A DNA stretch of 64,000 nucleotides, taken from an uncultured beta proteobacterium (GTDB taxonomy: Bacteria > Pseudomonadota > Gammaproteobacteria > Burkholderiales > Burkholderiaceae_C). A model generated the notes under the pieces. The model was given only the letters and a program-made list of their open reading frames with translations, ran no database searches and was not told the origin of the DNA. The stretch is from NCBI GenBank assembly GCA_903886275.1, contig CAISLN010000128.1, positions 1 to 64,000 of the forward strand, in the 5' to 3' direction. Below, piece after piece: positions 1 to 64,000 of the stretch. Within the stretch, counting starts at the first letter, position 1. Each line of letters begins with the position of its first letter. The translations under genes were made by a program, and so were the position numbers.

Positions 1-218
1 AGCTCCAGTCCAATGAAGGAGTCCAGATCGAAGTTGCTGCCAGTGCCCGTGAAGCCCAAGGCATCGGGGGTCTGCAGGGTCAGGGTGTAGCAAAAAAGTT
101 GGTTGATGGCCTCGGTGCCTTCGAGCTTTAAGGGCACCAGCAGGGGCTGCCCGGCCACTACTGGAATGGCGGGACTTCTAACGGTCAGGGCACGCGGGGC
201 ATTGAATAGATCAGACAT
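1..218 (-). CDS. Type VI secretion system tip protein VgrG, N-terminal fragment (continues beyond left window edge)
   Basis: Manual reverse-strand translation from ATG at 218: MSDLFNAPRALTVRSPAIPVVAGQPLLVPLKLEGTEAINQLFCYTLTLQTPDALGFTGTGSNFDLDSFIGLEL, typical VgrG N-terminus; absent from the ORF track because it is truncated. Confidence 0.8.
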   Translation of the reverse strand, partial: MSDLFNAPRALTVRSPAIPVVAGQPLLVPLKLEGTEAINQLFCYTLTLQTPDALGFTGTGSNFDLDSFIGLE

Positions 219-701
219 ACAAACTCCAAAAAGCTGTGCCGGATCACGAGCGGATCGGCAATATCCCGAGTGGGACGGAACGGTCAACGGGACCTTCAGA
301 GAGATGTACAAGAACGCTTGGTCTGAGCCTGCCAGAACTGCAGATGGGCAGACAATTACGCTAAAAAACGATCCCACCAACGACGGGAGGTTTTGTTGGA
401 AATATTGTGTGAAAAGGAGCACATTCAAGGCAAGTGCAGCCGTATGCCATGGGTCTATGTTTCAACGACTGCAATGGAGCGACCTGACCTGATGTCCCCG
501 TGCCCGAAAACCGGGTGTAAGTTCTGGAACTTGGCGTCCTGCTTCAGAGGGGAAATACGCTCGGTTTATCTTTTCGAGGGGATGGACTTTGGCCTCATAG
601 GGATAATCATGACGTGTGGTGCCTTAACTTCTCCGCCGGCGCCATGCAGCAAAGCGTTGCGTCTGTCCGCTTGGTGCGGATGCATCCAGCGGACGTAATG
701 G

Positions 702-1139
702 TCAAGCTGGAAGCCAGCCCTCGGTCAGGACGTCCGCCATCAGCCATGGCGATGCTTCTGGGAAGACAGACTCATCCAAGCCGGTCTCTTTGCTAGCAAA
801 CGCTGTTGCGTCTACCCAAATGTCGTCCAACCATTCCGGGTCTGTGAGCATCGGTGCCAGGCTGGGGGTTTTCTTGAGCCGCCGCCCGGACAGTCTTCGT
901 TGGTCCTTGATCGTCCGTTCCCAGCTCGTGCTGCGTTTGGCAGGCTGGTACTGCCACTTGAGCAAGTGGGCAATCAGCACGGCCATCCGACTAGCCAGTT
1001 CACGTTGTTCGCTTTTGCCCACGTCTTCAATTTCCTCTGCGATGTGCGAAAGATCAAGCTGATCAAAGCGACCGGCGCGGATGAGCGCGGCCTGTTCCTT
1101 GGCCCATGCAACAACGTCAGATTCGTAGCTTGTGGTCAT
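702..1139 (-). CDS. DUF29 family protein
   Basis: ORF with YESDVVAWAKEQAALIRAGRFDQLDLSHIAEEIEDVGKSEQRELASRMAVLIAHLLKWQYQP, characteristic of DUF29; probable start at internal MTTSYESD. Confidence 0.8.
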   Translation of the reverse strand: MTTSYESDVVAWAKEQAALIRAGRFDQLDLSHIAEEIEDVGKSEQRELASRMAVLIAHLLKWQYQPAKRSTSWERTIKDQRRLSGRRLKKTPSLAPMLTDPEWLDDIWVDATAFASKETGLDESVFPEASPWLMADVLTEGWLPA

Positions 1140-1211
1140 ATCCACATTTTGGCCCAAATCGCGGTTTTTGGCTGCTGAAATTCAGATTTGGGTTTTATTT
1201 TGGCGAAAATA

Positions 1212-1435
1212 TGGTGATTGCCAAACGCATCAGCTACGGTACCCGCACGTTGGTGGGCTCCAACAGTATGGCTTTGCTCGCCAGTGCCATAGACACCTGT
1301 CGGCTCAGAGGTGCCAGCGCCGTAGATTTGCTGGCCCGTTCGATTTCTGTTGCCCTGCTGGGTCTGGCCGCGCCCGGGTTGCCGCCCGTTGCGCAGCATT
1401 TTCTGGGCCGCAACGGAGTGGTGATGGGGAACTGA
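1212..1435 (+). pseudogene. Transposase C-terminal remnant (IS66-like?)
   Basis: Frame encodes VIAKRISYGTRTLVGSNSMALLASAIDTCRLRGASAVDLLARSISVALLGLAAPGLPP, resembling transposase C-termini (xxSYGTRSxxGxxxxAxLxSxxxTCRxRG); no full-length ORF. Confidence 0.45.
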
Positions 1436-1627
1436 TGGCTGGGGGTCTAAACGATTACAGCCCAGCAGTGCTTTTTCGAGGGATGGCAAACTTGCCCTAG
1501 ACGTTGACCGACTTGCGAAACGGGAATTCCCGTTTCGGCCCAAGCCCTCGTTCCTTAGGGGGTGGGGGCTTTTTTGCGTCTGTAAACTACTGGATATTAG
1601 ACACTGTCTAATAAAACGTCTAATAAG

Positions 1628-1663
1628 CAAAAAAAAGCACCTAGCGATTTCTCGTAGGTGCTT
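1628..1663 (-). terminator. Rho-independent terminator downstream of tRNA-Asn
   Basis: Minus strand AAGCACCTA-loop-TAGGTGCTT followed by a T-run. Confidence 0.75.
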
Positions 1664-1681
1664 GATTTCATTCGTTATTTT

Positions 1682-1757
1682 TGGCTCCTCGACCTGGGCT
1701 CGAACCAGGGACCTACGGATTAACAGTCCGGCGCTCTACCAACTGAGCTATCGAGGA
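1682..1757 (-). tRNA. tRNA-Asn(GTT), encoded CCA
   Basis: Minus strand TCCTCGATAGCTCAGTTGGTAGAGCGCCGGACTGTTAATCCGTAGGTCCCTGGTTCGAGCCCAGGTCGAGGAGCCA; cloverleaf stems and GTT anticodon. Confidence 0.97.
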
Positions 1758-1797
1758 ATATTGCATTGTTTGCAGCCTCGAATTATAGCGTAACTTT

Positions 1798-2844
1798 TTA
1801 GGTGTTTTGGACGGGGCCCAAAGAATCTACACCAAGCAGTGTGTGAAGTCGGGTGCTGGTGGTGGTGTACTGCAGCAAAACCTTCTTGTTCGGGAACACC
1901 AGGGCTGCGGCTCCAAAGGCGGCCAGCACGGTTTCGTGAAAGCCGCACAGGATCAGTTTCTTCTTGCCGGGGTAGGTGTTGATGTCGCCCACCGCAAAGA
2001 CGCCTGGCAGGGCCGTTGCAAAGTCTTCGGTGCTGACTTTGAGCTGGCGGCGCTCCATGTCCATGCCCCAATGCGCAATCGGTCCGAGCTTGGGCGACAG
2101 GCCCAGCAGCACCAGCAGCTCGTCCACCGGCAGGGTTTGCTCCTTGCCTTCGCCGTCCAGGTATTGCGTTGCGCTGACGCGCCCAGAGGCTTCTTGCAGG
2201 CCTGTGAGTTGGCCCGCCACAAAGCGGATCTCTCCGGAATCGACCATTTTCTGGAAGGCGGCCAGGGTGGCAGGCTCGGCCACAAATACATTGCGCCTGT
2301 GCATCAGGGTGACAGACCTTGGCTTTTGCATGGCCAGTGCAATGGCGGCGCCCAGCGCGCTGTCGTTGTCGCCCAGCACCAGCACATCGCGATCGGCCCA
2401 GGCAGCGTCCTCGGGCAGCGCCAGATGCAGTTGTTTGCCAAGGTGTGCAGCGAGACCCTCCACATTGGGCATACGGGCCTGGAAGGCGCCCACGCCGGCG
2501 GCGATGAAAAGGATTTTGGTGAGGAAGGTTTTGCCGCTGCTGGTTTGCACCAACAAGCGCCCATCGGGCTGTGGCTCCACGGTGTTGACCAGCTCGCCCA
2601 AATGCATCACCGGTTTGAATGGCGCCACCTGCTTGAGCAGATTGGCGATCAGTTCGCGTCCGGTGCAGACCGGCACGCCGGGGATGTCGTAAATGGGTTT
2701 GTCGGCATACAGCTCCACGCATTGCCCGCCGGGGTAGGGCAGGGCATCGATGATGTGCGAGGAGATTTCCAGCAGGCCGAGTTGGAAGGCCTGGAAGATG
2801 CCGACGGGGCCGGCGCCGATGATGAGGGCGTCGGTTTCTATCAT
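1798..2844 (-). CDS. Ferredoxin--NADP+ reductase (thioredoxin-reductase-like NAD(P)/FAD oxidoreductase)
   Basis: GAGPVGIFQAFQLGLLE FAD motif, LPYPGGQC, LVLGDNDSALGAAI NAD(P) motif. Confidence 0.85.
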   Translation of the reverse strand: MIETDALIIGAGPVGIFQAFQLGLLEISSHIIDALPYPGGQCVELYADKPIYDIPGVPVCTGRELIANLLKQVAPFKPVMHLGELVNTVEPQPDGRLLVQTSSGKTFLTKILFIAAGVGAFQARMPNVEGLAAHLGKQLHLALPEDAAWADRDVLVLGDNDSALGAAIALAMQKPRSVTLMHRRNVFVAEPATLAAFQKMVDSGEIRFVAGQLTGLQEASGRVSATQYLDGEGKEQTLPVDELLVLLGLSPKLGPIAHWGMDMERRQLKVSTEDFATALPGVFAVGDINTYPGKKKLILCGFHETVLAAFGAAALVFPNKKVLLQYTTTSTRLHTLLGVDSLGPVQNT

Positions 2845-2851
2845 GCGGGGT

Positions 2852-3181
2852 TTAACGCAGCAGTTGCGAGAGCTTGCCGGTCTTGTCTTTCCAGTCGTCC
2901 GCGTCGGGCAGCGGGGCCTTGCGCTTGGTGATGGTTTTCCAAGACGGCAGCAGGGCCAGCTCGGCGTTGAGCTTGATCATGTGCTGCTGGTCGCGCGGCG
3001 CATCTTCTTCGGCGTAGATGGCGTTGACCGGGCATTCGGGTATGCACACCGCGCAGTCGATGCACTCATCGGGGTCAATGGTCAGAAAGTTGGGGCCTTC
3101 ACGGAAGCAGTCCACAGGGCACACATCGACGCAGTCGGTGTATTTGCACTTGATGCAGGATTCGGTGACGATGTGGGTCAT
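2852..3181 (-). CDS. fdxA: Ferredoxin FdxA (3Fe-4S/4Fe-4S)
   Basis: [26 protein letters not shown]...[17 protein letters not shown]; start at internal ATG 3181. Confidence 0.93.
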
Positions 3182-3303
3182 TTTGGATTTCAGGCAGTAG
3201 TTGGGAAAACGGGCGCAGTTGCGCCGAGCAGGGGATTTTATTGGCAAAACCTGACAGCACTGCCATCAGGGCCAAGTACGGGTATGCCTCCCGTTGTGTT
3301 GTG

Positions 3304-4653
3304 TCAATTCAGCAGCAAGGCGCCGGATGTCTTGTGGCTGGCGGTATCCACCAAAATCAGCGATCCTAAAACACGCGAGGTCTTGTAGGGCACGGCAGCA
3401 ATTGCCTCTTGCAGCGCGATCTCGATATGGCCGATGGCATTGGGCAGGATCTGCGTGGCCTCATGCTCTTGCAGGGTGTTGATGTCCAGGCTGTGCACAA
3501 TGCGTTTGACCTTTGCCTTGATCCAGCGGTGGCCATGCAAGGCCCAGTACACGCGACCTGCCACCAGGGGCTCGTCATCCATCCAGGCTACGGTGGCACT
3601 GATTTCGCGGGTCGGCTCAAAGTGCTTGGGCGCATCCACTGCCGCCAGCAACCAGTCGCCGCGCGACACATCCACTTCGCGGTCCAGAATGATGCCGGCG
3701 CTGTGTCCTGCCTCCACGTTATGGGGCGTACGCACATGGTCCAGCACCTGGGCCACGGTGGCGGTCTGGCCGCTGGGCAGGATGGAAATCTGTTGGCCGG
3801 GCTGCACGCTGCCGGTGGCCACACGGCCCCAGAACACGCGCCGTCCCTGGCTGGTGTCGCTGCTGGCAGAAAACTTCTCCACCCATTGCACCGGGAAGGC
3901 GAATGGCACCTCCAGTTCGGGCGCGGTCACCGGCAGTTGCTCCAGCAGGGTCAAGAGGCTGGGGCCGGTATAGCCGCACCAACCAGCCGAGGCATGCACC
4001 ACGTTGTCGCCCTTGAGGGCCGAGATCGGAATGATGGCGGTGACAGCAATGCCCGCGTCCTTGGCGAACTGCTCCAGCGCCTCTTTGATCTTGTGGAAGG
4101 CCTTGGCCGCATGGCCTGCGGTCTCTGGCTTGTCGGCCGACTCCAGCGCGTCGAGCTTGTTGATGGCAAACACGATGCCGGGCACGCGCAAGAGGTTCAC
4201 CAAGAGCGAGTGGCGGCGGGTCTGCGGCAGCAGTTCCAGCAGGCCGTCCGCCTGCCATTTCAGCTTGGTGGCATCCACCAGCACCACAGCGGCGTGGGCA
4301 CTGCTGGCAGCGGTGACCATGTTGCGGGTGTACTGCTCGTGGCCGGGTGCGTCACCAATGATGAACTTGCGCGCCGGTGTGGCGAAGTAGCGGTAGGCCA
4401 CGTCGATCGTGATGCCCTGTTCGCGCTCGGCGGACAGGCCATCGGTGAAGAGGGCCAGGTCGGCCTCGCCGCTCTTGGATACATTGGCCAATTGGTCCAG
4501 CATCACCGAGCGACTGTCCACCAGAAGGCGGCCAATCAGCGTGCTCTTGCCGTCGTCCACCGAGCCGCAGGTGATGAAGCGCAATGCGCTGGAGATGTCG
4601 CCGTGCGCAGAGGATGCAGCAGCAGGTGCGAGAGTTGTTGTAGCGGTTGTCAT
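3304..4653 (-). CDS. cysN: Sulfate adenylyltransferase subunit 1 (GTPase) CysN
   Basis: FITCGSVDDGKSTLIGRLL, DAPGHEQYTRNM, NKLD GTPase motifs. Confidence 0.95.
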   Translation of the reverse strand: MTTATTTLAPAAASSAHGDISSALRFITCGSVDDGKSTLIGRLLVDSRSVMLDQLANVSKSGEADLALFTDGLSAEREQGITIDVAYRYFATPARKFIIGDAPGHEQYTRNMVTAASSAHAAVVLVDATKLKWQADGLLELLPQTRRHSLLVNLLRVPGIVFAINKLDALESADKPETAGHAAKAFHKIKEALEQFAKDAGIAVTAIIPISALKGDNVVHASAGWCGYTGPSLLTLLEQLPVTAPELEVPFAFPVQWVEKFSASSDTSQGRRVFWGRVATGSVQPGQQISILPSGQTATVAQVLDHVRTPHNVEAGHSAGIILDREVDVSRGDWLLAAVDAPKHFEPTREISATVAWMDDEPLVAGRVYWALHGHRWIKAKVKRIVHSLDINTLQEHEATQILPNAIGHIEIALQEAIAAVPYKTSRVLGSLILVDTASHKTSGALLLN

Positions 4654-4654
4654 A

Positions 4655-5608
4655 TTAAAAATATCCGTCTTTCTTGCGCTTTTCCATGGAGGCTTCGGAC
4701 GTTTTATCGTCCATTCGGGTGGCGCCGCGTTCGCTCACATCGGCGGACAGCGTTTCGATCACGATGTCGGCGGCGGTGGCAGCGGTGCTTTCCACCGGGC
4801 AGGTGCAGGTGATGTCACCCACGGTGCGAAAGCGCACATCGCGCGACTCCACCACTTCGCCCTCTTTCGCGGGCGTGAGTTCGGTCACAGGAACGAGCAG
4901 GCCTTTGCGTTCCACCACATCGCGCTTGTGCGTGTAGTAGAGCGAAGGCAGGGCGATCTTTTCGCGCTCTATGTACTGCCACACGTCGAGCTCGGTCCAG
5001 TTGGAAATCGGGAACACGCGGAAATGCTCGCCCGGTTGCAGCTTGGTGTTGAACAGGGTCCACAGCTCGGGGCGCTGGGCCTTGGGCTGCCATTGGCCAA
5101 AGCTGTCGCGGTGGCTAAAGATACGTTCCTTGGCTCTGGCCTTTTCTTCGTCGCGCCGCGCGCCACCGATCAGGGCGTCAAAGCGGAATTCTTCAATCGC
5201 TTCCAAGAGAGTTACCGACTGGTGCACATTGCGGCTTTCACCCGGATGGGCCAGGCGCACGGTGCCGCGTTTCATGGAGTCTTCCACGCTGCGCACAATC
5301 AGCTCGGCGCCGAGTTCCTTGGCACGGAAATCGCGGAAGTCGGTGACCTCATGGAAGTTGTGGCCGGTGTCTATCATCAAGAGCGGGTAGGGGATGCGGC
5401 CGCTACCGCAGGGGCCATCCTTGCCTCCGAAGGCTTTCTCGGCGCACTTGAGCATCACCAGCGAATCCTTGCCGCCCGAGAACAGCAGGGTGGGGCGCTC
5501 AAAGGCGGCTGCGACTTCGCGCAGGATAAAAATGGTTTCCTCTTCCAGCGCGTCGAGGTGCTGGTTGGAGAGGCGCTCAAAGTGGTGTGGGTCGGTCATG
5601 GCGTTCAT
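4655..5608 (-). CDS. cysD: Sulfate adenylyltransferase subunit 2 CysD
   Basis: HLDALEEETIFILREVAAAFERPTLLFSGGKDSLVMLKCAEKAF (PP-loop); start trimmed to MNAMTDPHHFERL. Confidence 0.95.
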   Translation of the reverse strand: MNAMTDPHHFERLSNQHLDALEEETIFILREVAAAFERPTLLFSGGKDSLVMLKCAEKAFGGKDGPCGSGRIPYPLLMIDTGHNFHEVTDFRDFRAKELGAELIVRSVEDSMKRGTVRLAHPGESRNVHQSVTLLEAIEEFRFDALIGGARRDEEKARAKERIFSHRDSFGQWQPKAQRPELWTLFNTKLQPGEHFRVFPISNWTELDVWQYIEREKIALPSLYYTHKRDVVERKGLLVPVTELTPAKEGEVVESRDVRFRTVGDITCTCPVESTAATAADIVIETLSADVSERGATRMDDKTSEASMEKRKKDGYF

Positions 5609-6399
5609 ACGGAGGCTTTGGCAGGAGCCAGTGCGGACACTGGCAGGGCGGATACAGAGTCGGAGCCGTCGGCGTGTTTGACATGCAAACCGCATTCTTT
5701 GGCGTCTTCGCTTTCCCACCACCAACGCCCCGATCGGAAATCTTCGCCCAGGCTAATAGCGCGGGTGCAGGGCTCGCAGCCAATGCTGGGGAAGAAGGCG
5801 TCGTGCAGCGGGTTGTAGGCCACCTTGTTGAGTTGGATGTAATGCCAGACATCACCCCAGGTCCAGTTGGCCAAGGGGTTGATCTTGACGCGCGCTTCCG
5901 ACGTGTCCACCAGCGGCACCTCGGCGCGGGCGCCGCTTTGCTCACGGCGCAGGCCGGTGATCCAGGCTTCCTTGCCCTTCAAGGCGCGCTCCAGTGGCTC
6001 CATCTTGCGAATGTTGCAGCAGGCCTTGCGCAGGTCCACGCTTTTGTACATGGCATCCAGGCCCTCCTTGGCCACGAACTGCACGACCGCCTCTTCGATG
6101 GGCTTGTAGACGGTGACGGGGGCGCGCGAGTCGGCCTTGAACTGCTCCAAGAGCGACAGCGTCTCTTTGTGCAGGCGCCCGGTCTCCAACACAAAGATGC
6201 CGATGTCGAGCTGCATGCTGTTGATGATGTGGCTGATGACCACGTCTTCGGCGCCCAGGCTGGAGGCCTGTGTGATGCGCGCAGCACCTTCTTCAGAGGC
6301 CGCGTATTGGGCAGCGGCCTGGGCCAGCACGCCCTGCGCCTCTTGAATGTGCAGGGTGAAGTCCCTGTGCGGGCGGGCATTCATCTCGATTGCGTTCAT
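5605..6399 (-). CDS. cysH: Phosphoadenylyl-sulfate/adenylyl-sulfate reductase CysH
   Basis: SSLGAEDVVISHIIN, KSVDLRKACCNIRKMEPL, GCEPCTRAI motifs. Confidence 0.93.
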   Translation of the reverse strand: MNAIEMNARPHRDFTLHIQEAQGVLAQAAAQYAASEEGAARITQASSLGAEDVVISHIINSMQLDIGIFVLETGRLHKETLSLLEQFKADSRAPVTVYKPIEEAVVQFVAKEGLDAMYKSVDLRKACCNIRKMEPLERALKGKEAWITGLRREQSGARAEVPLVDTSEARVKINPLANWTWGDVWHYIQLNKVAYNPLHDAFFPSIGCEPCTRAISLGEDFRSGRWWWESEDAKECGLHVKHADGSDSVSALPVSALAPAKASV

Positions 6400-6809
6400 G
6401 CTGTCACTTCCTGGTTGTCTTCCCGGCTGAACACCGGCTTGGGCGTCACGGCGTCGCCCTGGTAAAAGGCGCGGTAGCGGTCGAACTGCTGTTGCGCAAA
6501 GTCGATGTTTTGGTCGGCGCGCAGCACGGCCACGCTAAAACCCTGGCGCTCCATCTGCACCAACTGATCGATCAGAACATCGCCGGTGGCGCGGATTTCG
6601 CCGGTAAAGTTGGAGCGCCGGCGCAGATAAAAGGCCTGCGTATAGGCGCGGCCATCGGTGAACTTGGGAAAGTGCAGGTCTATGCGGGCGACACCTTCGA
6701 GCACCAAGGTGCGCGGGTCTTCGGTGTTGGCCACCACCAGGGTGTGGGCGTCAAGCTCTCGGGTGCTCGCATCAGCGGCAGATAGCAGTTTCATGGTCAA
6801 AGCAGTCAT
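6396..6809 (-). CDS. DUF934 family protein (sulfite-reduction associated)
   Basis: ARIDLHFPKFTDGRAYTQAFYLRRRSNFTGEIRATGDVLIDQLVQMERQGF; between cysI and cysH. Confidence 0.88.
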   Translation of the reverse strand: MTALTMKLLSAADASTRELDAHTLVVANTEDPRTLVLEGVARIDLHFPKFTDGRAYTQAFYLRRRSNFTGEIRATGDVLIDQLVQMERQGFSVAVLRADQNIDFAQQQFDRYRAFYQGDAVTPKPVFSREDNQEVTA

Positions 6810-6816
6810 GGTGGTT

Positions 6817-8628
6817 TCAGGCTTCCTGTGCGTCACGGGCATAGCCTTCGGCCTTGGGCAGTTGGTGCAGTTCGGTGTGGGCATCCACCAGGCGGGCCGA
6901 GTTGGCGGCCAGCTTGAAGGGCTCAAAGCCAACGCGGCGCAGGGTGTCAATAAAGGTCTCGCGGTCGTTGCGGTTCAGGCGGAAGGTGTCGAGCACGGCC
7001 TCGATCACGCCAGGGATTTCATGGGCGCCAAAGGACGGTCCGACCACCTTACCAGCAACAGCCGGCCCACTTAAGGGTGAGCCGTCGGAGCCGCCCAGCG
7101 ACACCTGGTACCACTCCTTACCGTCCTTGTCCACGCCCAGAATGCCGATATGGCCGCTGTGGTGGTGGCCGCAGGAGTTGATGCAACCGCTGATGTGCAG
7201 ATCGATCTCGCCCAGGTCATGCAGCTCGTCCATGTCCTGGTAGCGCTCGGTAATCGAAGCGGCCACGGGAATGGAGCGGGCATTGGCCAGGGCGCAAAAA
7301 TCGCCACCCGGGCAGGCAATCATGTCGGTCAACAAGCGCACATTGGAGCGCGCCAGTCCGGCATGGCTGGCAGCTTGCCACAGGGCCGGCAGGTCTTGCT
7401 CACGCACCCAGGGCAGCAGCAGATTTTGGTCGTGCGTGACGCGGGTTTCACCTGCACTGAATTCATCGGCCAGGTCGGCTGCGGTGTCAAGCTGGTCGGC
7501 GTCGGCGTCCCCGGGGGCCTGACCCAGGCGCTTGTACGACAGGGTCACCGAGCGCAGCGCCGGATTCTTGTGCAGGGCCACGTTTTGCTTGAGCCAGCGC
7601 GCGTAGTCGGCTTGGCGTTCAGCGGGAATGTTCACGTTGCGGGCCGGTGCGGCCAGGTCCAAGGTGGGAGGTACAAAGCTGGCCGTCACGCGGTCGAGTT
7701 CGGCCTGCGTGATGGTGTGGGGGGCGCCGTCCACGGTGATGATCTGCTGGTACTCGGCCTCCACCTCGTCGATATAGCGCTGGCCTTCGGCCTTCACCAA
7801 AATCTTGATGCGCGCCTTGTACAGGTTGTCGCGTCGGCCCCAGCGGTTGTAGACGCGCACCACGGCTTCGAGGTAATTCATGATCTGGTTCCAAGGCAGG
7901 AACTCGCGGATGGTCACGCCAATCACCGGTGTGCGGCCCATGCCGCCGCCCACCAGCACCTTGAAGCCCAGCTCACCGGCCTCGTTGTGCTTGAGGTGCA
8001 GGCCCACGTCGTGCCAGTAGGTGGCGGCGCGGTCAGCGGTGGCGCCGGTGATGGCGATCTTGAACTTGCGCGGCAGGAAGGCGAACTCGGGGTGCAGCGT
8101 GCTCCACTGGCGCATGATCTCAGCAAACGGGCGCGGATCGGCCAACTCGTCCGGGGCCACACCGGCCAGTTCGTCGCTGGTGATGTTGCGGATGCAGTTG
8201 CCGCTGGTCTGGATGCCGTGCATGTCCACCGTGGCGAGCAGGTCCATCACATCGGCGCTCTTCGCCAATGGAATCCAGTTGAACTGCACGTTTTGGCGCG
8301 TGGTGAAGTGGCCGTAGCCCACCGGCAGGTGCGTGGTGCCCCAGGTGGCCTGGGTGCCAATGGCCTTGTCAAACACTTCCTTGGAAGGATGGTCGAACTC
8401 GCGGGCAATGCGGGCCAGCACGCGCAACTGGCGACTGGCCAGTTCGCCATAGGGCACGGCCACGCGCAGCATGGGGGCGTAGCGCTGGATGTACCAGCCG
8501 TTTTGCAGGCGCAGGGGGCGGAAATCCTCATCGGTCAGGGTGCCTGCCAGGTTGCGCTCCAGCTGGTCGCGGTGCTGCGCCGCACGGGCGTGGATGAATT
8601 GCCGGTCAAATTCGGTGTATTGGTACAT
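6817..8628 (-). CDS. cysI: Nitrite/sulfite reductase hemoprotein CysI
   Basis: GWYIQRYAPMLRVAVPYGELASRQLR, HLPVGYGHFTTRQNVQFNWI, CPGGDFCALANARS, HISGCINSCGHHHSGHIGILG. Confidence 0.93.
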   Translation of the reverse strand: MYQYTEFDRQFIHARAAQHRDQLERNLAGTLTDEDFRPLRLQNGWYIQRYAPMLRVAVPYGELASRQLRVLARIAREFDHPSKEVFDKAIGTQATWGTTHLPVGYGHFTTRQNVQFNWIPLAKSADVMDLLATVDMHGIQTSGNCIRNITSDELAGVAPDELADPRPFAEIMRQWSTLHPEFAFLPRKFKIAITGATADRAATYWHDVGLHLKHNEAGELGFKVLVGGGMGRTPVIGVTIREFLPWNQIMNYLEAVVRVYNRWGRRDNLYKARIKILVKAEGQRYIDEVEAEYQQIITVDGAPHTITQAELDRVTASFVPPTLDLAAPARNVNIPAERQADYARWLKQNVALHKNPALRSVTLSYKRLGQAPGDADADQLDTAADLADEFSAGETRVTHDQNLLLPWVREQDLPALWQAASHAGLARSNVRLLTDMIACPGGDFCALANARSIPVAASITERYQDMDELHDLGEIDLHISGCINSCGHHHSGHIGILGVDKDGKEWYQVSLGGSDGSPLSGPAVAGKVVGPSFGAHEIPGVIEAVLDTFRLNRNDRETFIDTLRRVGFEPFKLAANSARLVDAHTELHQLPKAEGYARDAQEA

Positions 8629-8657
8629 AGGTCAGGGAGTCCGCTTGGAAGTGAGCG

Positions 8658-9449
8658 TTACAGAGCGATGAGTTTCATGCCGGCATAGGCCAGCAAAAAG
8701 GAAAGCAGCGAGCGTATCAGGCGTTCGGGCGCTTTCGTGGTGAGGTGCGAGCCAACCCAGATGCCGGGCAGCGAGCCCACCAGCAGCGAGACCAGCATGG
8801 GCCAGTCCACGGCACCCAAAGAAGCATGGCCCAAGCCAGCCACCAGGGTCAGCGGCACGGCATAGGCGATGTCGGCGGCAATGATGCGGGGCAGCGGCAG
8901 CAGGGGGTACAAAATCATCAGCACGGTCACGCCAATGGCACCGGCACCGACCGAGGTGATGGTGACCAGCGTGCCGATCAGTGCGCCAAACAGCAGCGGC
9001 AACATCCAATGCTGGGGGGTAGCGGCCAGGCGCTCCTGGCCGGCTGCCACAGAGATCGGACTGACCTTGCCGCGCACCGCTTTGTAGAGCGTGGCTGCAG
9101 CCGTCAAGAGCAGGGCGCAGCCCAGGGTAGTGGTCATCACAGACTGCACCTTGGGGTCGGCAGGACCCACGGTGTGCAGGATGTACAGGGTGATCAAAGA
9201 GGCGGGGATGCTGCCGGCCGAGAGGTTGCGCACCACGGCCCAGTCGATGCGCCCCGAGCGGGCCAGCTTGACGGTGCCGCCCATCTTGGTGAAGGCGGCA
9301 AACAACAAATCCGTGCCCACGGCCAGATAGGGCTTGATGCCAAAGATAAAAATAAGAATGGGCGTCATCAATGAGCCACCACCGACCCCGGTCAGTCCGA
9401 CGATGGTGCCCACCACAAAACCCGCAACAACAAAAGCCAATTCATGCAT
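8658..9449 (-). CDS. Sulfite exporter TauE/SafE family membrane protein
   Basis: MHELAFVVAGFVVGTIVGLTGVGGGSLMTPILIFIFGIKPYLAVGTDLLFAAFTKMGG; multiple TM segments. Confidence 0.88.
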   Translation of the reverse strand: MHELAFVVAGFVVGTIVGLTGVGGGSLMTPILIFIFGIKPYLAVGTDLLFAAFTKMGGTVKLARSGRIDWAVVRNLSAGSIPASLITLYILHTVGPADPKVQSVMTTTLGCALLLTAAATLYKAVRGKVSPISVAAGQERLAATPQHWMLPLLFGALIGTLVTITSVGAGAIGVTVLMILYPLLPLPRIIAADIAYAVPLTLVAGLGHASLGAVDWPMLVSLLVGSLPGIWVGSHLTTKAPERLIRSLLSFLLAYAGMKLIAL

Positions 9450-9588
9450 CGGGGCTAATGTAGGTGCCTTTGCCTGGATCAAGAACGATATTTTGGCTAT
9501 ACCGATATACGCGCATTGAATAAGCTTGCGCGGATTTTGCACACCGACCCCCGCCATTGCGGCAGGGACCGGTGTGGGCCATGCCCCA

Positions 9589-11556
9589 TCAGGCCTTGGA
9601 CAGCTTCACCTGGCTCAACTCTGCAGTCAGGTAGCCGACTGCGGCACCAAATTTGTCCTTGTAGTTCGCCTTGAGCAGTGGGTCTAGCGTTGCCTTTACC
9701 AGGCTGTGTATGCTGCCCCAGTCACCTGGGTGTTGGAAGTTGCTCATGATGTAGGTCCAGCCATTGAGCTCGTCCACCGCATGCAGGCCGGTCGATTCGC
9801 CGCCCGCCGGGATCGACATCACGCGCGACAGCACCTTGGTATCGATGTGGTAGGCCCATAGGAAGTTGTTGACATGCTGGCCACTGTCTTCGCCAATGAA
9901 GAGAGTGCGCATCTTCTCGGAAAACTTGAGGTTGTCCGGGTTGGCAATTTTGTCCGGGTTGGCCTTGTTGCCCAGTGCATCGGCAGCGATGTCTTCGCCT
10001 GTAATCAAGGCCTTGGTATCCACCGGCATCCACTCGCTGTTGATGGCCGCACCCAGGGTGTCCTTCTGGCCGCCCTTGAGGTTCAGTGCCATCACGGCGC
10101 CGGCGTTCAGCGCTGTGCTCAGTGAAATGCCGTTGCCCACGGTGTTGAGCGCATTGCCCGCCACCATGGAAGACTGGCAGTTTTGCAGGGCGGAGTAGGC
10201 CACCTTGTCCTTGATGTTGACGGTGGTGCCTTCCATTTTGGTAAAGCCCATGGAGGCACCCACCAAGCTGGCGTAGCGGTGCGTTTCCAGAAAGGCAGCG
10301 GCCTTTTCCATGCCGGGCATCAACTTGATCCACTCGGTCTTGCCGTTGGCATTGACCTTGGTGTAGGTCGCATCCAAGGGGTCCGCCGTCTTGACATCCA
10401 TGATGTCGGTGGGCTTCAAGGTGTTGGCGAGCTTGTGGATATCGGCGCTGGTGGCTGAGCCCAACTTTATCCAGGTCAGTGCGGCCGCTGCAGCGCTGGG
10501 GTCAAGACTGAAACCGCTGCCCACCTTGGCGACATACAGGGTGCCTGCGGAGAGGTCCTTCTCGGTGTCGGCCACAAAGACGAAGTAGCCGCTGTTGGTG
10601 GCGTCATCGCCCATGAACACGGTGCGGTTGTCCGGCATGACCTGCACCAACTCGTGGGAAATACGACCCATGCAGTAATGCTTTTTGATGGAGCCCGTGC
10701 CATCGGCGTTGACGGTCACCTCTGGCAGATGGCCGTAGTGGTAGGGGTTGGCTGCGGTGGCGCTGCCGTACAGGTTCATGCTGTAGGCTAGGAACTGTGC
10801 ATCGGTTGTGGCGGTGAAGGCATTGGGTTCGTATTCTTCGCTCGACAGGTGCGTGCCCCAAGGCGAGAGGCTGGCGCCACAGGTGATCCACAGGCCATGC
10901 ACGCTGGAGGTGTCCACGTTGTGGTATTTGACCAGCGAGAGCTTGCCGGTTGTGGTGTCTTGGTCCAGCGTCAGCACGGCAATGGGCGAGGGCAGTTTTC
11001 CGTACATGCCGGTCACACCGTCTTGTGCAAGGCTGGTGTATTCAAATTGCACCACGGCAAATACGGTGTTGCCCTTGACGCCGCTGACCTTGGCGCCCGC
11101 CACGCTCAGCAGGGAGGTGCCGTCGGGTGAGTCGGAGAAGTATTGGCGCGCTTTGCTGGGCACGGTGTTATCTGTGATGGGCTGGTTGTAGATGTCGAAA
11201 TAGCCGCCCGCAACAATTTTTCCGCCATTGCCGTCGGACACCAGATCACCGGTGACGAAGAACGGTTGGTAGGCGAGTTTGAAGTCAAGCTTGCTGGCGT
11301 CGCTGAAGGTGGCTGTCATGACGGAGCCGACCGACGTTGTGGCCATGGCAGCCGCATTGGCCAGCGTGGGCGCAGCCATGGAGCTAAAGCTGACGCTACT
11401 GAAGGTCGCACTTGCTGTTGTGGTGGCCGTACTTCCACCGCCGCAGGCTGAAAGCAGCAAACTGCTTCCAGTCGCTGTAGTGGCCAGTGGCAACAAGGGC
11501 ACCCCGGCAAACATTTGTAGCAAACGGCGGCGTGAAGTTTCAGCAATCTGGGTCAT
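9589..11556 (-). CDS. PhoX/DUF839 family alkaline phosphatase, Tat signal
   Basis: SRRRLLQMF Tat-like leader; WITCGASLSPWGTHLSSEEYEPN, FIGEDSGQHVNNFLW motifs of PhoX family. Confidence 0.88.
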   Translation of the reverse strand: MTQIAETSRRRLLQMFAGVPLLPLATTATGSSLLLSACGGGSTATTTASATFSSVSFSSMAAPTLANAAAMATTSVGSVMTATFSDASKLDFKLAYQPFFVTGDLVSDGNGGKIVAGGYFDIYNQPITDNTVPSKARQYFSDSPDGTSLLSVAGAKVSGVKGNTVFAVVQFEYTSLAQDGVTGMYGKLPSPIAVLTLDQDTTTGKLSLVKYHNVDTSSVHGLWITCGASLSPWGTHLSSEEYEPNAFTATTDAQFLAYSMNLYGSATAANPYHYGHLPEVTVNADGTGSIKKHYCMGRISHELVQVMPDNRTVFMGDDATNSGYFVFVADTEKDLSAGTLYVAKVGSGFSLDPSAAAAALTWIKLGSATSADIHKLANTLKPTDIMDVKTADPLDATYTKVNANGKTEWIKLMPGMEKAAAFLETHRYASLVGASMGFTKMEGTTVNIKDKVAYSALQNCQSSMVAGNALNTVGNGISLSTALNAGAVMALNLKGGQKDTLGAAINSEWMPVDTKALITGEDIAADALGNKANPDKIANPDNLKFSEKMRTLFIGEDSGQHVNNFLWAYHIDTKVLSRVMSIPAGGESTGLHAVDELNGWTYIMSNFQHPGDWGSIHSLVKATLDPLLKANYKDKFGAAVGYLTAELSQVKLSKA

Positions 11557-11635
11557 GGAGGTAGGGGTCCTGTGTCGATGCCGGTGACGTTTTTACGTGT
11601 ACCTGCGGTTTAAAAAACCGACTATCGTTCCCTTT

Positions 11636-11653
11636 TGTGACAACGATGTGACG
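11636..11653 (-). promoter_or_regulatory. Candidate Pho box upstream of phoX-like gene
   Basis: Minus strand CGTCACA-TCGT-TGTCACA: two heptamers, 11-bp period, about 80 bp upstream of the start. Confidence 0.55.
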
Positions 11654-11734
11654 CCCCCGTGGCGATTGCTAAACGTACGCGATGGTGTGCGGACAAGGCA
11701 CTTGAGGGACCAAAAAGCGCCTTCAGGCCCGTCT

Positions 11735-12727
11735 TCAGGCCTTGAGCCAGTCGCGCATCAGCGTGTCTTCAAGCACCTGTCGCGCGCCCTTTGCGTCGAG
11801 CTGCATGCAGACATGGGTCAGCGGCACATGGGCCTCCCAGCCCATCTGCGGATAGTTCATATGGCGCCGGCGCAAAATGGTCTGGCCCTGCGCCAGGCCT
11901 TCTACGGCCACCCGTACCCGGCCTGTTTCGAGCGTGAACAGCTCCGGGTTGGTCAGGTAAATAAAGGCCAGCACATCATGGCCAAAGCAGCCGTGGATCT
12001 TGGCCACATGGGGGTACAGGTCGCTGTAAAAGTCGGCATAAAACTTCACTGCATGCAGCAAGGTGTCGGTGGCTGCATGGGCGTGGTGCTTGGCAATGTG
12101 CCCGAACAGGGTTACCGGCAGTATCAGCTGATGGGTCACGTCCAGGCCCACCATGGTGAGCTTCCAGCCCGCGCCAAACACCAAGTCAGCGGCATGGGGG
12201 TCGTTCCAGATATTGGCCTCGGCCACCGGCGACACATTGCCCGGCTCCAGCACCGTGCCGCCCATCAGGATCACCTCTTGCAGCAAAGTGGGCAGCTCGG
12301 GCGCGAGTTGCAAGGCCATGGCCAAGTTGCCCAGCGGGCCCACCGCCACCAGCGTGATTTCACCGGGGTAGGCGCGCGCCCTATCGACGATGAACTGGGC
12401 CGATGCGCGCGGATCCAAGCGGTTGGTGGTGGGCTGGCGCGTTACCAAATTGCCCAGGCCGTCGTCGCCGTGGATGAAGTCGGGCGGTGCCTCCGAGGTC
12501 TTGACCCAGGGCTTGGCCATGCCCATGGTCACCGGTACCTCGTAGCCTGCGATGGCCGTCAGGTACAGCGCATTGATGGCCGCCTGCGCCACCGTGACAT
12601 TGCCAAAGGTGGTGGTCACGCCCACCACCTCCACGCCGGGGTGGGCCAGCGCGTAGTACAGGGCCATGGCGTCGTCTACGCCGGGGTCGGTATCAAAAAT
12701 GACTTTGCGGGGGGGGTGGCTTTGCAT
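11735..12727 (-). CDS. Nucleoside hydrolase
   Basis: KVIFDTDPGVDDAMALYYALAHPGVEVVGVTTTFGN. Confidence 0.93.
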   Translation of the reverse strand: MQSHPPRKVIFDTDPGVDDAMALYYALAHPGVEVVGVTTTFGNVTVAQAAINALYLTAIAGYEVPVTMGMAKPWVKTSEAPPDFIHGDDGLGNLVTRQPTTNRLDPRASAQFIVDRARAYPGEITLVAVGPLGNLAMALQLAPELPTLLQEVILMGGTVLEPGNVSPVAEANIWNDPHAADLVFGAGWKLTMVGLDVTHQLILPVTLFGHIAKHHAHAATDTLLHAVKFYADFYSDLYPHVAKIHGCFGHDVLAFIYLTNPELFTLETGRVRVAVEGLAQGQTILRRRHMNYPQMGWEAHVPLTHVCMQLDAKGARQVLEDTLMRDWLKA

Positions 12728-12736
12728 GGATTTCTT

Positions 12737-12803
12737 AGTGAAAGGCGCACAGGGTGCTTAAGTGAAAGCGCACAGGGTGCTTAAGTGAAGGCGCACAGGG
12801 TGC
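12737..12803. repeat. Imperfect tandem repeat, ~23-24 bp x 2.8
   Basis: agtgaaaggcgcacagggtgctta / agtgaaagcgcacagggtgctta / agtgaaggcgcacagggtgc. Confidence 0.9.
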
Positions 12804-13716
12804 GCAGGGCCGACAGTGCGGCCGCGTGGTTGACATCGGCCTGTTGGTGCACCAGTTCAAGCACCTCGCAGGCCTTTGGAATACTGGACTGCGCGCCCAA
12901 GCGGGTGCAGGCCAGGGCACCGGCGGCACTGGCGTAACGCAGCGCATCGGCCATGCTCTGGCCCTGGCTGAGTGCGGCACTCAAAGCGCCGCAAAAAGTG
13001 TCACCCGCACCGGTGGTGTCTAGCGGCTGGACGGCAAAGGCCGCCTGCAAATGAAGGACTCCCAAATGCCTGGCACAGCAGCCCTGCGAGCCCAGGGTCA
13101 CCACCACGGTAGGTACCTGCAGGCGCTCCAAGCAATCGGCAATGCTGCCCTGGCACTGCGACACCGTGGCCAGCTCGCCCTCGTTGACCAACAAGATGTC
13201 CACTGCGCCGAGCAGCTCGGGCGTCAGTGGGCGCGCCGGTGCGGCATTGAGCACCACCTGCACGCCGGCCGCGCGCGCAGCCAGGGCATAGGCCGTCACC
13301 GCTTCGATGGGAATTTCCAGTTGCAGCAGCAAATGGCCAAAGCCGTCCAATGGCGGCAGGTGTTCAGGGCGCAGGCAACTGTTGGCGCCGGGTGCCACGG
13401 TGATGGCGTTTTCGCCGGCCTCTGAGAGGCAAATAAAGGCAACTCCGGTGGCGTGGTCAGGTGCGCGCAGGGTGTGCATCTGCACCCCCGCACCCTGCAG
13501 GGAGGCTTCCAGCGGCACGGCAAACGCGTCCTCTCCCAATGCCAGCAGCATGTGGGTGGTCACGCCACCAGCGCGGGCACAGGCCACCGCCTGGTTGGCA
13601 CCCTTGCCGCCGGGAAAGGTTTGGAAGTCGCTGCCCAGCACGGTCTCGCCGGGGCTGGGGATATGGTCGGCCCGGACCACGAAGTCCAGGTTGGCGGAGC
13701 CTGCTACCAAAATCAT
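12781..13716 (-). CDS. Ribokinase / PfkB family sugar kinase
   Basis: GSANLDFVVRADHIPSPGETVLGSDFQTFPGGKGANQAVACARAG; PLDTTGAGDTFCGAL. Confidence 0.92.
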   Translation of the reverse strand: MILVAGSANLDFVVRADHIPSPGETVLGSDFQTFPGGKGANQAVACARAGGVTTHMLLALGEDAFAVPLEASLQGAGVQMHTLRAPDHATGVAFICLSEAGENAITVAPGANSCLRPEHLPPLDGFGHLLLQLEIPIEAVTAYALAARAAGVQVVLNAAPARPLTPELLGAVDILLVNEGELATVSQCQGSIADCLERLQVPTVVVTLGSQGCCARHLGVLHLQAAFAVQPLDTTGAGDTFCGALSAALSQGQSMADALRYASAAGALACTRLGAQSSIPKACEVLELVHQQADVNHAAALSALRTLCAFT

Positions 13717-13763
13717 AGGGATCTCCTTGCATTGAGCGCTGTATTGTGCCGTCTAATCCAGAC

Positions 13764-14702
13764 ATGCCTGCTACTCGCAACTCTGTCTATGTCGCCCTGA
13801 TCGGCGGCGCCAATCTGGACATCTCCGCCCACTCCCATGCCCCGCCGGTTGTGGGTGACAGCAACCCCGGGCGCATCCTGTGCAGCCCCGGCGGCGTGGC
13901 CCGCAATGTGGCGGAGAACCTGCATCGCCTGGGTGTGGACGCGCGCCTGCTCAGTGTGCTGGGCGACGACGCCTTTGCCGATGTGTTGCGCCGTGCAGCA
14001 CAGGCCATTGGCCTGAACCTAGAGGCCTGCACCACCTTGCCCGGCCAGCGCTGCGCCACCTATTTGTCGCTGCACGATGTCGATGGCGACATGGGCGTGG
14101 CCATCAACGACATGGGCATTCTGGATCTGCTGACACCAGAGCTGCTGCAGCCCCATGCCGGGCTGATCCAGAATGCCGCCGCTTTGGTGGTGGACTGCAA
14201 TGTGCGCCCCGATGTGCTGCAGTGGCTGTGCCAGAAGCTGGCGCACCCGGTGCTGTTTGCCGAGGCGGTGTCGGTGGCCAAATGCACCAAGCTGCTGCCT
14301 CTCCTGGGGCAACTTCACACCCTCAAGGCCAACGCCCTGGAGGCCCAGGCCCTGAGTGGTCTGCCCATCACCGATGCGCCATCGGCCCGTCACGCGGCGC
14401 TTAGCCTGCACAGTCGCGGCGTGCGCAATGTGGTGATCAGCCTGGGCGCTGCAGGCGTGGCCTGGTGCGATGCCCAGGGTCGCAGCGGCCACCGCGCTGT
14501 GCGCCCGGTGCAGATGGCCAGTGCCACCGGGGCCGGAGACGCGCTGCTCAGCGGCCTGGTCTATGGCTATTTGCACTCCATGCCCATGGACCTGTCGGTT
14601 CAATATGCAATGGCCTGCGCCGAACTCACCTTATCCAGTACATTGGCCAACTCATCTCACCTTACTGTGGCCGCTATCCAAGCGCGCCTGGAACACCTAT
14701 GA
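13764..14702 (+). CDS. PfkB family kinase, probable pseudouridine kinase
   Basis: VALIGGANLDISAHSHAPPVVGDSNPGRILCSPGGVARNVAENLHRLG; ATGAGDALLSG; overlaps psuG start by ATGA. Confidence 0.82.
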   Translation: MPATRNSVYVALIGGANLDISAHSHAPPVVGDSNPGRILCSPGGVARNVAENLHRLGVDARLLSVLGDDAFADVLRRAAQAIGLNLEACTTLPGQRCATYLSLHDVDGDMGVAINDMGILDLLTPELLQPHAGLIQNAAALVVDCNVRPDVLQWLCQKLAHPVLFAEAVSVAKCTKLLPLLGQLHTLKANALEAQALSGLPITDAPSARHAALSLHSRGVRNVVISLGAAGVAWCDAQGRSGHRAVRPVQMASATGAGDALLSGLVYGYLHSMPMDLSVQYAMACAELTLSSTLANSSHLTVAAIQARLEHL

Positions 14703-15619
14703 ACAGCCAAGCCTTTTTGGATATCGCACCCGACGTGCAACACGCCATCGCCACCGGCCGCGCGGTCGTGGCGCTGGAGTCCACCATCATTTCGCATGGC
14801 ATGCCCTATCCGCAAAACGTGGCCACCGCGCTGCAGGTGGAAGAGGAGGTGCGCCAGCATGGCGCCGTGCCCGCCACCATTGCCATCATCAACGGCCGAC
14901 TCAAGGCCGGTCTGTCGCATGGCGATATCGAGCAACTCGGCCGCGCTGGCCACGCTGTCACCAAGGTCAGCCGACGTGACATTCCCTTTATCGTCGCAAG
15001 AGGTGGCCTAGGTGCCACCACCGTGGCGGCCACCATGGTGATTGCCGCCATGGCCGGCATCCGCGTCTTTGCTACCGGCGGCATTGGCGGCGTGCACCGT
15101 GGTGCGCAGGAGAGCTTTGATGTCTCGGCCGATCTGCAGGAGCTGGCCCAGACACCGGTGGCCGTGGTTTGCGCCGGCGCCAAGTCCATCCTCGATTTGC
15201 GCCTGACGCTGGAATACCTGGAGACCCATGGCGTGCCGGTGGTGGGCTACCAGACCGATGCGCTGCCGGCCTTTTTTACCCGCGACAGCGCCTTCTCTGT
15301 GGACTACCGGCTTGATACGCCGGGTGAGATTGCCGCCGTGTTGAAAGCCAAGTGGGCCATGGGCCTGCAAGGCGGCATGGTGGTGGCCAACCCCATCCCC
15401 GCGCAATTTGCCATGCCGCTCGCCGCCATCGACCAGGCCATTGAGCAGGCCTTGCAAGAGGCCAAGCAGCAGGGCATTGCGGGCAAGGCCTCCACGCCCT
15501 TTTTGCTGGCGCGGGTCAACGCGCTCACCGGGGGCGATAGCCTGGCTTCGAATATCCAATTGGTATTGAATAACGCACGCCTGGGCGCAGCCATTGCTGT
15601 GGCCTATCAAAGCCTATAG
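14699..15619 (+). CDS. psuG: Pseudouridine-5'-phosphate glycosidase
   Basis: VALESTIISHGMPYPQNVATALQVEEEVR, GGLGATTVAATM, FATGGIGGVHRGA. Confidence 0.93.
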   Translation: MNSQAFLDIAPDVQHAIATGRAVVALESTIISHGMPYPQNVATALQVEEEVRQHGAVPATIAIINGRLKAGLSHGDIEQLGRAGHAVTKVSRRDIPFIVARGGLGATTVAATMVIAAMAGIRVFATGGIGGVHRGAQESFDVSADLQELAQTPVAVVCAGAKSILDLRLTLEYLETHGVPVVGYQTDALPAFFTRDSAFSVDYRLDTPGEIAAVLKAKWAMGLQGGMVVANPIPAQFAMPLAAIDQAIEQALQEAKQQGIAGKASTPFLLARVNALTGGDSLASNIQLVLNNARLGAAIAVAYQSL

Positions 15620-15667
15620 ATTGCGCTGGGGCGTAAGCCGCGCGCCTTATAGTCTGTACTATCGAAT

Positions 15668-15695
15668 TTTTCTCAACTGAATTTTCTCAACTGAA
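15668..15695 (+). repeat. Perfect 14-bp tandem duplication upstream of BMP-family gene
   Basis: ttttctcaactgaa x2. Confidence 0.9.
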
Positions 15696-15713
15696 ATCAA
15701 CGGAGTGAACTTT

Positions 15714-16694
15714 ATGCAATTCAATAGCAATGTAAAACTAGGTGTTTTGGCTGCAGCCTTGGTCGCGAGTTTCGCCGCCATGGCCGAACCCGCCATCATT
15801 TACGACATGGGTGGCAAGTTTGACAAGTCCTTCAATGAAGCCGCCTACAAGGGCATGGAGCAGTGGAAAAAGGAAAGCGGTAAGAAGTACCTCGAATTCG
15901 AAGTGACCAATGAATCGCAGCGCGAGCAGTCGGTGCGCCGCATGGCCGAAAAGGGCGCCAGCCCCATCATCAGCGTGGGCTTCTCGCAGGCCTCTGCGGT
16001 GGAAAAAATCGCCAAGGAATTTCCCAAGCTCAACTTCGTGATTGTGGACATGGTGGTGGACCTGCCCAATGTGCAGTCCGTGATTTTCAAGGAACAAGAA
16101 GGCAGCTTCCTGGTCGGTGCCATGGCGGCAATGGCCAGCAAGACCGGCAAGGTCGGCTTTGTGGGCGGCATGGATATTCCGCTGATTCGCAAGTTTGAGT
16201 GCGGCTACGAGCAGGGCGCCAAATACGCCAACCCCAAGGCCGAGGTGTTTCAGAACATGACCGGCACCACCGGTGCTGCCTGGAACGACCCGGCCCGTGG
16301 CGGTGAACTGGCCAAGGCCCAATTTGCCAAGGGTGCCGATGTGGTGTTTGCCGCAGCGGGCGGCACCGGCACCGGTGTCTACCAGGCCGCCAAGGACAGC
16401 GGCAAGTTGGCCATTGGTGTGGACAGCAACCAAAACCACCTGCAGCCCGGCACCATGCTGACCTCCATGCTCAAGCGCGTGGATGTGGCAGTCGTCAATG
16501 TCGCCAAGGCCTTCAAGCCCGGCCTCACCGTGCTGGGCCTCAAAGAAGGTGGCGTGGACTACGCCATGGACGAGCACAACGCCAAGCTGGTCAGCGCCGA
16601 CATGAAGAAGAAGGTCGAAGCCATTCGCGCCGACATCGTCAGCGGCAAGATCAAGGTGGCCGACTACATGGCCGACAACGCCTGCAAGTACTGA
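15714..16694 (+). CDS. BMP family ABC transporter substrate-binding protein (nucleoside-type)
   Basis: Signal peptide then PAIIYDMGGKFDKSFNEAAYKGMEQWKKE; GGMDIPLIRKFECGYEQGA. Confidence 0.9.
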   Translation: MQFNSNVKLGVLAAALVASFAAMAEPAIIYDMGGKFDKSFNEAAYKGMEQWKKESGKKYLEFEVTNESQREQSVRRMAEKGASPIISVGFSQASAVEKIAKEFPKLNFVIVDMVVDLPNVQSVIFKEQEGSFLVGAMAAMASKTGKVGFVGGMDIPLIRKFECGYEQGAKYANPKAEVFQNMTGTTGAAWNDPARGGELAKAQFAKGADVVFAAAGGTGTGVYQAAKDSGKLAIGVDSNQNHLQPGTMLTSMLKRVDVAVVNVAKAFKPGLTVLGLKEGGVDYAMDEHNAKLVSADMKKKVEAIRADIVSGKIKVADYMADNACKY

Positions 16695-16701
16695 TCCCTT
16701 G

Positions 16702-18231
16702 ATGACAGAAGCAGCACCGCTGGCGGTGCATATGCGGGGCATCCACAAGCACTTTGGCGCCGTCAAGGCCAATGTGAATGTGGACCTGACCGTGCGCGCA
16801 GGCAGCGTGCACGGCCTGGTGGGTGAAAACGGCGCCGGCAAAAGCACGCTGATGTCGGTGCTCTACGGTTTTTACCAGGCCGATGCCGGTGCCATTTCCG
16901 TGTTTGGCCAAGAGGCCCCAATTCACAACGCCGATGACGCCATTGCCCTCGGTATCGGCATGGTGCACCAGCACTTCATGCTGGTGGACACCTTGAGCGC
17001 GTTGGAAAACGTGATGCTGGGCGCCGAGCCGCATTGGCTGCTGCAGCGCGCAAGCCAACAGGTGCGCGGCAAGCTAGAGGCCCTGATGCAGTCCACGGGA
17101 TTGCATGTGCAACTCGATGCGCTGGTGGGCGATCTGGCCGTGGGCGACCGCCAACGCCTGGAGATTCTCAAGACCCTGTACCGGGGCGCCCGGGTGCTGA
17201 TTCTGGACGAGCCCACTGCGGTGCTGACGCCGCAAGAGGCGCTGCAATTGTTTGAGGTGCTGCGGGGCCTGCGCGCCAATGGCACCACCATCATCCTGAT
17301 TACCCACAAGCTCAAGGAAGTGATGGGCCTGTGCGACTTTGTCACCGTGATGCGGGCCGGCCAGGTGGTGGTGGAGCTGCCGATTGCCGGCGCCAGCATC
17401 GAAGGACTGGCCGAGGCCATGGTGGGACGCAAGGTGCATATCGGCAGGGTAGAAGATGCACACCAGGCCGGTGAGGTGCTGCTGCATGCGGCCCATCTGG
17501 AGGTGCGCGATGCCATGCAGGTGCTGCGCCTGCAGGACGTGGGCCTGCAACTGCGCGCGGGCGAAATCGTCGGTGTGGCCGGTGTCTCGGGCAATGGACA
17601 AAGCGAGTTGCTCGATGTGCTCAGTGGCCTGTTGACGCCCTCCAAGGGCGAGCTCAAGGTGTGCGGCAAGGCCTTTGCGCCCGCGCATTGGCTGGACCCG
17701 CAGACCGCTCGCCAGTTGGGCCTGGCCCATGTGCCCGAAGACCGCCATGCGCGCGCTCTGGTGATGGATTTTGCGGCCTGGGAATCGGCCGTGTTGGGCT
17801 ATGACAGCCTGCCCCAGTATTGCAGTGGCCCTTGGATGCTTCACGCCGCCATGCACCAGGCCACCGACTCCATGATGGAGCGCTTTGATGTGCGCCCGCG
17901 CGACCCCGAGCTGCTGTCGGCCAAGTTTTCCGGTGGCAACCAGCAAAAGCTGGTGCTGGCGCGCGAACTGGGCCAAGCGCCCAAAGTGCTGCTGGTGGGC
18001 CAGCCCACGCGCGGCGTGGATATAGGAGCTATCGAATTTATCTATAGCCAGTTGCGCGCCATGCGCGACGCTGGTTGCGCCCTGCTGGTGGTGTCTAGCG
18101 AACTGGATGAAATTTTGGCCCTGTCGGACCGGGTGATCGTGATGAACCAGGGCCGCATTGCCGGTGAGCTGGCGGTTGCCGATTGCACCGAGGCCGGTCT
18201 GGGTCTGTTGATGACTGGAGCTTCGCAATGA
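16702..18231 (+). CDS. ABC transporter ATP-binding protein (two ABC domains, nucleoside/sugar type)
   Basis: GLVGENGAGKSTLMSVLYGFYQ; ILDEPTAVLTP; FSGGNQQKLVLARELG. Confidence 0.93.
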   Translation: MTEAAPLAVHMRGIHKHFGAVKANVNVDLTVRAGSVHGLVGENGAGKSTLMSVLYGFYQADAGAISVFGQEAPIHNADDAIALGIGMVHQHFMLVDTLSALENVMLGAEPHWLLQRASQQVRGKLEALMQSTGLHVQLDALVGDLAVGDRQRLEILKTLYRGARVLILDEPTAVLTPQEALQLFEVLRGLRANGTTIILITHKLKEVMGLCDFVTVMRAGQVVVELPIAGASIEGLAEAMVGRKVHIGRVEDAHQAGEVLLHAAHLEVRDAMQVLRLQDVGLQLRAGEIVGVAGVSGNGQSELLDVLSGLLTPSKGELKVCGKAFAPAHWLDPQTARQLGLAHVPEDRHARALVMDFAAWESAVLGYDSLPQYCSGPWMLHAAMHQATDSMMERFDVRPRDPELLSAKFSGGNQQKLVLARELGQAPKVLLVGQPTRGVDIGAIEFIYSQLRAMRDAGCALLVVSSELDEILALSDRVIVMNQGRIAGELAVADCTEAGLGLLMTGASQ

Positions 18232-19331
18232 ATGCACCCCTGCCGCGTTGGGCCGATCTGGTGCTGCTGCCCGCCGTCTGTTTGTTGGTGGCCCTGGGCG
18301 TGGCGGCTGCGGTGGTGGCCCTGGTGGGCCAAAGCCCGCTGGAGGTGATGCTTGCCCTGGTACGCGGCGCCTTTGGCACGCTGCGCGGCCTGAGCTATAC
18401 GCTGTACTACGCCACCACCTTTATCTTTACGGGCCTGGCCGTGGCGGTGGCCTTTCATGGTGGCCTCTTCAATATCGGCGGGGAAGGGCAGGCGGTGATG
18501 GGTGGCCTGGGTACCGGCTTGGCCGCCCTCTACCTGTCTGCGAGTTTGCCGGCCTGGGCCATGCTGCCCGTCATGCTGCTGGCCGGTGCGCTGTTTGGCC
18601 TGTTGTGGGCGGCGGTGCCGGCCTATTTGCAGGCCTATCGCGGCAGCCATGTGGTGATCACCACCATCATGTTCAACTTCATTGCCAGCTCCATTCTGGT
18701 GTATTTGCTGGTCAACCACCTGCGGCCCAAGGGCAATATGGCGCTGGAGAGCGCCCTGTTTGCCGAGTCGGCCAAGCTGCCTGGCATGCAGCAGGCCATG
18801 GCCTGGATCGGCGTGGACTGGCCCAATTCGCCGCTCAACCTGAGCCTGCTGCTGGCCCTCCTGGCCTGCGTGGCGGTTTACTTTTTCCTGTGGCGCAGCC
18901 GGGCCGGTTACCGCCTGCGCGCGGTCGGCTCCAGCGCCAGTGCGGCCGAATATGCCGGCATCCGTTCCAAGCACCAGACCTTGATTGCCATGTCGGTGTC
19001 GGGCGCGCTGGCCGGCATGGTCGGCATGAACGAGATTGCCGGAGTCAGCGGCAAGCTGATTTTGGAATTTGTGGGTGGCGCAGGTTTCACCGGCATTGCG
19101 GTGGCGCTGATGGGGCGCAACCACCCCCTGGGAATTATTTTTGCCAGCCTGCTGTTTGGCGCGCTGTTTCAGGGCGGGGCCGAGGTGGCCTTCGATGTGC
19201 CGGGCTTTAGCCGTGACATGGTGGTGATGCTGCAGGGCTTTATCGTGCTGTTCTCGGGCGCAATGACCTATGTGATTGCGCCGCTGGTGGGCGCCATGCT
19301 GCGCCTGGTTCCGGGTGTGCGCTATGGATGA
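18228..19331 (+). CDS. ABC transporter permease (BMP/nucleoside)
   Basis: FHGGLFNIGGEGQAVMGGLG; multiple TM; ATGA overlap with upstream gene. Confidence 0.92.
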   Translation: MNAPLPRWADLVLLPAVCLLVALGVAAAVVALVGQSPLEVMLALVRGAFGTLRGLSYTLYYATTFIFTGLAVAVAFHGGLFNIGGEGQAVMGGLGTGLAALYLSASLPAWAMLPVMLLAGALFGLLWAAVPAYLQAYRGSHVVITTIMFNFIASSILVYLLVNHLRPKGNMALESALFAESAKLPGMQQAMAWIGVDWPNSPLNLSLLLALLACVAVYFFLWRSRAGYRLRAVGSSASAAEYAGIRSKHQTLIAMSVSGALAGMVGMNEIAGVSGKLILEFVGGAGFTGIAVALMGRNHPLGIIFASLLFGALFQGGAEVAFDVPGFSRDMVVMLQGFIVLFSGAMTYVIAPLVGAMLRLVPGVRYG

Positions 19332-20292
19332 GGCCTTTTTAGGCGCGCTGCTGGCCTCTACCCTGCGCCTGGCCACTCCGCTGATTTTGTGCGCGCTGGC
19401 CGGGCTGTTTTCCGAGCGCAGCGGCGTGGTGGACATTGGCCTGGAAGGCAAGATGCTGTTCGCCGCCTTCGCTGCCGGTGCCGTGGGTGCCCTGTCTGGC
19501 TCCACCAGTTTGGCGCTGCTGGCTGCCATGGTGGTTGCGGTGCTGCTGTCGTGGATGCATGGCCTGGCCTGCGTCAGCTACACCGGTGACCAGGTGGTGT
19601 CGGGCGTGGCCATCAACATCATTGCCGCAGGGCTCACGGTGGTGCTGGGCATTGCCTGGTTTGCCCAGGGCGGGCAGACGCCGCCCCTGTCCAACAGCGT
19701 GCGCATACAGCCGCTGTTTCCGGACGCCGGCAACTGGCTGGCCTTTGTTCCCTTTGTCGGGCGGGTGCTGGGCGAGGGCTTTCTCACGCACAGCTCCCTG
19801 GTCTACTTTGCCTATGCGTTGGTGCCCCTGTCTTGGTGGCTGCTGTTTCAAACCCGCTTTGGCCTGCGCCTGCGCGCCGTGGGCGAGAACCCGCAAATGG
19901 TGGACGCCGCCGGTGTCTCGGTGCTGCGCCTGCGCTACACGGCGCTCACGCTCAACGGCATGCTGTGCGGTCTGGCCGGCAGCTATTTGGTGCTGGCGCA
20001 AAGTGCCAACTTCTCCGCCAACATGACGGCCGGGCGTGGCTTTATGGCGCTGGCCGCCCTGATCTTTGGCCGCTGGAATCCCCTGGGTGCCCTGTGGGCC
20101 TGCTTGCTGTTTGGCTTTTTGGACGCCGCCGCGATTCGCATGCAGGGCGTGCCCCTGCCACTGGTGGGCGAGGTGCCGGTGCAGTTCATCCAAGCTCTGC
20201 CCTATGTGCTGACGGTGGTGCTGCTGGCCGGCTTTATCGGCAAGGCCGTAGCGCCCAAGGCGTCGGGCAAGCCGTATACAAAAGAGCGCTAG
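19324..20292 (+). CDS. ABC transporter permease (BMP/nucleoside)
   Basis: LAGLFSERSGVVDIGLEGKMLFAAFAAG; ALIFGRWNPLGAL. Confidence 0.92.
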   Translation: MDEAFLGALLASTLRLATPLILCALAGLFSERSGVVDIGLEGKMLFAAFAAGAVGALSGSTSLALLAAMVVAVLLSWMHGLACVSYTGDQVVSGVAINIIAAGLTVVLGIAWFAQGGQTPPLSNSVRIQPLFPDAGNWLAFVPFVGRVLGEGFLTHSSLVYFAYALVPLSWWLLFQTRFGLRLRAVGENPQMVDAAGVSVLRLRYTALTLNGMLCGLAGSYLVLAQSANFSANMTAGRGFMALAALIFGRWNPLGALWACLLFGFLDAAAIRMQGVPLPLVGEVPVQFIQALPYVLTVVLLAGFIGKAVAPKASGKPYTKER

Positions 20293-20633
20293 TTCTTTTT
20301 TTTGCAATAGGTTTTTTGTCGCGTGTTGTTATGCGCGCCTGGACCTGTCTCGCCGCGAGCGGGTATGCCGTGCCGCCCCGATACCCATTCACTCTGCCAC
20401 CCAAACAGCGGGAGATGGATGTTGGTGCCCCCGCCCACATCCGTCAGTTGGAGCGTAAGTAACAAGAGCAGTAAGCAAGGGGTGGAGGGGACACCCAAAA
20501 AAACTGTTACGGTATTGCCCTTCTGGAGAAGTCATGAAAAAGTTCGCCCTTGAAATATGTACTCAGCGCAATGTGTTTCCCAAGATACCGGCGCGCCGGC
20601 TTGAAGCGGTGATGCCATAAGGCGGCGTGCAAT

Positions 20634-22022
20634 ATGTCGCAAACAATCGCCTGGTTTATGCGTTTTTCCTGGCGCGACGCGCTGCTGTCCGCACTGCCAG
20701 CGGCGCTGCTGGTGGTGCTTGCGGTGTGGGCCGCGCTGCACTTTATTGATCCGGCGCCCACCATGCATGTGGTCATGGCCACAGGCGCCGACGACAGCGA
20801 ATACCTGGACTTCGCCCGCAGCTATGCCAATTTGTTGGCAGAGGACGGCGTGACGCTGGAGGTGCAGTCCACGGGCGGCGCCATGGACAACATCTTGCGC
20901 CTGCGCGATCCGCAGGATGCGGTGCGGATTGCCTTTTTGCAGGACGGTCTGTCGGACACCGAACAGAGCCGGGCCAAGGACTCCGATGTGGACTTGGTGT
21001 CGCTGGGCTCCGTGTCCTTCGAGCCGATCTGGATCTTCTACCGTGGACACGCGGTGCAGACCCGCCTTTCGGCCTTGCAGGGCAGGCGCATTGCGGTGGG
21101 CAGTCAGGGCAGTGGCACGCAGGTGCTGGCGCTGCGCCTGTTGGCCGCCAATGGCCTGAACGCTGCCAACAGTACCTTGGTCACGGCGGACCGGGCGCAG
21201 TCGCAAGCCATGCTGCAGCAAGGCCAAGTGGACGCGGCCTTTTTTATTGGTGCGCCCGAGTCGCGCCAGTTGCGCGCACTGATGGCCTTGCCCGGCCTGC
21301 GGGTCATGAGCCTGGACCAGGCCGAGGCCACCACGCGCCAGTTTCCCTACCTGCACCATCTGGTTCTGCCCCACGGCGCCATGGACCTTGGCACCAACCT
21401 GCCGGACCACGATCTGCACCTGCTGGCCACCACCACCACGGTGGTGGTGACACGCAAGCTGCATCCGGCGCTGGTGTCTCTGTTGATGAAGGCGATGCAA
21501 AAGACCCATGCCAAGGCGGACCTGTTGAACGCTCCCAAGTCCTTCCCTTCGGTCAAGGACAGCGACTTCCCGCTCAGCAAAGACGCGGCACGCTTCTATC
21601 AGTCGGGTTCGCCGTTTTTGCAACGCTACCTGCCGTTCTGGTTGGCCACGCTGGTGGACCGCGCGGCCCTGGCCGTCATTCCGCTGTTGGCCATTCTGGT
21701 GCCAGTGGTGAAGGTGGCGCCGGCCCTGTATAGCTGGCGCATACGCAGGCGCATATACCGCTGGTACGGCGAGTTGAAGTACCTGGAAATTCAGGCCACA
21801 GCCTTGCAGCCCGATGAGCCGCGCTCGGACCTGCTCAAGCAGCTCGACCAGATTGAGGAAAAGGTAACGCATGCCGTGCTGCCGCTGGCCTTTTCGGAGC
21901 ATGCTTACGGGCTCAAGGCGCATATCGATCTGGTGCGGCGCAAGTTCCGTGCGCCCCTCACCAGCAACGCCTTGGTGGCTCCGTCCGATGGAGTCGACGC
22001 GCGGGAGCCCGAAAGCGCCTGA
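20634..22022 (+). CDS. TAXI family TRAP transporter solute-binding protein with C-terminal TM segment
   Basis: MHVVMATGADDSEYLDFARSYANLLAEDGVTLEVQSTGGAMDNILRLRD; GRRIAVGSQGSGTQVLA. Confidence 0.85.
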   Translation: MSQTIAWFMRFSWRDALLSALPAALLVVLAVWAALHFIDPAPTMHVVMATGADDSEYLDFARSYANLLAEDGVTLEVQSTGGAMDNILRLRDPQDAVRIAFLQDGLSDTEQSRAKDSDVDLVSLGSVSFEPIWIFYRGHAVQTRLSALQGRRIAVGSQGSGTQVLALRLLAANGLNAANSTLVTADRAQSQAMLQQGQVDAAFFIGAPESRQLRALMALPGLRVMSLDQAEATTRQFPYLHHLVLPHGAMDLGTNLPDHDLHLLATTTTVVVTRKLHPALVSLLMKAMQKTHAKADLLNAPKSFPSVKDSDFPLSKDAARFYQSGSPFLQRYLPFWLATLVDRAALAVIPLLAILVPVVKVAPALYSWRIRRRIYRWYGELKYLEIQATALQPDEPRSDLLKQLDQIEEKVTHAVLPLAFSEHAYGLKAHIDLVRRKFRAPLTSNALVAPSDGVDAREPESA

Positions 22023-22125
22023 TCCGGCGTGGTGGCTATATATTGGAATTGGACCGGTTTTGCGTAGTTATTTTGGCTTTAGTTTTCGGCGCTGCAAATC
22101 ACAATCTGGGCAACCAGGAGATTTC

Positions 22126-22503
22126 ATGGAACTGCAGTACCAGCTCAAAGAGGGCAACTACCATTTATACGATCTGAGCACAGTTGCCAGCAAGATTACC
22201 GGCGAGCACCGCTTGCGCCTGAAGACCGAAACCGTGGCCATCGCCTTTGACCGCAGCACCGGCGCGCTGCACCAACATGGCAGCCCGGTGCGCATTCACT
22301 CCTGGGCCAGCAACACGCGCAGGCGCCTGCGCGCCGCCGGTGCCTGGGACAGCGCCGAAGACATCGTGGTGGTGTCCGGCCCCCTGCCGGTCGATGAAAT
22401 CAACAAATGCCTGGTCATCAACGGCTATTGCCGCAGCATGTTTAGCCGCCTGTCGAGCCTGCCGCATGGCAAGCTAACTGCGCGGCCCCGCACCACGCAG
22501 TAA
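22126..22503 (+). CDS. Hypothetical protein
   Basis: 125-aa ORF MELQYQLKEGNYHLYDLSTVASKITGEHRLRLKTE... with upstream aaccaggag RBS. Confidence 0.65.
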   Translation: MELQYQLKEGNYHLYDLSTVASKITGEHRLRLKTETVAIAFDRSTGALHQHGSPVRIHSWASNTRRRLRAAGAWDSAEDIVVVSGPLPVDEINKCLVINGYCRSMFSRLSSLPHGKLTARPRTTQ

Positions 22504-22843
22504 GGTCCTTCTCAGAGGACTGCGCATGGAGCGCGCGGGGTCCGCGCGCAGGTCAGCGCAGCCCTTTATTTCGTCAAATGCCTGCAGGCAGTCCATGCTT
22601 TCATGGTGGAGTAGGACTGTGCCAGGGTCGCAGCGTGGCTTGCGACTGGCGCTGGTAAGCAGTTGGCACAGTCAACGGGTTTGCCTCAGCTGCGCGAGTA
22701 CGTGATGGGCTTGCATGTTGTGCTTTACGCCTATTCTGGCTGCGCTTTGTCGGCGTGCGGCAGGCCGCATTGGATTAGCACAATGAAACGTTACACGAAG
22801 GCGTGTCGGCGCGGTGGACAATACCAACAGATAAGGAATAGCC

Positions 22844-24133
22844 ATGTTGACCCATTTGCAACTCAAAAATTTTAAAGCTTGGACGGATACAGGCTTGGTT
22901 GATCTCAAGCCGGTCACCATGCTGCTGGGCACTAACTCGTCCGGCAAGTCCACCTTGATTCAAAGTCTGTTGTTGTTGCGGCAAACGGTGCAGTCGCCTG
23001 ACCGCACGATTCACCTGAATTTGGGCGGTGACGAGCTGCATGATTTTTTTAACTTCGGAGACTTTGACAATGTTTTGACGCAGGGGGCCTCACCCCGGCA
23101 GTTTCGAATTCGGTTTGACTTTAATCGGCCAGAAAAAAAGGGCGAAGTGACTGGGGGTGGTTTTCAGTGCAGCTACGGTCAGACATCGTCCGGGGCGGTG
23201 GCGGTGCAGTCCCTGCGGCTGTGGCAGGCCGACGACAGTCAAATCACCGTGGTTAGGCGCGACAAGGGCGCTTACTCGTTGACCGTGAACGCCGAGTCGC
23301 AAGTCCGTATGAAGAGCCGCGAATTGGCCCCGGAGCGTTCTATTGCCTTGTCGGCAAAGGCCTTGGCTGCATTGGGGACCGATGGGGCACTGGTGGAAGA
23401 CATGGGTTTGGCCGTGCGGCGCGAGCTGGAAAGTATTGTTTACCTGGGGCCTTTGCGTCGCAAGCCGGAGCGTGACTACGTGTGGAATAAGTCCAAGCCA
23501 GGCGAGGTGGGGGTGGACGGGCACAAGGCGGTCGATGTGCTTTTGGCAAGCACCTTGTTGCGTGGGGAAGGCAAGAATGAGATTGCTGACAGCGTGTCCT
23601 ACTGGCTCAAGCGCATGAAAGTGGCAGAGAAACTGGAAGTCCGGCAGATTGGCCGATCTACCCGATACGAGGTGGTGATTCACCGGGATGGTGTGATTGC
23701 AAACCTGCGCGACGTGGGGATTGGTATTTCTCAAGTCTTGCCCGTGTTGACGGTGGCCTTCTTCGCACCCGCCGGCAGCACCATTTTGCTGGAAGAGCCG
23801 GAGATTCATCTGCACCCCCTGGCGCAGTCTGTATTGGCCGAGCTGTTTGTTGAAGTGAGCAAGAAGCGCAAAGTTCAGTTCATCGTGGAAACCCATTCCG
23901 AGCACTTGTTCCGCCGCATGCAGACCTTGGTCGCCAAGGAGAAAATCAAGGTGGGTGATTGCGCGATGTACTTTGTTGAAAAGGGCAAGACTGGGGCTCA
24001 GTTGCGCTTGCTCAATCTGGATGAATATGGGCGCCTAACCAACTGGCCGGATCACTTCTTTGGCGACGCCATGGGGGAGACGCGTGAACAAGCCAGAATG
24101 ATGTTTGAACGCAAGAAAGCGAGTCAGGCGTGA
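22844..24133 (+). CDS. AAA family ATPase, DUF3696 / OLD-like
   Basis: Walker A LLGTNSSGKSTLIQSLLLLRQ; Walker B TILLEEPEIHLHP; VETHSEHLFRRMQ; C-terminal LNLDEYGRLTNWPDHFFGDAMGE (DUF3696). Confidence 0.9.
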   Translation: MLTHLQLKNFKAWTDTGLVDLKPVTMLLGTNSSGKSTLIQSLLLLRQTVQSPDRTIHLNLGGDELHDFFNFGDFDNVLTQGASPRQFRIRFDFNRPEKKGEVTGGGFQCSYGQTSSGAVAVQSLRLWQADDSQITVVRRDKGAYSLTVNAESQVRMKSRELAPERSIALSAKALAALGTDGALVEDMGLAVRRELESIVYLGPLRRKPERDYVWNKSKPGEVGVDGHKAVDVLLASTLLRGEGKNEIADSVSYWLKRMKVAEKLEVRQIGRSTRYEVVIHRDGVIANLRDVGIGISQVLPVLTVAFFAPAGSTILLEEPEIHLHPLAQSVLAELFVEVSKKRKVQFIVETHSEHLFRRMQTLVAKEKIKVGDCAMYFVEKGKTGAQLRLLNLDEYGRLTNWPDHFFGDAMGETREQARMMFERKKASQA

Positions 24134-24657
24134 AGCCCCGCTACGTGGTGGATACCAATGTGTTGATTGCCGCCAGTGCGGCCGATCCACAACATCCCAA
24201 GGATATTGACGCCACGCCTGCGGACCCCAGTTTGCGACTTCAGGTGTGGGAGTGGTTGGATCGGTTTCAGAGCTCGGACGCAAGGTTGGTTCTTGATACC
24301 GCTAACAAGATTTATGAGGAATACACAAACAAGCTGGGCTTCAATGATTTTGGCATCCAGGTGGTTATGCACAAATGGAGCACTGCCGCTACGGATGACG
24401 TTTCAGTGCAATACGACGCGGATGGGCATGGCGTGTTGCCTTCCAGTCTGGTGCCGGTGATTCACGATTTGGCGGATAGAAAGATGGTGGCAGCTGCACT
24501 GGAGGCGGTACGCACGTATGGCGTGGCGCCGATTGCCTTTGCCGGTGACACCGATTGGCACGAATGGGAAGATCAGCTCGTGCGACATGGGATTGAGCTT
24601 GAGCCGCTCATAGAGCAATGGTCTCGTGCGAAATTTGCTGAAAAAAAATTGCGTTAG
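24130..24657 (+). CDS. PIN-like domain putative nuclease
   Basis: RYVVDTNVLIAAS; LVLDTANKIYEEYTNKL; HDLADRKMVAAALE; FAGDTDWHEWED; GTG start overlaps ATPase stop (GTGA). Confidence 0.78.
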   Translation: MKPRYVVDTNVLIAASAADPQHPKDIDATPADPSLRLQVWEWLDRFQSSDARLVLDTANKIYEEYTNKLGFNDFGIQVVMHKWSTAATDDVSVQYDADGHGVLPSSLVPVIHDLADRKMVAAALEAVRTYGVAPIAFAGDTDWHEWEDQLVRHGIELEPLIEQWSRAKFAEKKLR

Positions 24658-24670
24658 CTCGATCGCCAGA

Positions 24671-25399
24671 ATGACCGATTTCTTCCGCTTTCCACATACG
24701 CCGCACATTGCCTGGTTGGCCCAGGGCGCGCCACGCGATGACAAGGTCTTGTCTGCCCAAGAGGCCAGTGACTTGCTCGGTGCAGACGTGGTGGTGGAAG
24801 AAAAATTGGATGGTGCCAATTTGGGGTTTTCGCTTTCGCTGGAGGGTGTGCTGCGCGCGCAAAACCGGGGGCAATATCTGCATGCGCCCCACGCAGGTCA
24901 ATTTGCGCGTCTGCCCGATTGGCTGCTATTGCATAGCGAAAGGTTGCGCGCGGCGCTGGCACCGCAGGCTAATCTGATGCTGTTTGGCGAGTGGTGTGCC
25001 GCCCGCCATTCGCTGGACTATGACCACTTGCCCGATTGGTTTTTGTTGTTCGATGTGTACGACCGCAGCCAAGAACGCTTCTGGAGTACGCCGCGCCGCA
25101 ACGCGCTGGCTGCCTCGCTGGGCTTGGCCACCGTGCCGCAGTTGTTGCAAGGGCAATGCGCTTTGCAGCAGCTCAAAGACCTGCTCACCCGCCAGCACAG
25201 CCAGTTTCGCCAGGGCACGCTCGAAGGCATCGTGATCCGGCGGGAGTCGGCCGACTGGTGCGAGGCGCGTGCCAAGCTGGTGCGGCCCGACTTCACCCAA
25301 ACCATTGGCGAACACTGGAGCCGTAGGCGCATTGAGTGGAACCGGCTGGATTGGGCTGCATATCGGATGAAATTGGATCAAGCAAGCGATGCGTGCTGA
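24671..25399 (+). CDS. RNA ligase family protein (Rnl2-like nucleotidyltransferase)
   Basis: Motif I VEEKLDGANLGFSL, III LFGEWCAARHS, IIIa FLLFDVYD, IV LEGIVIRRES, V RAKLVRPDF. Confidence 0.88.
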   Translation: MTDFFRFPHTPHIAWLAQGAPRDDKVLSAQEASDLLGADVVVEEKLDGANLGFSLSLEGVLRAQNRGQYLHAPHAGQFARLPDWLLLHSERLRAALAPQANLMLFGEWCAARHSLDYDHLPDWFLLFDVYDRSQERFWSTPRRNALAASLGLATVPQLLQGQCALQQLKDLLTRQHSQFRQGTLEGIVIRRESADWCEARAKLVRPDFTQTIGEHWSRRRIEWNRLDWAAYRMKLDQASDAC

Positions 25400-25432
25400 C
25401 CTCTTTGCCAGCATCACTCCTGCAAGCCTTTT

Positions 25433-27247
25433 TCAGGCCGGGCGTACCCGCCTGCGCCTTCGCGTGCCCAGCGAACGGGCCAGGCTGCTTTCAAGGGGCA
25501 GGGGCTCGCTGCACAGTTCGGCCACCAGCAGCTCGGCGCACAGGGCCGAAAAGCTCAGGCCCCTGGCGCCCATGCCGGCGCATAGCCACAGCGTGGGTGC
25601 GGGCCCCTCATCGAGCGGACCAACCAGGGGCAATCGGTCATGGGTGACGCAGCGTGTGCCCTGCCAGGCTTGCACCTGCGCACTGGCAAATTGCGGCGCC
25701 AGCAGCGCGGCTACCTGTGGCAACAGGGCTTGGAGTTTGTGCAGGTTGATGCGGTGCTCGCCCGCCAGGTCTGCGTGCAGGGCCGGGTCGGTCTGAAAGG
25801 TGGAGCCGCCAAACCACTGCGGCCCCTGCGCTGTGGGCACGTTTGATACCAAGCTGCCATGGCCATTGACCGGAAATGCCGGTAGGGCAGTCGCATCCAT
25901 GGGCATGGGCCCCATGCTGAGCGTGCCGGGTATGGCCTGCAGGGTCTGCAGCTTTTCCAGGGCGTCGGGTATCCAGGCAAAGTCCGGTGGCAGGGCTGCG
26001 GCAAGACGCTGCACCAGCGCGGCACAGCCATGGGCGTTGGCAAACACCACCCGGTCGGCCCGGCCCAACTCGGCACCACTGTCGTTGTGCAACAGCCATT
26101 GCTGTCCCTCGCGCTGCAGGCTGTGCACGCTGGCACCGCCGTGAAAGTGGATGGATGGATGGGCCAACCAGCGCTCCACCAGCCGGGCCGGTTTGATCCA
26201 GGCCGCATAGGGGTGCCACAGCCCCTGCGCCTGGCCCAGTTCTTGGCGGCTGGACCAGCCCGTGGGCTGCGCGGTGGCCTGCGACAAGACCTCGGCCTCC
26301 ACATCGGCCAGCCCCTCGGGTGCAATGTGTAGCTCCAGCACGCCGCCGCTTTGCCAGTCTTGGCCCAGGGTCAGTTGCTGATCGGCATGCTGCAGCATCA
26401 GCCTGGTTCCTGCACGCGACATGCGCGAACGCGCGCTGTCATCGCTTGAGTGGTGGGGCACCACCAGTCCCACCGGCAGCGCAGCAGCGCCACCGGCTGG
26501 CAGGGGCTGGCTGTCGTACACGTCCACCTGCCAGCCGCGCAGCGCCAATGCGTGTGCCACGCTGGAGCCGGCAATGCCAGCGCCTACGACGGCACAACGG
26601 CCCGCGCCGAGAGCTGCCTCGGGTCTTGCATTTGGCGGGTCGTCGGGCAGGGCAGCGCGCTGCGACCGCAGTTGCCAGCGCGGGTCGTAGCGGGCCTGCA
26701 GCGTGGCCGGATCGGACTGCGCTTGGGCCTGGAAACCGGCATCGAGCAACAGGGCCAAAGGCGGCGTGGGTGCAAAAAAAACCAACTGCGTGCCGCGCTT
26801 GCAGCAGCGCGCCAGGGCCTTGAGTTGCCACTTGTCCCAGTCCTGCGAATGGCTGTGGGCCAACAGGGTGTCGGCTTTTAGCGCCAGTTGGGCCAGCAGG
26901 ATTGAGCGCTCGCCCACACACAGGGTCAGCGAGAGCTGACCGCCTTCGAGCAGGATGCGGTGAAAGCCCGTGCCCAGCCCATAGACAAGCCCGGCCAAGG
27001 CGGTGGCCCGTTCGGCGCTAGGGGTGTTGTGTTCGGCTGCTTGGTGCAGTTGCCCAGCCAGACCGGTTGCCTCGGGCAGCGACAACAGGCCCACATAGTG
27101 CAGCATGTCTGGTCTCTTGGGATGGCCATGCCAGCAGGCCCACAGCTCCAGGAAACCAGCGCCAGCGGCAAAGCCGGTGTCCAGAACGGTCCAGCTAGTC
27201 TGGGAGGTCCAGCGCTGGGTAACCGATGCCTGCACACCGGTGGGCAT
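25433..27247 (-). CDS. mnmC: MnmC-like tRNA mnm5s2U34 biosynthesis protein (FAD oxidoreductase domain; degenerate N-terminal MTase domain)
   Basis: CAVVGAGIAGSSVAHALALRGWQVDVYD; WFGGSTFQTD; GTRCVTHDRLPLVGPL; N-term TVLDTGFAAGAGFLELW. Confidence 0.85.
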   Translation of the reverse strand: MPTGVQASVTQRWTSQTSWTVLDTGFAAGAGFLELWACWHGHPKRPDMLHYVGLLSLPEATGLAGQLHQAAEHNTPSAERATALAGLVYGLGTGFHRILLEGGQLSLTLCVGERSILLAQLALKADTLLAHSHSQDWDKWQLKALARCCKRGTQLVFFAPTPPLALLLDAGFQAQAQSDPATLQARYDPRWQLRSQRAALPDDPPNARPEAALGAGRCAVVGAGIAGSSVAHALALRGWQVDVYDSQPLPAGGAAALPVGLVVPHHSSDDSARSRMSRAGTRLMLQHADQQLTLGQDWQSGGVLELHIAPEGLADVEAEVLSQATAQPTGWSSRQELGQAQGLWHPYAAWIKPARLVERWLAHPSIHFHGGASVHSLQREGQQWLLHNDSGAELGRADRVVFANAHGCAALVQRLAAALPPDFAWIPDALEKLQTLQAIPGTLSMGPMPMDATALPAFPVNGHGSLVSNVPTAQGPQWFGGSTFQTDPALHADLAGEHRINLHKLQALLPQVAALLAPQFASAQVQAWQGTRCVTHDRLPLVGPLDEGPAPTLWLCAGMGARGLSFSALCAELLVAELCSEPLPLESSLARSLGTRRRRRVRPA

Positions 27248-27252
27248 GGCGT

Positions 27253-27525
27253 TCAGGCTGCGGGTGGCACGTAACCCTGTGCGGCGTCGGCGCCATCGCC
27301 AAAGAAGTGGTTTTCCATCTGGCGCGCCAGGTACTGGCGGGCGCGGGCATCGGCCAAATTGAGGCGGTTTTCATTGACCAGCATGGTCTGGTGCTTGAGC
27401 CAGGCGGCCCAGGCCTCCTTGCTGACGCTTTCCCAAATGCGTTTACCCAGTTCTCCGGGATAGGGCGCATAGTCCATGCCTTCTGCCTCTTTACCCAACT
27501 TGATGCATTGAACCGTACGTGCCAT
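27253..27525 (-). CDS. Probable Fe(2+)-trafficking protein (YggX family)
   Basis: [52 protein letters not shown]. Confidence 0.95.
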
Positions 27526-27646
27526 GAATAACCTTAGAAGAAAAATCGATTGCCTGATCTTATGCGCTTTGCCATTCACCCAAGCCGGGCGTGGCTGTGC
27601 CACCCATTGCGAGGGGACTTTGGGGCTGCGTTAAAGTTCAGTAGCA

Positions 27647-29515
27647 ATGGCGCACCAATTTTCCAGAACCCTTGTTGCCTCGGCCCTTATAGCGCTGTCT
27701 GCGTGGGCCTGCGCGCAGGACTTGCCCCCCAGCCCGGGCATTGCCGCAGGCGCGGCAGAGGGTTTTGCGATCCGCATCGAGGCGCCGCCAGACATCACGG
27801 ACCTGCTGGAACGCCATCTGGAGCTGCAGCGCTACAAGGTGCTGGTGGATCTGAGCGATGTCGAAATCCAGAGCCTCTTGCTTGCTGCGCAGCAGGACGC
27901 CCGCGACCTGCTCGCCACGCTGGGCTATTTTTCGCCCGATGTGCGCATCAGCCTGCAGTCGCCTTCCACCCAAGCGCCAGCGCCAGACGGTAGGGCAGGG
28001 CCCGCCAAGCGGGTCTTGGTCGTGGTGCTGGCGGGGCCGCAGGCCCGCGTGTCCGGGGTGAACCTGCAGTTGGACGGCGCTATTGCAGACGACGCCCCAT
28101 CGCAGGAGCAGCGCCAATCGGTGCAAGACCTCTGGAGCCTGGCCCAGGGCGATGCCTTCTCGCAGGAGGCCTGGGACAGTGCCAAGCAGCAGGCGCTCAA
28201 ACAGTTGCTGACACGGCGCTACCCGACGGCCAAGCTGCTGCGCTCGCAGGCCGAGGTGGACCCTGAGACGGCCAGCGTCCGGCTCGACCTGCAGTTCGAT
28301 TCCGGCCCGGCCTACCGCATCGGCAGTCTGGCAGTCGAAGGCAATCAGCGCTACAGCGCCGACCTGGTGCGCCGCTTTGCCCGCCTGCGCGAGGGCGATG
28401 ACTATGCGCTGTCGCAACTGGTGGAGGCGCAACAGCGCATGACCGATAGCGGCTATTTTGATTCGGCCTATCTGAGTCTGGACACCGCCAGCGACCCCGA
28501 GCAGGCCGTGGTGCGGGCCCAGGTCAAGGAGGCCTTGATGCAAAAAATGGTGTTTGGCCTGGGCGCCAGCACCGATAGCGGCGCGCGCCTGAGCACTGAG
28601 CACACCTACAACCAGGTGCCGGGAATAGACTGGCGCGCCGTCAACAAGCTGACCCTGGCGCGCGACACCCAGACCTTCGCCAGCGACTGGACCTCGCAAC
28701 CCGGCGAGAACCAGTGGCGCTGGGCCGCCTCGGCTCTGTTGGAGCGCGAGCGCATAGGCGAAATCGATGTCAGCACCCAGCGCTACCGGGGCGGGCGCTT
28801 TGCCACCGAGGCCAGCCTAGACCAAAGCTATTACCTGCAGTTTGAGCGCACCCAAACCGACTACCGCGAGGTGGACCAGCACAGCGCCAACGAGGCCGTG
28901 AGCGTCAACTACAGCTTTGCCATGCGCCGCTTTGACAGCCTGCCCTTTCCCTCCAGCGGCTGGGGCCTGGGGGGCGAAATCGGCGCCGGTTCGGTGCTGG
29001 GCGACCGCCAGGAACCCTATACCAGGCTGCTGCTGCACACGCTGCTCTACCAAGCGCTGGGCCAGTCGCAGACCAATCTGTTTGCCCGCCAGCATGCCGG
29101 GCGTATCCGCTACCGGGCGCAGGTGGGCGCCGTGGTGATCAACCAGGCCAGCAGCATCCCATTTAACCAATTGTTTTTGACCGGTGGCGACACCACGGTG
29201 CGCGGCTACAAGTTCCAGGAAATCGGTGTCAGCCGTGACGGCATTCTGTCGGCCGACGCCGGCCGTTACCTGGCCAGCGCCAGCATCGAGTGGCAGCGCC
29301 CCGTCGTGCGCAATGGGGTGATGAGCGACTGGGAGAGCGTGGTGTTCGCGGACAGTGGCGCCGTTGCCAACCGGGTCGAGGAGTTCAGCTTCAAGTCCGG
29401 CCTGGGTGTGGGCGCGCGCTGGAGAAGCCCGATTGGCCCGCTGCAAATCGACCTGGCCTATGGCCTGGCCACACAGGCCCTGCGCCTGCATCTGAATGTG
29501 GGGTTTGTATTTTGA
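27647..29515 (+). CDS. tamA: BamA/TamA family outer membrane protein
   Basis: POTRA-like N-terminus, GNQRYSADLVRRFARLREGDDY, GGDTTVRGYKFQEIG, C-term LHLNVGFVF; followed by tamB. Confidence 0.9.
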   Translation: MAHQFSRTLVASALIALSAWACAQDLPPSPGIAAGAAEGFAIRIEAPPDITDLLERHLELQRYKVLVDLSDVEIQSLLLAAQQDARDLLATLGYFSPDVRISLQSPSTQAPAPDGRAGPAKRVLVVVLAGPQARVSGVNLQLDGAIADDAPSQEQRQSVQDLWSLAQGDAFSQEAWDSAKQQALKQLLTRRYPTAKLLRSQAEVDPETASVRLDLQFDSGPAYRIGSLAVEGNQRYSADLVRRFARLREGDDYALSQLVEAQQRMTDSGYFDSAYLSLDTASDPEQAVVRAQVKEALMQKMVFGLGASTDSGARLSTEHTYNQVPGIDWRAVNKLTLARDTQTFASDWTSQPGENQWRWAASALLERERIGEIDVSTQRYRGGRFATEASLDQSYYLQFERTQTDYREVDQHSANEAVSVNYSFAMRRFDSLPFPSSGWGLGGEIGAGSVLGDRQEPYTRLLLHTLLYQALGQSQTNLFARQHAGRIRYRAQVGAVVINQASSIPFNQLFLTGGDTTVRGYKFQEIGVSRDGILSADAGRYLASASIEWQRPVVRNGVMSDWESVVFADSGAVANRVEEFSFKSGLGVGARWRSPIGPLQIDLAYGLATQALRLHLNVGFVF

Positions 29516-32500
29516 TGCGGCGCGTACGCCTGTGTTGGCGTGCGCTGGGTGCGACGCTTAGCCTGGCCTTCTCGTTGCTGGCTGCCTTGCTCGTCACGCT
29601 GCTGCTGGGCCTTTGGCTGTGGGGCCAGTCCGAGGGCTCGCTGCAACAGGCGCTGCAAATCGCTGGCACTTGGCTACCCAGTGGCCAAAGCCTGCAGGCC
29701 AGCGGCGTCACCGGCAGCATCCAGAGTGGCGGCCACATCGCGCGGCTGCAATGGCAGCAGGGCGAGCGCAGGGTGGAGGTGCAGGACCTGGACCTGGCCT
29801 GGGATTGGCGCGGCTTGTTCGATGGAGAGCTGCGCGTGACCCGCCTGCAGGCCCGGCTGCTGCGCGGCGAGGACCATAGCCCCAGCACCCAAAGCCCGAT
29901 TTCTGAGCTGCTGCTGCCGCTGCGTGCCGACATCGCGTTTGCGCTGGACCGGCTGGAGTGGGCCGGCTCGCCGGCTCTGCAGATTGACGGGCTGCGCGGC
30001 CATTACCGCTTTGATGGCAAGAGCCACTTTTTGCAGGATGCCAGTCTGCAGATGGCGGCGGGCAGCTACAGCGGCCAGGGCCAGTTGCAGGCCATTGCAC
30101 CCATGGCCCTGTCGCTCACCGTTCAGGGCCAGGTGCAAACCCCGCCTGCGCTGCAGCAGTTGCCCCTCTCACTGGTGGCACAGGCCAGCGGCACGCTGCG
30201 GGGTCCGCATGCACTGGTGGAGCTGTCGCTAACGCTGCAGCCCAAGGGCCGGGACCAGCCGCTGGCGTCCATGCAGGCCAGCCTGCAGGCAAGCATCCAT
30301 CCCGGGCAGGCGCAGCCGATTGCCAGTGCCCAGGCCCAATGGAGCGCCCTCGATCTGGCCAGCCTGTGGCCGCAGGCGCCGCAGACCCTGCTTTCTGGAC
30401 AGGCCAAGGTGTTGCCCGATGCGGGCGGCTGGAGCGCCAACATCCAATTGCAAAACGCCATGGCCGGCACCTTGGATAAGCAACGTCTGCCACTGCGCAG
30501 CGCCCAGGCCGGCCTGCTGTACCGCGATGGCCAGTGGCAGTTGCAGGCGCTGCAGGCGGCCTTGGGCGGTGGCAGCTTGCAGGCAAAAGGCAACTACAGC
30601 GCAAGCCCCGCGCAATGGTCGGCAAGCGCCAGCCTGCTGGGCATAGAGCCGGCACAGCTTGATTCCCGATGGAAATTTCCGGCGTTGCGCGGCAAGTGGC
30701 AGGCGCAGCAGACGGCCCAGGGCATTGCCTTTGAGGGCCAGCTCCAGGCGGCGCTCAAGGGCAGTGGCGCACAGGACACAAGCCTGCTTGCCAAGGGCCA
30801 GTGGCAGGCGCCACTGCTGCAGATCGACCGTCTGGAACTACAAACGCCACAGGCCCAGCTCAGCGGCAGTCTGCTGTTGGACACACAAAGCCGCGCCACC
30901 ACCGCCCGCCTGCAGGCCAAGCTGCCGGGTGCCCAGGCCACGCTGGAGGGCAGCGCCGCAGCGTCCACCGGGCAGGGCAGCAGCGCCTTGCATGTGAGCG
31001 ATGCCCATGCCCTGCTGCAATGGCTGGCAAGCCTGCCCGGTATGACACCAGCCCTGGCCTCCATCGACCTGGCCGGTGCGGCCGAGCTGACGGCGCAGTG
31101 GCAAGGAGGCTGGCAGCGTGGGGGCGAGCAATTGCAGGTGCAGGCCCGTTTGCAAAGCCAGCGCCTGGAGCTGCAAGCCGGCCAGTCCTTGCAAGACCTG
31201 CAACTCGACTTGGCGGGCACCCTGCGCGAGCTGAGCGCGCAACTGCGTGGCAAGGCGCAACTGGGTGCCACGCAGTGGGCACTGCAGGCACAAGCCCATG
31301 GCGCTCAGCCCAGCGACGGCCAATGGCAGGGTCGGCTGGAGCGTCTGCAGCTCAGTGCCAGCAGCGCGCAACACAGCCAGCCCTGGAGCCTGCAGCTGCA
31401 GCAGCCGGTGGCACTGGACTGGCGCAGCGGCGCGCTGGCCCGGTCCTTTGCCATGGCAGAAGGCAGCCTGCGCTTAAGCGGCCCTGGCACCGGCACAGCG
31501 CAGATCCAATGGCAGCCCTTGCAGTGGGCACAGCAAGGTGCGGGGGGCAGCACCCGTTGGAGCAGCAAGGGCCAGCTGCAGGGCCTTCCTCTGGTCTGGC
31601 TGGAGCTGCTGGGACAGACCCAGCTGGCCAACCTGGGCCTGCGCGGCGACCTGCTGTTTGGCGGCCAGTGGGACGCCGCCAGCGAGGGGAGCGGTCTGCG
31701 CCTGCGCGCCAATCTGCAGCGCAGCAGCGGCGACCTGCACCTGTTGGGTGCCGAGCAGGGCAGCGCCACCTTGGCGGCCGGCCTGCGCGACGCCCATGTG
31801 AACCTGGAGGTGGACCGGGATGCGCTGCGCGCCAGCCTGGTCTGGGCCAGTGAATCGGCTGGTCACGCCGAGGCCGATTTCAGCACCCGCCTGCAAAACC
31901 TGAACGGCAGCATCGCTTGGGCGCTGGACGCGCCACTGCAGGCCAGGCTGCATGCCAGTTTGCCGCGCGTCGGTGTCTGGTCGCTGGTGGCGCCGGTGGG
32001 CTGGCGCATACAGGGCACGCTGGAGGCCGATGCCACCCTGTCGGGCACACGCAGCAAGCCCGACTGGACGGGCAGCCTGGCGGCGCGCGACATGGCGGTG
32101 CGCTCGGTGGTGGACGGCATCGACTTCAGCCAGGGCGTGATGCGCCTGCAGGTCAAGGGCCAGCACCTGGACATTGCCGAGCTGACGCTGCAGGGCGCAG
32201 GGGGTTCAGCCGGCGGGCAGCTGCAGCTCAGCGGCGCGGCCGACTGGCTGCCCGCAGCTCCAGGCAGCAGCAGGCTGCGCATGGCGCTGCAGGCCAAGGC
32301 CAAGTCCTTCAGGGTGACGGCCAGGGCGGACCAACGCCTGGTGGTGTCGGGCGACCTGAGCGCCCAACTGGTGGACGCCAAACTGCTGCTGCGCGGTGCT
32401 CTGGTGGCCGACCAGGCCCTGATTGTGCTGCCCGAAGATACCGCCCCCAAGCTGGGTGCCGATGTGGTGGTCAAGCGGCCCGCTGCGAACAAGGCGGCAG

Positions 32501-33270
32501 TATCTGCGCCGCCCGCAGCGTCACCGCTGCTGGCGCAGACCGTGGTGCCCGACATCCGCATCACGCTGGACCCGGGCAGCAACTTCCAGCTGCAGGGCCA
32601 CGGCATACAGACGCGCCTGGCCGGACTGCTGACTCTGAAGGCCCAGGGGCTCCATGCCACACCCCGCCTCAGCGGCGAACTGCACACCGTCAACGGCAGC
32701 TACCGCGCCTACGGCCAGCGCCTCCAGATCGAGGAAGGCAGGCTTCAATTTGGCGGTGCCTACGACAACCCGGCACTCGACATCCTGGCGCTGCGCCCGA
32801 ATCTGCAACAGCGAGTCGGCGTGCAGGTCAGCGGCACGGCCCAGCTGCCGGTGGTGCGCCTGTATTCCGAGCCGGACCTGCCGGACGCCGACAAGCTGTC
32901 CTGGCTGGTGCTGGGCCGGGCCAGCAGCAGTGGCGGCGCCGAGACCGCCCTGCTGCAGCAGGCCGCGCTGGCCCTGCTGGCGGGCAAGGGCAAGACCCCC
33001 ATCACCGGGCTGGTGAATGCCTTTGGTCTGGATGAGGTGAGCGTGGGCCAGACCGCCACCACCAACCAAGACGGCACATCCGGCAGCGAGGCCACGCTCA
33101 AACTGGGCAAGCGCATCTCACGCGATTTTTATGTGGCCTTTGAGCGCAGCCTGGCCGGAACCATGGGCACGTTTTATGTCTTCTACGACCTGTCGCGCCG
33201 CCTGACGCTGCGCGCCGAGTCGGGTGCCCAAAGCGCGGTGGACCTGATCTTTACCACCCGCTTTGATTGA
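29515..33270 (+). CDS. tamB: Translocation and assembly module TamB
   Basis: ~1251 aa; N-terminal TM; C-term LSGELHTVNGSYRAYGQRLQIEEGRLQFGG...SWLVLGR...GKRISRDFYVAFERSL. Confidence 0.9.
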   Translation: MRRVRLCWRALGATLSLAFSLLAALLVTLLLGLWLWGQSEGSLQQALQIAGTWLPSGQSLQASGVTGSIQSGGHIARLQWQQGERRVEVQDLDLAWDWRGLFDGELRVTRLQARLLRGEDHSPSTQSPISELLLPLRADIAFALDRLEWAGSPALQIDGLRGHYRFDGKSHFLQDASLQMAAGSYSGQGQLQAIAPMALSLTVQGQVQTPPALQQLPLSLVAQASGTLRGPHALVELSLTLQPKGRDQPLASMQASLQASIHPGQAQPIASAQAQWSALDLASLWPQAPQTLLSGQAKVLPDAGGWSANIQLQNAMAGTLDKQRLPLRSAQAGLLYRDGQWQLQALQAALGGGSLQAKGNYSASPAQWSASASLLGIEPAQLDSRWKFPALRGKWQAQQTAQGIAFEGQLQAALKGSGAQDTSLLAKGQWQAPLLQIDRLELQTPQAQLSGSLLLDTQSRATTARLQAKLPGAQATLEGSAAASTGQGSSALHVSDAHALLQWLASLPGMTPALASIDLAGAAELTAQWQGGWQRGGEQLQVQARLQSQRLELQAGQSLQDLQLDLAGTLRELSAQLRGKAQLGATQWALQAQAHGAQPSDGQWQGRLERLQLSASSAQHSQPWSLQLQQPVALDWRSGALARSFAMAEGSLRLSGPGTGTAQIQWQPLQWAQQGAGGSTRWSSKGQLQGLPLVWLELLGQTQLANLGLRGDLLFGGQWDAASEGSGLRLRANLQRSSGDLHLLGAEQGSATLAAGLRDAHVNLEVDRDALRASLVWASESAGHAEADFSTRLQNLNGSIAWALDAPLQARLHASLPRVGVWSLVAPVGWRIQGTLEADATLSGTRSKPDWTGSLAARDMAVRSVVDGIDFSQGVMRLQVKGQHLDIAELTLQGAGGSAGGQLQLSGAADWLPAAPGSSRLRMALQAKAKSFRVTARADQRLVVSGDLSAQLVDAKLLLRGALVADQALIVLPEDTAPKLGADVVVKRPAANKAAVSAPPAASPLLAQTVVPDIRITLDPGSNFQLQGHGIQTRLAGLLTLKAQGLHATPRLSGELHTVNGSYRAYGQRLQIEEGRLQFGGAYDNPALDILALRPNLQQRVGVQVSGTAQLPVVRLYSEPDLPDADKLSWLVLGRASSSGGAETALLQQAALALLAGKGKTPITGLVNAFGLDEVSVGQTATTNQDGTSGSEATLKLGKRISRDFYVAFERSLAGTMGTFYVFYDLSRRLTLRAESGAQSAVDLIFTTRFD

Positions 33271-33373
33271 CGGTTTGCAGCACCGCTTTTTCCGCCTCAG
33301 TGGAGGGTTGTCCGCAGCTTCTTGCAACATGGGCGAGAATGCGGCCCATCCCTTTCTTAGCAGCACTTTTTGT

Positions 33374-33886
33374 ATGTTCACCTTTCTCCTGGAAAATTTT
33401 GATTACGCGCCGCGCCGTGTGATGGGCCTGTTGGCCCTGGTCTGCGCCGGCATGCTGGGCTTTGGTATGTACCTGCAGCATGCGCTGGGCCTGGAGCCCT
33501 GCCCGATGTGCGTCGTGCAGCGCTATGCCGATTTTCTGGTGCTGTTCTTTGCCATCGTGGTGGCCGCTACTTCCAAGCGGGTGTTGCAGTGGGGCGCCGC
33601 TGGCTTGCTGCTGGCCTCTGCCGGCTTTGGTGCCTTTGTGGCGGCGCGCCAGAGCTGGTTGCAGTGGTACCCGCCCGAGGTGGTGTCCTGCGGGCGCGAC
33701 TTCTACGGCATGATCGAAAATTTCCCGCTGCAGCGCGCCCTGCCCATGATCTTCAAGGGCAGTGGCGACTGCGCCAAGGTGGACTGGACCTTTTTGGGCG
33801 GCTCGATTGCCAACTGGTCCTTTGTCTGGTTCTGCTTTGCAGCCATCGTGGCACTGACGCTGCTGGTGCGCCAGGCGCGGCGGTAA
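33374..33886 (+). CDS. dsbB: Disulfide bond formation protein DsbB
   Basis: YLQHALGLEPCPMCVVQRYADF; four TM segments. Confidence 0.9.
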   Translation: MFTFLLENFDYAPRRVMGLLALVCAGMLGFGMYLQHALGLEPCPMCVVQRYADFLVLFFAIVVAATSKRVLQWGAAGLLLASAGFGAFVAARQSWLQWYPPEVVSCGRDFYGMIENFPLQRALPMIFKGSGDCAKVDWTFLGGSIANWSFVWFCFAAIVALTLLVRQARR

Positions 33887-35233
33887 TCAGAGCTTTTTGA
33901 CCAGCACCTGGCTTTTGCGGTCCCAGTTGTATTTGCGCTTGCGCGCCTCGGGCAGCCAGTCCGGGTCCACCTGCACAAAGCCGCGCTTGATGAACCAGTG
34001 CATGGTGCGGGTGGTGAGCACAAAAATACTGTCCAGGCCCGAGGCCTTGGCGCGCTGCTCCACGCGTTTCAAGACCCTTTCGCCGTCTCCCTGTCCCTGC
34101 ACATCGGGCGACACGGTGAGCGCGGCCATCTCGGCGGTACGGGCCTCAGGGTAGGGGTAGAGCGCGGCGCAGGCGAAGATCACGCCGTCGTGCTCCAAGA
34201 TGGTGTAATTGCCAACATCGCGTTCGATCTCGGTGCGGCTGCGCTTGACCAGGGTGCCGTCCTTCTCAAAGGGCTCAATCAGTTGCAGGATGCCGCCCAC
34301 GTCGTCGGGCGAGGCCTCGCGCAGTTCTTCGAGCTTTTCGTCCACCACCATGGTGCCTATGCCGTCGTGCACATAAACCTCCAGCAGGATGGCGCCATCG
34401 ACCGCGTAGGGAATGATGTGGCTGCGCTCCACGCCGTTCTTGCAGGCCTTGACGCAATGCTGCAGGTAAAAGGCCACATCGCTGGGCTGGTTGGCGGCGG
34501 GCAGGTCTTTGAGCAGGCGCTCGGCAGCGGCCAGGGGCAGCTCGGTGTCTATGGGGTTGTCTTCGCCCAAGGGTTCTTGCGGGTTCATGCGGATGCCGGG
34601 CACCTCGGTCAGAAAAATCAGCTTGTCGGCCTGCAGGGCCATGGCCACCGAGGTGGCGACCTCTTCCATGGCCAGGTTGAAGGCCTCACCGGTGGGCGAA
34701 AAGCCAAAGGGCGAGAGCAGCACCATGGCGCCCATCTCCAGCGTCTTGGTGATGCCCACGCTGTCCACCTTGCGCACCACACCGCTGTGCTGAAAGTCCA
34801 CCCCGTCCACAATGCCCACGGGGCGCGCGGTGATGAAGTTGCCCGATATCACGCGCACGGTGGAGTCGGCCATGGGCGTGTTGGGCAGGCCCTGGCTAAA
34901 GGCGGCCTCGATCTCGTAGCGCAGTTGCCCCGCGGCCTCCTGTGCGCAGTCCAGCGCCACCTCGTCGGTGATGCGAATGCCATGCGAATACCTGGGCGCA
35001 TGGCCCTTGGCCTGGAGCTGCTCGGCCACCTGGGGCCTAAAGCCGTGCACCAGCACAATCTTCACGCCCATGCTCTGGATCATGGCCAGGTCCTGCGCCA
35101 GGCTTTGCAGCTTGCCCGCGGCAATGGCTTCCCCGGCAATGCCCACCACAAAGGTCTGGTTGCGAAACTTGTGGATGTAGGGTGCCACCGAGCGGAACCA
35201 GGGCACAAAGGTGAAGTTGAAGACTGAGGACAT
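33887..35233 (-). CDS. argA: Amino-acid N-acetyltransferase (ArgA, AAK+GNAT fusion)
   Basis: FRSVAPYIHKFRNQTFVVGIAGEAI; C-terminal GNAT AALTVSPDVQGQGDGERVLKRVEQRA. Confidence 0.92.
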   Translation of the reverse strand: MSSVFNFTFVPWFRSVAPYIHKFRNQTFVVGIAGEAIAAGKLQSLAQDLAMIQSMGVKIVLVHGFRPQVAEQLQAKGHAPRYSHGIRITDEVALDCAQEAAGQLRYEIEAAFSQGLPNTPMADSTVRVISGNFITARPVGIVDGVDFQHSGVVRKVDSVGITKTLEMGAMVLLSPFGFSPTGEAFNLAMEEVATSVAMALQADKLIFLTEVPGIRMNPQEPLGEDNPIDTELPLAAAERLLKDLPAANQPSDVAFYLQHCVKACKNGVERSHIIPYAVDGAILLEVYVHDGIGTMVVDEKLEELREASPDDVGGILQLIEPFEKDGTLVKRSRTEIERDVGNYTILEHDGVIFACAALYPYPEARTAEMAALTVSPDVQGQGDGERVLKRVEQRAKASGLDSIFVLTTRTMHWFIKRGFVQVDPDWLPEARKRKYNWDRKSQVLVKKL

Positions 35234-35306
35234 GGAGTAGTGTGGGTGCGGCTGGAAAAATGCAGGCTCTAAATGTAGCGGATGCGCCCTGTTGCTGTTG
35301 CGCCGG

Positions 35307-36305
35307 TCAATCGGGGTTGCGGCACAGGCCCACGCTGGCGTCACCGCGCTGCCAGCAGGGGCTGGGCGTGGCTGCGTCGGGCGTGGGAATGCCTTCCATG
35401 TCGAGGCGGGCCACGCGGGTATCGAAGGCGCGCACACCGCCGGCATCGAGCTGCAGGCGCAGCACCCAGCCGATGCGCTGATTGTTGTTGTCGGTTTCCT
35501 TCATCACAAAGTTGCCCACGCTGTAGACGATGGGTTTGCCAAGGTACTGCTCCATGTCCTGCGTCACATGGGGGTGGCCGCCTATGACGGCATCGGCTCC
35601 GGCCTCCACCATGAGGCGCGCCAACTGGTGCTGGCGTGCGTTGGCCACAGGCTCGTTTTCCCAACCCCAATGCATGATGGGAATCACCAGATCGGCGTGG
35701 TGCACGCTGCGCGCGGCGCGGATGTCGGCCACCACCTGCTCGTCCTCGCTCCAGGCGCTGCCGGGTGCGTCGGAGTCGGCCTCAAAGCTGCGCGGCATGA
35801 ATTCGTTGTAGCTCAGCAGGGCAATGCGCAGGCCGCGGCGCTCCAGGAGGAGCGGTCTATGCGCCTCTGCCAAGTTGTGGCCACCTCCAAAATAGCCCAG
35901 GCCGGCGGTTTTCAGCAGGCCCAGCATTTCGCCGAAGGCCGCGCGGCCAAAGTCGCCCGAGTGGTTATTGGCCAGGGCCAGGGCGTCAAAGTGGCGCTTG
36001 AGTATGGGCAGGGTGCGCGGGTGGGCGCGAAAGGTGAAGTTCTTGTCCCCGGCCGAACCGGTGGTGGCCACCACGCATTCCAGGTTGGCCAGACGGATGT
36101 CGGCCTTTTGGAACAGGTCGCCAAAGGCCGCGAACGGATCTTGACCCTGCTCGATCAGGGCACCGGCCGTGTCGTCGAGCACGATGTCGCCAGCAAATAC
36201 CAGGGTGACGGGTGGCTTTTGCGCCCAGGCAGCGGCGCCGCTGAGCAGTGCAGCGGCCAAGGCAAATGTTTTTGCGAAGGCCATGGCGTGCAGTGCGTGC
36301 TTCAT
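35307..36305 (-). CDS. CapA family protein
   Basis: VTLVFAGDIVLDDTAG; LANNHSGDFGRAAF; MHWGWENEP; AVIGGHPHV. Confidence 0.88.
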   Translation of the reverse strand: MKHALHAMAFAKTFALAAALLSGAAAWAQKPPVTLVFAGDIVLDDTAGALIEQGQDPFAAFGDLFQKADIRLANLECVVATTGSAGDKNFTFRAHPRTLPILKRHFDALALANNHSGDFGRAAFGEMLGLLKTAGLGYFGGGHNLAEAHRPLLLERRGLRIALLSYNEFMPRSFEADSDAPGSAWSEDEQVVADIRAARSVHHADLVIPIMHWGWENEPVANARQHQLARLMVEAGADAVIGGHPHVTQDMEQYLGKPIVYSVGNFVMKETDNNNQRIGWVLRLQLDAGGVRAFDTRVARLDMEGIPTPDAATPSPCWQRGDASVGLCRNPD

Positions 36306-36733
36306 GGTGCGAGCTCCTTCAGGGTGCATTGGTATTGCAGCTCGCGCTCTTGCGGGCCGGCGTAGACAAACTGCTTTCCGGTCAGTGTGGTGCCGCGCAC
36401 AAAGGGCGGCAGATACGTGGCCTGTTGCACCAGCACCGGTTGGCTCCGGGTGTTGACATAGGCATAGAGCTTGATGCTGTCTACCTGCGTTGCATGGCCC
36501 AGCATGACGGCCTTGAAGTGAAACCGCCCGCCCACGTCCACCGACTGCACCGGGTAAGGGTCTGCCACCGGTGTGGTTTGCAAGGTCTGGGTGCTGCCGG
36601 CATAGGTCATCTCACAGTGCAGCAAAGGGGTGGCGTACAGCGTGGGGGTGATCACCAGGGTGAGCAGGCCGTAGAGCCACAGGTTTTGGCGGCGTGCGCA
36701 ATCAATGCGTTGGATGTGGGGCATTGCGGGCAT
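36302..36733 (-). CDS. Hypothetical secreted/membrane protein
   Basis: LYGLLTLVITPTLYATPLLHCEMTYAG; 4-nt overlap with CapA gene. Confidence 0.7.
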   Translation of the reverse strand: MPAMPHIQRIDCARRQNLWLYGLLTLVITPTLYATPLLHCEMTYAGSTQTLQTTPVADPYPVQSVDVGGRFHFKAVMLGHATQVDSIKLYAYVNTRSQPVLVQQATYLPPFVRGTTLTGKQFVYAGPQERELQYQCTLKELAP

Positions 36734-36773
36734 AGCTTGGGTGATGGGGATGAAACGCGAGGCAACAATGCCG

Positions 36774-37208
36774 TCAAGGCTTGAGCAGCACAAGCTGCTT
36801 CGCGGGCAAAAGTCGCACAAAATCCCGGTCAAAGGTCGCTAGCGTCTCCTGGCGCTGCAGCACGCTCGCAGCAATCCAGGCGTCCGGTATTTCGTTGTCT
36901 CTCAAGTCCAACTCCAGGCAAAGTTTTTTCAATGGGGCCCATTCATCTTGCATCGCCAGCAGGGCAACGCCGGGGCGTTGCAGCAGTGCATCCACATAGG
37001 CAATGGCGCTGGCCATGGGGGTGGGTTCAACGAACACCTTGCGGTGAGTGACCAGGCGCAAATAACTGGCCACCACCGTGCCCAGCAGTCCCAAGGGTAC
37101 GCCGGTGCGTGCGCCCTCCATGGCCGAGAGCAACCACGCATGCGCTGCTGCATGGTGCGGATGGTCGGCACGTGAGGCGGCCACCAGCACGTTGACGTCG
37201 GGCGTCAC
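36774..37208 (-). CDS. Type II toxin VapC-like PIN ribonuclease
   Basis: MTPDVNVLVAASRADHPHHAAAHAWL; DNEIPDAWIAASVL; ATFDRDF. Confidence 0.87.
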   Translation of the reverse strand: MTPDVNVLVAASRADHPHHAAAHAWLLSAMEGARTGVPLGLLGTVVASYLRLVTHRKVFVEPTPMASAIAYVDALLQRPGVALLAMQDEWAPLKKLCLELDLRDNEIPDAWIAASVLQRQETLATFDRDFVRLLPAKQLVLLKP

Positions 37209-37465
37209 ACGCTGCCCTTGTCGTCTAGGTCGTCGGCCGCTTGCAGCATGGATTTGTTGCTGCCGGGGTCTATGCCGGGTTGCAAGCCGGCGCCGCCCTT
37301 GAAGACGGGGAGTTCCGGCAGGACCGAGCTGCCCGTGCTGTCTACCTTGGCGTATTGCGCCAGAAACTCACGCACCTTGGCGCTGACGGAAGTGCCTTCT
37401 TCGATGGCGCGGATGCGCGCCTTTCGGACGATGGCATCGTCCAATGAGATGGTCAGATTGGTCAT
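37205..37465 (-). CDS. VapB-like antitoxin
   Basis: MTNLTISLDDAIVRKARIRAIEEGTSVSAKVREFLAQYA; overlaps vapC start. Confidence 0.83.
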   Translation of the reverse strand: MTNLTISLDDAIVRKARIRAIEEGTSVSAKVREFLAQYAKVDSTGSSVLPELPVFKGGAGLQPGIDPGSNKSMLQAADDLDDKGSV

Positions 37466-37510
37466 CTTTTGCTCCACGAAAACACGTGAACAAGTGTAGC
37501 ACGTGAAAGC

Positions 37511-40500
37511 GTGTCATGGGATAATCACTGGGTGAACGCACCCCTTTCCCCATCCCCCACTGTGCCCCTGCACATCGAGTTTCCCGAGTCCCTGCCCGTT
37601 TCGGGCAAGCGCGATGAGATCATGGAGGCGATGCGCCAGCACCAGGTCATCATCGTCTGCGGCGAGACCGGCTCCGGCAAGACCACGCAGCTGCCCAAGA
37701 TTGCCCTGGCCATGGGCCGCGGCAAGCTCAATTACCCGCTGACCCTGCCCGACGGCCGCCCGGCGCCGCGCGGCAAGATGATTGGTCACACGCAACCGCG
37801 CCGCATTGCCGCAAGCTCGGTGGCCAAGCGCATTGCCGAGGAGCTGAAGACGCCGCTGGGCGATGTGGTGGGCTTCAAGGTGCGCTTCCAGGACCGCCTC
37901 TCCAAGGACGCGTCGGTCAAGCTGATGACCGACGGCATCTTGCTGGCCGAGACGCAGACCGACCCGCTGCTCACTGCCTATGACACCATCATCATCGACG
38001 AGGCGCATGAGCGCAGCCTGAACATCGACTTCCTGCTGGGCTACCTGCGCCAGTTGCTGCCGCGCCGCCCGGACCTGAAGATTGTGGTGACCTCGGCCAC
38101 GATTGATGCGGACCGCTTTGCGCGGCATTTCGCCAGCAAGAGCGGACCGGCTCCCGTCATCATGGTGTCGGGCCGCATGTTCCCGGTGGAGCAGCGGTAC
38201 CGCCCGTTTGAGGAATCGCGCGAATACGACCTGAACTCGGCGATTGCCGATGGCGTCGATGAGCTCTGGCGCGACGCCCACAATGCCGGTGACATCCTGG
38301 TCTTCCTGCCCGGCGAGCGCGAGATCCGCGAAGCGGCTGACCACCTGCGCCGCCACCTGAGCCACCAGCCGCTGATGCGCAACGCCGAGGTACTGCCGCT
38401 GTTTGCCCGCCTGTCACCCGCCGAGCAGGACCGCATTTTTGACGGCCACACCGGGCGGCGGATCGTGCTGGCCACCAATGTGGCGGAAACGTCGCTGACG
38501 GTGCCGGGCATCCGCTATGTGATCGACGCGGGCACGGCGCGCGTCAAGCGCTACAGCTTTCGCAGCAAGGTGGAGCAGTTGCTGGTGGAGCCGATCAGCC
38601 AGGCCGCCTCCAACCAGCGCGCCGGGCGCTGCGGCCGCGTGGCCAACGGCATTTGCATCCGCCTGTACGACGAGAAAGAGTTTGCCGGGCGCGAGCGCTT
38701 TACCGATCCGGAAATTTTGCGCAGCTCGCTGGCCGGGGTGATTCTGCGCATGAAGTCGCTGCACCTGGGTGTGGTGGAGGACTTCCCGTTTCTTGATATG
38801 CCATCGGGCCGCGCCATTGCCGATGGCTACCAGTTGCTCAACGAGTTGGGCGCGGTGGACGATGCCAACGAGATCACCCCTCTGGGCCAGGAACTCTCGC
38901 GCCTGCCGCTGGACCCACGCGTGGGCCGCATGATTCTGGAGGCGCGCGCAAGAGGGTCGCTGGACGAGGTGCTGGTGATTGCCTCGGCGCTCAGCGTGCA
39001 GGACGTGCGCGACCGGCCCATGGATGCACAAGCGCAGGCCGACCAGCAGCACGCCAAGTTTGACGATGAAAAGAGCGAGTTCAGCGGCTACCTGAAGCTG
39101 TGGAAATGGATTCACGATGCGCGCGGTGAGCGCCACGCCACCGCCACCACCGGCGTGATCGGCCAGCACAAGGTCACGAATCGCCAGTACGAACAGCTGC
39201 TGCGCCAGAACTTCATCAACATGCGCCGCGTGCGCGAGTGGAAAGACATCCACACCCAGCTGCACACCGTGGTGGCCGAGCACAAGTGGCGGCTTAACAC
39301 TGCGCCCGCATCCTATGAGCAGCTGCACCTGAGCATGTTGTCCGGCCTGCTGGGCAACGTGGGCTGCAAGCTGGAGACCGATGGCGCGTCCGGCGAATAC
39401 CTGGGCGCGCGCAGTATCAAGTTTTACCCGCATCCGGGCGCGCATCTGGTGAAGAAGCCGGGGCGCTGGATTGTGGCGGCCGAACTGGTGGAGACCACGC
39501 GCCTGTTTGGCCGGGGCATTGCGGCCATTGAGCCGCAGTGGCTGGAGCAGGTGGGCAGCCATCTCTTGAAGAAGCAGCTGCTGGACCCGCACTGGGAGAA
39601 GAAGGCCGCGGAAGTGGTCGCGCTGGAGCGCGCCACGTTGTATGGCATCGTGGTGTACAGCGGCCGCAAGGTGAACTATGGCCGCGTCGATCTGGTCGGC
39701 GCACGTGAGATCTTTATCCGCGAAGCCCTGGTCAACAACCAGTGGGAAACTCCGCTGCCTTTCCTGTCCGCCAACCAAAAGCTGATCAAGCAGGTGGAAG
39801 ACCTGGAGCACAAGGCGCGCCGCCAGGACGTGCTGGTGGACGACGAGCTGATCTACGCCTTTTACGACCAGCAGCTGCCCGCCGATGTGTGCAGCGGCTA
39901 CAGCTTTGAGAACTGGTACCGCGAGGAAAGCAAGAAGCCTCAGTACAACCCGCAGCACGCCGGTGGGCGGCGCGAAAGCACGCTGCTGCGCCTGACGCGT
40001 GAGGAGCTGATGCGCCACGAGGCGGCCGGCATTACGACAGCCAGCTTCCCCAAGACCATCCGCTTAGGGGGCGTGGACTGCGCCGCCACCTACCTGCACG
40101 AACCCGGTGACGCCCATGACGGCCTGACCGTGACTGTGCCGCTGTTTGTACTGAACCAGGTCAACGAAGAGCGCTGCGAATGGCTGGTGCCCGGCATGTT
40201 GCGCGAGAAGATTCAGGCTCTCATCAAGACGCTGCACCAGCGCCCGCGCTCGCGCCTGGTGCCGCTGCCCGATACGGCCGCCAAGTTCGCCGAGGTGCTG
40301 AACGAAGCCGAGCGCTTTGGCGCAGGCGGCCTGACCGATGCCGTGCTGAAGCTGGTGCGCGACACCACGGCGGTGGATGTGGTCAAAGCCGACATCAAGG
40401 TCGACATGCTCACCCCGCATTTCTTCATGAACTTCCGCGTGGTCGATGAGCATGGCCGCGTGCTGGGCCACGGGCGCAATATCGGTGCGTTGAAGGCGGA

Positions 40501-41599
40501 GTGGGGCAAGCAGGCGCGCGGGGCGTTTCAGGCGCTGGCGAATTTGAAGCTGGGGCAGGGCGCAGCGTCGAATGCGACAGCCACCCAGGCAACCGGCCCG
40601 GCGGGTTCAACAGGCGCAGACGCTGCGGCCCAGGCCACCGCGACCACGGCGGGAGTCCAGCGCGGCGTGCCGCCCGCTTCATCCAAGGCCGGCGCCAGCG
40701 CGCCCCCGGTCGCCACCGAAAAGCGACACACCGCCTGGACCTTCGGCGAACTGCCCGAGTTGCTGGAAATCCGCAAGAGCGGCCAGACCCTGATCGGTTT
40801 CCCGGCCCTGATCGACGCGGGTGACGCCGTCACCATCGAGGTCTTCGACGAGCCCGAAACCGCCCACGCCAAACACCGCGCAGGGCTGCGCCGCCTGTTC
40901 GCGCTGCAGATCAAGGACGCGCTGAAGTACCTGGAAAAGAACATCCCCGACCTGCAAAAAATGGCCGTGACCTTCATGCAGGTGGGCAAGAGCGAGGGCA
41001 AGGACAGTGCCACCTCAGGCGGCACCATCGAAGAGCTGCGTGAGCAGATCGTCGCCCTGGCGCTGGACCGGGCCTTTCTGATCGAGCCGCTGCCCACCGA
41101 CGAGTTCGCCTTCAAGAAGCGGGTGGAGGAGGGCCGTGGCCGCCTGACGCTGATCTCCAGCGAAGTGGCGCGCATGGCCGGTGTGATCCTGCTGGAATAC
41201 GCCACCGCCGCACGCAAGATCAAGGACAGCAAGAACACGGGCGAGGCGGCGGTGGACGCCGCGCAGCAGTTGCAGCGCCTGATGCCCAAGCGCTTTCTGC
41301 ACGCCGCCCCCTGGGACCGGCTGCAGCATCTGGCGCGCTACCTCAAGGCCATCACCCTGCGCCTGGACAAGTACCGCGCCGATCCGGCCCGTGACGCCAC
41401 CCGCCTGGCCGAACTGCGCCCGCTGGAGCAGCGCTACTGGCGCCTGGTGGCCGAGCGCAAGGGTGTGGTGGATGAACGCATGCTGGAATTCCGCTGGCTG
41501 CTGGAAGAGCTGCGCGTCAGTTTCTTCGCGCAGGAGTTGCGCACACCGCAACCGGTCAGCGTGAAGCGGCTGGACAAGGCCTGGGCGCAGTTGAGTTAA
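37511..41599 (+). CDS. hrpA: ATP-dependent RNA helicase HrpA
   Basis: VIIVCGETGSGKTTQLPKIAL, DEAHERSLNIDFLLGYL, SATIDADRFA, QRAGRCGRVANGICIRLY; start may be slightly downstream (GTG 37532). Confidence 0.95.
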   Translation: MSWDNHWVNAPLSPSPTVPLHIEFPESLPVSGKRDEIMEAMRQHQVIIVCGETGSGKTTQLPKIALAMGRGKLNYPLTLPDGRPAPRGKMIGHTQPRRIAASSVAKRIAEELKTPLGDVVGFKVRFQDRLSKDASVKLMTDGILLAETQTDPLLTAYDTIIIDEAHERSLNIDFLLGYLRQLLPRRPDLKIVVTSATIDADRFARHFASKSGPAPVIMVSGRMFPVEQRYRPFEESREYDLNSAIADGVDELWRDAHNAGDILVFLPGEREIREAADHLRRHLSHQPLMRNAEVLPLFARLSPAEQDRIFDGHTGRRIVLATNVAETSLTVPGIRYVIDAGTARVKRYSFRSKVEQLLVEPISQAASNQRAGRCGRVANGICIRLYDEKEFAGRERFTDPEILRSSLAGVILRMKSLHLGVVEDFPFLDMPSGRAIADGYQLLNELGAVDDANEITPLGQELSRLPLDPRVGRMILEARARGSLDEVLVIASALSVQDVRDRPMDAQAQADQQHAKFDDEKSEFSGYLKLWKWIHDARGERHATATTGVIGQHKVTNRQYEQLLRQNFINMRRVREWKDIHTQLHTVVAEHKWRLNTAPASYEQLHLSMLSGLLGNVGCKLETDGASGEYLGARSIKFYPHPGAHLVKKPGRWIVAAELVETTRLFGRGIAAIEPQWLEQVGSHLLKKQLLDPHWEKKAAEVVALERATLYGIVVYSGRKVNYGRVDLVGAREIFIREALVNNQWETPLPFLSANQKLIKQVEDLEHKARRQDVLVDDELIYAFYDQQLPADVCSGYSFENWYREESKKPQYNPQHAGGRRESTLLRLTREELMRHEAAGITTASFPKTIRLGGVDCAATYLHEPGDAHDGLTVTVPLFVLNQVNEERCEWLVPGMLREKIQALIKTLHQRPRSRLVPLPDTAAKFAEVLNEAERFGAGGLTDAVLKLVRDTTAVDVVKADIKVDMLTPHFFMNFRVVDEHGRVLGHGRNIGALKAEWGKQARGAFQALANLKLGQGAASNATATQATGPAGSTGADAAAQATATTAGVQRGVPPASSKAGASAPPVATEKRHTAWTFGELPELLEIRKSGQTLIGFPALIDAGDAVTIEVFDEPETAHAKHRAGLRRLFALQIKDALKYLEKNIPDLQKMAVTFMQVGKSEGKDSATSGGTIEELREQIVALALDRAFLIEPLPTDEFAFKKRVEEGRGRLTLISSEVARMAGVILLEYATAARKIKDSKNTGEAAVDAAQQLQRLMPKRFLHAAPWDRLQHLARYLKAITLRLDKYRADPARDATRLAELRPLEQRYWRLVAERKGVVDERMLEFRWLLEELRVSFFAQELRTPQPVSVKRLDKAWAQLS

Positions 41600-41628
41600 G
41601 GTGTTGTCTTTTTCTGGAGGAAGTGCCT

Positions 41629-41922
41629 ATGCGTTGGGTAGCAATATTTGATGACACGCAAGACATGATGGAAGTTCGCCGCGAGCGTGAAGCCCTGCAT
41701 CTGGCGTACCTGAGGGAGCATGCTGACGAAATTATGCTGGGCGGCGGCTGTCGAGAGGAGCCGGGTGGAACTTTTGTAGGCGGACTCTGGGTGCTTGAGG
41801 TTCATTCGCGGGAGCGCGCAGTCGAGCTGATTGAAAACGACCCGTACTACGTTCCCACGTTTCGCAGATACAAGCTAAGGACTTGGGGCAAGGCCTTTCC
41901 GGAAGTGGTTGTCACTCTGTAA
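41629..41922 (+). CDS. YciI family protein
   Basis: MRWVAIFDDTQDMMEVRREREALHLAYLREHADEIMLGGGC; ggagg RBS. Confidence 0.8.
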   Translation: MRWVAIFDDTQDMMEVRREREALHLAYLREHADEIMLGGGCREEPGGTFVGGLWVLEVHSRERAVELIENDPYYVPTFRRYKLRTWGKAFPEVVVTL

Positions 41923-41936
41923 ATGCCTGAAGCCAG

Positions 41937-43115
41937 CTACAGCTTCTGCAACCGCTCCAGCGCTGCCAGCAGCGTCGCATCCTGCTTGGCGAAGCAAAAG
42001 CGCACCACGCGCTGGTCGAAGCCGTTGCCGTAGAACGCGGACAGCGGAATGGCGGCCACGCCGATCTCTTTGGTAAGCCATTGGCAGAAGTCGGCCTCGC
42101 CCAGGTCGCTCACCGCCGAGATGTCCACGCATTGGAAGTAGCTGCCTTCGGTGTGCAGGATCTTGAAACGGGTTTTGGCCAGGCCTTCGCGGAACAGATC
42201 GCGTTTGCTTTGGTAGAAAGCGGGAAGGTCCAGATACGGCGCCGGGTCCGCCATGTAGGCGGCCAGCGCGTATTGCACCGGGGTGTTGACGGTGAACACA
42301 TTGAACTGATGCACCTTGCGGAACTCGGCGCTAAGAGACGCAGGCGCCGCCACATAGCCCACTTTCCAGCCGGTCACATGGTAGGTCTTGCCAAAGCTGC
42401 TGACGATAAAGGCGCGGGCCGCCAGGCCGGGGAATCGCGCCGCGCTCTGGTGCTGTTGGCCGTCGAACACCATGTGTTCATAGACCTCGTCGGAGATCAG
42501 CAGCACGTTGGTGGGGGCCAGCAAATCCTGCAAGGACAGCATGTCGGCCTCGGACCAGATGGTGGCGCTGGGGTTGTGCGGGCTGTTGACGATGATGGCG
42601 CGGGTGCGCGGTGTCATGGCCGCAGCAATCTTGTCGAAATCGGGCCGGAAGGTGCCGGGTGTCAGCGGCACGCGCACTGCCACGCCGTCGGCGAGCTCGA
42701 TATTGGGCACGTAGCTGTCGTAGCAGGGCTCCAGCACGATCACTTCATCACCCGGGTGCACGATGGCCAGGATGATGGTCAGAATGGCCTGGGTGGCGCC
42801 GGCGGTGATGGTGATTTCGCTGTCGGCGCTGTAGCGGTGCTGGTGCAAGGCTTCAATCTTGGCGGCTATGGCCTGGCGCAGCACCGGTACGCCGACCATG
42901 GGCGGGTACTGGTTGTGGCCCGTCTGCATGGCTGCTGTTACGGCGTCTACCAGGGCAGGGTCGCAGGCAAAGTCCGGAAAACCCTGGCCCAGGTTCACGG
43001 CCTTGTGTTCGGTGGCCAGGGCCGACATCACGGTGAAGATGGTGGTGCCGACCTTGGGCAGGCGGCTGGTGAGTGGGGGCGTAAATACCGGTGTACCGGA
43101 GGCTTCAGAGTTCAT
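41937..43115 (-). CDS. Pyridoxal phosphate-dependent aminotransferase (methionine aminotransferase-like)
   Basis: AVNLGQGFPDFACDP; NSPHNPSATIW; FIVSSFGKTYHVTGWKVGY. Confidence 0.92.
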   Translation of the reverse strand: MNSEASGTPVFTPPLTSRLPKVGTTIFTVMSALATEHKAVNLGQGFPDFACDPALVDAVTAAMQTGHNQYPPMVGVPVLRQAIAAKIEALHQHRYSADSEITITAGATQAILTIILAIVHPGDEVIVLEPCYDSYVPNIELADGVAVRVPLTPGTFRPDFDKIAAAMTPRTRAIIVNSPHNPSATIWSEADMLSLQDLLAPTNVLLISDEVYEHMVFDGQQHQSAARFPGLAARAFIVSSFGKTYHVTGWKVGYVAAPASLSAEFRKVHQFNVFTVNTPVQYALAAYMADPAPYLDLPAFYQSKRDLFREGLAKTRFKILHTEGSYFQCVDISAVSDLGEADFCQWLTKEIGVAAIPLSAFYGNGFDQRVVRFCFAKQDATLLAALERLQKL

Positions 43116-43120
43116 GGGTT

Positions 43121-44086
43121 TTAAAGCTCGTAATCGTTGACGTGGCCGGTCATGGCCTTGATGATCAGGTCGCGGCTCAGGCGGTTGCTCAGCAGCTCGG
43201 CAAAGGTATAGACAAAGTTGCGCAGGTAGGCGCTGCGCTTGAAGGCCACGCGGGTGGTGTTGCGCCCGAACAGCTGGCCTGCGGGGCGGGTTACCAGCCC
43301 GCCCTTGCCGGCGTTGTTGGCGCAATCTTCCACGATGTCTTGCACCGCCATCTCGGCGGCAATGCCCACGCCCAGCCCCAGGCGCACATAGGTCTTGATC
43401 ACATCCGAATCAATCGCCTCCAAGGCGATGCGCGGCTCCAGATGGGCGTGCGCAAAGGCCAGGTCGATTTTGGTACGCCCGGTAAACGAGGGGTGGTAGG
43501 TAATGAGCGGCTCCCGTGCCACGTCTGCCAGCGTGATGTTTTCCTTTTTCGCCAGCGGATGGTCTGCTGGGAGCACCAGCATGTGCTGCCATTCGTAGCA
43601 GGGCAGTGTGACCAGTTCGGCGTAGTCGGCCAGCGACTCGGTGGCGATGCCGATCTCGGCCACATCGTCGATCAGCATGCGCGCGACCTGGGCCGGTGCG
43701 CCCTGGTGCATGCTAATGTTGACCTTGGGATAGGCCGTGCGCAGTGCTGCCACGCGCTCGGGCAGCACGTATCTGGCCTGCGTGTGGGTGGTGGCAATGG
43801 AGAGCGTGCCGCTGTCTTGGTTGCTGTATTGCTCGCCAATGCGCTTGAGGTTGCCCAGCTCGCCCATGATCACTTCGATGCTCTTGAGCACATGCTGGCC
43901 TGGTTCGGTGATGCGCTTGAGACGCTTGCCGTGGCGGGCAAAAATTTCAATGCCCAGCTCTTCTTCGAGCTCGATGATGGCCTTGGAGACACCCGGCTGC
44001 GAGGTGTGCAGGGCCTTGGCGGCCTCTGTCAGGTTGAGGTTGCGGCGCACGGCCTCTTGCACAAAGCGAAATTGGTGAAGGTTCAT
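43121..44086 (-). CDS. LysR-type regulator, CysB-like
   Basis: MNLHQFRFVQEAVRRNLNLTEAAKALHTSQPGVSKAIIELEEELGIEIFARHGKRLKRITEPG; TTHTQARYVLP. Confidence 0.9.
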   Translation of the reverse strand: MNLHQFRFVQEAVRRNLNLTEAAKALHTSQPGVSKAIIELEEELGIEIFARHGKRLKRITEPGQHVLKSIEVIMGELGNLKRIGEQYSNQDSGTLSIATTHTQARYVLPERVAALRTAYPKVNISMHQGAPAQVARMLIDDVAEIGIATESLADYAELVTLPCYEWQHMLVLPADHPLAKKENITLADVAREPLITYHPSFTGRTKIDLAFAHAHLEPRIALEAIDSDVIKTYVRLGLGVGIAAEMAVQDIVEDCANNAGKGGLVTRPAGQLFGRNTTRVAFKRSAYLRNFVYTFAELLSNRLSRDLIIKAMTGHVNDYEL

Positions 44087-44263
44087 ATCGGGTCGCTTCT
44101 GGAGCGCTCATGCCTGGTAGGAATGTTGTCTGGATTCATTATCCATACGAATGAAGGCTGGGCCGCTATGTTGCCATTTATGTCGTAAGACCGTCATACT
44201 GGCGACTTTATCCACCAATAAAAGTTTCGAAAACAGATTTTTGTAAAAAAAAGGAACCCTAAC

Positions 44264-44839
44264 ATGCGTAAAAAAGTCAACAAACTGCTTGTCCAATGGT
44301 TCTGCGCCGGCTTGCTGCTGGCCTGCCTGGCTAGCCACGCAAGCTTTGCTGCCGACTTGGAAGCAGCTGCCACTGGCAAGGCCTTGCCCCCGATTGCTGT
44401 GGTGCTGTCGCAATTCAAGCTCAGCCAGGACGCCAGCGGCGCGCCTAAGCTGGTGGCTGCCAATGCGGTGGTGCCGGGTGATGTGATGGAGTACCACGCC
44501 ACCTACAGCAACCAGAGCAAGGCCGCCGTCTCGGTGATCGCCACGCTGCCGGTACCCGAGGCGTTGGAGTACATCGCGTACAGCGCCACCGCCCAATCTG
44601 CCAACAACAGCCCCATTGCACACACCGTGGCGCTGAAAGACTCCCGCTTCGCGCCGGAACCCCTGATGCGCAATCTCGCCTTGCCCGATGGCGGCAGTAT
44701 CAGCCACGCAGTGCCCACTTCCGAATACCGCTTTGTGCGCTGGAATCTGGAGAATATGGAGCCCGGTACATCGGTGGAGGTCAGCTTGCGCGCCAAGGTG
44801 ACGCAGACCCAGGACCTGTCCGCAGACCCTGCCAAGTAA
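44264..44839 (+). CDS. Secreted hypothetical protein (DUF11-like)
   Basis: Signal peptide; VVPGDVMEYHATYSNQSKAAVSVIATLPVPEALEYI. Confidence 0.7.
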   Translation: MRKKVNKLLVQWFCAGLLLACLASHASFAADLEAAATGKALPPIAVVLSQFKLSQDASGAPKLVAANAVVPGDVMEYHATYSNQSKAAVSVIATLPVPEALEYIAYSATAQSANNSPIAHTVALKDSRFAPEPLMRNLALPDGGSISHAVPTSEYRFVRWNLENMEPGTSVEVSLRAKVTQTQDLSADPAK

Positions 44840-44856
44840 GACGCCGGCGCGCAGGC

Positions 44857-45228
44857 CTATTCGGCCGCGATCTGCGCCAGCAGTTGAATCAGCCGCGGGT
44901 CTTCGCCCACGGCGGGTTGCAGCGCAAACAGCACCTGTGGGTGCTGTTTGCGCAATTGCTCCAGCAGCAGCGGCAGGTCTTCGCGGGCATGGCGTCCAAC
45001 GCCCAAAAACAGAGGCAGTACCGAGATGCTGCGCACCCCTGCCTCCATGATTTCCAGACAGGCAGTTGCCAGGTCGGGTTGGCTCAGTTCCAGGTAGGCG
45101 CAGCGCACCACCAGGTCGGGTGCACCCAGGCTGAGTTGGGCGGCCACGGCCTCCATGGGCTTGTGCCAAAGCGGGTCGCGCGAGCCATGGGCAAACAAGA
45201 CCACCGCGCGTTTTTCTATCGTTGTCAT
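44857..45228 (-). CDS. CbiX/SirB-like sirohydrochlorin chelatase
   Basis: RAVVLFAHGSRDPLWHKPMEAVAAQL; VLPLFLGVGRHAREDLP. Confidence 0.88.
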   Translation of the reverse strand: MTTIEKRAVVLFAHGSRDPLWHKPMEAVAAQLSLGAPDLVVRCAYLELSQPDLATACLEIMEAGVRSISVLPLFLGVGRHAREDLPLLLEQLRKQHPQVLFALQPAVGEDPRLIQLLAQIAAE

Positions 45229-46325
45229 CGTCGCAACACCAGCCAAGTAAATGCTGTCAAAGACAACAGGGAATAAATCAGGCCGGGCAGGGCCGCAGTA
45301 AACCAGGGTTGCCAGCCCTGCAGCGTGCCCAGGTCACTGAGCACGTTGTTCAACAGCACAAAGCTGATGCCGGCCATGACGCCGCCAAACACATAGGTGG
45401 CAATGCCGCCGGAGCGGAAGTGGAAATAGGCAAAGGGCAGGGCCAGCACCACCATCACCAGGCAGCTCAAGGGGTAGAACACTTTTTTCCAGAACTGGAT
45501 TTCGTATTTCTGGGCCGACTGGTTGTTGCTGCTCAGGTGCTGCATGTACTGAAACAAGTCGATGGTGCCCATGCGCTCGGGCTTGAGCACGGCGGCGGCC
45601 ACCATTTCGGCGGTGACGCTGGTGGGCCAGCGAAAGCTGTCGGTCAGCAGTCGCTCGACCCGACCGGCCTTGGCATCGGTGAATTCGGTGCGGTCCACGC
45701 CCGAGAGCAGCCAGTCCTCATGCTGGCCAAAAGTGGCGCTCTGTCCCTGGGTCATGGAAACCATATGGCCCTGGTTGTCGAATTCGAAAATGCGCACTTC
45801 CTTCATGCTGGCGTCGCTTGCCAGGGCGCCCACGTTGACGGCGTAACTGCCATAGGCCTGCTTCTCTTTGAGCCAGGCGCCGGTCTTGCCCACGCTGACC
45901 TGGCCCTGAAAGCGTGCCTTAAGCAATTGCGCCGTGCGGTCGGCCAGGGGGGCCAGGTAGTCGCCCACCGCAAAGGTGAAAAACACAAACACCAGGCCCA
46001 GGCTGAGCAGGGTGCGCAGGGCCCGCCAAGGGCCTAGGCCACTGGTGCGCAAAATGGTGAACTCCGAGCTTTGGGCCAGACGCGCCATCACAAAGATGGT
46101 GCCAATCAGAACGGTGATGGGCATCAGCTCGTACACATGGCTGGGAACCATCAGGCCGATATAGAGCAGCGCCTGAGGAATGCGGTAGCCAATGGCGCCA
46201 ATGTGGTTGACCGATTGCAGCTCCTCGACAAAGTCAAAAAAGAAAAACAGGGCGACAAAACCCAGCGTGACGAGAGCAACCGCGTTCACCACTTCGCGGT
46301 ACAGCAGGCGGCGTACGGTCTTCAT
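45225..46325 (-). CDS. lptG: LPS export ABC transporter permease LptG
   Basis: VRRLLYREVVNAVALVTLGFVALFFFFDFVEEL...VGYRIPQALLY-type N-terminus; paired with lptF. Confidence 0.92.
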   Translation of the reverse strand: MKTVRRLLYREVVNAVALVTLGFVALFFFFDFVEELQSVNHIGAIGYRIPQALLYIGLMVPSHVYELMPITVLIGTIFVMARLAQSSEFTILRTSGLGPWRALRTLLSLGLVFVFFTFAVGDYLAPLADRTAQLLKARFQGQVSVGKTGAWLKEKQAYGSYAVNVGALASDASMKEVRIFEFDNQGHMVSMTQGQSATFGQHEDWLLSGVDRTEFTDAKAGRVERLLTDSFRWPTSVTAEMVAAAVLKPERMGTIDLFQYMQHLSSNNQSAQKYEIQFWKKVFYPLSCLVMVVLALPFAYFHFRSGGIATYVFGGVMAGISFVLLNNVLSDLGTLQGWQPWFTAALPGLIYSLLSLTAFTWLVLRR

Positions 46326-47428
46326 GTTGCGCGACTCCCGCTTACTGAGCGGCGGGAAGGTCTGCGCCAGGTCCAGTTGTTGTTGCGCTTGGTCAGCCAC
46401 AGCGCGCCCAGTGCCAGTGCGCCGCCATGCAGCACCAGCAAGAAGGGGGCAAGCTGCACCTGACCAGACTCGATCCAGCTCTTGCCCAGCACCAAAAAGT
46501 TGAAATACACCACAAAGATCAGAAAGGCAAAGCCCAGGTTGGCGGAGCGGCCCACGCGCGGGTTGGTGCCGGCTGCGGCAAGGCCAATCACAATGAAATT
46601 AAAGGCCGCCAGCACCAGGCCCAGGCGCCAGGACAGCTCGGCTTGGTTTTTGCGGTTTGGCGTTAGCAGCAGTTCCTGTGTGGCGAGCGAACTCGACGGG
46701 AGATAGCTGCGCGCCGACACATCGTCGCTGCCCACGCGCGCCGCATACTGCTCGAACTGGCTGACCGTGAGCTCGGGCTTGCCGCTTTTGCGCTCCAGAC
46801 GCTGGCCGTTTTGCAGCACCAAAAATTTGTCGTTGCCGATGATTTCAATATGGCCGCTGCGTGCCGAGGTCACGGTTTGCTTGCCCTGCTCGTTGGTGGC
46901 GATAAAAACGTTGTTGCCGGTCTGTTTGTTTTCGGAGTTCTTTTCGATGAAGAAAACCCGGTCGCCGTTGGCCGATTCCTGGAACTGCCCCGGTTCGATG
47001 CGGGCGATGTCGCCGCGCTTCTCGTAGCGGTCGCGCAGATCTTCGATGCGGCCAAAGGCCCAGGGCAGCACAAAAAAGGCCAGCACCGCAATCACCACCA
47101 GAATCGGCCAGGAGAAGCGAAACAGGGGCGCGAGCAAGGCACTTAAGCCGCGCCCGCTGCCAAACCAGATCACCATTTCGCTGTCCTTGTACATGCGGGT
47201 GAGCACGCTCAGGATGGCAATAAACAGGCTCATGGACAAAATGGTGGGCATGTCAGACAGCACGGTATAGCCCATGATGATCATCACATCGGTGGGGTTG
47301 AAGGTGCCGCGCGAGGCCTCTCCCACTGTGCGAATCAGCGTCATGGTCATCACCACGGTGGCGAGCACCACCAGGGTGGCTCCGAAACTGCGCGCTAACT
47401 CTTTGCGGATGGAGGAATGGAATAACAT
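46322..47428 (-). CDS. lptF: LPS export ABC transporter permease LptF
   Basis: MLFHSSIRKELARSFGATLVVLATVVMTMTLIRTVG; start trimmed from the 862-aa ORF. Confidence 0.92.
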   Translation of the reverse strand: MLFHSSIRKELARSFGATLVVLATVVMTMTLIRTVGEASRGTFNPTDVMIIMGYTVLSDMPTILSMSLFIAILSVLTRMYKDSEMVIWFGSGRGLSALLAPLFRFSWPILVVIAVLAFFVLPWAFGRIEDLRDRYEKRGDIARIEPGQFQESANGDRVFFIEKNSENKQTGNNVFIATNEQGKQTVTSARSGHIEIIGNDKFLVLQNGQRLERKSGKPELTVSQFEQYAARVGSDDVSARSYLPSSSLATQELLLTPNRKNQAELSWRLGLVLAAFNFIVIGLAAAGTNPRVGRSANLGFAFLIFVVYFNFLVLGKSWIESGQVQLAPFLLVLHGGALALGALWLTKRNNNWTWRRPSRRSVSGSRAT

Positions 47429-47452
47429 GGCATACAGATAAGGAAGTGGATT

Positions 47453-48907
47453 ATGAACTTTGAATTGAAGTCCCTGAGTCTGGTCGAAGCCGCCAGCGAA
47501 AAATGCGATGCCCTGCTGGTGCTGGTGTCCGATGCCTACAAACCCGCCAAGGATGGTTTCTCCGCCCTGGTGGGGCGTGCCATCAAGGACGGCGACGCCC
47601 TGACCAAGGCCGGAAAAATATTGGCGCTCTACATGCCGGTGCAGTCCCAGGCCACGCGCGTGGTGATTGCAGGCGTGGGCGATGGCAGTGCCAAGCAGGT
47701 GCGCAGCGGCGTGACGGCTGCGTTGGCTGGCGTCAAGTCCGACAAGCTCAAGAAGCTTGTGGTAGCCTTTGCCAGTCCGGCGCAGGAGGCTACCGTGCGC
47801 GCCGCCGTGGCAGCCGTGGCCGATGCCAGCTACAGCTTCATCAGCACCAAGTCCAAGCCGGAGCCGCGCACCCTGCACCATGTGCTGCTGGCGGCCAGCA
47901 ATGCGGCCGAACTGCAGACACCGTTTGATCGCGCCGTGGCCGTGGTGGCTGGTGTAGAGCTGGCCAAGGAATGGGCCAACCGTCCGGCCAACCACGCCAC
48001 ACCGACACTCTTGGCCAAGGCGGCCGAGGCGCTGGTCACCAAGCACAGCAAGATCAGCTGCGAGGTGCTGGGCCCCAAGGAAGTGGCCAAGCTGGGCATG
48101 GGCGCCTTCATGGCGGTGGCCCAGGGTTCTGACGAGCCACTGCGCTTTATCGTCCTCAAATACAACGGCGCTGCCAAATCGGTGGCGCCCACGGTGCTGG
48201 TGGGCAAGGGCATTACCTTTGACAGCGGCGGCATCTCCATCAAGCCGGCCGCCGAGATGGACGAGATGAAGTTCGACATGTGCGGTGCGGCCAGCGTGCT
48301 GGGTGTGTTTCGCACCTTGGCAGAGCTCAGGCCAGACATCAACGTGGTGGGACTGATTCCGGCCTGCGAAAACCTGCTCAACGGGCGCGCCGTCAAGCCC
48401 GGCGATGTGGTCACCAGCATGAGCGGCCAGACCATAGAGATCCTCAACACCGATGCCGAAGGCCGCCTGGTGCTGTGCGACGCACTGACCTATGCCGAGC
48501 GCTTCAAGCCGCACGCCGTGGTGGACATTGCCACCCTGACCGGCGCCTGCGTGGTCGCGCTGGGCAATGTGCGCAGCGCTCTGTTCTCGCCCGACGCGGC
48601 CCTGGCAAAGGCCCTGAGCGCGGCGGGCGATGCGGCGCAAGACCTGTGCTGGCAAATGCCGCTGGACGAAGAGTATGGCGAAGGCCTGAAGACGCAGTTT
48701 GCCGACGTGGCCAACGTCGCGGGGCGCGCCGGTGGTGCGGTGTCTGCCGCCAAGTACCTGCAACGCTTCACCGATAAAAAGGTCCCGTGGGCCCACCTGG
48801 ACATCGCGGGCACGGCCTGGAAGAGCGGCGCAGCCAAGGGTGCCACCGGCAGGCCCGTGGGCCTGTTGGTGGAATACCTGCTGGCCCAAGCGGCACAAGC
48901 GAACTAG
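47453..48907 (+). CDS. pepA: Leucyl aminopeptidase PepA
   Basis: VGKGITFDSGGISIKPAAEMDEMKFDMCGAASVLG; NTDAEGRLVLCDAL. Confidence 0.95.
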   Translation: MNFELKSLSLVEAASEKCDALLVLVSDAYKPAKDGFSALVGRAIKDGDALTKAGKILALYMPVQSQATRVVIAGVGDGSAKQVRSGVTAALAGVKSDKLKKLVVAFASPAQEATVRAAVAAVADASYSFISTKSKPEPRTLHHVLLAASNAAELQTPFDRAVAVVAGVELAKEWANRPANHATPTLLAKAAEALVTKHSKISCEVLGPKEVAKLGMGAFMAVAQGSDEPLRFIVLKYNGAAKSVAPTVLVGKGITFDSGGISIKPAAEMDEMKFDMCGAASVLGVFRTLAELRPDINVVGLIPACENLLNGRAVKPGDVVTSMSGQTIEILNTDAEGRLVLCDALTYAERFKPHAVVDIATLTGACVVALGNVRSALFSPDAALAKALSAAGDAAQDLCWQMPLDEEYGEGLKTQFADVANVAGRAGGAVSAAKYLQRFTDKKVPWAHLDIAGTAWKSGAAKGATGRPVGLLVEYLLAQAAQAN

Positions 48908-48915
48908 CACGACCG

Positions 48916-49359
48916 GTGACCGAAGTCGCTTTTCACTTTGGCGCGCCAGACCGGCTCGCCTACACCTGCAGGTTGCTGCGCAAGGCCACAGTCACGGGTG
49001 TGCGCCTGCAGGTGCGCAGCAGCCCAGATCTGTGTGGCGAGCTCGACATCGCGCTGTGGAACCTGGGCCCCACCGAATTCATCAGCCACTGCAACGCCAT
49101 GGCAACGCAAGCCCTGCGTTCGCGCTCTGCGGTCTTGCTGGTGGACGAGGCGGCAGAACTGGATGCCGACTTTTCCATACTGGTGAACTTAGCCGACGAT
49201 GTGCCGGACGGCTTTGAGCGGTTTGAGCGCGTCATCGAAATCGTCGGCACCGACGAGCAGGAGCGCAGCCTGGCGCGGCAACGCTGGAAGCATTACACCG
49301 CCCGCGGCTACACCATCACCCGACACGATCTGAAGCTGCGGGGCGCAGAGTCGCCATGA
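48916..49359 (+). CDS. holC: DNA polymerase III subunit chi HolC
   Basis: VTEVAFHFGAPDRLAYTCRLLRKA...; GTG start; after pepA. Confidence 0.85.
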   Translation: MTEVAFHFGAPDRLAYTCRLLRKATVTGVRLQVRSSPDLCGELDIALWNLGPTEFISHCNAMATQALRSRSAVLLVDEAAELDADFSILVNLADDVPDGFERFERVIEIVGTDEQERSLARQRWKHYTARGYTITRHDLKLRGAESP

Positions 49360-49745
49360 ACAGCCGCCTGCCGCCACGCTACTTGCCCACGCTGACCGAG
49401 GTGGTCTATCCCAAGGGGCAAGACGCTAACGCAGAGGGTCACAAGCGGGAGCCGACTTTTGATCGGGAGCCTGCGCTCACGCCGGCACCTGCAGCGAAAC
49501 CCTTGGCAGTCGAACCTGACTCGGGTTCGCCGCCGGTGGCTTTGGCGCCCGACCTGCAGGCGCTGGTCCAGCAGATCACCAAGCGGATGCAGCCGCAACT
49601 AGAGGGCGAACTGCGCAGCATTGCCATGCAGTTTTTTGAAGCCCAGTTCAAGGCCTGCCTGCCTTCCTTGCAACTGCACATGGAAGCAGCCGTGCGCGAA
49701 GCACTGGATCAAGCGCTGGCGCAAACGCAAAATCGCAAAGATTGA
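49356..49745 (+). CDS. Hypothetical protein
   Basis: ATGA overlap with holC; coiled/Pro-Ala-rich 129 aa. Confidence 0.7.
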   Translation: MNSRLPPRYLPTLTEVVYPKGQDANAEGHKREPTFDREPALTPAPAAKPLAVEPDSGSPPVALAPDLQALVQQITKRMQPQLEGELRSIAMQFFEAQFKACLPSLQLHMEAAVREALDQALAQTQNRKD

Positions 49746-49806
49746 TGCAAGAGAATATGGATCTGGGTCAAAACAGCCCCAGCTTGCTGCTAGAATACGA
49801 GGCTCT

Positions 49807-49896
49807 GGAGCGGTGGATGAGTGGTTTAAGTCACACGCCTGGAAAGCGTGCGTGGGGTTAAACCCACCGCGGGTTCGAATCCCGCCTGCTCCGCCA
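49807..49896 (+). tRNA. tRNA-Ser(GGA), encoded CCA
   Basis: ggagcggtggatgagtggtttaagtcacacgcctggaaagcgtgcgtggggttaaacccaccgcgggttcgaatcccgcctgctccgcca; long variable arm, GGA anticodon. Confidence 0.97.
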
Positions 49897-49906
49897 GTAA
49901 GTAAGT

Positions 49907-49932
49907 AAAAATGCCCCTTCGGGGGCATTTTT
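49907..49932 (+). terminator. Rho-independent terminator after tRNA-Ser
   Basis: aaaaatgcccc-ttcg-ggggcattttt. Confidence 0.85.
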
Positions 49933-50186
49933 CGTTGTGCGACCATGAAGGTCCCCGCCGATTTATTAACGAGCTGCTTGCGACTATTTTGGGGCGATCA
50001 AGGGTGGGTGGCCTGAGCAATCCACATTTGTTCTAGGTAAGCCGGTAATTCAGCCGCCGGTTGGAAGGCGACATCTATTGTGACGCGTGGGATATGCGCA
50101 ATAAATGTTGAAGCATGGAGTCTCAATATTTGCCGTATCAATCTGTAGATATATACAAGTCGTCAACTTCAGAAAAAAGGTGTTCC

Positions 50187-50603
50187 ATGGCCATCGACGT
50201 AACCGTCCTAGCTGCAGAGGCTGCAAAAATCGGACTTAACCCTGCTGGCTATTTGCTCAGGCAAATTGTTGAAGCCACTTTAAAAAAAGTTGCACAAGCA
50301 AATGATGCATCTCCCAAGGATCTGTTGACTCTGCGCGATGACGCTGAAAGGCAGGAGTTGCAAATGCGAATGGCGGAAGCGCATGCCCGTGTGGCGCAAG
50401 AGGTTGCAATTGCAAGGCGTATCGAAACCGCAGAAGAAGTCGATATAGAAGAATCTTATGACTACAGTGGCGAAGGCCATGTGGGTGCCAATGCTGATGG
50501 CGCCGGTATGTCGTTGGGAACAGGTGGCTCCGGGCGTCGCGTAAGCCAACGCGTGTTTAAATTTCGCGGAAATACAAGTGTGACATTGCCAGTAGTGCCA
50601 TAG
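50187..50603 (+). CDS. Hypothetical protein
   Basis: MAIDVTVLAAEAAKIGLNPAGYLLRQIVEATLKKVAQ...; no family recognised. Confidence 0.6.
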   Translation: MAIDVTVLAAEAAKIGLNPAGYLLRQIVEATLKKVAQANDASPKDLLTLRDDAERQELQMRMAEAHARVAQEVAIARRIETAEEVDIEESYDYSGEGHVGANADGAGMSLGTGGSGRRVSQRVFKFRGNTSVTLPVVP

Positions 50604-50636
50604 ATGGAATTCAACTGGATTAAAAAAGGGTTTAAA

Positions 50637-51971
50637 TCATGCCGCTTTGGGTAGCCTGATTTCTACTTCCAAACCACCTTCCGGGTGGTTGCGCAAGAAA
50701 ATTAGACCGCCGTGGGAACGAATAATGTTTCTGGATATTCCGAGCCCCAAACCTGTGCCATTTTCATTGACTTCTCTACCGTTATTTAGCCGAACATGGG
50801 GATCAAAAACCCTATCAAAATCTGCTTCAGGGATGCCTCGTCCAAAGTCACGAACCAGCAGGTGGACAAAGCCTGCTTTCAAAAAGGACATGATGAGTAC
50901 ACGCCCACCGTACAAAATGCCGTTGTCAATAATGTTGCCAACGGCGCGCTCGATGGCGCGGGGTCGCGCCCAAATGGAGGCAACTTCCAGTTCCGTTTCC
51001 ACTTGAGCGCGAAGGTAGATGGGCCGCTTTGCCAAGCGCTCCACCATTTTGTCAAGCCGCACCACAGCGGCATTTTCGTGCGGCTCACCATTGCGCAAAC
51101 TGTCCAAGGCCGAGCCCACCATGTTTTGCAGCTCGTCCAAGTCCTCAGCAAATGATTGCTGTTGCTGCGAATCCTCGAGCATCTCTGTGCGCAGCATCAA
51201 GCGCGTGATGGGTGTTTTGAGCCCATGTGATATTTCCATAAATAATTGAGTTCTATCGAACATGCCTTGCACCTTCGCATCCATTTGCTGTAGTTGCAGT
51301 GCGCGGTAATTTTGCTGCTGTGCATCGACTTTAATAACCAGCAACAAAATATACAGCATGCCCATAAATATGGGAATCTTGACTGTGTATGAAAAAATCA
51401 CGGATAGGAGAACTGGGATGGTAATTTGATCGGGCCAGAAGATATGCATCAATAACGCAACTACATAACCAATCCCACTTTTGGCGACTGTCAGTAATAA
51501 TATATCTTGCCACCGTATAATCAGCAAGTTGCGACGCAAGGCCCACCGATGCACCAAGACCCCAGCTGCCACATAACAGATTCCTTCAAAAGCGCTAATC
51601 AGCGCCAAATTGGCACCGCCAAATTGAACGCGCGCCAAGAAGGTCAGCGCAAAGGCAATCAGCCCACCCGGCCAGCCACCCAAAACGCCCACGATAAATA
51701 GCAACTCGACGCGGATGTAGGGCTTAACCGGAACCATGATGAACTGAGCGACCAAGGCAGTCATAAAGTACCCGCTTATCCCCATGACGATGCCGTACCA
51801 AATTTTATTCAGAGGCTTGTAGGGGTTGAAGCCGCGCATGCTCATCAGCGTCAATGCAAAAACACCCATCAGTGCAATCATTTGCAGAATGAGCAAGGGG
51901 AATTGTGCAAGCTGACCTTGAAATGCGCCAACCATGTACGAGAGCCAATCGTCTGTTTTATGCATGGGCAA
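50637..51971 (-). CDS. Sensor histidine kinase with LytS-like multi-TM sensor, HisKA and HATPase_c
   Basis: 5TM-LytS-like N-terminus; FMEISHGLKTPITRLMLRTEML (H-box); NIIDNGILYGG (N-box); NENGTGLGLGISRNIIRSHGG (G-box). Confidence 0.85.
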   Translation of the reverse strand: MPMHKTDDWLSYMVGAFQGQLAQFPLLILQMIALMGVFALTLMSMRGFNPYKPLNKIWYGIVMGISGYFMTALVAQFIMVPVKPYIRVELLFIVGVLGGWPGGLIAFALTFLARVQFGGANLALISAFEGICYVAAGVLVHRWALRRNLLIIRWQDILLLTVAKSGIGYVVALLMHIFWPDQITIPVLLSVIFSYTVKIPIFMGMLYILLLVIKVDAQQQNYRALQLQQMDAKVQGMFDRTQLFMEISHGLKTPITRLMLRTEMLEDSQQQQSFAEDLDELQNMVGSALDSLRNGEPHENAAVVRLDKMVERLAKRPIYLRAQVETELEVASIWARPRAIERAVGNIIDNGILYGGRVLIMSFLKAGFVHLLVRDFGRGIPEADFDRVFDPHVRLNNGREVNENGTGLGLGISRNIIRSHGGLIFLRNHPEGGLEVEIRLPKAA

Positions 51972-52582
51972 CTAGGGCTTGCCGGCGAGCACCGAAATGG
52001 CTGGACATTGAACGGCTAGGATGTGGGGGGACACTGAACAAACCAAACATAAAACTCCATAAACTGTGTCGAAACGCAAGACCCGGCGAGCCAGCCAATA
52101 ATCGAACGGAATTGAGGGGCCAGAGAGACACCTTGGAGGGGTATAGGTGGTCGATTGATTTGGGCCGGCAAGGATTGCATTCGGGCGGACAATCGCGCCC
52201 AAGAAAATAGCCCGTCAACAACGAGGCCAAAGCCCAAGGACCGCGACGTCCAACCAATGGATGAAACCTGGCAAAGCGCACAGAGCGAGTGGGTGGCGCG
52301 CTCGTTGCCCATGGCAGCGTGGCCACAGGTTATGACGCAGATTCATGCAGCGCGTCAGGCGAGAGGGGCGGCGGCAACTTTTAAATCGGTATACCTTGCG
52401 CCGCGAGGCCTTGCACTTCGGATTTGGTGCCGCCCTGCCAATAGAATGAACCCCCAGCGGCACATAAGCCTTGAGGGAGCGTAAATGCGTGTTTTTGTCT
52501 TGCCATTGGGCGGGTTTTGCGGAATTTCAACGGCGCGTGACGCCGTCCTCGCATGGGCGCGGCTTATTGGCTCGCCTGCACA

Positions 52583-55500
52583 ATGAGTGGACTTTCCGAC
52601 CTATTGGTCAATTTGCTGGACTACGTGGTAGAGCAGTCCAAAGATATCGATCCCAATGGCTTCAAGCTCACGGGTACCCATGAATTTGTACGCTATCAGA
52701 CCAGCCTGCAGGGCCTGCCGGGCGTGGACTTCGACAAGAAGGTCGAAGGTGACCACATCTGGATGCGCGTTGAGCGATTGACCGAAATTGCGCCGCCGCC
52801 TCTCCAACCCCAAGAACTGCAGCGCTTCTTTACGATATCAAACAGTCCCAGCGGGCCCGAGCCGTCCATCAATGAGGCGGCACTGAGCCACAGCATCGCC
52901 ACAGACTGCGCAAAGCGCACCGAGTCTGAAGCGCAGTGCCTGGCCAATGCCCGGCGCACAGGGGTCAGAGAAACGTTTGCGCAGTACAAGCCAAGCTGGC
53001 TTGCGTGGGCGCAAGGGGAGCGGCCCAGGCGAGTCGCCATAGGGCTGTATGGTGAGTTGTTTTCCCTGAAGCACCAAATGGAAGCCCAAGAGACCGCCAA
53101 GCCCCATGAACTGGTCTGGGGCATGGGGATTACCTCCTGGAAGATTGCGAGTGAAGGGCGCAGCGTCGATTTTCAATACCCGTTGATTACGCAGGCCATG
53201 GAGCTCTCCATCGAAGACCAGACCATGGCCATGGTCTTGAGCCCAAGGGCGGTCAACCCCCGGTTTGAGTTTGATGCGTTTTCTGCTTGCAATGTACCTG
53301 GCACCCCGGAGGTCGAAAGGGCATGCAAGGATGCGCTGGCAAAAAATCCGGATGCGCAAATTACGCCTTTTGACAGGGCCAGCGTTGAGCCGCTGCTGCG
53401 ATTGGTTGCCGGCAGCCTGCACGAGCGCGGGAAATTTTTGTCTGGCCAGGACCAGCCATTGGCCGCCACCGAAGACCTGGTCGTCACCGATGCCTGGGTG
53501 ATTGTGTCGCGTCCACGTCCCAACAATTACCTCCTGGAAGACATTGAGCGTTTGAAGGGACGCATCAAGGGTGGGGCCCTTATTCCGGCGGGATGCCTGG
53601 CGTTGGTGACGCCGCCGCTGGACCATGCCGTCGACTTTCAACCCATCGCGTTCAGGGGCTTGTCGGGCATGCGCGCTGGCATCGCAGGCTCAGCGCCGCA
53701 AGAACTGTATTTCCCCCTGCCGTACAACCACGAGCAGGTCACCATCGTCGAGCAGTTGGAGCGCTCGGACGGAATGACGGTCCAAGGCCCACCGGGCACC
53801 GGCAAGACCCACACCATTGCCAACATTGTTTGCCATTACCTGGCAACTGGACGAAAGGTGCTGGTCACCTCCAAGGGCGAGCAGGCCCTGGAGGTTTTGC
53901 AATCCAAGATTCCCCCCGAAGTGCGCCCACTGACGGTTGCGCTTATTTCGGGCGACAGGGAAGGGATGCGGCAGTTTCAGCAGGCGATTGAAACCATCAT
54001 CCACAACGTCTCGCAGCTCAACCCAGAGGTTTCGCGCACGGAAATTGCGCGCCTTTTGAGCGCGATAGACCGGGCCCATGCAGAACTCGCCACGCTTGAC
54101 AAGCGGGTGGACGACATCGCGATGTCGCAGTTGTCAGACCTTGAAGTGGACGGCGTGACCATGCGTGCGCAGAAAATGGCGGAGCTGGTGGTGCAAGGCA
54201 AGGCCCGTCATGCCTGGTTTGACGATGTCCTGTCACTGGACGCGCAGCATGCGCCGCCGGTTGCGGCCTCAGAAGTCGCACAGGCCAGAGAGGCGCGACG
54301 CCGCATAGGGGCGGACTTGGCGTACGTGAATGCCAAGATTCCCGCCAGTGCCACTTTGTTGCCCGCTGCCGAAATGGAAATCCTGCACAACGTGCTGGTC
54401 AGCATTCGGGAAATGGAAGAAACCGAGGCAAGAGGCGGATTGCTTTCATTGCGGGCAAGCACCCCTGAAGTGCTGGCCGAGGTCCGCAAGTTGTTAACGG
54501 CTGTCGAAGAAGCGGCCGCACTGGCCCGTGAGTTGGAGCAAACCGGCGCACTGTGGACCTTTGACTTGCGCAGGAAGTGCCGACAAAGTGACTTCGACAG
54601 TGAGCGCAAGGCCCTGGAAGCGCTGTTCGATGAAATGCAGGCCTTGATAGAGGCCCGCGCAAACTTCCTTATTCGGCCGGTCGAAGTGACGCCGGACGCC
54701 ATTGGCCTGACCAAGTTCCGCGAGGCGCTGCATCGCGCAAGTGAGACCGGTAAGCCCTTTGGCCTGATGTCATTCGGGGCGAGCAACATCAAGGCCCTTG
54801 TTCAAGAGGTCCGAGTCGCTGGACTGGCGCCGGCAAGCACTGGGGATTGGCAGCATGTGCTGGATTACGCCAAGCTGCATGACCGGGTGCTGTCCTTCAG
54901 TGCCAGGTGGAACCAGTTTGCCGACCTGTTGTCTATTCCCAGGGTGAGCGGTGGCGTGCAAGCCCTGCGCGGGATTGAGCTCACCACGGTGGCTGCGCGC
55001 AAGGCGCATTGCCTGGCCACCCACCATGACGTGCATCTGCCCTTGTTGGCCGAGCGTGTATTTGCCAAGGCGCCGAGCGCGCAGCTGCAAGGGACCTCGG
55101 CCGAGATCCTCTCGGTAAGAGAGCACTTGCGGGCGCATTTGACGCGTGCGGAACTTGCCAAAGCGGCAACCCAGCTTGCCACCTTGCAGGAAAAATTGGC
55201 GGGCACAGGGGGGCAGGTCAGCGATGCACTTCGCAGCTTCGCCCACGAGACGCTGGGCAACAGCGATTGGCCGGTGCAGAGGGTGGTGGCAAGGTATGCA
55301 GAATTGCTCAGCGAGGTGCGCCGCATTGAGGCCCTGTTGCCCGACATGCAGACCATCCTCCATTTGTCAAAAGCCTTCCGCCTTGCCGGTGCGGAAAAAT
55401 TCGCGGTGCGCGTCACGCAATGCCCCGTTGGCGCTTCGGGCGAAGACAGCGTTTTGCCCCTTTCTTGGCGCGACGCCTGGAACTGGGCAAGGGTTCAATC

Positions 55501-57127
55501 GCACTTGGACAAGATCGAGGCGCGTGAGGAATTGCTGACGCTGGCCAGCCGCCGCCGTGAGCTGGAGGCCGGCCTGGCCAAGCTTTACGAAAACATGGTG
55601 TCCAAGTCGGCCTGGTTGATGACCAAGACGAGCGCATCGCCCAAGGTGCTCTCGGCGCTGGAGACCTACAAGACCGCGATTCGCCGCATTGGGCAGGGCA
55701 CCGGATCGAATGCCACCCGCCATAGACGTGACGCCCAGCGCGCCATGGAGGATGCCCAAGGGGCAGTTCCTTGCTGGATCATGAGCCACAACAAGGTGTC
55801 TGAAACCCTGCCCGCGCTCTTGGGCAGCTTCGATTTGGTGGTGGTGGATGAAGCCAGCCAGTCCGACCTGTGGGCCCTGCCGGCGGTGTTGCGCGGCAAG
55901 AAGATATTGGTGGTGGGCGATGACAAGCAGGTCTCTCCCGACGGCAGCTTTATCGCTGCAACCCACATTCAGTCCCTCAAAGACCGGTACCTGGCCCATC
56001 AGCCCTATTCGGCGGTCCTCACGCCTGAGAAGTCGCTCTACGACATTGCGTCCACCGTATTTGCCGCCCAAAAGGTCATGCTCAGGGAGCACTTTCGCTG
56101 CGTGCCGGCCATCATCGCTTACAGCAACCAGTTCTACGACGGGTTCATGCAGCCGCTGCGCATCCCCAAGGAGTCTGAGCGCATAGACCCGCCGCTGGTG
56201 GATATCTATGTCCCGTCGGGCAACCGCAACAACAAGGACATCAATCGCCCTGAAGCGCAGGCCATCGCCGACGAAATCACTGCCATTCTCCACAATAAGA
56301 AATTGGCCAACAGAACCCTGGGCGTTGTGTCGCTCTTGGGCCCCGACCAGGCCAAATATATTGACACTCTGGTGCGCTCGCGCTGCGATGCGGCGGAGCT
56401 GATGCGGCGCAAATTCGAATGTGGCGATGCCCGCGTGTTTCAGGGCAGCGAACGCGACATCATGTTTTTGTCGATGGTGGTGGACCCCAATAATTGCAGG
56501 GCAGCCTCTGGCAATACCGCCGAACAGCGTTTCAATGTGGCGGGCAGCCGGGCGCGTGACCGCATGTACCTGGTGCGCTCGGTGAAGCTGAGCGACCTGT
56601 CCCACTTGGACTTGCGCGCCGGCCTGTTGGGGCACTTCAGCAAACCGTCCGAGGGCACATTGGAAGACAACAAAAACCTGATCGACCTGTGCGAGTCCGG
56701 GTTTGAGAAGCAGGTCTACAGCGCGTTGGTGGACCAGGGTTACCGCGTCATCCCGCAGGTGAAGGCCGGAGCCTTTCGCATCGACATGGTGGTCGAAGGC
56801 GAGCGCGACGCCAGGCTGGCCATTGAATGCGACGGCGACGCGTTCCACGGCCCGGACCGCTGGGCCGCCGACATGGGCCGTCAACGCGTGCTGGAACGCG
56901 CTGGCTGGACCTTTTGGCGCTGCTTCGCGTCCACCTGGTCTTTGCGCCGGGAGGAAGTGATGCAAGAGCTGTTGCAGCGGCTGGGTGCCATGGGCATTGA
57001 GCCACTCGGCACGCTGGAGAAGACCCCCTCCCCGGTGGAGTACCGCGAATGGTCACCGCCGCCCAAGGCGCAAGGGCCAGACCACGCCAGAGACCTATTG
57101 GAGCAGGCGGTTTTGACGGCCATGTAA
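52583..57127 (+). CDS. Large SF1 (COG1112-like) helicase with C-terminal Vsr/DUF559-like nuclease domain
   Basis: Walker A MTVQGPPGTGKTHTIANIV; motif II DLVVVDEASQSDLWALP; motif III ILVVGDDKQVSP; FNVAGSRARDRMYLVRSV; C-terminal FEKQVYSALVDQGYRVIPQVKAGAFRIDMVVEG..LAIECDGDAFHG..D..RQRVLERAGWTFWRCF. Confidence 0.88.
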   Translation: MSGLSDLLVNLLDYVVEQSKDIDPNGFKLTGTHEFVRYQTSLQGLPGVDFDKKVEGDHIWMRVERLTEIAPPPLQPQELQRFFTISNSPSGPEPSINEAALSHSIATDCAKRTESEAQCLANARRTGVRETFAQYKPSWLAWAQGERPRRVAIGLYGELFSLKHQMEAQETAKPHELVWGMGITSWKIASEGRSVDFQYPLITQAMELSIEDQTMAMVLSPRAVNPRFEFDAFSACNVPGTPEVERACKDALAKNPDAQITPFDRASVEPLLRLVAGSLHERGKFLSGQDQPLAATEDLVVTDAWVIVSRPRPNNYLLEDIERLKGRIKGGALIPAGCLALVTPPLDHAVDFQPIAFRGLSGMRAGIAGSAPQELYFPLPYNHEQVTIVEQLERSDGMTVQGPPGTGKTHTIANIVCHYLATGRKVLVTSKGEQALEVLQSKIPPEVRPLTVALISGDREGMRQFQQAIETIIHNVSQLNPEVSRTEIARLLSAIDRAHAELATLDKRVDDIAMSQLSDLEVDGVTMRAQKMAELVVQGKARHAWFDDVLSLDAQHAPPVAASEVAQAREARRRIGADLAYVNAKIPASATLLPAAEMEILHNVLVSIREMEETEARGGLLSLRASTPEVLAEVRKLLTAVEEAAALARELEQTGALWTFDLRRKCRQSDFDSERKALEALFDEMQALIEARANFLIRPVEVTPDAIGLTKFREALHRASETGKPFGLMSFGASNIKALVQEVRVAGLAPASTGDWQHVLDYAKLHDRVLSFSARWNQFADLLSIPRVSGGVQALRGIELTTVAARKAHCLATHHDVHLPLLAERVFAKAPSAQLQGTSAEILSVREHLRAHLTRAELAKAATQLATLQEKLAGTGGQVSDALRSFAHETLGNSDWPVQRVVARYAELLSEVRRIEALLPDMQTILHLSKAFRLAGAEKFAVRVTQCPVGASGEDSVLPLSWRDAWNWARVQSHLDKIEAREELLTLASRRRELEAGLAKLYENMVSKSAWLMTKTSASPKVLSALETYKTAIRRIGQGTGSNATRHRRDAQRAMEDAQGAVPCWIMSHNKVSETLPALLGSFDLVVVDEASQSDLWALPAVLRGKKILVVGDDKQVSPDGSFIAATHIQSLKDRYLAHQPYSAVLTPEKSLYDIASTVFAAQKVMLREHFRCVPAIIAYSNQFYDGFMQPLRIPKESERIDPPLVDIYVPSGNRNNKDINRPEAQAIADEITAILHNKKLANRTLGVVSLLGPDQAKYIDTLVRSRCDAAELMRRKFECGDARVFQGSERDIMFLSMVVDPNNCRAASGNTAEQRFNVAGSRARDRMYLVRSVKLSDLSHLDLRAGLLGHFSKPSEGTLEDNKNLIDLCESGFEKQVYSALVDQGYRVIPQVKAGAFRIDMVVEGERDARLAIECDGDAFHGPDRWAADMGRQRVLERAGWTFWRCFASTWSLRREEVMQELLQRLGAMGIEPLGTLEKTPSPVEYREWSPPPKAQGPDHARDLLEQAVLTAM

Positions 57128-57162
57128 GGGCTGGGTCCAACGCATTGGCACCAACACAACAT

Positions 57163-57196
57163 CGGGCCCAAAAAAAACCCAGCCGCGGCTGGGTTT
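57163..57196 (-). terminator. Terminator of SPFH/NfeD operon
   Basis: 22-bp perfect palindrome aaacccagccgcggctgggttt (57175-57196) followed on the minus strand by a T-run. Confidence 0.75.
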
Positions 57197-57218
57197 AATC
57201 GATCGCTTGTAGCGCTTG

Positions 57219-58127
57219 TTACTTGCTGGTCTGCAGCATCTTCATGGCCGTGGCGATGAGGGTGGAGACCTCGCTCATGTTGCCGGGGATGATCAGTGTG
57301 GTGGTCGAATCAGACGCCACCTTGCTATAGGCCTCCACGGCTTTTTCGGCCACCTTGAGTTGCACCGCTTGTTCGCCGCCGGGCTGGCGGATGGCTGCGG
57401 CAATGCGCTCGATGGCGCCAGCGGTGGCGTCGGCCACGGCGGTGATGGCAGAGGCCTGGCCCTGGGCTTGGTTGATGGCGGCCTGCTTTTCACCCTCGGA
57501 GCGGGCGATAAAGGCCTCGCGCTCGCCGGTGGCGATATTGATTTGCTCCTGGCGGCGGCCTTCGGAAGCGGCAATCAAGGCGCGCTTGCCGCGCTCGGCG
57601 GTGATCTGTGCCTGCATGGCGTGCAGGATTTCTTTGGGCGGTGTCAGGTCCTTGATCTCGTAACGCAGAACCTTCACGCCCCAGTTCAGCGCGGCCTCGT
57701 CGATGGCTGCCACCACCTGGGCGTTGATGATGTCGCGCTCCTCAAAGGTCTTGTCCAACTCCAGTTTGCCGATCACCGAGCGCAGGCTGGTCTGGGCCAG
57801 TTGCGAGATGGCGACGATGTAGTTGCTCGATCCGTAGCTGGCACGCATGGCGTCGGTCACCTGGAAGTACAAAATGCCGTCCACTTGCAGCTGCGTGTTG
57901 TCGCGCGTGATGCAGACCTGGCTGGCGATGTCCAACGGGATTTCCTTGAGCACATGCTTGTAGGCGACCCGGTCCACAAAGGGCACCAGGATGTTGAGGC
58001 CCGGGGTGAGGGTGGTGTGGTATTTGCCCAGACGCTCTATGACCCAGGCGTGCTGCTGGGGCACGACCTTGACGCTGCGGCTGATGAAAATGATGGCGAT
58101 AACCAGAATGACGATTGCGATTTCCAT
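57219..58127 (-). CDS. SPFH/stomatin family protein (QmcA/paraslipin-like)
   Basis: VVPQQHAWVIERLGKYHTTLTPGLNILVPFVDRVAYKH. Confidence 0.92.
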   Translation of the reverse strand: MEIAIVILVIAIIFISRSVKVVPQQHAWVIERLGKYHTTLTPGLNILVPFVDRVAYKHVLKEIPLDIASQVCITRDNTQLQVDGILYFQVTDAMRASYGSSNYIVAISQLAQTSLRSVIGKLELDKTFEERDIINAQVVAAIDEAALNWGVKVLRYEIKDLTPPKEILHAMQAQITAERGKRALIAASEGRRQEQINIATGEREAFIARSEGEKQAAINQAQGQASAITAVADATAGAIERIAAAIRQPGGEQAVQLKVAEKAVEAYSKVASDSTTTLIIPGNMSEVSTLIATAMKMLQTSK

Positions 58128-58150
58128 GGTGATTCCTGTGGGTTTATTAA

Positions 58151-58579
58151 CTAGGCTTTGTCTACGAGCAGGCGGTTGCCTATCAGTTCGGCCACCCGGT
58201 GCGCGCCGGGGCTGGGCATGATGCCCTGGCGATGGACGGCGGTCCAGCGCGCGCCACGGTAATGCACATCGGCCGTGCCGTCCGCGTTCCAGGCGTCCAC
58301 CTGCACGGTCTCTCCTATGTCCAGATTGACATTGGCATTGGCCTGGGCCGGTGGGTCTTGCTTGCGGCGTTGTGTCTGGCGCAGGTGCCAAGCCACCACC
58401 GCGCCGCCACCCACCACGGCCGCGACCACGATTTGCTGGGTCGTGCTCCAGCCCAAGTGCGCCGAGAGGGCTGCAGCGGCCAGGCCTATGGCCAGCATCA
58501 GCAGGTAGAAGGTTCCGGTCAGCAGTTCCACGACGATTGCGCCGCCTGCGACAAGCCACCAAAGGGTTGATTCAGCCAT
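58151..58579 (-). CDS. NfeD family protein
   Basis: STLWWLVAGGAIVVELLTGTFYLLMLAIGLAAAALSA; upstream partner of SPFH gene. Confidence 0.85.
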   Translation of the reverse strand: MAESTLWWLVAGGAIVVELLTGTFYLLMLAIGLAAAALSAHLGWSTTQQIVVAAVVGGGAVVAWHLRQTQRRKQDPPAQANANVNLDIGETVQVDAWNADGTADVHYRGARWTAVHRQGIMPSPGAHRVAELIGNRLLVDKA

Positions 58580-58713
58580 GTCCAAAGGGTCCTGTTGTGT
58601 TGACGACGCCACATTGTGGGCCAAAAGGTTTGCAGTGCAGCAAAGGATTCATCAGAAGTCCTTACACTTCGCGCCTATTTATTGATTTTTGCCCTGCTGC
58701 TGGAGCCCCCGCC

Positions 58714-60993
58714 ATGAAGTTTCGTTTTCCCATCATCATCATCGATGAAGATTTTCGCTCAGAAAATACCTCCGGTCTGGGCATCCGGGCCTTGGCACAG
58801 GCCATTGAGTCCGAAGGTTTGGAGGTGCTGGGCGTCACCAGCTATGGCGATCTGAGCCAGTTTGCACAACAGCAGTCGCGCGCCAGTGCCTTTATTCTGT
58901 CCATCGACGACGAAGAGTTCACGCCCGGCCCGGACCTGGACCCTGCCGTGCTGAACCTGCGCCATTTCATTGAAGAGGTGCGGCGCAAGAACCTGGATGT
59001 GCCCATCTATGTGTATGGCGAGACCAAGACCAGTCGCCACATCCCCAACGACATCCTGCGCGAGCTGCACGGCTTCATCCACATGTTTGAGGACACGCCC
59101 GAGTTTGTGGCGCGCCACATCATCCGCGAGGCCAAGAGCTATCTGGAAGGCGTGCAGCCACCGTTCTTCAAGGCGCTGCTGGACTATGCCGAAGACGGCT
59201 CCTACAGCTGGCATTGCCCTGGCCACTCCGGTGGTGTGGCATTTTTGAAGAGCCCGGTGGGCCAGATGTTCCATCAGTTTTTTGGTGAAAATATGCTGCG
59301 CGCCGACGTCTGCAACGCAGTCGAAGAGCTGGGCCAGTTGCTCGACCATGACGGCGCCATTGGTGCCAGCGAGCGCAATGCAGCGCGCATCTTCAACGCC
59401 GACCATTGCTTCTTTGTCACCAACGGCACCAGCACCTCCAACAAGATGGTGTGGCACCACACGGTGGCTCCTGGCGATGTGGTGGTGGTGGACCGAAACT
59501 GCCACAAGTCGATTCTGCACAGCATCATCATGACCGGCTCGATTCCGGTCTTTTTGAAGCCCACGCGCAACCACTTCGGCATCATTGGCCCCATCCCCAA
59601 GGAAGAGTTCCAGATCGCCGCCATCCAGGCCAAGATCCGGGCCAACCCCCTGCTCAAGGGCGTGGATGCCGAGACCGTCAAACCGCGCGTGATGACGATC
59701 ACCCAGTCCACCTACGACGGCGTGCTCTACAACACCGAGACCATCAAGAAGATGCTCGATGGCTATGTGGAAAACCTGCACTTTGACGAGGCCTGGTTGC
59801 CCCACGCGGCCTTCCACCCCTTCTATGGCACCTACCATTCCATGGGCAAAAATCGGGCCCGCCCCAAGACCGCTGTGGTTTACGCGACCCAGTCCATCCA
59901 CAAGTTGCTGGCCGGTATCAGCCAGGCCAGCCACGTGCTGGTGCAGGACTCGCAGACCGTCAAGCTGGACCGCCCGCTGTTCAACGAGGCGTATCTGATG
60001 CACACCTCTACCTCCCCGCAGTACAGCATCATCGCCAGCTGCGATGTGGCTGCGGCCATGATGGAGCCACCCGGCGGCACTGCCTTGGTGGAAGAAAGCA
60101 TTGCCGAAGCCTTGGACTTTCGCCGCGCCATGCGCAAGATCGATGAGGAATACGGCGACGACTGGTGGTTCAAGGTGTGGGGCCCGGAGAAGTTTGCCGA
60201 AGAGGGCATTGGCCGCGCCAGCGACTGGATTCTCAAGGGCGAAAGCAAAGCCGCCAAAACCGTCAAGGCCAACTGGCACGGCTTTGGCAAGATGGCCACT
60301 GGCTTCAATATGCTGGACCCGATCAAGGCCACCATCGTCACCCCCGGCATGGACCTCAGCGGCAAGTTTTCCAAGACCGGCATTCCGGCCAGCGTGGTGA
60401 CCAAATTCCTGGCCGAGCATGGCGTGGTGGTCGAGAAGACCGGCCTCTACAGCTTCTTCATCCTGTTCACCATCGGCATCACCAAGGGCCGCTGGAACAG
60501 CATGCTGACCGCGCTGCAGCAGTTCAAAGACGACTACGACAAGAACCAGCCGATGTGGCGCATCCTGCCGGAGTTCTGCCAGAAGCACCCGCGCTACGAG
60601 AAGATGGGCCTGGCCGACCTGTGCCAACATTTGCACGCGCTCTACGCCCAGTACGACATTGCGCGCCTGACCACCGATGTCTACCTGAGCGACCTGACAC
60701 CTGCCATGAAGCCCAGCGACGCCTATGCCCACATCGCACTGCGCAAGACCGAGCGGGTAGAGATCGACCAGCTCGAAGGCCGCATCACCGTGGGTCTGGT
60801 CACGCCTTACCCGCCCGGCATTCCGCTCTTGATTCCGGGGGAAGTGTTTAACAAGAAGATCGTGGACTACCTGAAGTTCGCCCGCGAGTTCAACACCCGC
60901 TGCCCCGGCTTTGAGACCGATGTGCATGGATTGGTGGAAGAGGTGGACGCGGATGGCAAAACGCATTATTTTGCGGACTGCGTCAGGCAATAG
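58714..60993 (+). CDS. Arginine/lysine/ornithine decarboxylase (PLP, fold III)
   Basis: WHCPGHSGGVAFLKSPVGQMFHQFFGENMLRADV; STYDGVLYN; ATQSIHKLLAGISQASHVLV. Confidence 0.93.
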   Translation: MKFRFPIIIIDEDFRSENTSGLGIRALAQAIESEGLEVLGVTSYGDLSQFAQQQSRASAFILSIDDEEFTPGPDLDPAVLNLRHFIEEVRRKNLDVPIYVYGETKTSRHIPNDILRELHGFIHMFEDTPEFVARHIIREAKSYLEGVQPPFFKALLDYAEDGSYSWHCPGHSGGVAFLKSPVGQMFHQFFGENMLRADVCNAVEELGQLLDHDGAIGASERNAARIFNADHCFFVTNGTSTSNKMVWHHTVAPGDVVVVDRNCHKSILHSIIMTGSIPVFLKPTRNHFGIIGPIPKEEFQIAAIQAKIRANPLLKGVDAETVKPRVMTITQSTYDGVLYNTETIKKMLDGYVENLHFDEAWLPHAAFHPFYGTYHSMGKNRARPKTAVVYATQSIHKLLAGISQASHVLVQDSQTVKLDRPLFNEAYLMHTSTSPQYSIIASCDVAAAMMEPPGGTALVEESIAEALDFRRAMRKIDEEYGDDWWFKVWGPEKFAEEGIGRASDWILKGESKAAKTVKANWHGFGKMATGFNMLDPIKATIVTPGMDLSGKFSKTGIPASVVTKFLAEHGVVVEKTGLYSFFILFTIGITKGRWNSMLTALQQFKDDYDKNQPMWRILPEFCQKHPRYEKMGLADLCQHLHALYAQYDIARLTTDVYLSDLTPAMKPSDAYAHIALRKTERVEIDQLEGRITVGLVTPYPPGIPLLIPGEVFNKKIVDYLKFAREFNTRCPGFETDVHGLVEEVDADGKTHYFADCVRQ

Positions 60994-61026
60994 GTTTACG
61001 TGGCCAATAAGTAGAGGCACACGTCC

Positions 61027-62277
61027 TTGCAAACCCCAACCGAATTTGATGCGGTCCTGAGCGGACATGGCGGCCTGGAGTACCTGGGCCTGGCGCCGTT
61101 CTTGCGCGCCAGCATTGCCGGCGCCGACCTGCGCCTGGTGAGCCAGCGACTGCTGGAACAACTTGAACAGCACAGCGCCAACGCCAACCTGCTGATGAAC
61201 CTGTCGATTGCCTTGCAGTGCCTGAACCAAAAGCCGCTGGGTCTGGAGTTTCAGCAAGAAGCCTTGGCCCTGCAACGGACCTACACCGTGGCGGCCCGCC
61301 TGCAACCTGCGCGCCTGCGCCTGTTGGTGTTGGTGACACAGGGCAGCATCCAGGCCAACACGCCGCTGGAATGCCTGTTGGAAGTCTCTGATATTGAGCT
61401 GGTCTTCCATTACGTGCTGGCGGGCGAGGCGTTGGCGCAACCCTTGCCTGCACATGACCTGCTGTTTGTCGGCATCTCGGACTCGGACGCCAACCGCCCC
61501 TTGCTGCAGTCACTGGTCCAGGCGCTGGCAGACTGGCCCTGCACGGTGCTCAATGAGCCCCAATACCTGCCCTTGACCGGACGCGACCAGGCCAGCCATT
61601 TGCTGCAGGGCATTGCCCACCTGTTGGCACCCGCCACCCAGCGTGTGTGCCGGGCCGGCCTGCAAGCGCTGGCCGCTGGAGAAGTTGCCGTCGCGCAGCT
61701 GCTGGCGGGCTGTGACTTCCCCCTCATCCTGCGTCCTGTGGGCTCCCAGGCCGGTGCCGATTTGCAGAAGATAGACAGCGCCCCAGACGTAGCCGCTTAC
61801 CTGGCGCTGTTGGACGAAGACGCGTTTTTCGCAGCGCCCTTTATTGACTACAGCGATGCTACGGGGCAGTTCAAAAAAATAAGGATCGCATTGATTGCGG
61901 GCCAAGCCTTTGTCTGCCACATGGCCATCTCGTCGAACTGGATGATTCACTACGTCAACGCCGGCATGTACGAGGAGGCCTGGAAGCGCGGCGAAGAGGC
62001 CCGCTTCATGAACGACTTTCCACAATTTGTGCGCAAACACCAAGTGGCGCTCGATGCCATCGCCCAGCGCATGCAACTGGACTATCTGGTGATGGACTGC
62101 TCCGAAACCCGTGATGGTGAGCTGCTGCTGTTTGAGATCGACCACGGCGGCGTGGTGCATGCCATGGACGTGGAAAGCATCTTTCCCTACAAGAACGGCC
62201 ATATCCTCAAGGCCAAGCGTGCCCTCTGCGAGATGCTCTACGCCCGCTTGGACCTGCAGCGCAAAAACCGGGTTTAA
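61027..62277 (+). CDS. Hypothetical protein, TPR-like N-terminus and ATP-grasp-like C-terminus
   Basis: CDFPLILRPVGSQAGADLQKI ... FIDYSDATGQFKKIRIALIAGQAFVCHMAISSNWMIHY; LLLFEIDHGGVVHAMD. Confidence 0.65.
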   Translation: MQTPTEFDAVLSGHGGLEYLGLAPFLRASIAGADLRLVSQRLLEQLEQHSANANLLMNLSIALQCLNQKPLGLEFQQEALALQRTYTVAARLQPARLRLLVLVTQGSIQANTPLECLLEVSDIELVFHYVLAGEALAQPLPAHDLLFVGISDSDANRPLLQSLVQALADWPCTVLNEPQYLPLTGRDQASHLLQGIAHLLAPATQRVCRAGLQALAAGEVAVAQLLAGCDFPLILRPVGSQAGADLQKIDSAPDVAAYLALLDEDAFFAAPFIDYSDATGQFKKIRIALIAGQAFVCHMAISSNWMIHYVNAGMYEEAWKRGEEARFMNDFPQFVRKHQVALDAIAQRMQLDYLVMDCSETRDGELLLFEIDHGGVVHAMDVESIFPYKNGHILKAKRALCEMLYARLDLQRKNRV

Positions 62278-62437
62278 GCCCTTGCTGGGGTGGTTTCTGT
62301 ACATTCGCAGTATTCATGCCTCAAGATTGCTTCAGAATCTCCGATAAAGAGACAAGCATGGTTGGATCCCGTTCAGATCGCCCCTGCGATGCCACCCCGA
62401 CCACGGGTGATTCCTGTTGAGATGACCAGAGCCCGCA

Positions 62438-62881
62438 ATGACCAGCGTTTCATCCGCCAATTCCGCATCCCGCTTGATCAGGTTTGCAGCACCTTTGGTG
62501 ACGCGCCCAGTCGCTGGCGTGGCGGCGGCCAAATCAGCGCCAGTGCTTGCCAGCAACAGCAATACCACCGCCAAGCCAGGGGAGTCCCCAACTGCTGCTG
62601 CAGCTACAGCAGCGGGCGCAGCACATGGGACTACGTCACCTTCCGGTGGGCCGTCCAAAGCCGAGCTGACTCGCCAACTGCACGCCCTGCAGGCCAAAAT
62701 GGACAAGCTCAATCCGGCGCTGGCCTTTGTACTTGACCAGGGCAGCGGGCGCACCATGATTCAGCTGACCGACCGCGCCACCCAGGAGGTGGTTCAGCAG
62801 TTTCCGTCCGAAGCGGCACTACAGATATCCAAGGCATTGGATAGCTATCAAAAGGGTCAGTTGATCCACCTGAAGGGCTAG
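62438..62881 (+). CDS. FlaG-like domain protein
   Basis: C-term LNPALAFVLDQGSGRTMIQLTDRATQEVVQQFPSEAALQISKAL resembles FlaG domain. Confidence 0.6.
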   Translation: MTSVSSANSASRLIRFAAPLVTRPVAGVAAAKSAPVLASNSNTTAKPGESPTAAAATAAGAAHGTTSPSGGPSKAELTRQLHALQAKMDKLNPALAFVLDQGSGRTMIQLTDRATQEVVQQFPSEAALQISKALDSYQKGQLIHLKG

Positions 62882-62885
62882 TTCA

Positions 62886-62918
62886 CAAAAAAAGAGCGCT
62901 CCAGGCGCTCTTTTTTTT
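62886..62918. terminator. Bidirectional rho-independent terminator
   Basis: aaaaaaagagcgc-tccag-gcgctctttttttt. Confidence 0.85.
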
Positions 62919-62973
62919 GGCGTTGCGCTGTATCAGCCCGCCGCCTACGGCGGGCGCGGCGCCGCTGGCGGTT

Positions 62974-64000
62974 TTATGCGTGCAGCAAATTGAGTTGCTT
63001 GGCAATGATGTCATGGTTGAGCCACAGCACCGGGCCTGTGGGCGCTGAGGATTCGCGAAAGATCAACGGGCCGGTGGCCTCAATCACCAGGGTGCTGAGC
63101 AGGTCGGTGATCAAGGCCTTGTTGTCCTTGTGCATCTTTTGCACCTCGTCCGAAGTGCCTATGGTCAGGTCGGCCTGCGGTTGGCTGTTGGGCATGGGCC
63201 AGGCGACGAAATTGCGAAAGGGCAGCATCACCGGATTGCGCTGGAAGTCCAGCACCTTGGCCAGCACGTCATCGAGCGTGATGCCTTCTGCCAGCAGGGC
63301 TTCGCAGGCCAGCCATTGGGCCTGTGCCCAAGTGCTGCCGTTCTCTTTTTTCAGGGCGTTGAGCAGTGGAATCAGCGGCAACTCCACACCGGCAAAGATG
63401 TCAGAGGAGTTGGTGCGGATTTCGGGGCAGTTGTAAACCGTGGCCTTGATGCCTTTGTTCCAGGCATCGGCGGCAATGCGCTCCAGGCGCATCTTTGCCA
63501 GGCCTTGTGTGTAGTTGGTATAGGTCTGCCAGTGGTAGCTGTCGTCGATGAGGATTTCGGTACCGTGGTAGCCGTAGGCCGAGTAGCGCACCTGCGCGCC
63601 GGAGCTTTCAGCACGGGCGCGAATAGTGGCGCTGGCTTCAATCAGGTGGCCAAAGGTGTTGGCCGACACTTCATCGAAGTTCTTCAAAATCAGTTTGCCC
63701 AGATCGCTGTCGAGCAGGGTCTGCGAGGACATAAAGCGCTCGCCACGGCCCTTGTAAACGCGGTTGGCAATGGCCAAAAACACCTTGGCCTTGGGGATGC
63801 CGCCAGCCATGGTGTGGGCAAAGAACACATTGCGGCCTTGTGGGATCATGCCACCCAGGGTGGCCATCACTTGCGCCAGCGCATCGGTGAATCGCTTGAC
63901 GCCTACGGCCTGGCATTTCTCGATATGCGCCCAGTCCAGCTTGTCCTCGGTCCAGCTCTTGAGGGTCAGACTGCCCAGCAGCTCGGTGGGGGTAGGCTCG
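62974..64000 (-). CDS. Conserved protein, possibly FabMG-like reductase/ketoacyl enzyme-like; 5' part beyond right window edge
   Basis: Open frame continues upstream of 63870 to the window end (..ELLGSLTLKSWTEDKLDWAHIEKCQAVGVKRFTDALAQVMATLGGMIPQGRNVFFAHTMAGGIPKAKVFL). Confidence 0.6.
   Translation of the reverse strand, partial: EPTPTELLGSLTLKSWTEDKLDWAHIEKCQAVGVKRFTDALAQVMATLGGMIPQGRNVFFAHTMAGGIPKAKVFLAIANRVYKGRGERFMSSQTLLDSDLGKLILKNFDEVSANTFGHLIEASATIRARAESSGAQVRYSAYGYHGTEILIDDSYHWQTYTNYTQGLAKMRLERIAADAWNKGIKATVYNCPEIRTNSSDIFAGVELPLIPLLNALKKENGSTWAQAQWLACEALLAEGITLDDVLAKVLDFQRNPVMLPFRNFVAWPMPNSQPQADLTIGTSDEVQKMHKDNKALITDLLSTLVIEATGPLIFRESSAPTGPVLWLNHDIIAKQLNLLHA

Follow-up and report, generated by a model that had tools for sequence, protein, structure and literature searches.

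The anticodon nucleases PrrC and RloC are ATPase-linked RNases countered by Pnkp and Rnl1 of phage T4; their nuclease is of the HEPN type, and the repair is owned by the phage and requires end healing. RNA ligases in such conflict are known mainly from phage or from housekeeping repair. WonAB, an OLD-ABC ATPase with a nuclease, aborts infection by halting translation, with rRNA or tRNA as the suspected target (PMC12137116). In WonAB and PD-T4-4, both known for abortive infection, an ATPase gene is followed by a small nuclease gene, the nucleases are PD-(D/E)XK enzymes rather than PIN, and the systems as described consist of two genes (PMC12137116). HEC-03 is an Hma-embedded candidate in PADLOC and is likewise composed of two genes, its definition being taken here from the PADLOC-DB A and B models alone.

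Our study revealed a ligase-bearing variant of HEC-03 in the window, a stretch of 64,000 nucleotides from an uncultured beta proteobacterium of the Burkholderiaceae_C (contig CAISLN010000128.1). The ATPase and PIN families of this unit and their order are the same as in HEC-03, and an RNA ligase gene stands third (Table 1). The HEC-03 models recognise the ligase-bearing form. The initial annotation had not recognised the composition as a named system, which stands for the ligase, as no model in PADLOC-DB v2 matched it, but not for the ATPase and PIN pair, which is already a catalogued candidate. A literature search found no paper naming HEC-03 together with a ligase, although an earlier mention is possible. 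PD-T4-4_B gave no match in the window unit, where the nuclease partner has a predicted PIN fold instead. The likeness to PrrC and RloC lies in an ATPase-linked RNase whose cuts would be mendable by an RNA ligase; the difference lies in PIN rather than HEPN, and in the phage origin and end healing of the repair in those systems.

Table 1. Features of the three-gene unit in the window
Feature	Position	Strand	Remarks
OLD/ABC-type ATPase gene (AAA_15/AAA_21 with C-terminal DUF3696 tail)	22844..24133	+	429 aa; PADLOC HEC-03B E=3.7e-91
ATPase DUF3696 tail, ~residues 388-429	24005..24130	+	candidate PIN docking/specificity segment; divergence follows PIN
PIN-superfamily nuclease gene (putative)	24130..24657	+	175 aa; GTG start; PADLOC HEC-03A E=6.4e-8
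ATP-dependent RNA ligase gene	24671..25399	+	242 aa; PF09414 E=2e-34; nucleotidyltransferase domain only

The three open reading frames, their tight spacing and the overlap of the PIN start with the ATPase stop (GTGA) were all confirmed, and 13 nt separate the PIN stop from the ligase gene. A dip in GC content had been noted, with the ligase as a possible older neighbour of an ATPase and PIN system. The dip is real, at ~0.54-0.58 over the ATPase and PIN genes and climbing inside the ligase gene, compared with 0.62-0.67 in most neighbouring genes, and it does not set the ligase apart from the rest of the unit. A promoter and terminator scan of the three-gene unit gave results no better than shuffles. 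Upstream lies a gene for a TAXI-type (NMT1_3) solute-binding protein (20634-22022), overlapped by a short open reading frame (21871-22503) whose reality is uncertain.

The identity of the first protein as a DUF3696/OLD-like ATPase was borne out by Pfam matches to AAA_15/AAA_21 and DUF3696 (residues 368-416), and its Walker A residues (G29/G34-K35-S36) and E317 are conserved among homologues. A Toprim domain, looked for as a mark of OLD, Gabija and PARIS, was matched by Pfam in neither the ATPase nor the PIN protein. The PIN assignment is weak from sequence (Pfam PIN_3, E=0.15; no useful match to PDB sequences) but firm from predicted structure. The AF2 model (pLDDT 96) drew its leading matches from PIN-superfamily nucleases, namely HARP RNase P (prob 1.00), PRORP, VapC and Regnase, with modest TM-scores (~0.34-0.47) and no E-value below 0.001. 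The structure prediction proposed in the initial annotation, together with five candidate active-site residues (D8, D56, E64, D113 and D116) that are near-invariant in 99 homologues, thus upholds the PIN-like label. A VapBC toxin-antitoxin was rejected, as the partners are an ATPase and a ligase and there is no space between them for an antitoxin reading frame. The five nucleotidyltransferase motifs (I-V) ascribed to the ligase are present, as seen in the PF09414 match and conserved residues, and K45, E107, E185 and K202 are invariant in the clade. Foldseek ranked archaeal Rnl, Naegleria Rnl, TbREL1 and T4 Rnl2 above DNA ligases for the ligase model (pLDDT 88). The protein is like T4 Rnl2 reduced to its N-terminal domain; the absence of the C-terminal domain separates it from the Rnl2 type and makes full strand-joining by the ligase alone uncertain. 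On its own, the N-terminal domain of Rnl2 is known to join 5'-phosphate RNA poorly. The C-terminal segment of the window ligase is strongly conserved (H215, W216 and N224).

The three genes are one real, conserved and widespread unit. Homologue neighbourhoods were examined in 399 genomes drawn evenly from the phylum, a sample used because the genome-wide ligase search selects on ligase similarity, and ATPase, PIN and ligase were found to co-occur, as the initial annotation had proposed to check. The full-length homologous ATPases (n=15) were followed directly by PIN in 15/15 cases and then by the ligase in 11/15, and 11/11 full-length ligases of the clade lay behind an ATPase and PIN pair; these counts take in the window, without which they are 14/14, 10/14 and 10/10. 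This refutes the suggestion that the ligase is an older unrelated neighbour. Seven more ATPase matches in the draw were partial and without PIN, and one genome held a ligase fragment only. That fragment (L158:1480-1800) encodes a truncated ligase of 106 aa alone before an HNH gene, probably left over from a unit that has been lost. Neither the even draw nor four same-genus mnmC loci, which lack the triple, showed a ligase in conserved synteny without the ATPase and PIN pair, and the ligase was rejected as a syntenic neighbour of mnmC. Genome-wide, the best 80 of at least 559 ligase relatives comprised 63 triples, 10 loci with PIN directly upstream and the ATPase undetected (3/10 begin close to a contig end) and 7 loci without this PIN. 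The 75 triples collected share identical order and strand, with ≤12 nt from a stop to the next possible start, so the arrangement is not due to chance. Gene order is kept down to 45 % ligase identity among plasmid copies, which were found in Aeromonas, Azotobacter, Tistrella and Rhodococcus and in which the PIN is annotated merely as a hypothetical protein.

The family was represented by 151 genomes, four of which carried the ATPase (E<1e-30) and five a close ligase (≥60 % identity). Four of the five ligase loci were contiguous triples, and the fifth (G034) was a PIN and ligase pair without the ATPase. One genome of the same genus (G126) had neither gene. Such pairs without the ATPase also occur at L091, L094, L097, L107, L110 and L023, and several lie next to genes for an ExeA-like ATPase and an amidohydrolase; this form may have been inherited vertically. 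Viral contigs held three ligases, one of them (L113) with the triple, the ligase relatives found in phages were distant ones only, and the Lelliottia copy had no DNA-level match in E. coli genomes. Of the loci L085 and L084, one lies in a metagenome-assembled genome labelled Chloroflexota and was nearly identical to the Piscinibacter locus; the label probably reflects contamination, and the locus was therefore left out as evidence of spread.

Genomic context points to the candidate defence role that had been suggested for the unit. The 71 proteins flanking 13 triples matched 67 PADLOC families at 1e-30, a count that overstates the number of proteins because many of these families overlap, whereas 71 proteins from nine control regions, drawn from five of the same genomes rather than all, matched six. 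The families beside the triples include BrxHI, DrmD/DpdE-type helicases, PglX, HmaB and HmaC. Copies were found on conjugative plasmids and inside Hma-, BREX- and DISARM/Dpd-like islands, with the triple adjoining HmaB and Orf5/HEC-06 (L203), lying between Ppl/AlbA_2 and BrxHI (L206) or adjoining DrmMI/DpdE-like genes (L024). Clear defence islands were seen at ~5/13 triples (G079, G195, G234, G233 and G245, with G195 and G245 assigned through similarity to G234 and G233), and ~8/13 had no obvious defence neighbour. The genes neighbouring the window's own triple are not defence genes.

Taken together, we favour, with a probability of about one half, a three-gene defence cassette in which an ATPase-gated PIN RNase would make cuts that the ligase could reseal, limiting self-damage. 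Its basis is the composition and order of the genes, the intact catalytic residues, the folds, the island and plasmid context, the swaps described below and the absence of an end-healing gene. From this we infer the sensing, the RNA target, the resealing and the direction of benefit, as follows. The OLD-type DUF3696 ATPase would sense infection and control the PIN protein, probably holding it via the C-terminal tail. On its release or activation, the PIN RNase would cut an RNA required for translation, most likely tRNA or rRNA, and the infected cell would stall. The ligase would directly seal 5'-phosphate/3'-hydroxyl ends, so that leaky or excess cuts would be rejoined, and the cassette would thereby become reversible or its self-damage be buffered. 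PIN enzymes leave 5'-phosphate/3'-hydroxyl ends, and Rnl-type ligases seal such ends. No end-healing (HD-AAA_33-like) gene is present in the triple, which fits, as ends left by PIN would need no healing. In contrast, pairs of Rnl and an HD-Pnk-like protein share Pfam PF09414 with the window ligase but are distant (<40 % identity) and have no ATPase and PIN; each of five such ligases outside the module was followed by an HD-AAA_33 protein, an architecture that we take to be that of HD-Pnk end-healing enzymes. WonAB may serve by analogy as a precedent for how defence by an ATPase and a nuclease could work. The ligase is likely a modulator rather than an essential antitoxin; it cannot be obligatory as an antitoxin, since 4/15 ATPase and PIN units are without it. 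Counting against the defence cassette, besides these ligase-less units, are the PIN and ligase pairs without the ATPase, the missing C-terminal domain of the ligase and the ~8/13 triples, along with the window's own, that have no obvious defence neighbour.

Comparison of the 75 triples revealed modular exchange. The divergence of ATPase and PIN is coupled (Mantel r 0.88), whereas the ligase is uncoupled (0.25-0.28, a value lowered by the range of ligase divergence, which sampling restricts). Two ATPase and PIN types were distinguished, with 27 and 47 loci, and one locus stands apart. The HEC-03A model is weak on the window PIN, though nearly full length, and scored 3e-28 on a type 2 relative and 6.6e-76 on the ligase-less L137; its strongest matches in the even draw (1.5e-74 and 8e-51, in G344 and G166) belong to a ligase-less ATPase and PIN clade. 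Two Variovorax loci (L051 and L090) have a common upstream flank (84 %) and a common ligase and downstream flank (88.5 %) but carry ATPase and PIN genes of different type at this one site, the break falling where the ligase begins. A swap of PIN only was seen between Comamonas L053 and Thauera L066 (ATPase 92 %, PIN 30 %, ligase 95 %), where the ATPases are near-identical to ~residue 390 and the last segments drop to 0.67 and 0.48, whereas pairs with like PINs show no such drop. The partial correlation of tail and PIN given the ATPase body was 0.75 in type 1 and 0.55 in type 2. The DUF3696 tail changes along with the PIN, and docking can account for this, as can plain linkage, since the tail coding sequence adjoins the PIN gene.

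The ligase is a partner common to several cassettes and not an older neighbour. The proposal of an ATPase-controlled RNase with its own ligase is supported in part, as to one co-occurring unit in a context that points to defence. A ligase acting as a general shield, mending RNA cut by phage or rival ribotoxins or by other defence RNases instead of serving this PIN, is favoured by a ligase phylogeny nearly independent of cassette type; type changes 20 times on the ligase tree, compared with 20-26 (mean 23) in 60 shuffles, and PIN type changes only twice on the ATPase tree. The linkage would then be explained by ligase and ATPase-PIN being useful in the same islands, and the ligase does also occur behind PD-T4-4, behind an RmrA-PIN pair or behind no recognised nuclease. 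However, every full-length ligase in the even draw is directly behind an ATPase and PIN pair, often overlapping it, whereas lone ligases should be commoner for a shield, which without an end-healing enzyme would also be poor against ribotoxins leaving cyclic phosphates. We consider a general shield unlikely.

A stress or RNA-processing module, in which a regulated endonuclease and ligase mature or recycle cellular RNA with no role in defence, is more doubtful still. HARP, the top structural match of the PIN protein, is a tRNA-processing enzyme, and some of the ATPase-free pairs share a single conserved chromosomal location among Aquabacterium-like genomes, but the unit is patchy in the family (4/151 genomes), is carried on plasmids and in BREX/Hma-type islands, and has had its PIN swapped. 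A ligase that takes part in the attack, misjoining cut RNAs into circles or chimeras or merely adenylating RNA ends, would suit a lone nucleotidyltransferase domain that may join poorly and a strongly conserved C-terminal segment, but is the least probable reading, as ligase-less ATPase and PIN units indicate that attack does not require the ligase and we know of no precedent.

Returning to the defence cassette, we tentatively suggest a self-reversing immune RNase, in which a single operon of the host would encode both the cutting and the resealing of RNA, the ligase being constant and the sensor-nuclease cassettes exchangeable. If true, defence would be dosed or undone instead of suicidal. 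If a defence cassette carries an RNA ligase of its own, the reversibility of bacterial RNase immunity would become testable, and the natural PIN-only swaps are ready variants for finding the determinants of RNA specificity and the part of the ATPase by which the nuclease is held.

Further cassettes (PD-T4-4 and RmrA-PIN) are likewise marked by the ligase, and for these RNA targets would then be predicted. At L055 the ligase gene overlaps PD-T4-4_B, behind PD-T4-4_A (L055:4975-7741; 4.9e-203 for A and 2e-93 for B, then directly the ligase), which suggests that PD-T4-4 may be RNA-cutting. This locus stands alone, as the three weak PD-T4-4_B matches in the 399 genomes come without a ligase, and PD-T4-4 with a ligase was rejected as a common form. 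An RmrA-like HTH/IrrE protein, a VapC-like PIN that differs from the window type and the ligase lie in a row at L109:3759-6132. At L057:6947-9364 and L103:3697-5652, where neither a PIN nor an ATPase was recognised upstream, a Schlafen/AlbA_2 protein comes after the ligase. The L055 island also holds a DrmMI-like methylase, a DUF3800 protein and an HNH gene. A related HNH_2 protein, with the N-terminus LQRxLIEKxGxDNGFE or similar, adjoins the ligase at L024:7593-8378, L055:9117-9923, L057:9523-10305 and L158:1076-1519.

Follow-up and report, generated by a model that had tools for sequence, protein, structure and literature searches.

A horizontally acquired SF1 helicase–nuclease gene at a tRNA-Ser insertion hotspot encodes a likely single-gene immunity protein

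Relationship to described helicase–nuclease proteins

Fusions of an SF1 helicase to a Vsr-type nuclease are already known, and include Hhe, ProA, PDC-S37, MTES_1575, and CoCoNuT Type III-B CnuH. MTES_1575 of Microbacterium testaceum is the founding member of the nuclease domain, which is fused to an SF-I helicase in a protein that also bears HEPN, transglutaminase, and two wHTH (DUF3320) domains (PMC3710099). CnuH is a UPF1-like helicase with an N-terminal wHTH, a large helical insertion after Walker A and a fused Vsr-like nuclease, and its partners are CnuB and CnuC (McrBC) and coiled-coil/Hsp70-like proteins (PMC11090510). Hhe (a DUF4011 helicase; NF042953, PDLC02194) is a known anti-phage protein that joins an SF1 helicase to the same type of nuclease and is found on Klebsiella plasmids. 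ProA (NCBIfam NF058533) is also anti-phage, and PDC-S37 (PDLC05009) is a PADLOC candidate single-gene family; literature searches found no paper on PDC-S37 and none describing ProA. Mokosh systems carry a PLD nuclease (PMC10952713).

The gene described here lies at positions 52583–57127 (+ strand) of the window, the 64,000-nucleotide stretch of DNA that was analysed. The sequence-only reading had chosen Mokosh for comparison, but this is not the nearest comparison; the top library matches are to PDC-S37, ProA and Hhe, in alignments that span both helicase and nuclease. PDC-S37 is the best PADLOC match of every family member tested, with scores of 210-250 bits over RecA2, the nuclease and a portion of the helical arm, and for the window protein (2.1e-66) the best stretch is model positions 706-1339. 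However, no member matches the 1550-position model in full, and its N-terminal half is unmatched in the best stretch. ProA is collinear with the window protein over the helicase, helical insertion and nuclease (query residues 381-1479), but the window protein scores 223 bits and its relatives 204-278 bits against a cut-off of 1500, and the ProA model, with 1903 positions, is longer at both the N- and C-terminus. The C-terminal 28% aligns with Hhe at about 30% identity, but the score is 167 bits against a cut-off of 2000, and DUF4011 has no match in the window protein at E<=1. Membership of either Hhe or ProA is rejected, as these scores are far under the NCBIfam equivalog cut-offs.

MTES_1575 differs in its HEPN, transglutaminase and wHTH (DUF3320) domains, none of which is detected in the window protein. 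CnuH, which was compared by description only, is similar in helicase type, helical insertion and nuclease fusion, but none of the CoCoNuT III-B partner genes, McrBC included, adjoins the window gene, and the system is ruled out for the window by its operon; the neighbours are an orphan histidine kinase, the tRNA-Ser, SPFH/NfeD and housekeeping genes. Likeness to Mokosh types I and II (MkoA and MkoC) is in the RecA2 region of the SF1 helicase (114 bits to MkoC). The MkoC match is confined to this second RecA region, and no PLD family is detected in the window protein, which has a Vsr-type nuclease in its place; the earlier separation from Mokosh type II was thus well founded. None of the named systems is shown to be the same family, and the window protein belongs to an unnamed, widespread family that is a sister to known anti-phage proteins. 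Pfam, PADLOC and NCBIfam reach this coherent helicase–nuclease family, as delineated here, through distant relatives only.

Gene and domain organization

The reading frame is open from 52553 to 57127 (+ strand; 1524 aa, which residue numbers follow). Alignments with homologues begin at the ATG at 52583 (residue 11), so the start and the approximate length of 1514 aa predicted from sequence alone are right, and the product has 1514 aa. The N-terminal region (residues ~11-380; 52583–53690) is seen in the structure model and fold search to consist of a long helix and beta elements, and is followed by the first half of RecA1 (53693–53962) with the Q-motif region (N392/E394/Q395), Walker A (GPPGTGKT, 412-419) and motif Ia. 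Between motif Ia and motif II of RecA1 there is a large all-helical, coiled-coil-like insertion (residues ~471-1045; 53963–55687). The second half of RecA1 and RecA2 (55688–56632) contain DEASQ (1099-1103; part of VVDEASQSDL around 1099-1106), GDDKQ (1122-1126), EHFR (1179-1182), FQGSER (1296-1301) and NVAGSRARDRM (1328-1338), with AGSRARDRMYLVRS at 1330-1343. Q-motif, Walker A and B, and motifs III-VI are present in order, as in a UPF1-like SF1 helicase, and the nearest solved helicases are UPF1, SEN1, SMUBP-2 and DNA2.

The nuclease domain (56702–56983, same strand) is of the REase_MTES_1575 (Vsr-like PD-(D/E)XK) type and has the motifs RIDMVV (D1411), IECDGDAFHG (E1425-x-D1427), D1440 with R1443-Q1444, and LERAGW; the numbered residues are conserved. 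Pfam matches to AAA_11/AAA_12 and to REase_MTES_1575 (PF18741; E 3.1e-32, 111 bits against a gathering cut-off of 38.2, with all 96 model positions covered) agree with the proposed fusion of an SF1 helicase to a Vsr-type nuclease, and the genome yielded no other PF18741 copy. The nuclease had been called Vsr/DUF559-like, and the first part of this description stands, but DUF559 itself is below its Pfam cut-off (16.3 versus 20.6 bits). All of the helicase and nuclease motifs quoted in the sequence-only reading are present, and they are not a chance occurrence, since the catalytic motifs are near-invariant across 81 homologues, the Pfam families match, and dN/dS relative to the nearest relatives is 0.09, which indicates strong purifying selection.

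The N-terminal ~380-390 residues are among the fastest-evolving parts of the protein. They give a confident structure model (pLDDT 88.5, pTM 0.75), match no Pfam family, and have no solved fold at E<=0.001 in a Foldseek comparison with the PDB. Weak sequence matches of this region to retroviral capsids (E 0.002) are judged to be chance because the fold search gives no support. Kinship of the middle region to SMC/Rad50 was also rejected, as the matches mirror generic coiled coils (TM about 0.1).

Insertion site and horizontal transfer

A tRNA-Ser(GGA) gene (49807–49896, + strand) forms the left edge of an insertion hotspot. The distance from this tRNA to the SPFH gene is 57-100 bp in several genomes of the same genus, and in other genomes the site holds integrases or other cargo; in the window the two are parted by a variable insert of ~7.3 kb (49897–57215) that contains the helicase–nuclease gene. 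At its right edge the insert has no att repeat matching the 3’ end of the tRNA-Ser; clear flanking repeats are absent, and no integrase is recognised within the insert. Scanning the insert for Rfam families and tandem repeats identifies the tRNA only, and no sigma-70-like promoter match is seen upstream of the gene. An upstream 33-aa ORF that ends at the ATGA is not conserved among relatives.

The family comprises 129 loci in species-representative genomes, spread over several phyla with many on plasmids, including large plasmids of Variovorax, Acinetobacter, Sphingobium, and Streptomyces, and bacterial classes are intermixed in its tree. Its occurrence is nonetheless very patchy: full-length homologues (E<=1e-100) are present in 3/399 sampled genomes of the phylum, matches at E<=1e-30 in 12/149 relatives, and a family-level relative in only three others of some 90 genomes of the genus, one of them broken. 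This spread and the empty site in congeners rule out a core or housekeeping gene, an outcome that the sequence-only reading had named as counting against immunity. Tepidiphilus, Silanimonas and Dyella have the same 4.7-kb stretch, 97.5% identical across bacterial classes, and the unit common to the nearest relatives despite their differing flanks (52435–57040, + strand) consists of about 150 bp of upstream sequence and the gene, with a variable C-terminal tail. The gene was acquired by horizontal transfer. A prophage gene was considered and rejected, as no relative was found in the scan of IMG/VR viral contigs and phage records yield distant fragments only.

Defence context of relatives

BREX is an anti-phage system, and within BREX-1 clusters on Acinetobacter plasmids a homologue follows brxL at a distance of 64 bp. 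On Sphingobium plasmids a methyltransferase and a restriction endonuclease precede the homologue, and homologues are also near Septu, Argonaute, Wadjet and restriction genes. Neighbours of clade A, the window lineage, match 110 PADLOC models at 1e-15 compared with 20 for control ORFs, counts that refer to models rather than genes (one protein may count repeatedly) and to controls drawn from stretches of one genome; the matches include Septu PtuA/PtuB, pAgo, JetA and PDC-S14. The gene is patchy, mobile and defence-associated.

The gene had been predicted to stand alone, and this holds for the window genome, in which it is a single gene with no other defence gene adjoining it in the window, but not for the family as a whole. 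The Acinetobacter relatives are part of BREX operons, sister clade B has a degenerate J-domain protein gene as an added partner, and in both clades a ribbon-helix-helix (RHH) gene overlaps the helicase start, with strong matches at nine loci and weaker traces, probably decayed, upstream of other members. Most clade-A members lack an intact RHH gene, and none was found upstream of the window copy.

Proposed function and alternatives

Given the domains, the conserved catalytic residues, the purifying selection, the mobility, the anti-phage models among the top matches and the defence-rich neighbourhoods of relatives, we infer a defence function, and consider it likely that the protein of this horizontally acquired gene provides, on its own, immunity to phages or other mobile DNA. 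A motor of the UPF1/DNA2 type would load on single-stranded nucleic acid (ssDNA or RNA) that an invader exposes at replication forks, transcripts or ends, and translocate using ATP; sensing or clamping of the substrate may fall to the N-terminal region together with the helical arm of ~570 residues inserted in RecA1. The tethered Vsr-type nuclease would then cut the strand that the motor handles and so destroy the invader’s nucleic acid; if unrestrained, it could destroy that of the host too.

Against this reading stand the absence of another defence gene beside the window copy, the model-based nature of the PADLOC counts with their single control genome, and the part that helicases of the UPF1/DNA2 type also play in repair and in RNA metabolism. 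The closest solved helicases and the strong purifying selection would suit a mobile accessory DNA repair or RNA-surveillance helicase–nuclease acting on host replication or transcription stress. However, the very patchy spread with empty sites, the placement of relatives with BREX and restriction genes, and the anti-phage nature of the nearest named families make such a role improbable. We also think it quite unlikely that the protein is mobile-element cargo whose targets are rival plasmids or integrative elements and not phages: the family’s large plasmids, the tRNA hotspot that integrative elements use, and the dearth of viral relatives noted above would fit such cargo, but BREX, the most regular partner, is directed against phages. 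Such a weapon is compatible with the immunity reading and differs in target alone.

The overlap of an RHH gene with the start of the helicase, seen in both clades, with its probably decayed traces elsewhere, raises another alternative, a toxin-like abortive system in which the RHH protein, a repressor or antitoxin, restrains the helicase–nuclease until infection frees it; the window copy, its RHH gene lost, would now be constitutive or otherwise controlled. We regard this as rather unlikely, since most clade-A members, among them the window copy, lack an intact RHH gene while retaining an intact helicase–nuclease. It overlaps with the immunity reading, from which it departs in how the protein is controlled and in what becomes of the cell.

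Within the immunity reading, a more elaborate and doubtful, if conceivable, history is that of an undescribed chaperone-linked branch. Its ancestral operon would have comprised an RHH regulator, the helicase–nuclease and a J-domain-like adaptor that perhaps reported on phage proteins via host Hsp70; in the window lineage it would have become one gene that suffices by itself and has a new N-terminal fold, and in Acinetobacter a relative would have been recruited as an extra BREX nuclease effector. The first part of the nuclease section in a survey of BREX auxiliary nucleases lists fusions of REase to SF2 helicases and not the SF1 fusion seen here (PMC12839542). For sensing, and for auxiliary nuclease effectors of BREX, direct leads come from the J-domain partner of clade B and from the relatives in BREX operons. 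The fused SF1–Vsr design, known in multi-gene CoCoNuT systems and in the larger Hhe and ProA, also exists as a compact single gene, so the coupling of motor and nuclease could be studied in one polypeptide.

The helicase–nuclease gene and its insertion site

The helicase–nuclease is encoded within a forward-strand ORF of 1524 aa (52553–57127, the source of the residue numbers used here), and its start is the ATG at 52583 (residue 11), where alignments of the homologues begin; the coordinates and length of the sequence-only reading thus stand. There are Pfam matches to AAA_11 (from residue 391), AAA_12 (residues 1162–1341) and REase_MTES_1575 (residues 1384–1477; E 3.1e-32), with DUF559 scoring under its cut-off. 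Alignment of 81 homologues shows at least 97% conservation at 229 residues, including N392/E394/Q395, GPPGTGKT, DEASQ, GD..Q, EHFR, FQG.ER and N.A.SRA.DRM in the helicase, and D1411, E1425-x-D1427-G-D1429, D1440, R1443-Q1444 and GW.FWRCF in the nuclease. Purifying selection acts on the gene, which is intact: dN/dS against its nearest relatives is about 0.09 overall, 0.015–0.055 in the helicase core and 0.06 in the nuclease; the fastest-evolving regions are the non-catalytic helical arm and N-terminus (0.11–0.13).

The gene is located between tRNA-Ser(GGA) (49807–49896) and an SPFH/NfeD pair, and this interval (window 49897–57215) is an insertion hotspot in the genus, empty in several genomes and filled in others. 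The tRNA-Ser and SPFH genes are adjacent in many same-genus genomes, including those designated G007, G049, G077, G020 and G058; in G007 the match to the tRNA extends to 2470047 and that to SPFH starts at 2470107. Other congeners have differing inserts of 1–60 kb, two of which (loci L156 and L158) begin with an apparent tyrosine integrase, identified by reading the sequence. Cargo at this interval in congeners (L155–L174) includes apparent integrases, metal-resistance-like genes and RND-type pump genes. The window insert contains, besides the helicase–nuclease, a 162-aa ORF (50115–50603, + strand) in its low-GC part, with no credible Pfam match and no assigned function, and an orphan membrane histidine kinase on the opposite strand (50637–51971; HisKA, HATPase_c and a weak 5TM-5TMR_LYT match) with no response regulator seen beside it. 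The G+C content falls to 49% at 50–52 kb, compared to about 62% in the surroundings, and no att repeat or recognised integrase is left in the insert. Only 52435–57040 is common to the window and the nearest relatives, whose flanks differ, and the transferred unit is therefore essentially the helicase–nuclease gene and its upstream region.

Distribution and neighbouring genes

The helicase–nuclease is real and mobile. Its nearest homologues are from Rhodoferax MAGs, which suggests that the source genome is related to Rhodoferax. Matches are present in 12 of 149 relatives (E<=1e-30) and, at 1e-100, in three genomes (one being the window's own) out of 399 across the phylum. Among the 12, the same-genus genomes with family-level matches are G000, G020, G066 and G086; an in-frame stop near residue 348 breaks the G086 homologue (the same gene as L018 and L004/L014), which is what one would expect of a dispensable gene. 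The 129 loci found in species-representative genomes belong to Pseudomonadota, Acidobacteriota and Nitrospirota, as well as to some MAGs whose labels, which may be wrong, are Chloroflexi, Chlorobi or Bacteroidota. The labels of the MAG contigs L058, L087 and L052 (Bordetella parapertussis, Klebsiella pneumoniae and Chryseobacterium gleum) look doubtful, their family members being close to environmental bacteria. Copies are plasmid-borne in Variovorax, Acinetobacter, Sphingobium, Microvirga and Streptomyces, and a 4.7-kb copy is 97.5% identical in Tepidiphilus, Silanimonas and Dyella, indicating recent transfer between classes. The tree (FastTree, with local support values only) splits into two main clades, A, which includes the window gene, and B, at about 39% identity.

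Several relatives lie near defence genes. In the Acinetobacter plasmids p3ABAYE, pYUSHP14-1 and p_ajICE_NC a BREX-1 cluster ends with a homologue that follows brxL after 64 bp, in the same direction. These Acinetobacter homologues (L198, L200 and L201) have an N-terminal extension that appears winged-helix-like by eye, and DUF262 is inserted between pglX and pglZ in L200 and L201, together with RecQ and DprA in L200. Sphingobium plasmids encode a methyltransferase, a restriction endonuclease and then a longer homologue carrying DUF3320. One Variovorax plasmid has a homologue near GIY-YIG nuclease and AbiE genes, and another has one a few kb from genes annotated as AAA ATPase and DUF4194, which suggests a Wadjet-like cluster. 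Clade-A neighbours (137) matched 110 PADLOC models at 1e-15, including PtuA/PtuB, pAgo, JetA and PDC-S14, versus 20 for 132 control ORFs, the comparison being of models and not of genes. The helicase–nuclease is probably an anti-phage protein, and we regard it as a candidate for this role.

Predicted structure, classification and possible mechanism

PDB profile searches identify UPF1, SEN1, SMUBP-2 and DNA2 as the nearest solved helicases. AlphaFold2 models residues 11–400 (pLDDT 88.5) as a long helix with beta elements, for which Foldseek found no resembling solved fold; the model is less certain from about residue 360 because RecA1 was cut away in the construct. In the model of residues 376–1140 (pLDDT 85.7) an all-helical insertion, about 570 residues long, splits RecA1; the RecA part of the model matches UPF1/IGHMBP2, and the pTM of 0.47 leaves the relative placement of the parts uncertain. 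CnuH of the CoCoNuT systems has the same layout, RecA1 with a large helical insertion, and in Type III-B a Vsr-like nuclease is likewise fused to the helicase (PMC11090510).

The protein is a variant within an already known helicase–nuclease type, and putatively works like Hhe, ProA or CnuH. Identity with Hhe or ProA is ruled out by NCBI's cut-offs; DUF4011 and PLD are absent from the protein, and there is no McrBC beside its gene in the window. Against PDC-S37, members of the two clades and distant plasmid homologues obtain similar scores (210–250 bits, partial matches only), so that the family tentatively reads as a sister to PDC-S37 and not as PDC-S37 itself. We propose that the motor would bind exposed single strands of an invader, that the helical arm and N-terminal domain may sense or clamp, and that the fused nuclease would cut whatever the motor feeds to it. 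UPF1-like motors act on ssDNA as well as RNA (PMC11090510), and either is therefore a possible substrate; for the CoCoNuT systems, RNA is favoured by the authors who described them (PMC11090510). A functioning precedent is Hachiman, in which a helicase both detects exposed DNA and governs a nuclease (PMC12278908).

Partner genes

The window locus has neither of two partner genes present in the family, encoding J-domain-like and RHH proteins. Among the 18 clade-B loci with enough flank, 10 have a downstream gene (L077:4748–5344, L081:12476–13075, L085:12461–12997 and others) for a ~200-aa protein with a degenerate C-terminal J-domain, usually overlapping the helicase–nuclease gene by 4 bp; the 56 clade-A loci all lack it. 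Pfam DnaJ matches are below cut-off (6e-4 to 9e-3), and HPD is retained in L077 and L091. This J-like partner is of interest given the DnaJ-dependent sensing of bNACHT25 (PMC12169576). An upstream RHH gene overlapping the helicase–nuclease start is strongly matched in 6/18 clade-B loci and in four clade-A records, of which L022 and L196 come from one strain; six further clade-A loci contain weaker, decayed-looking RHH traces.
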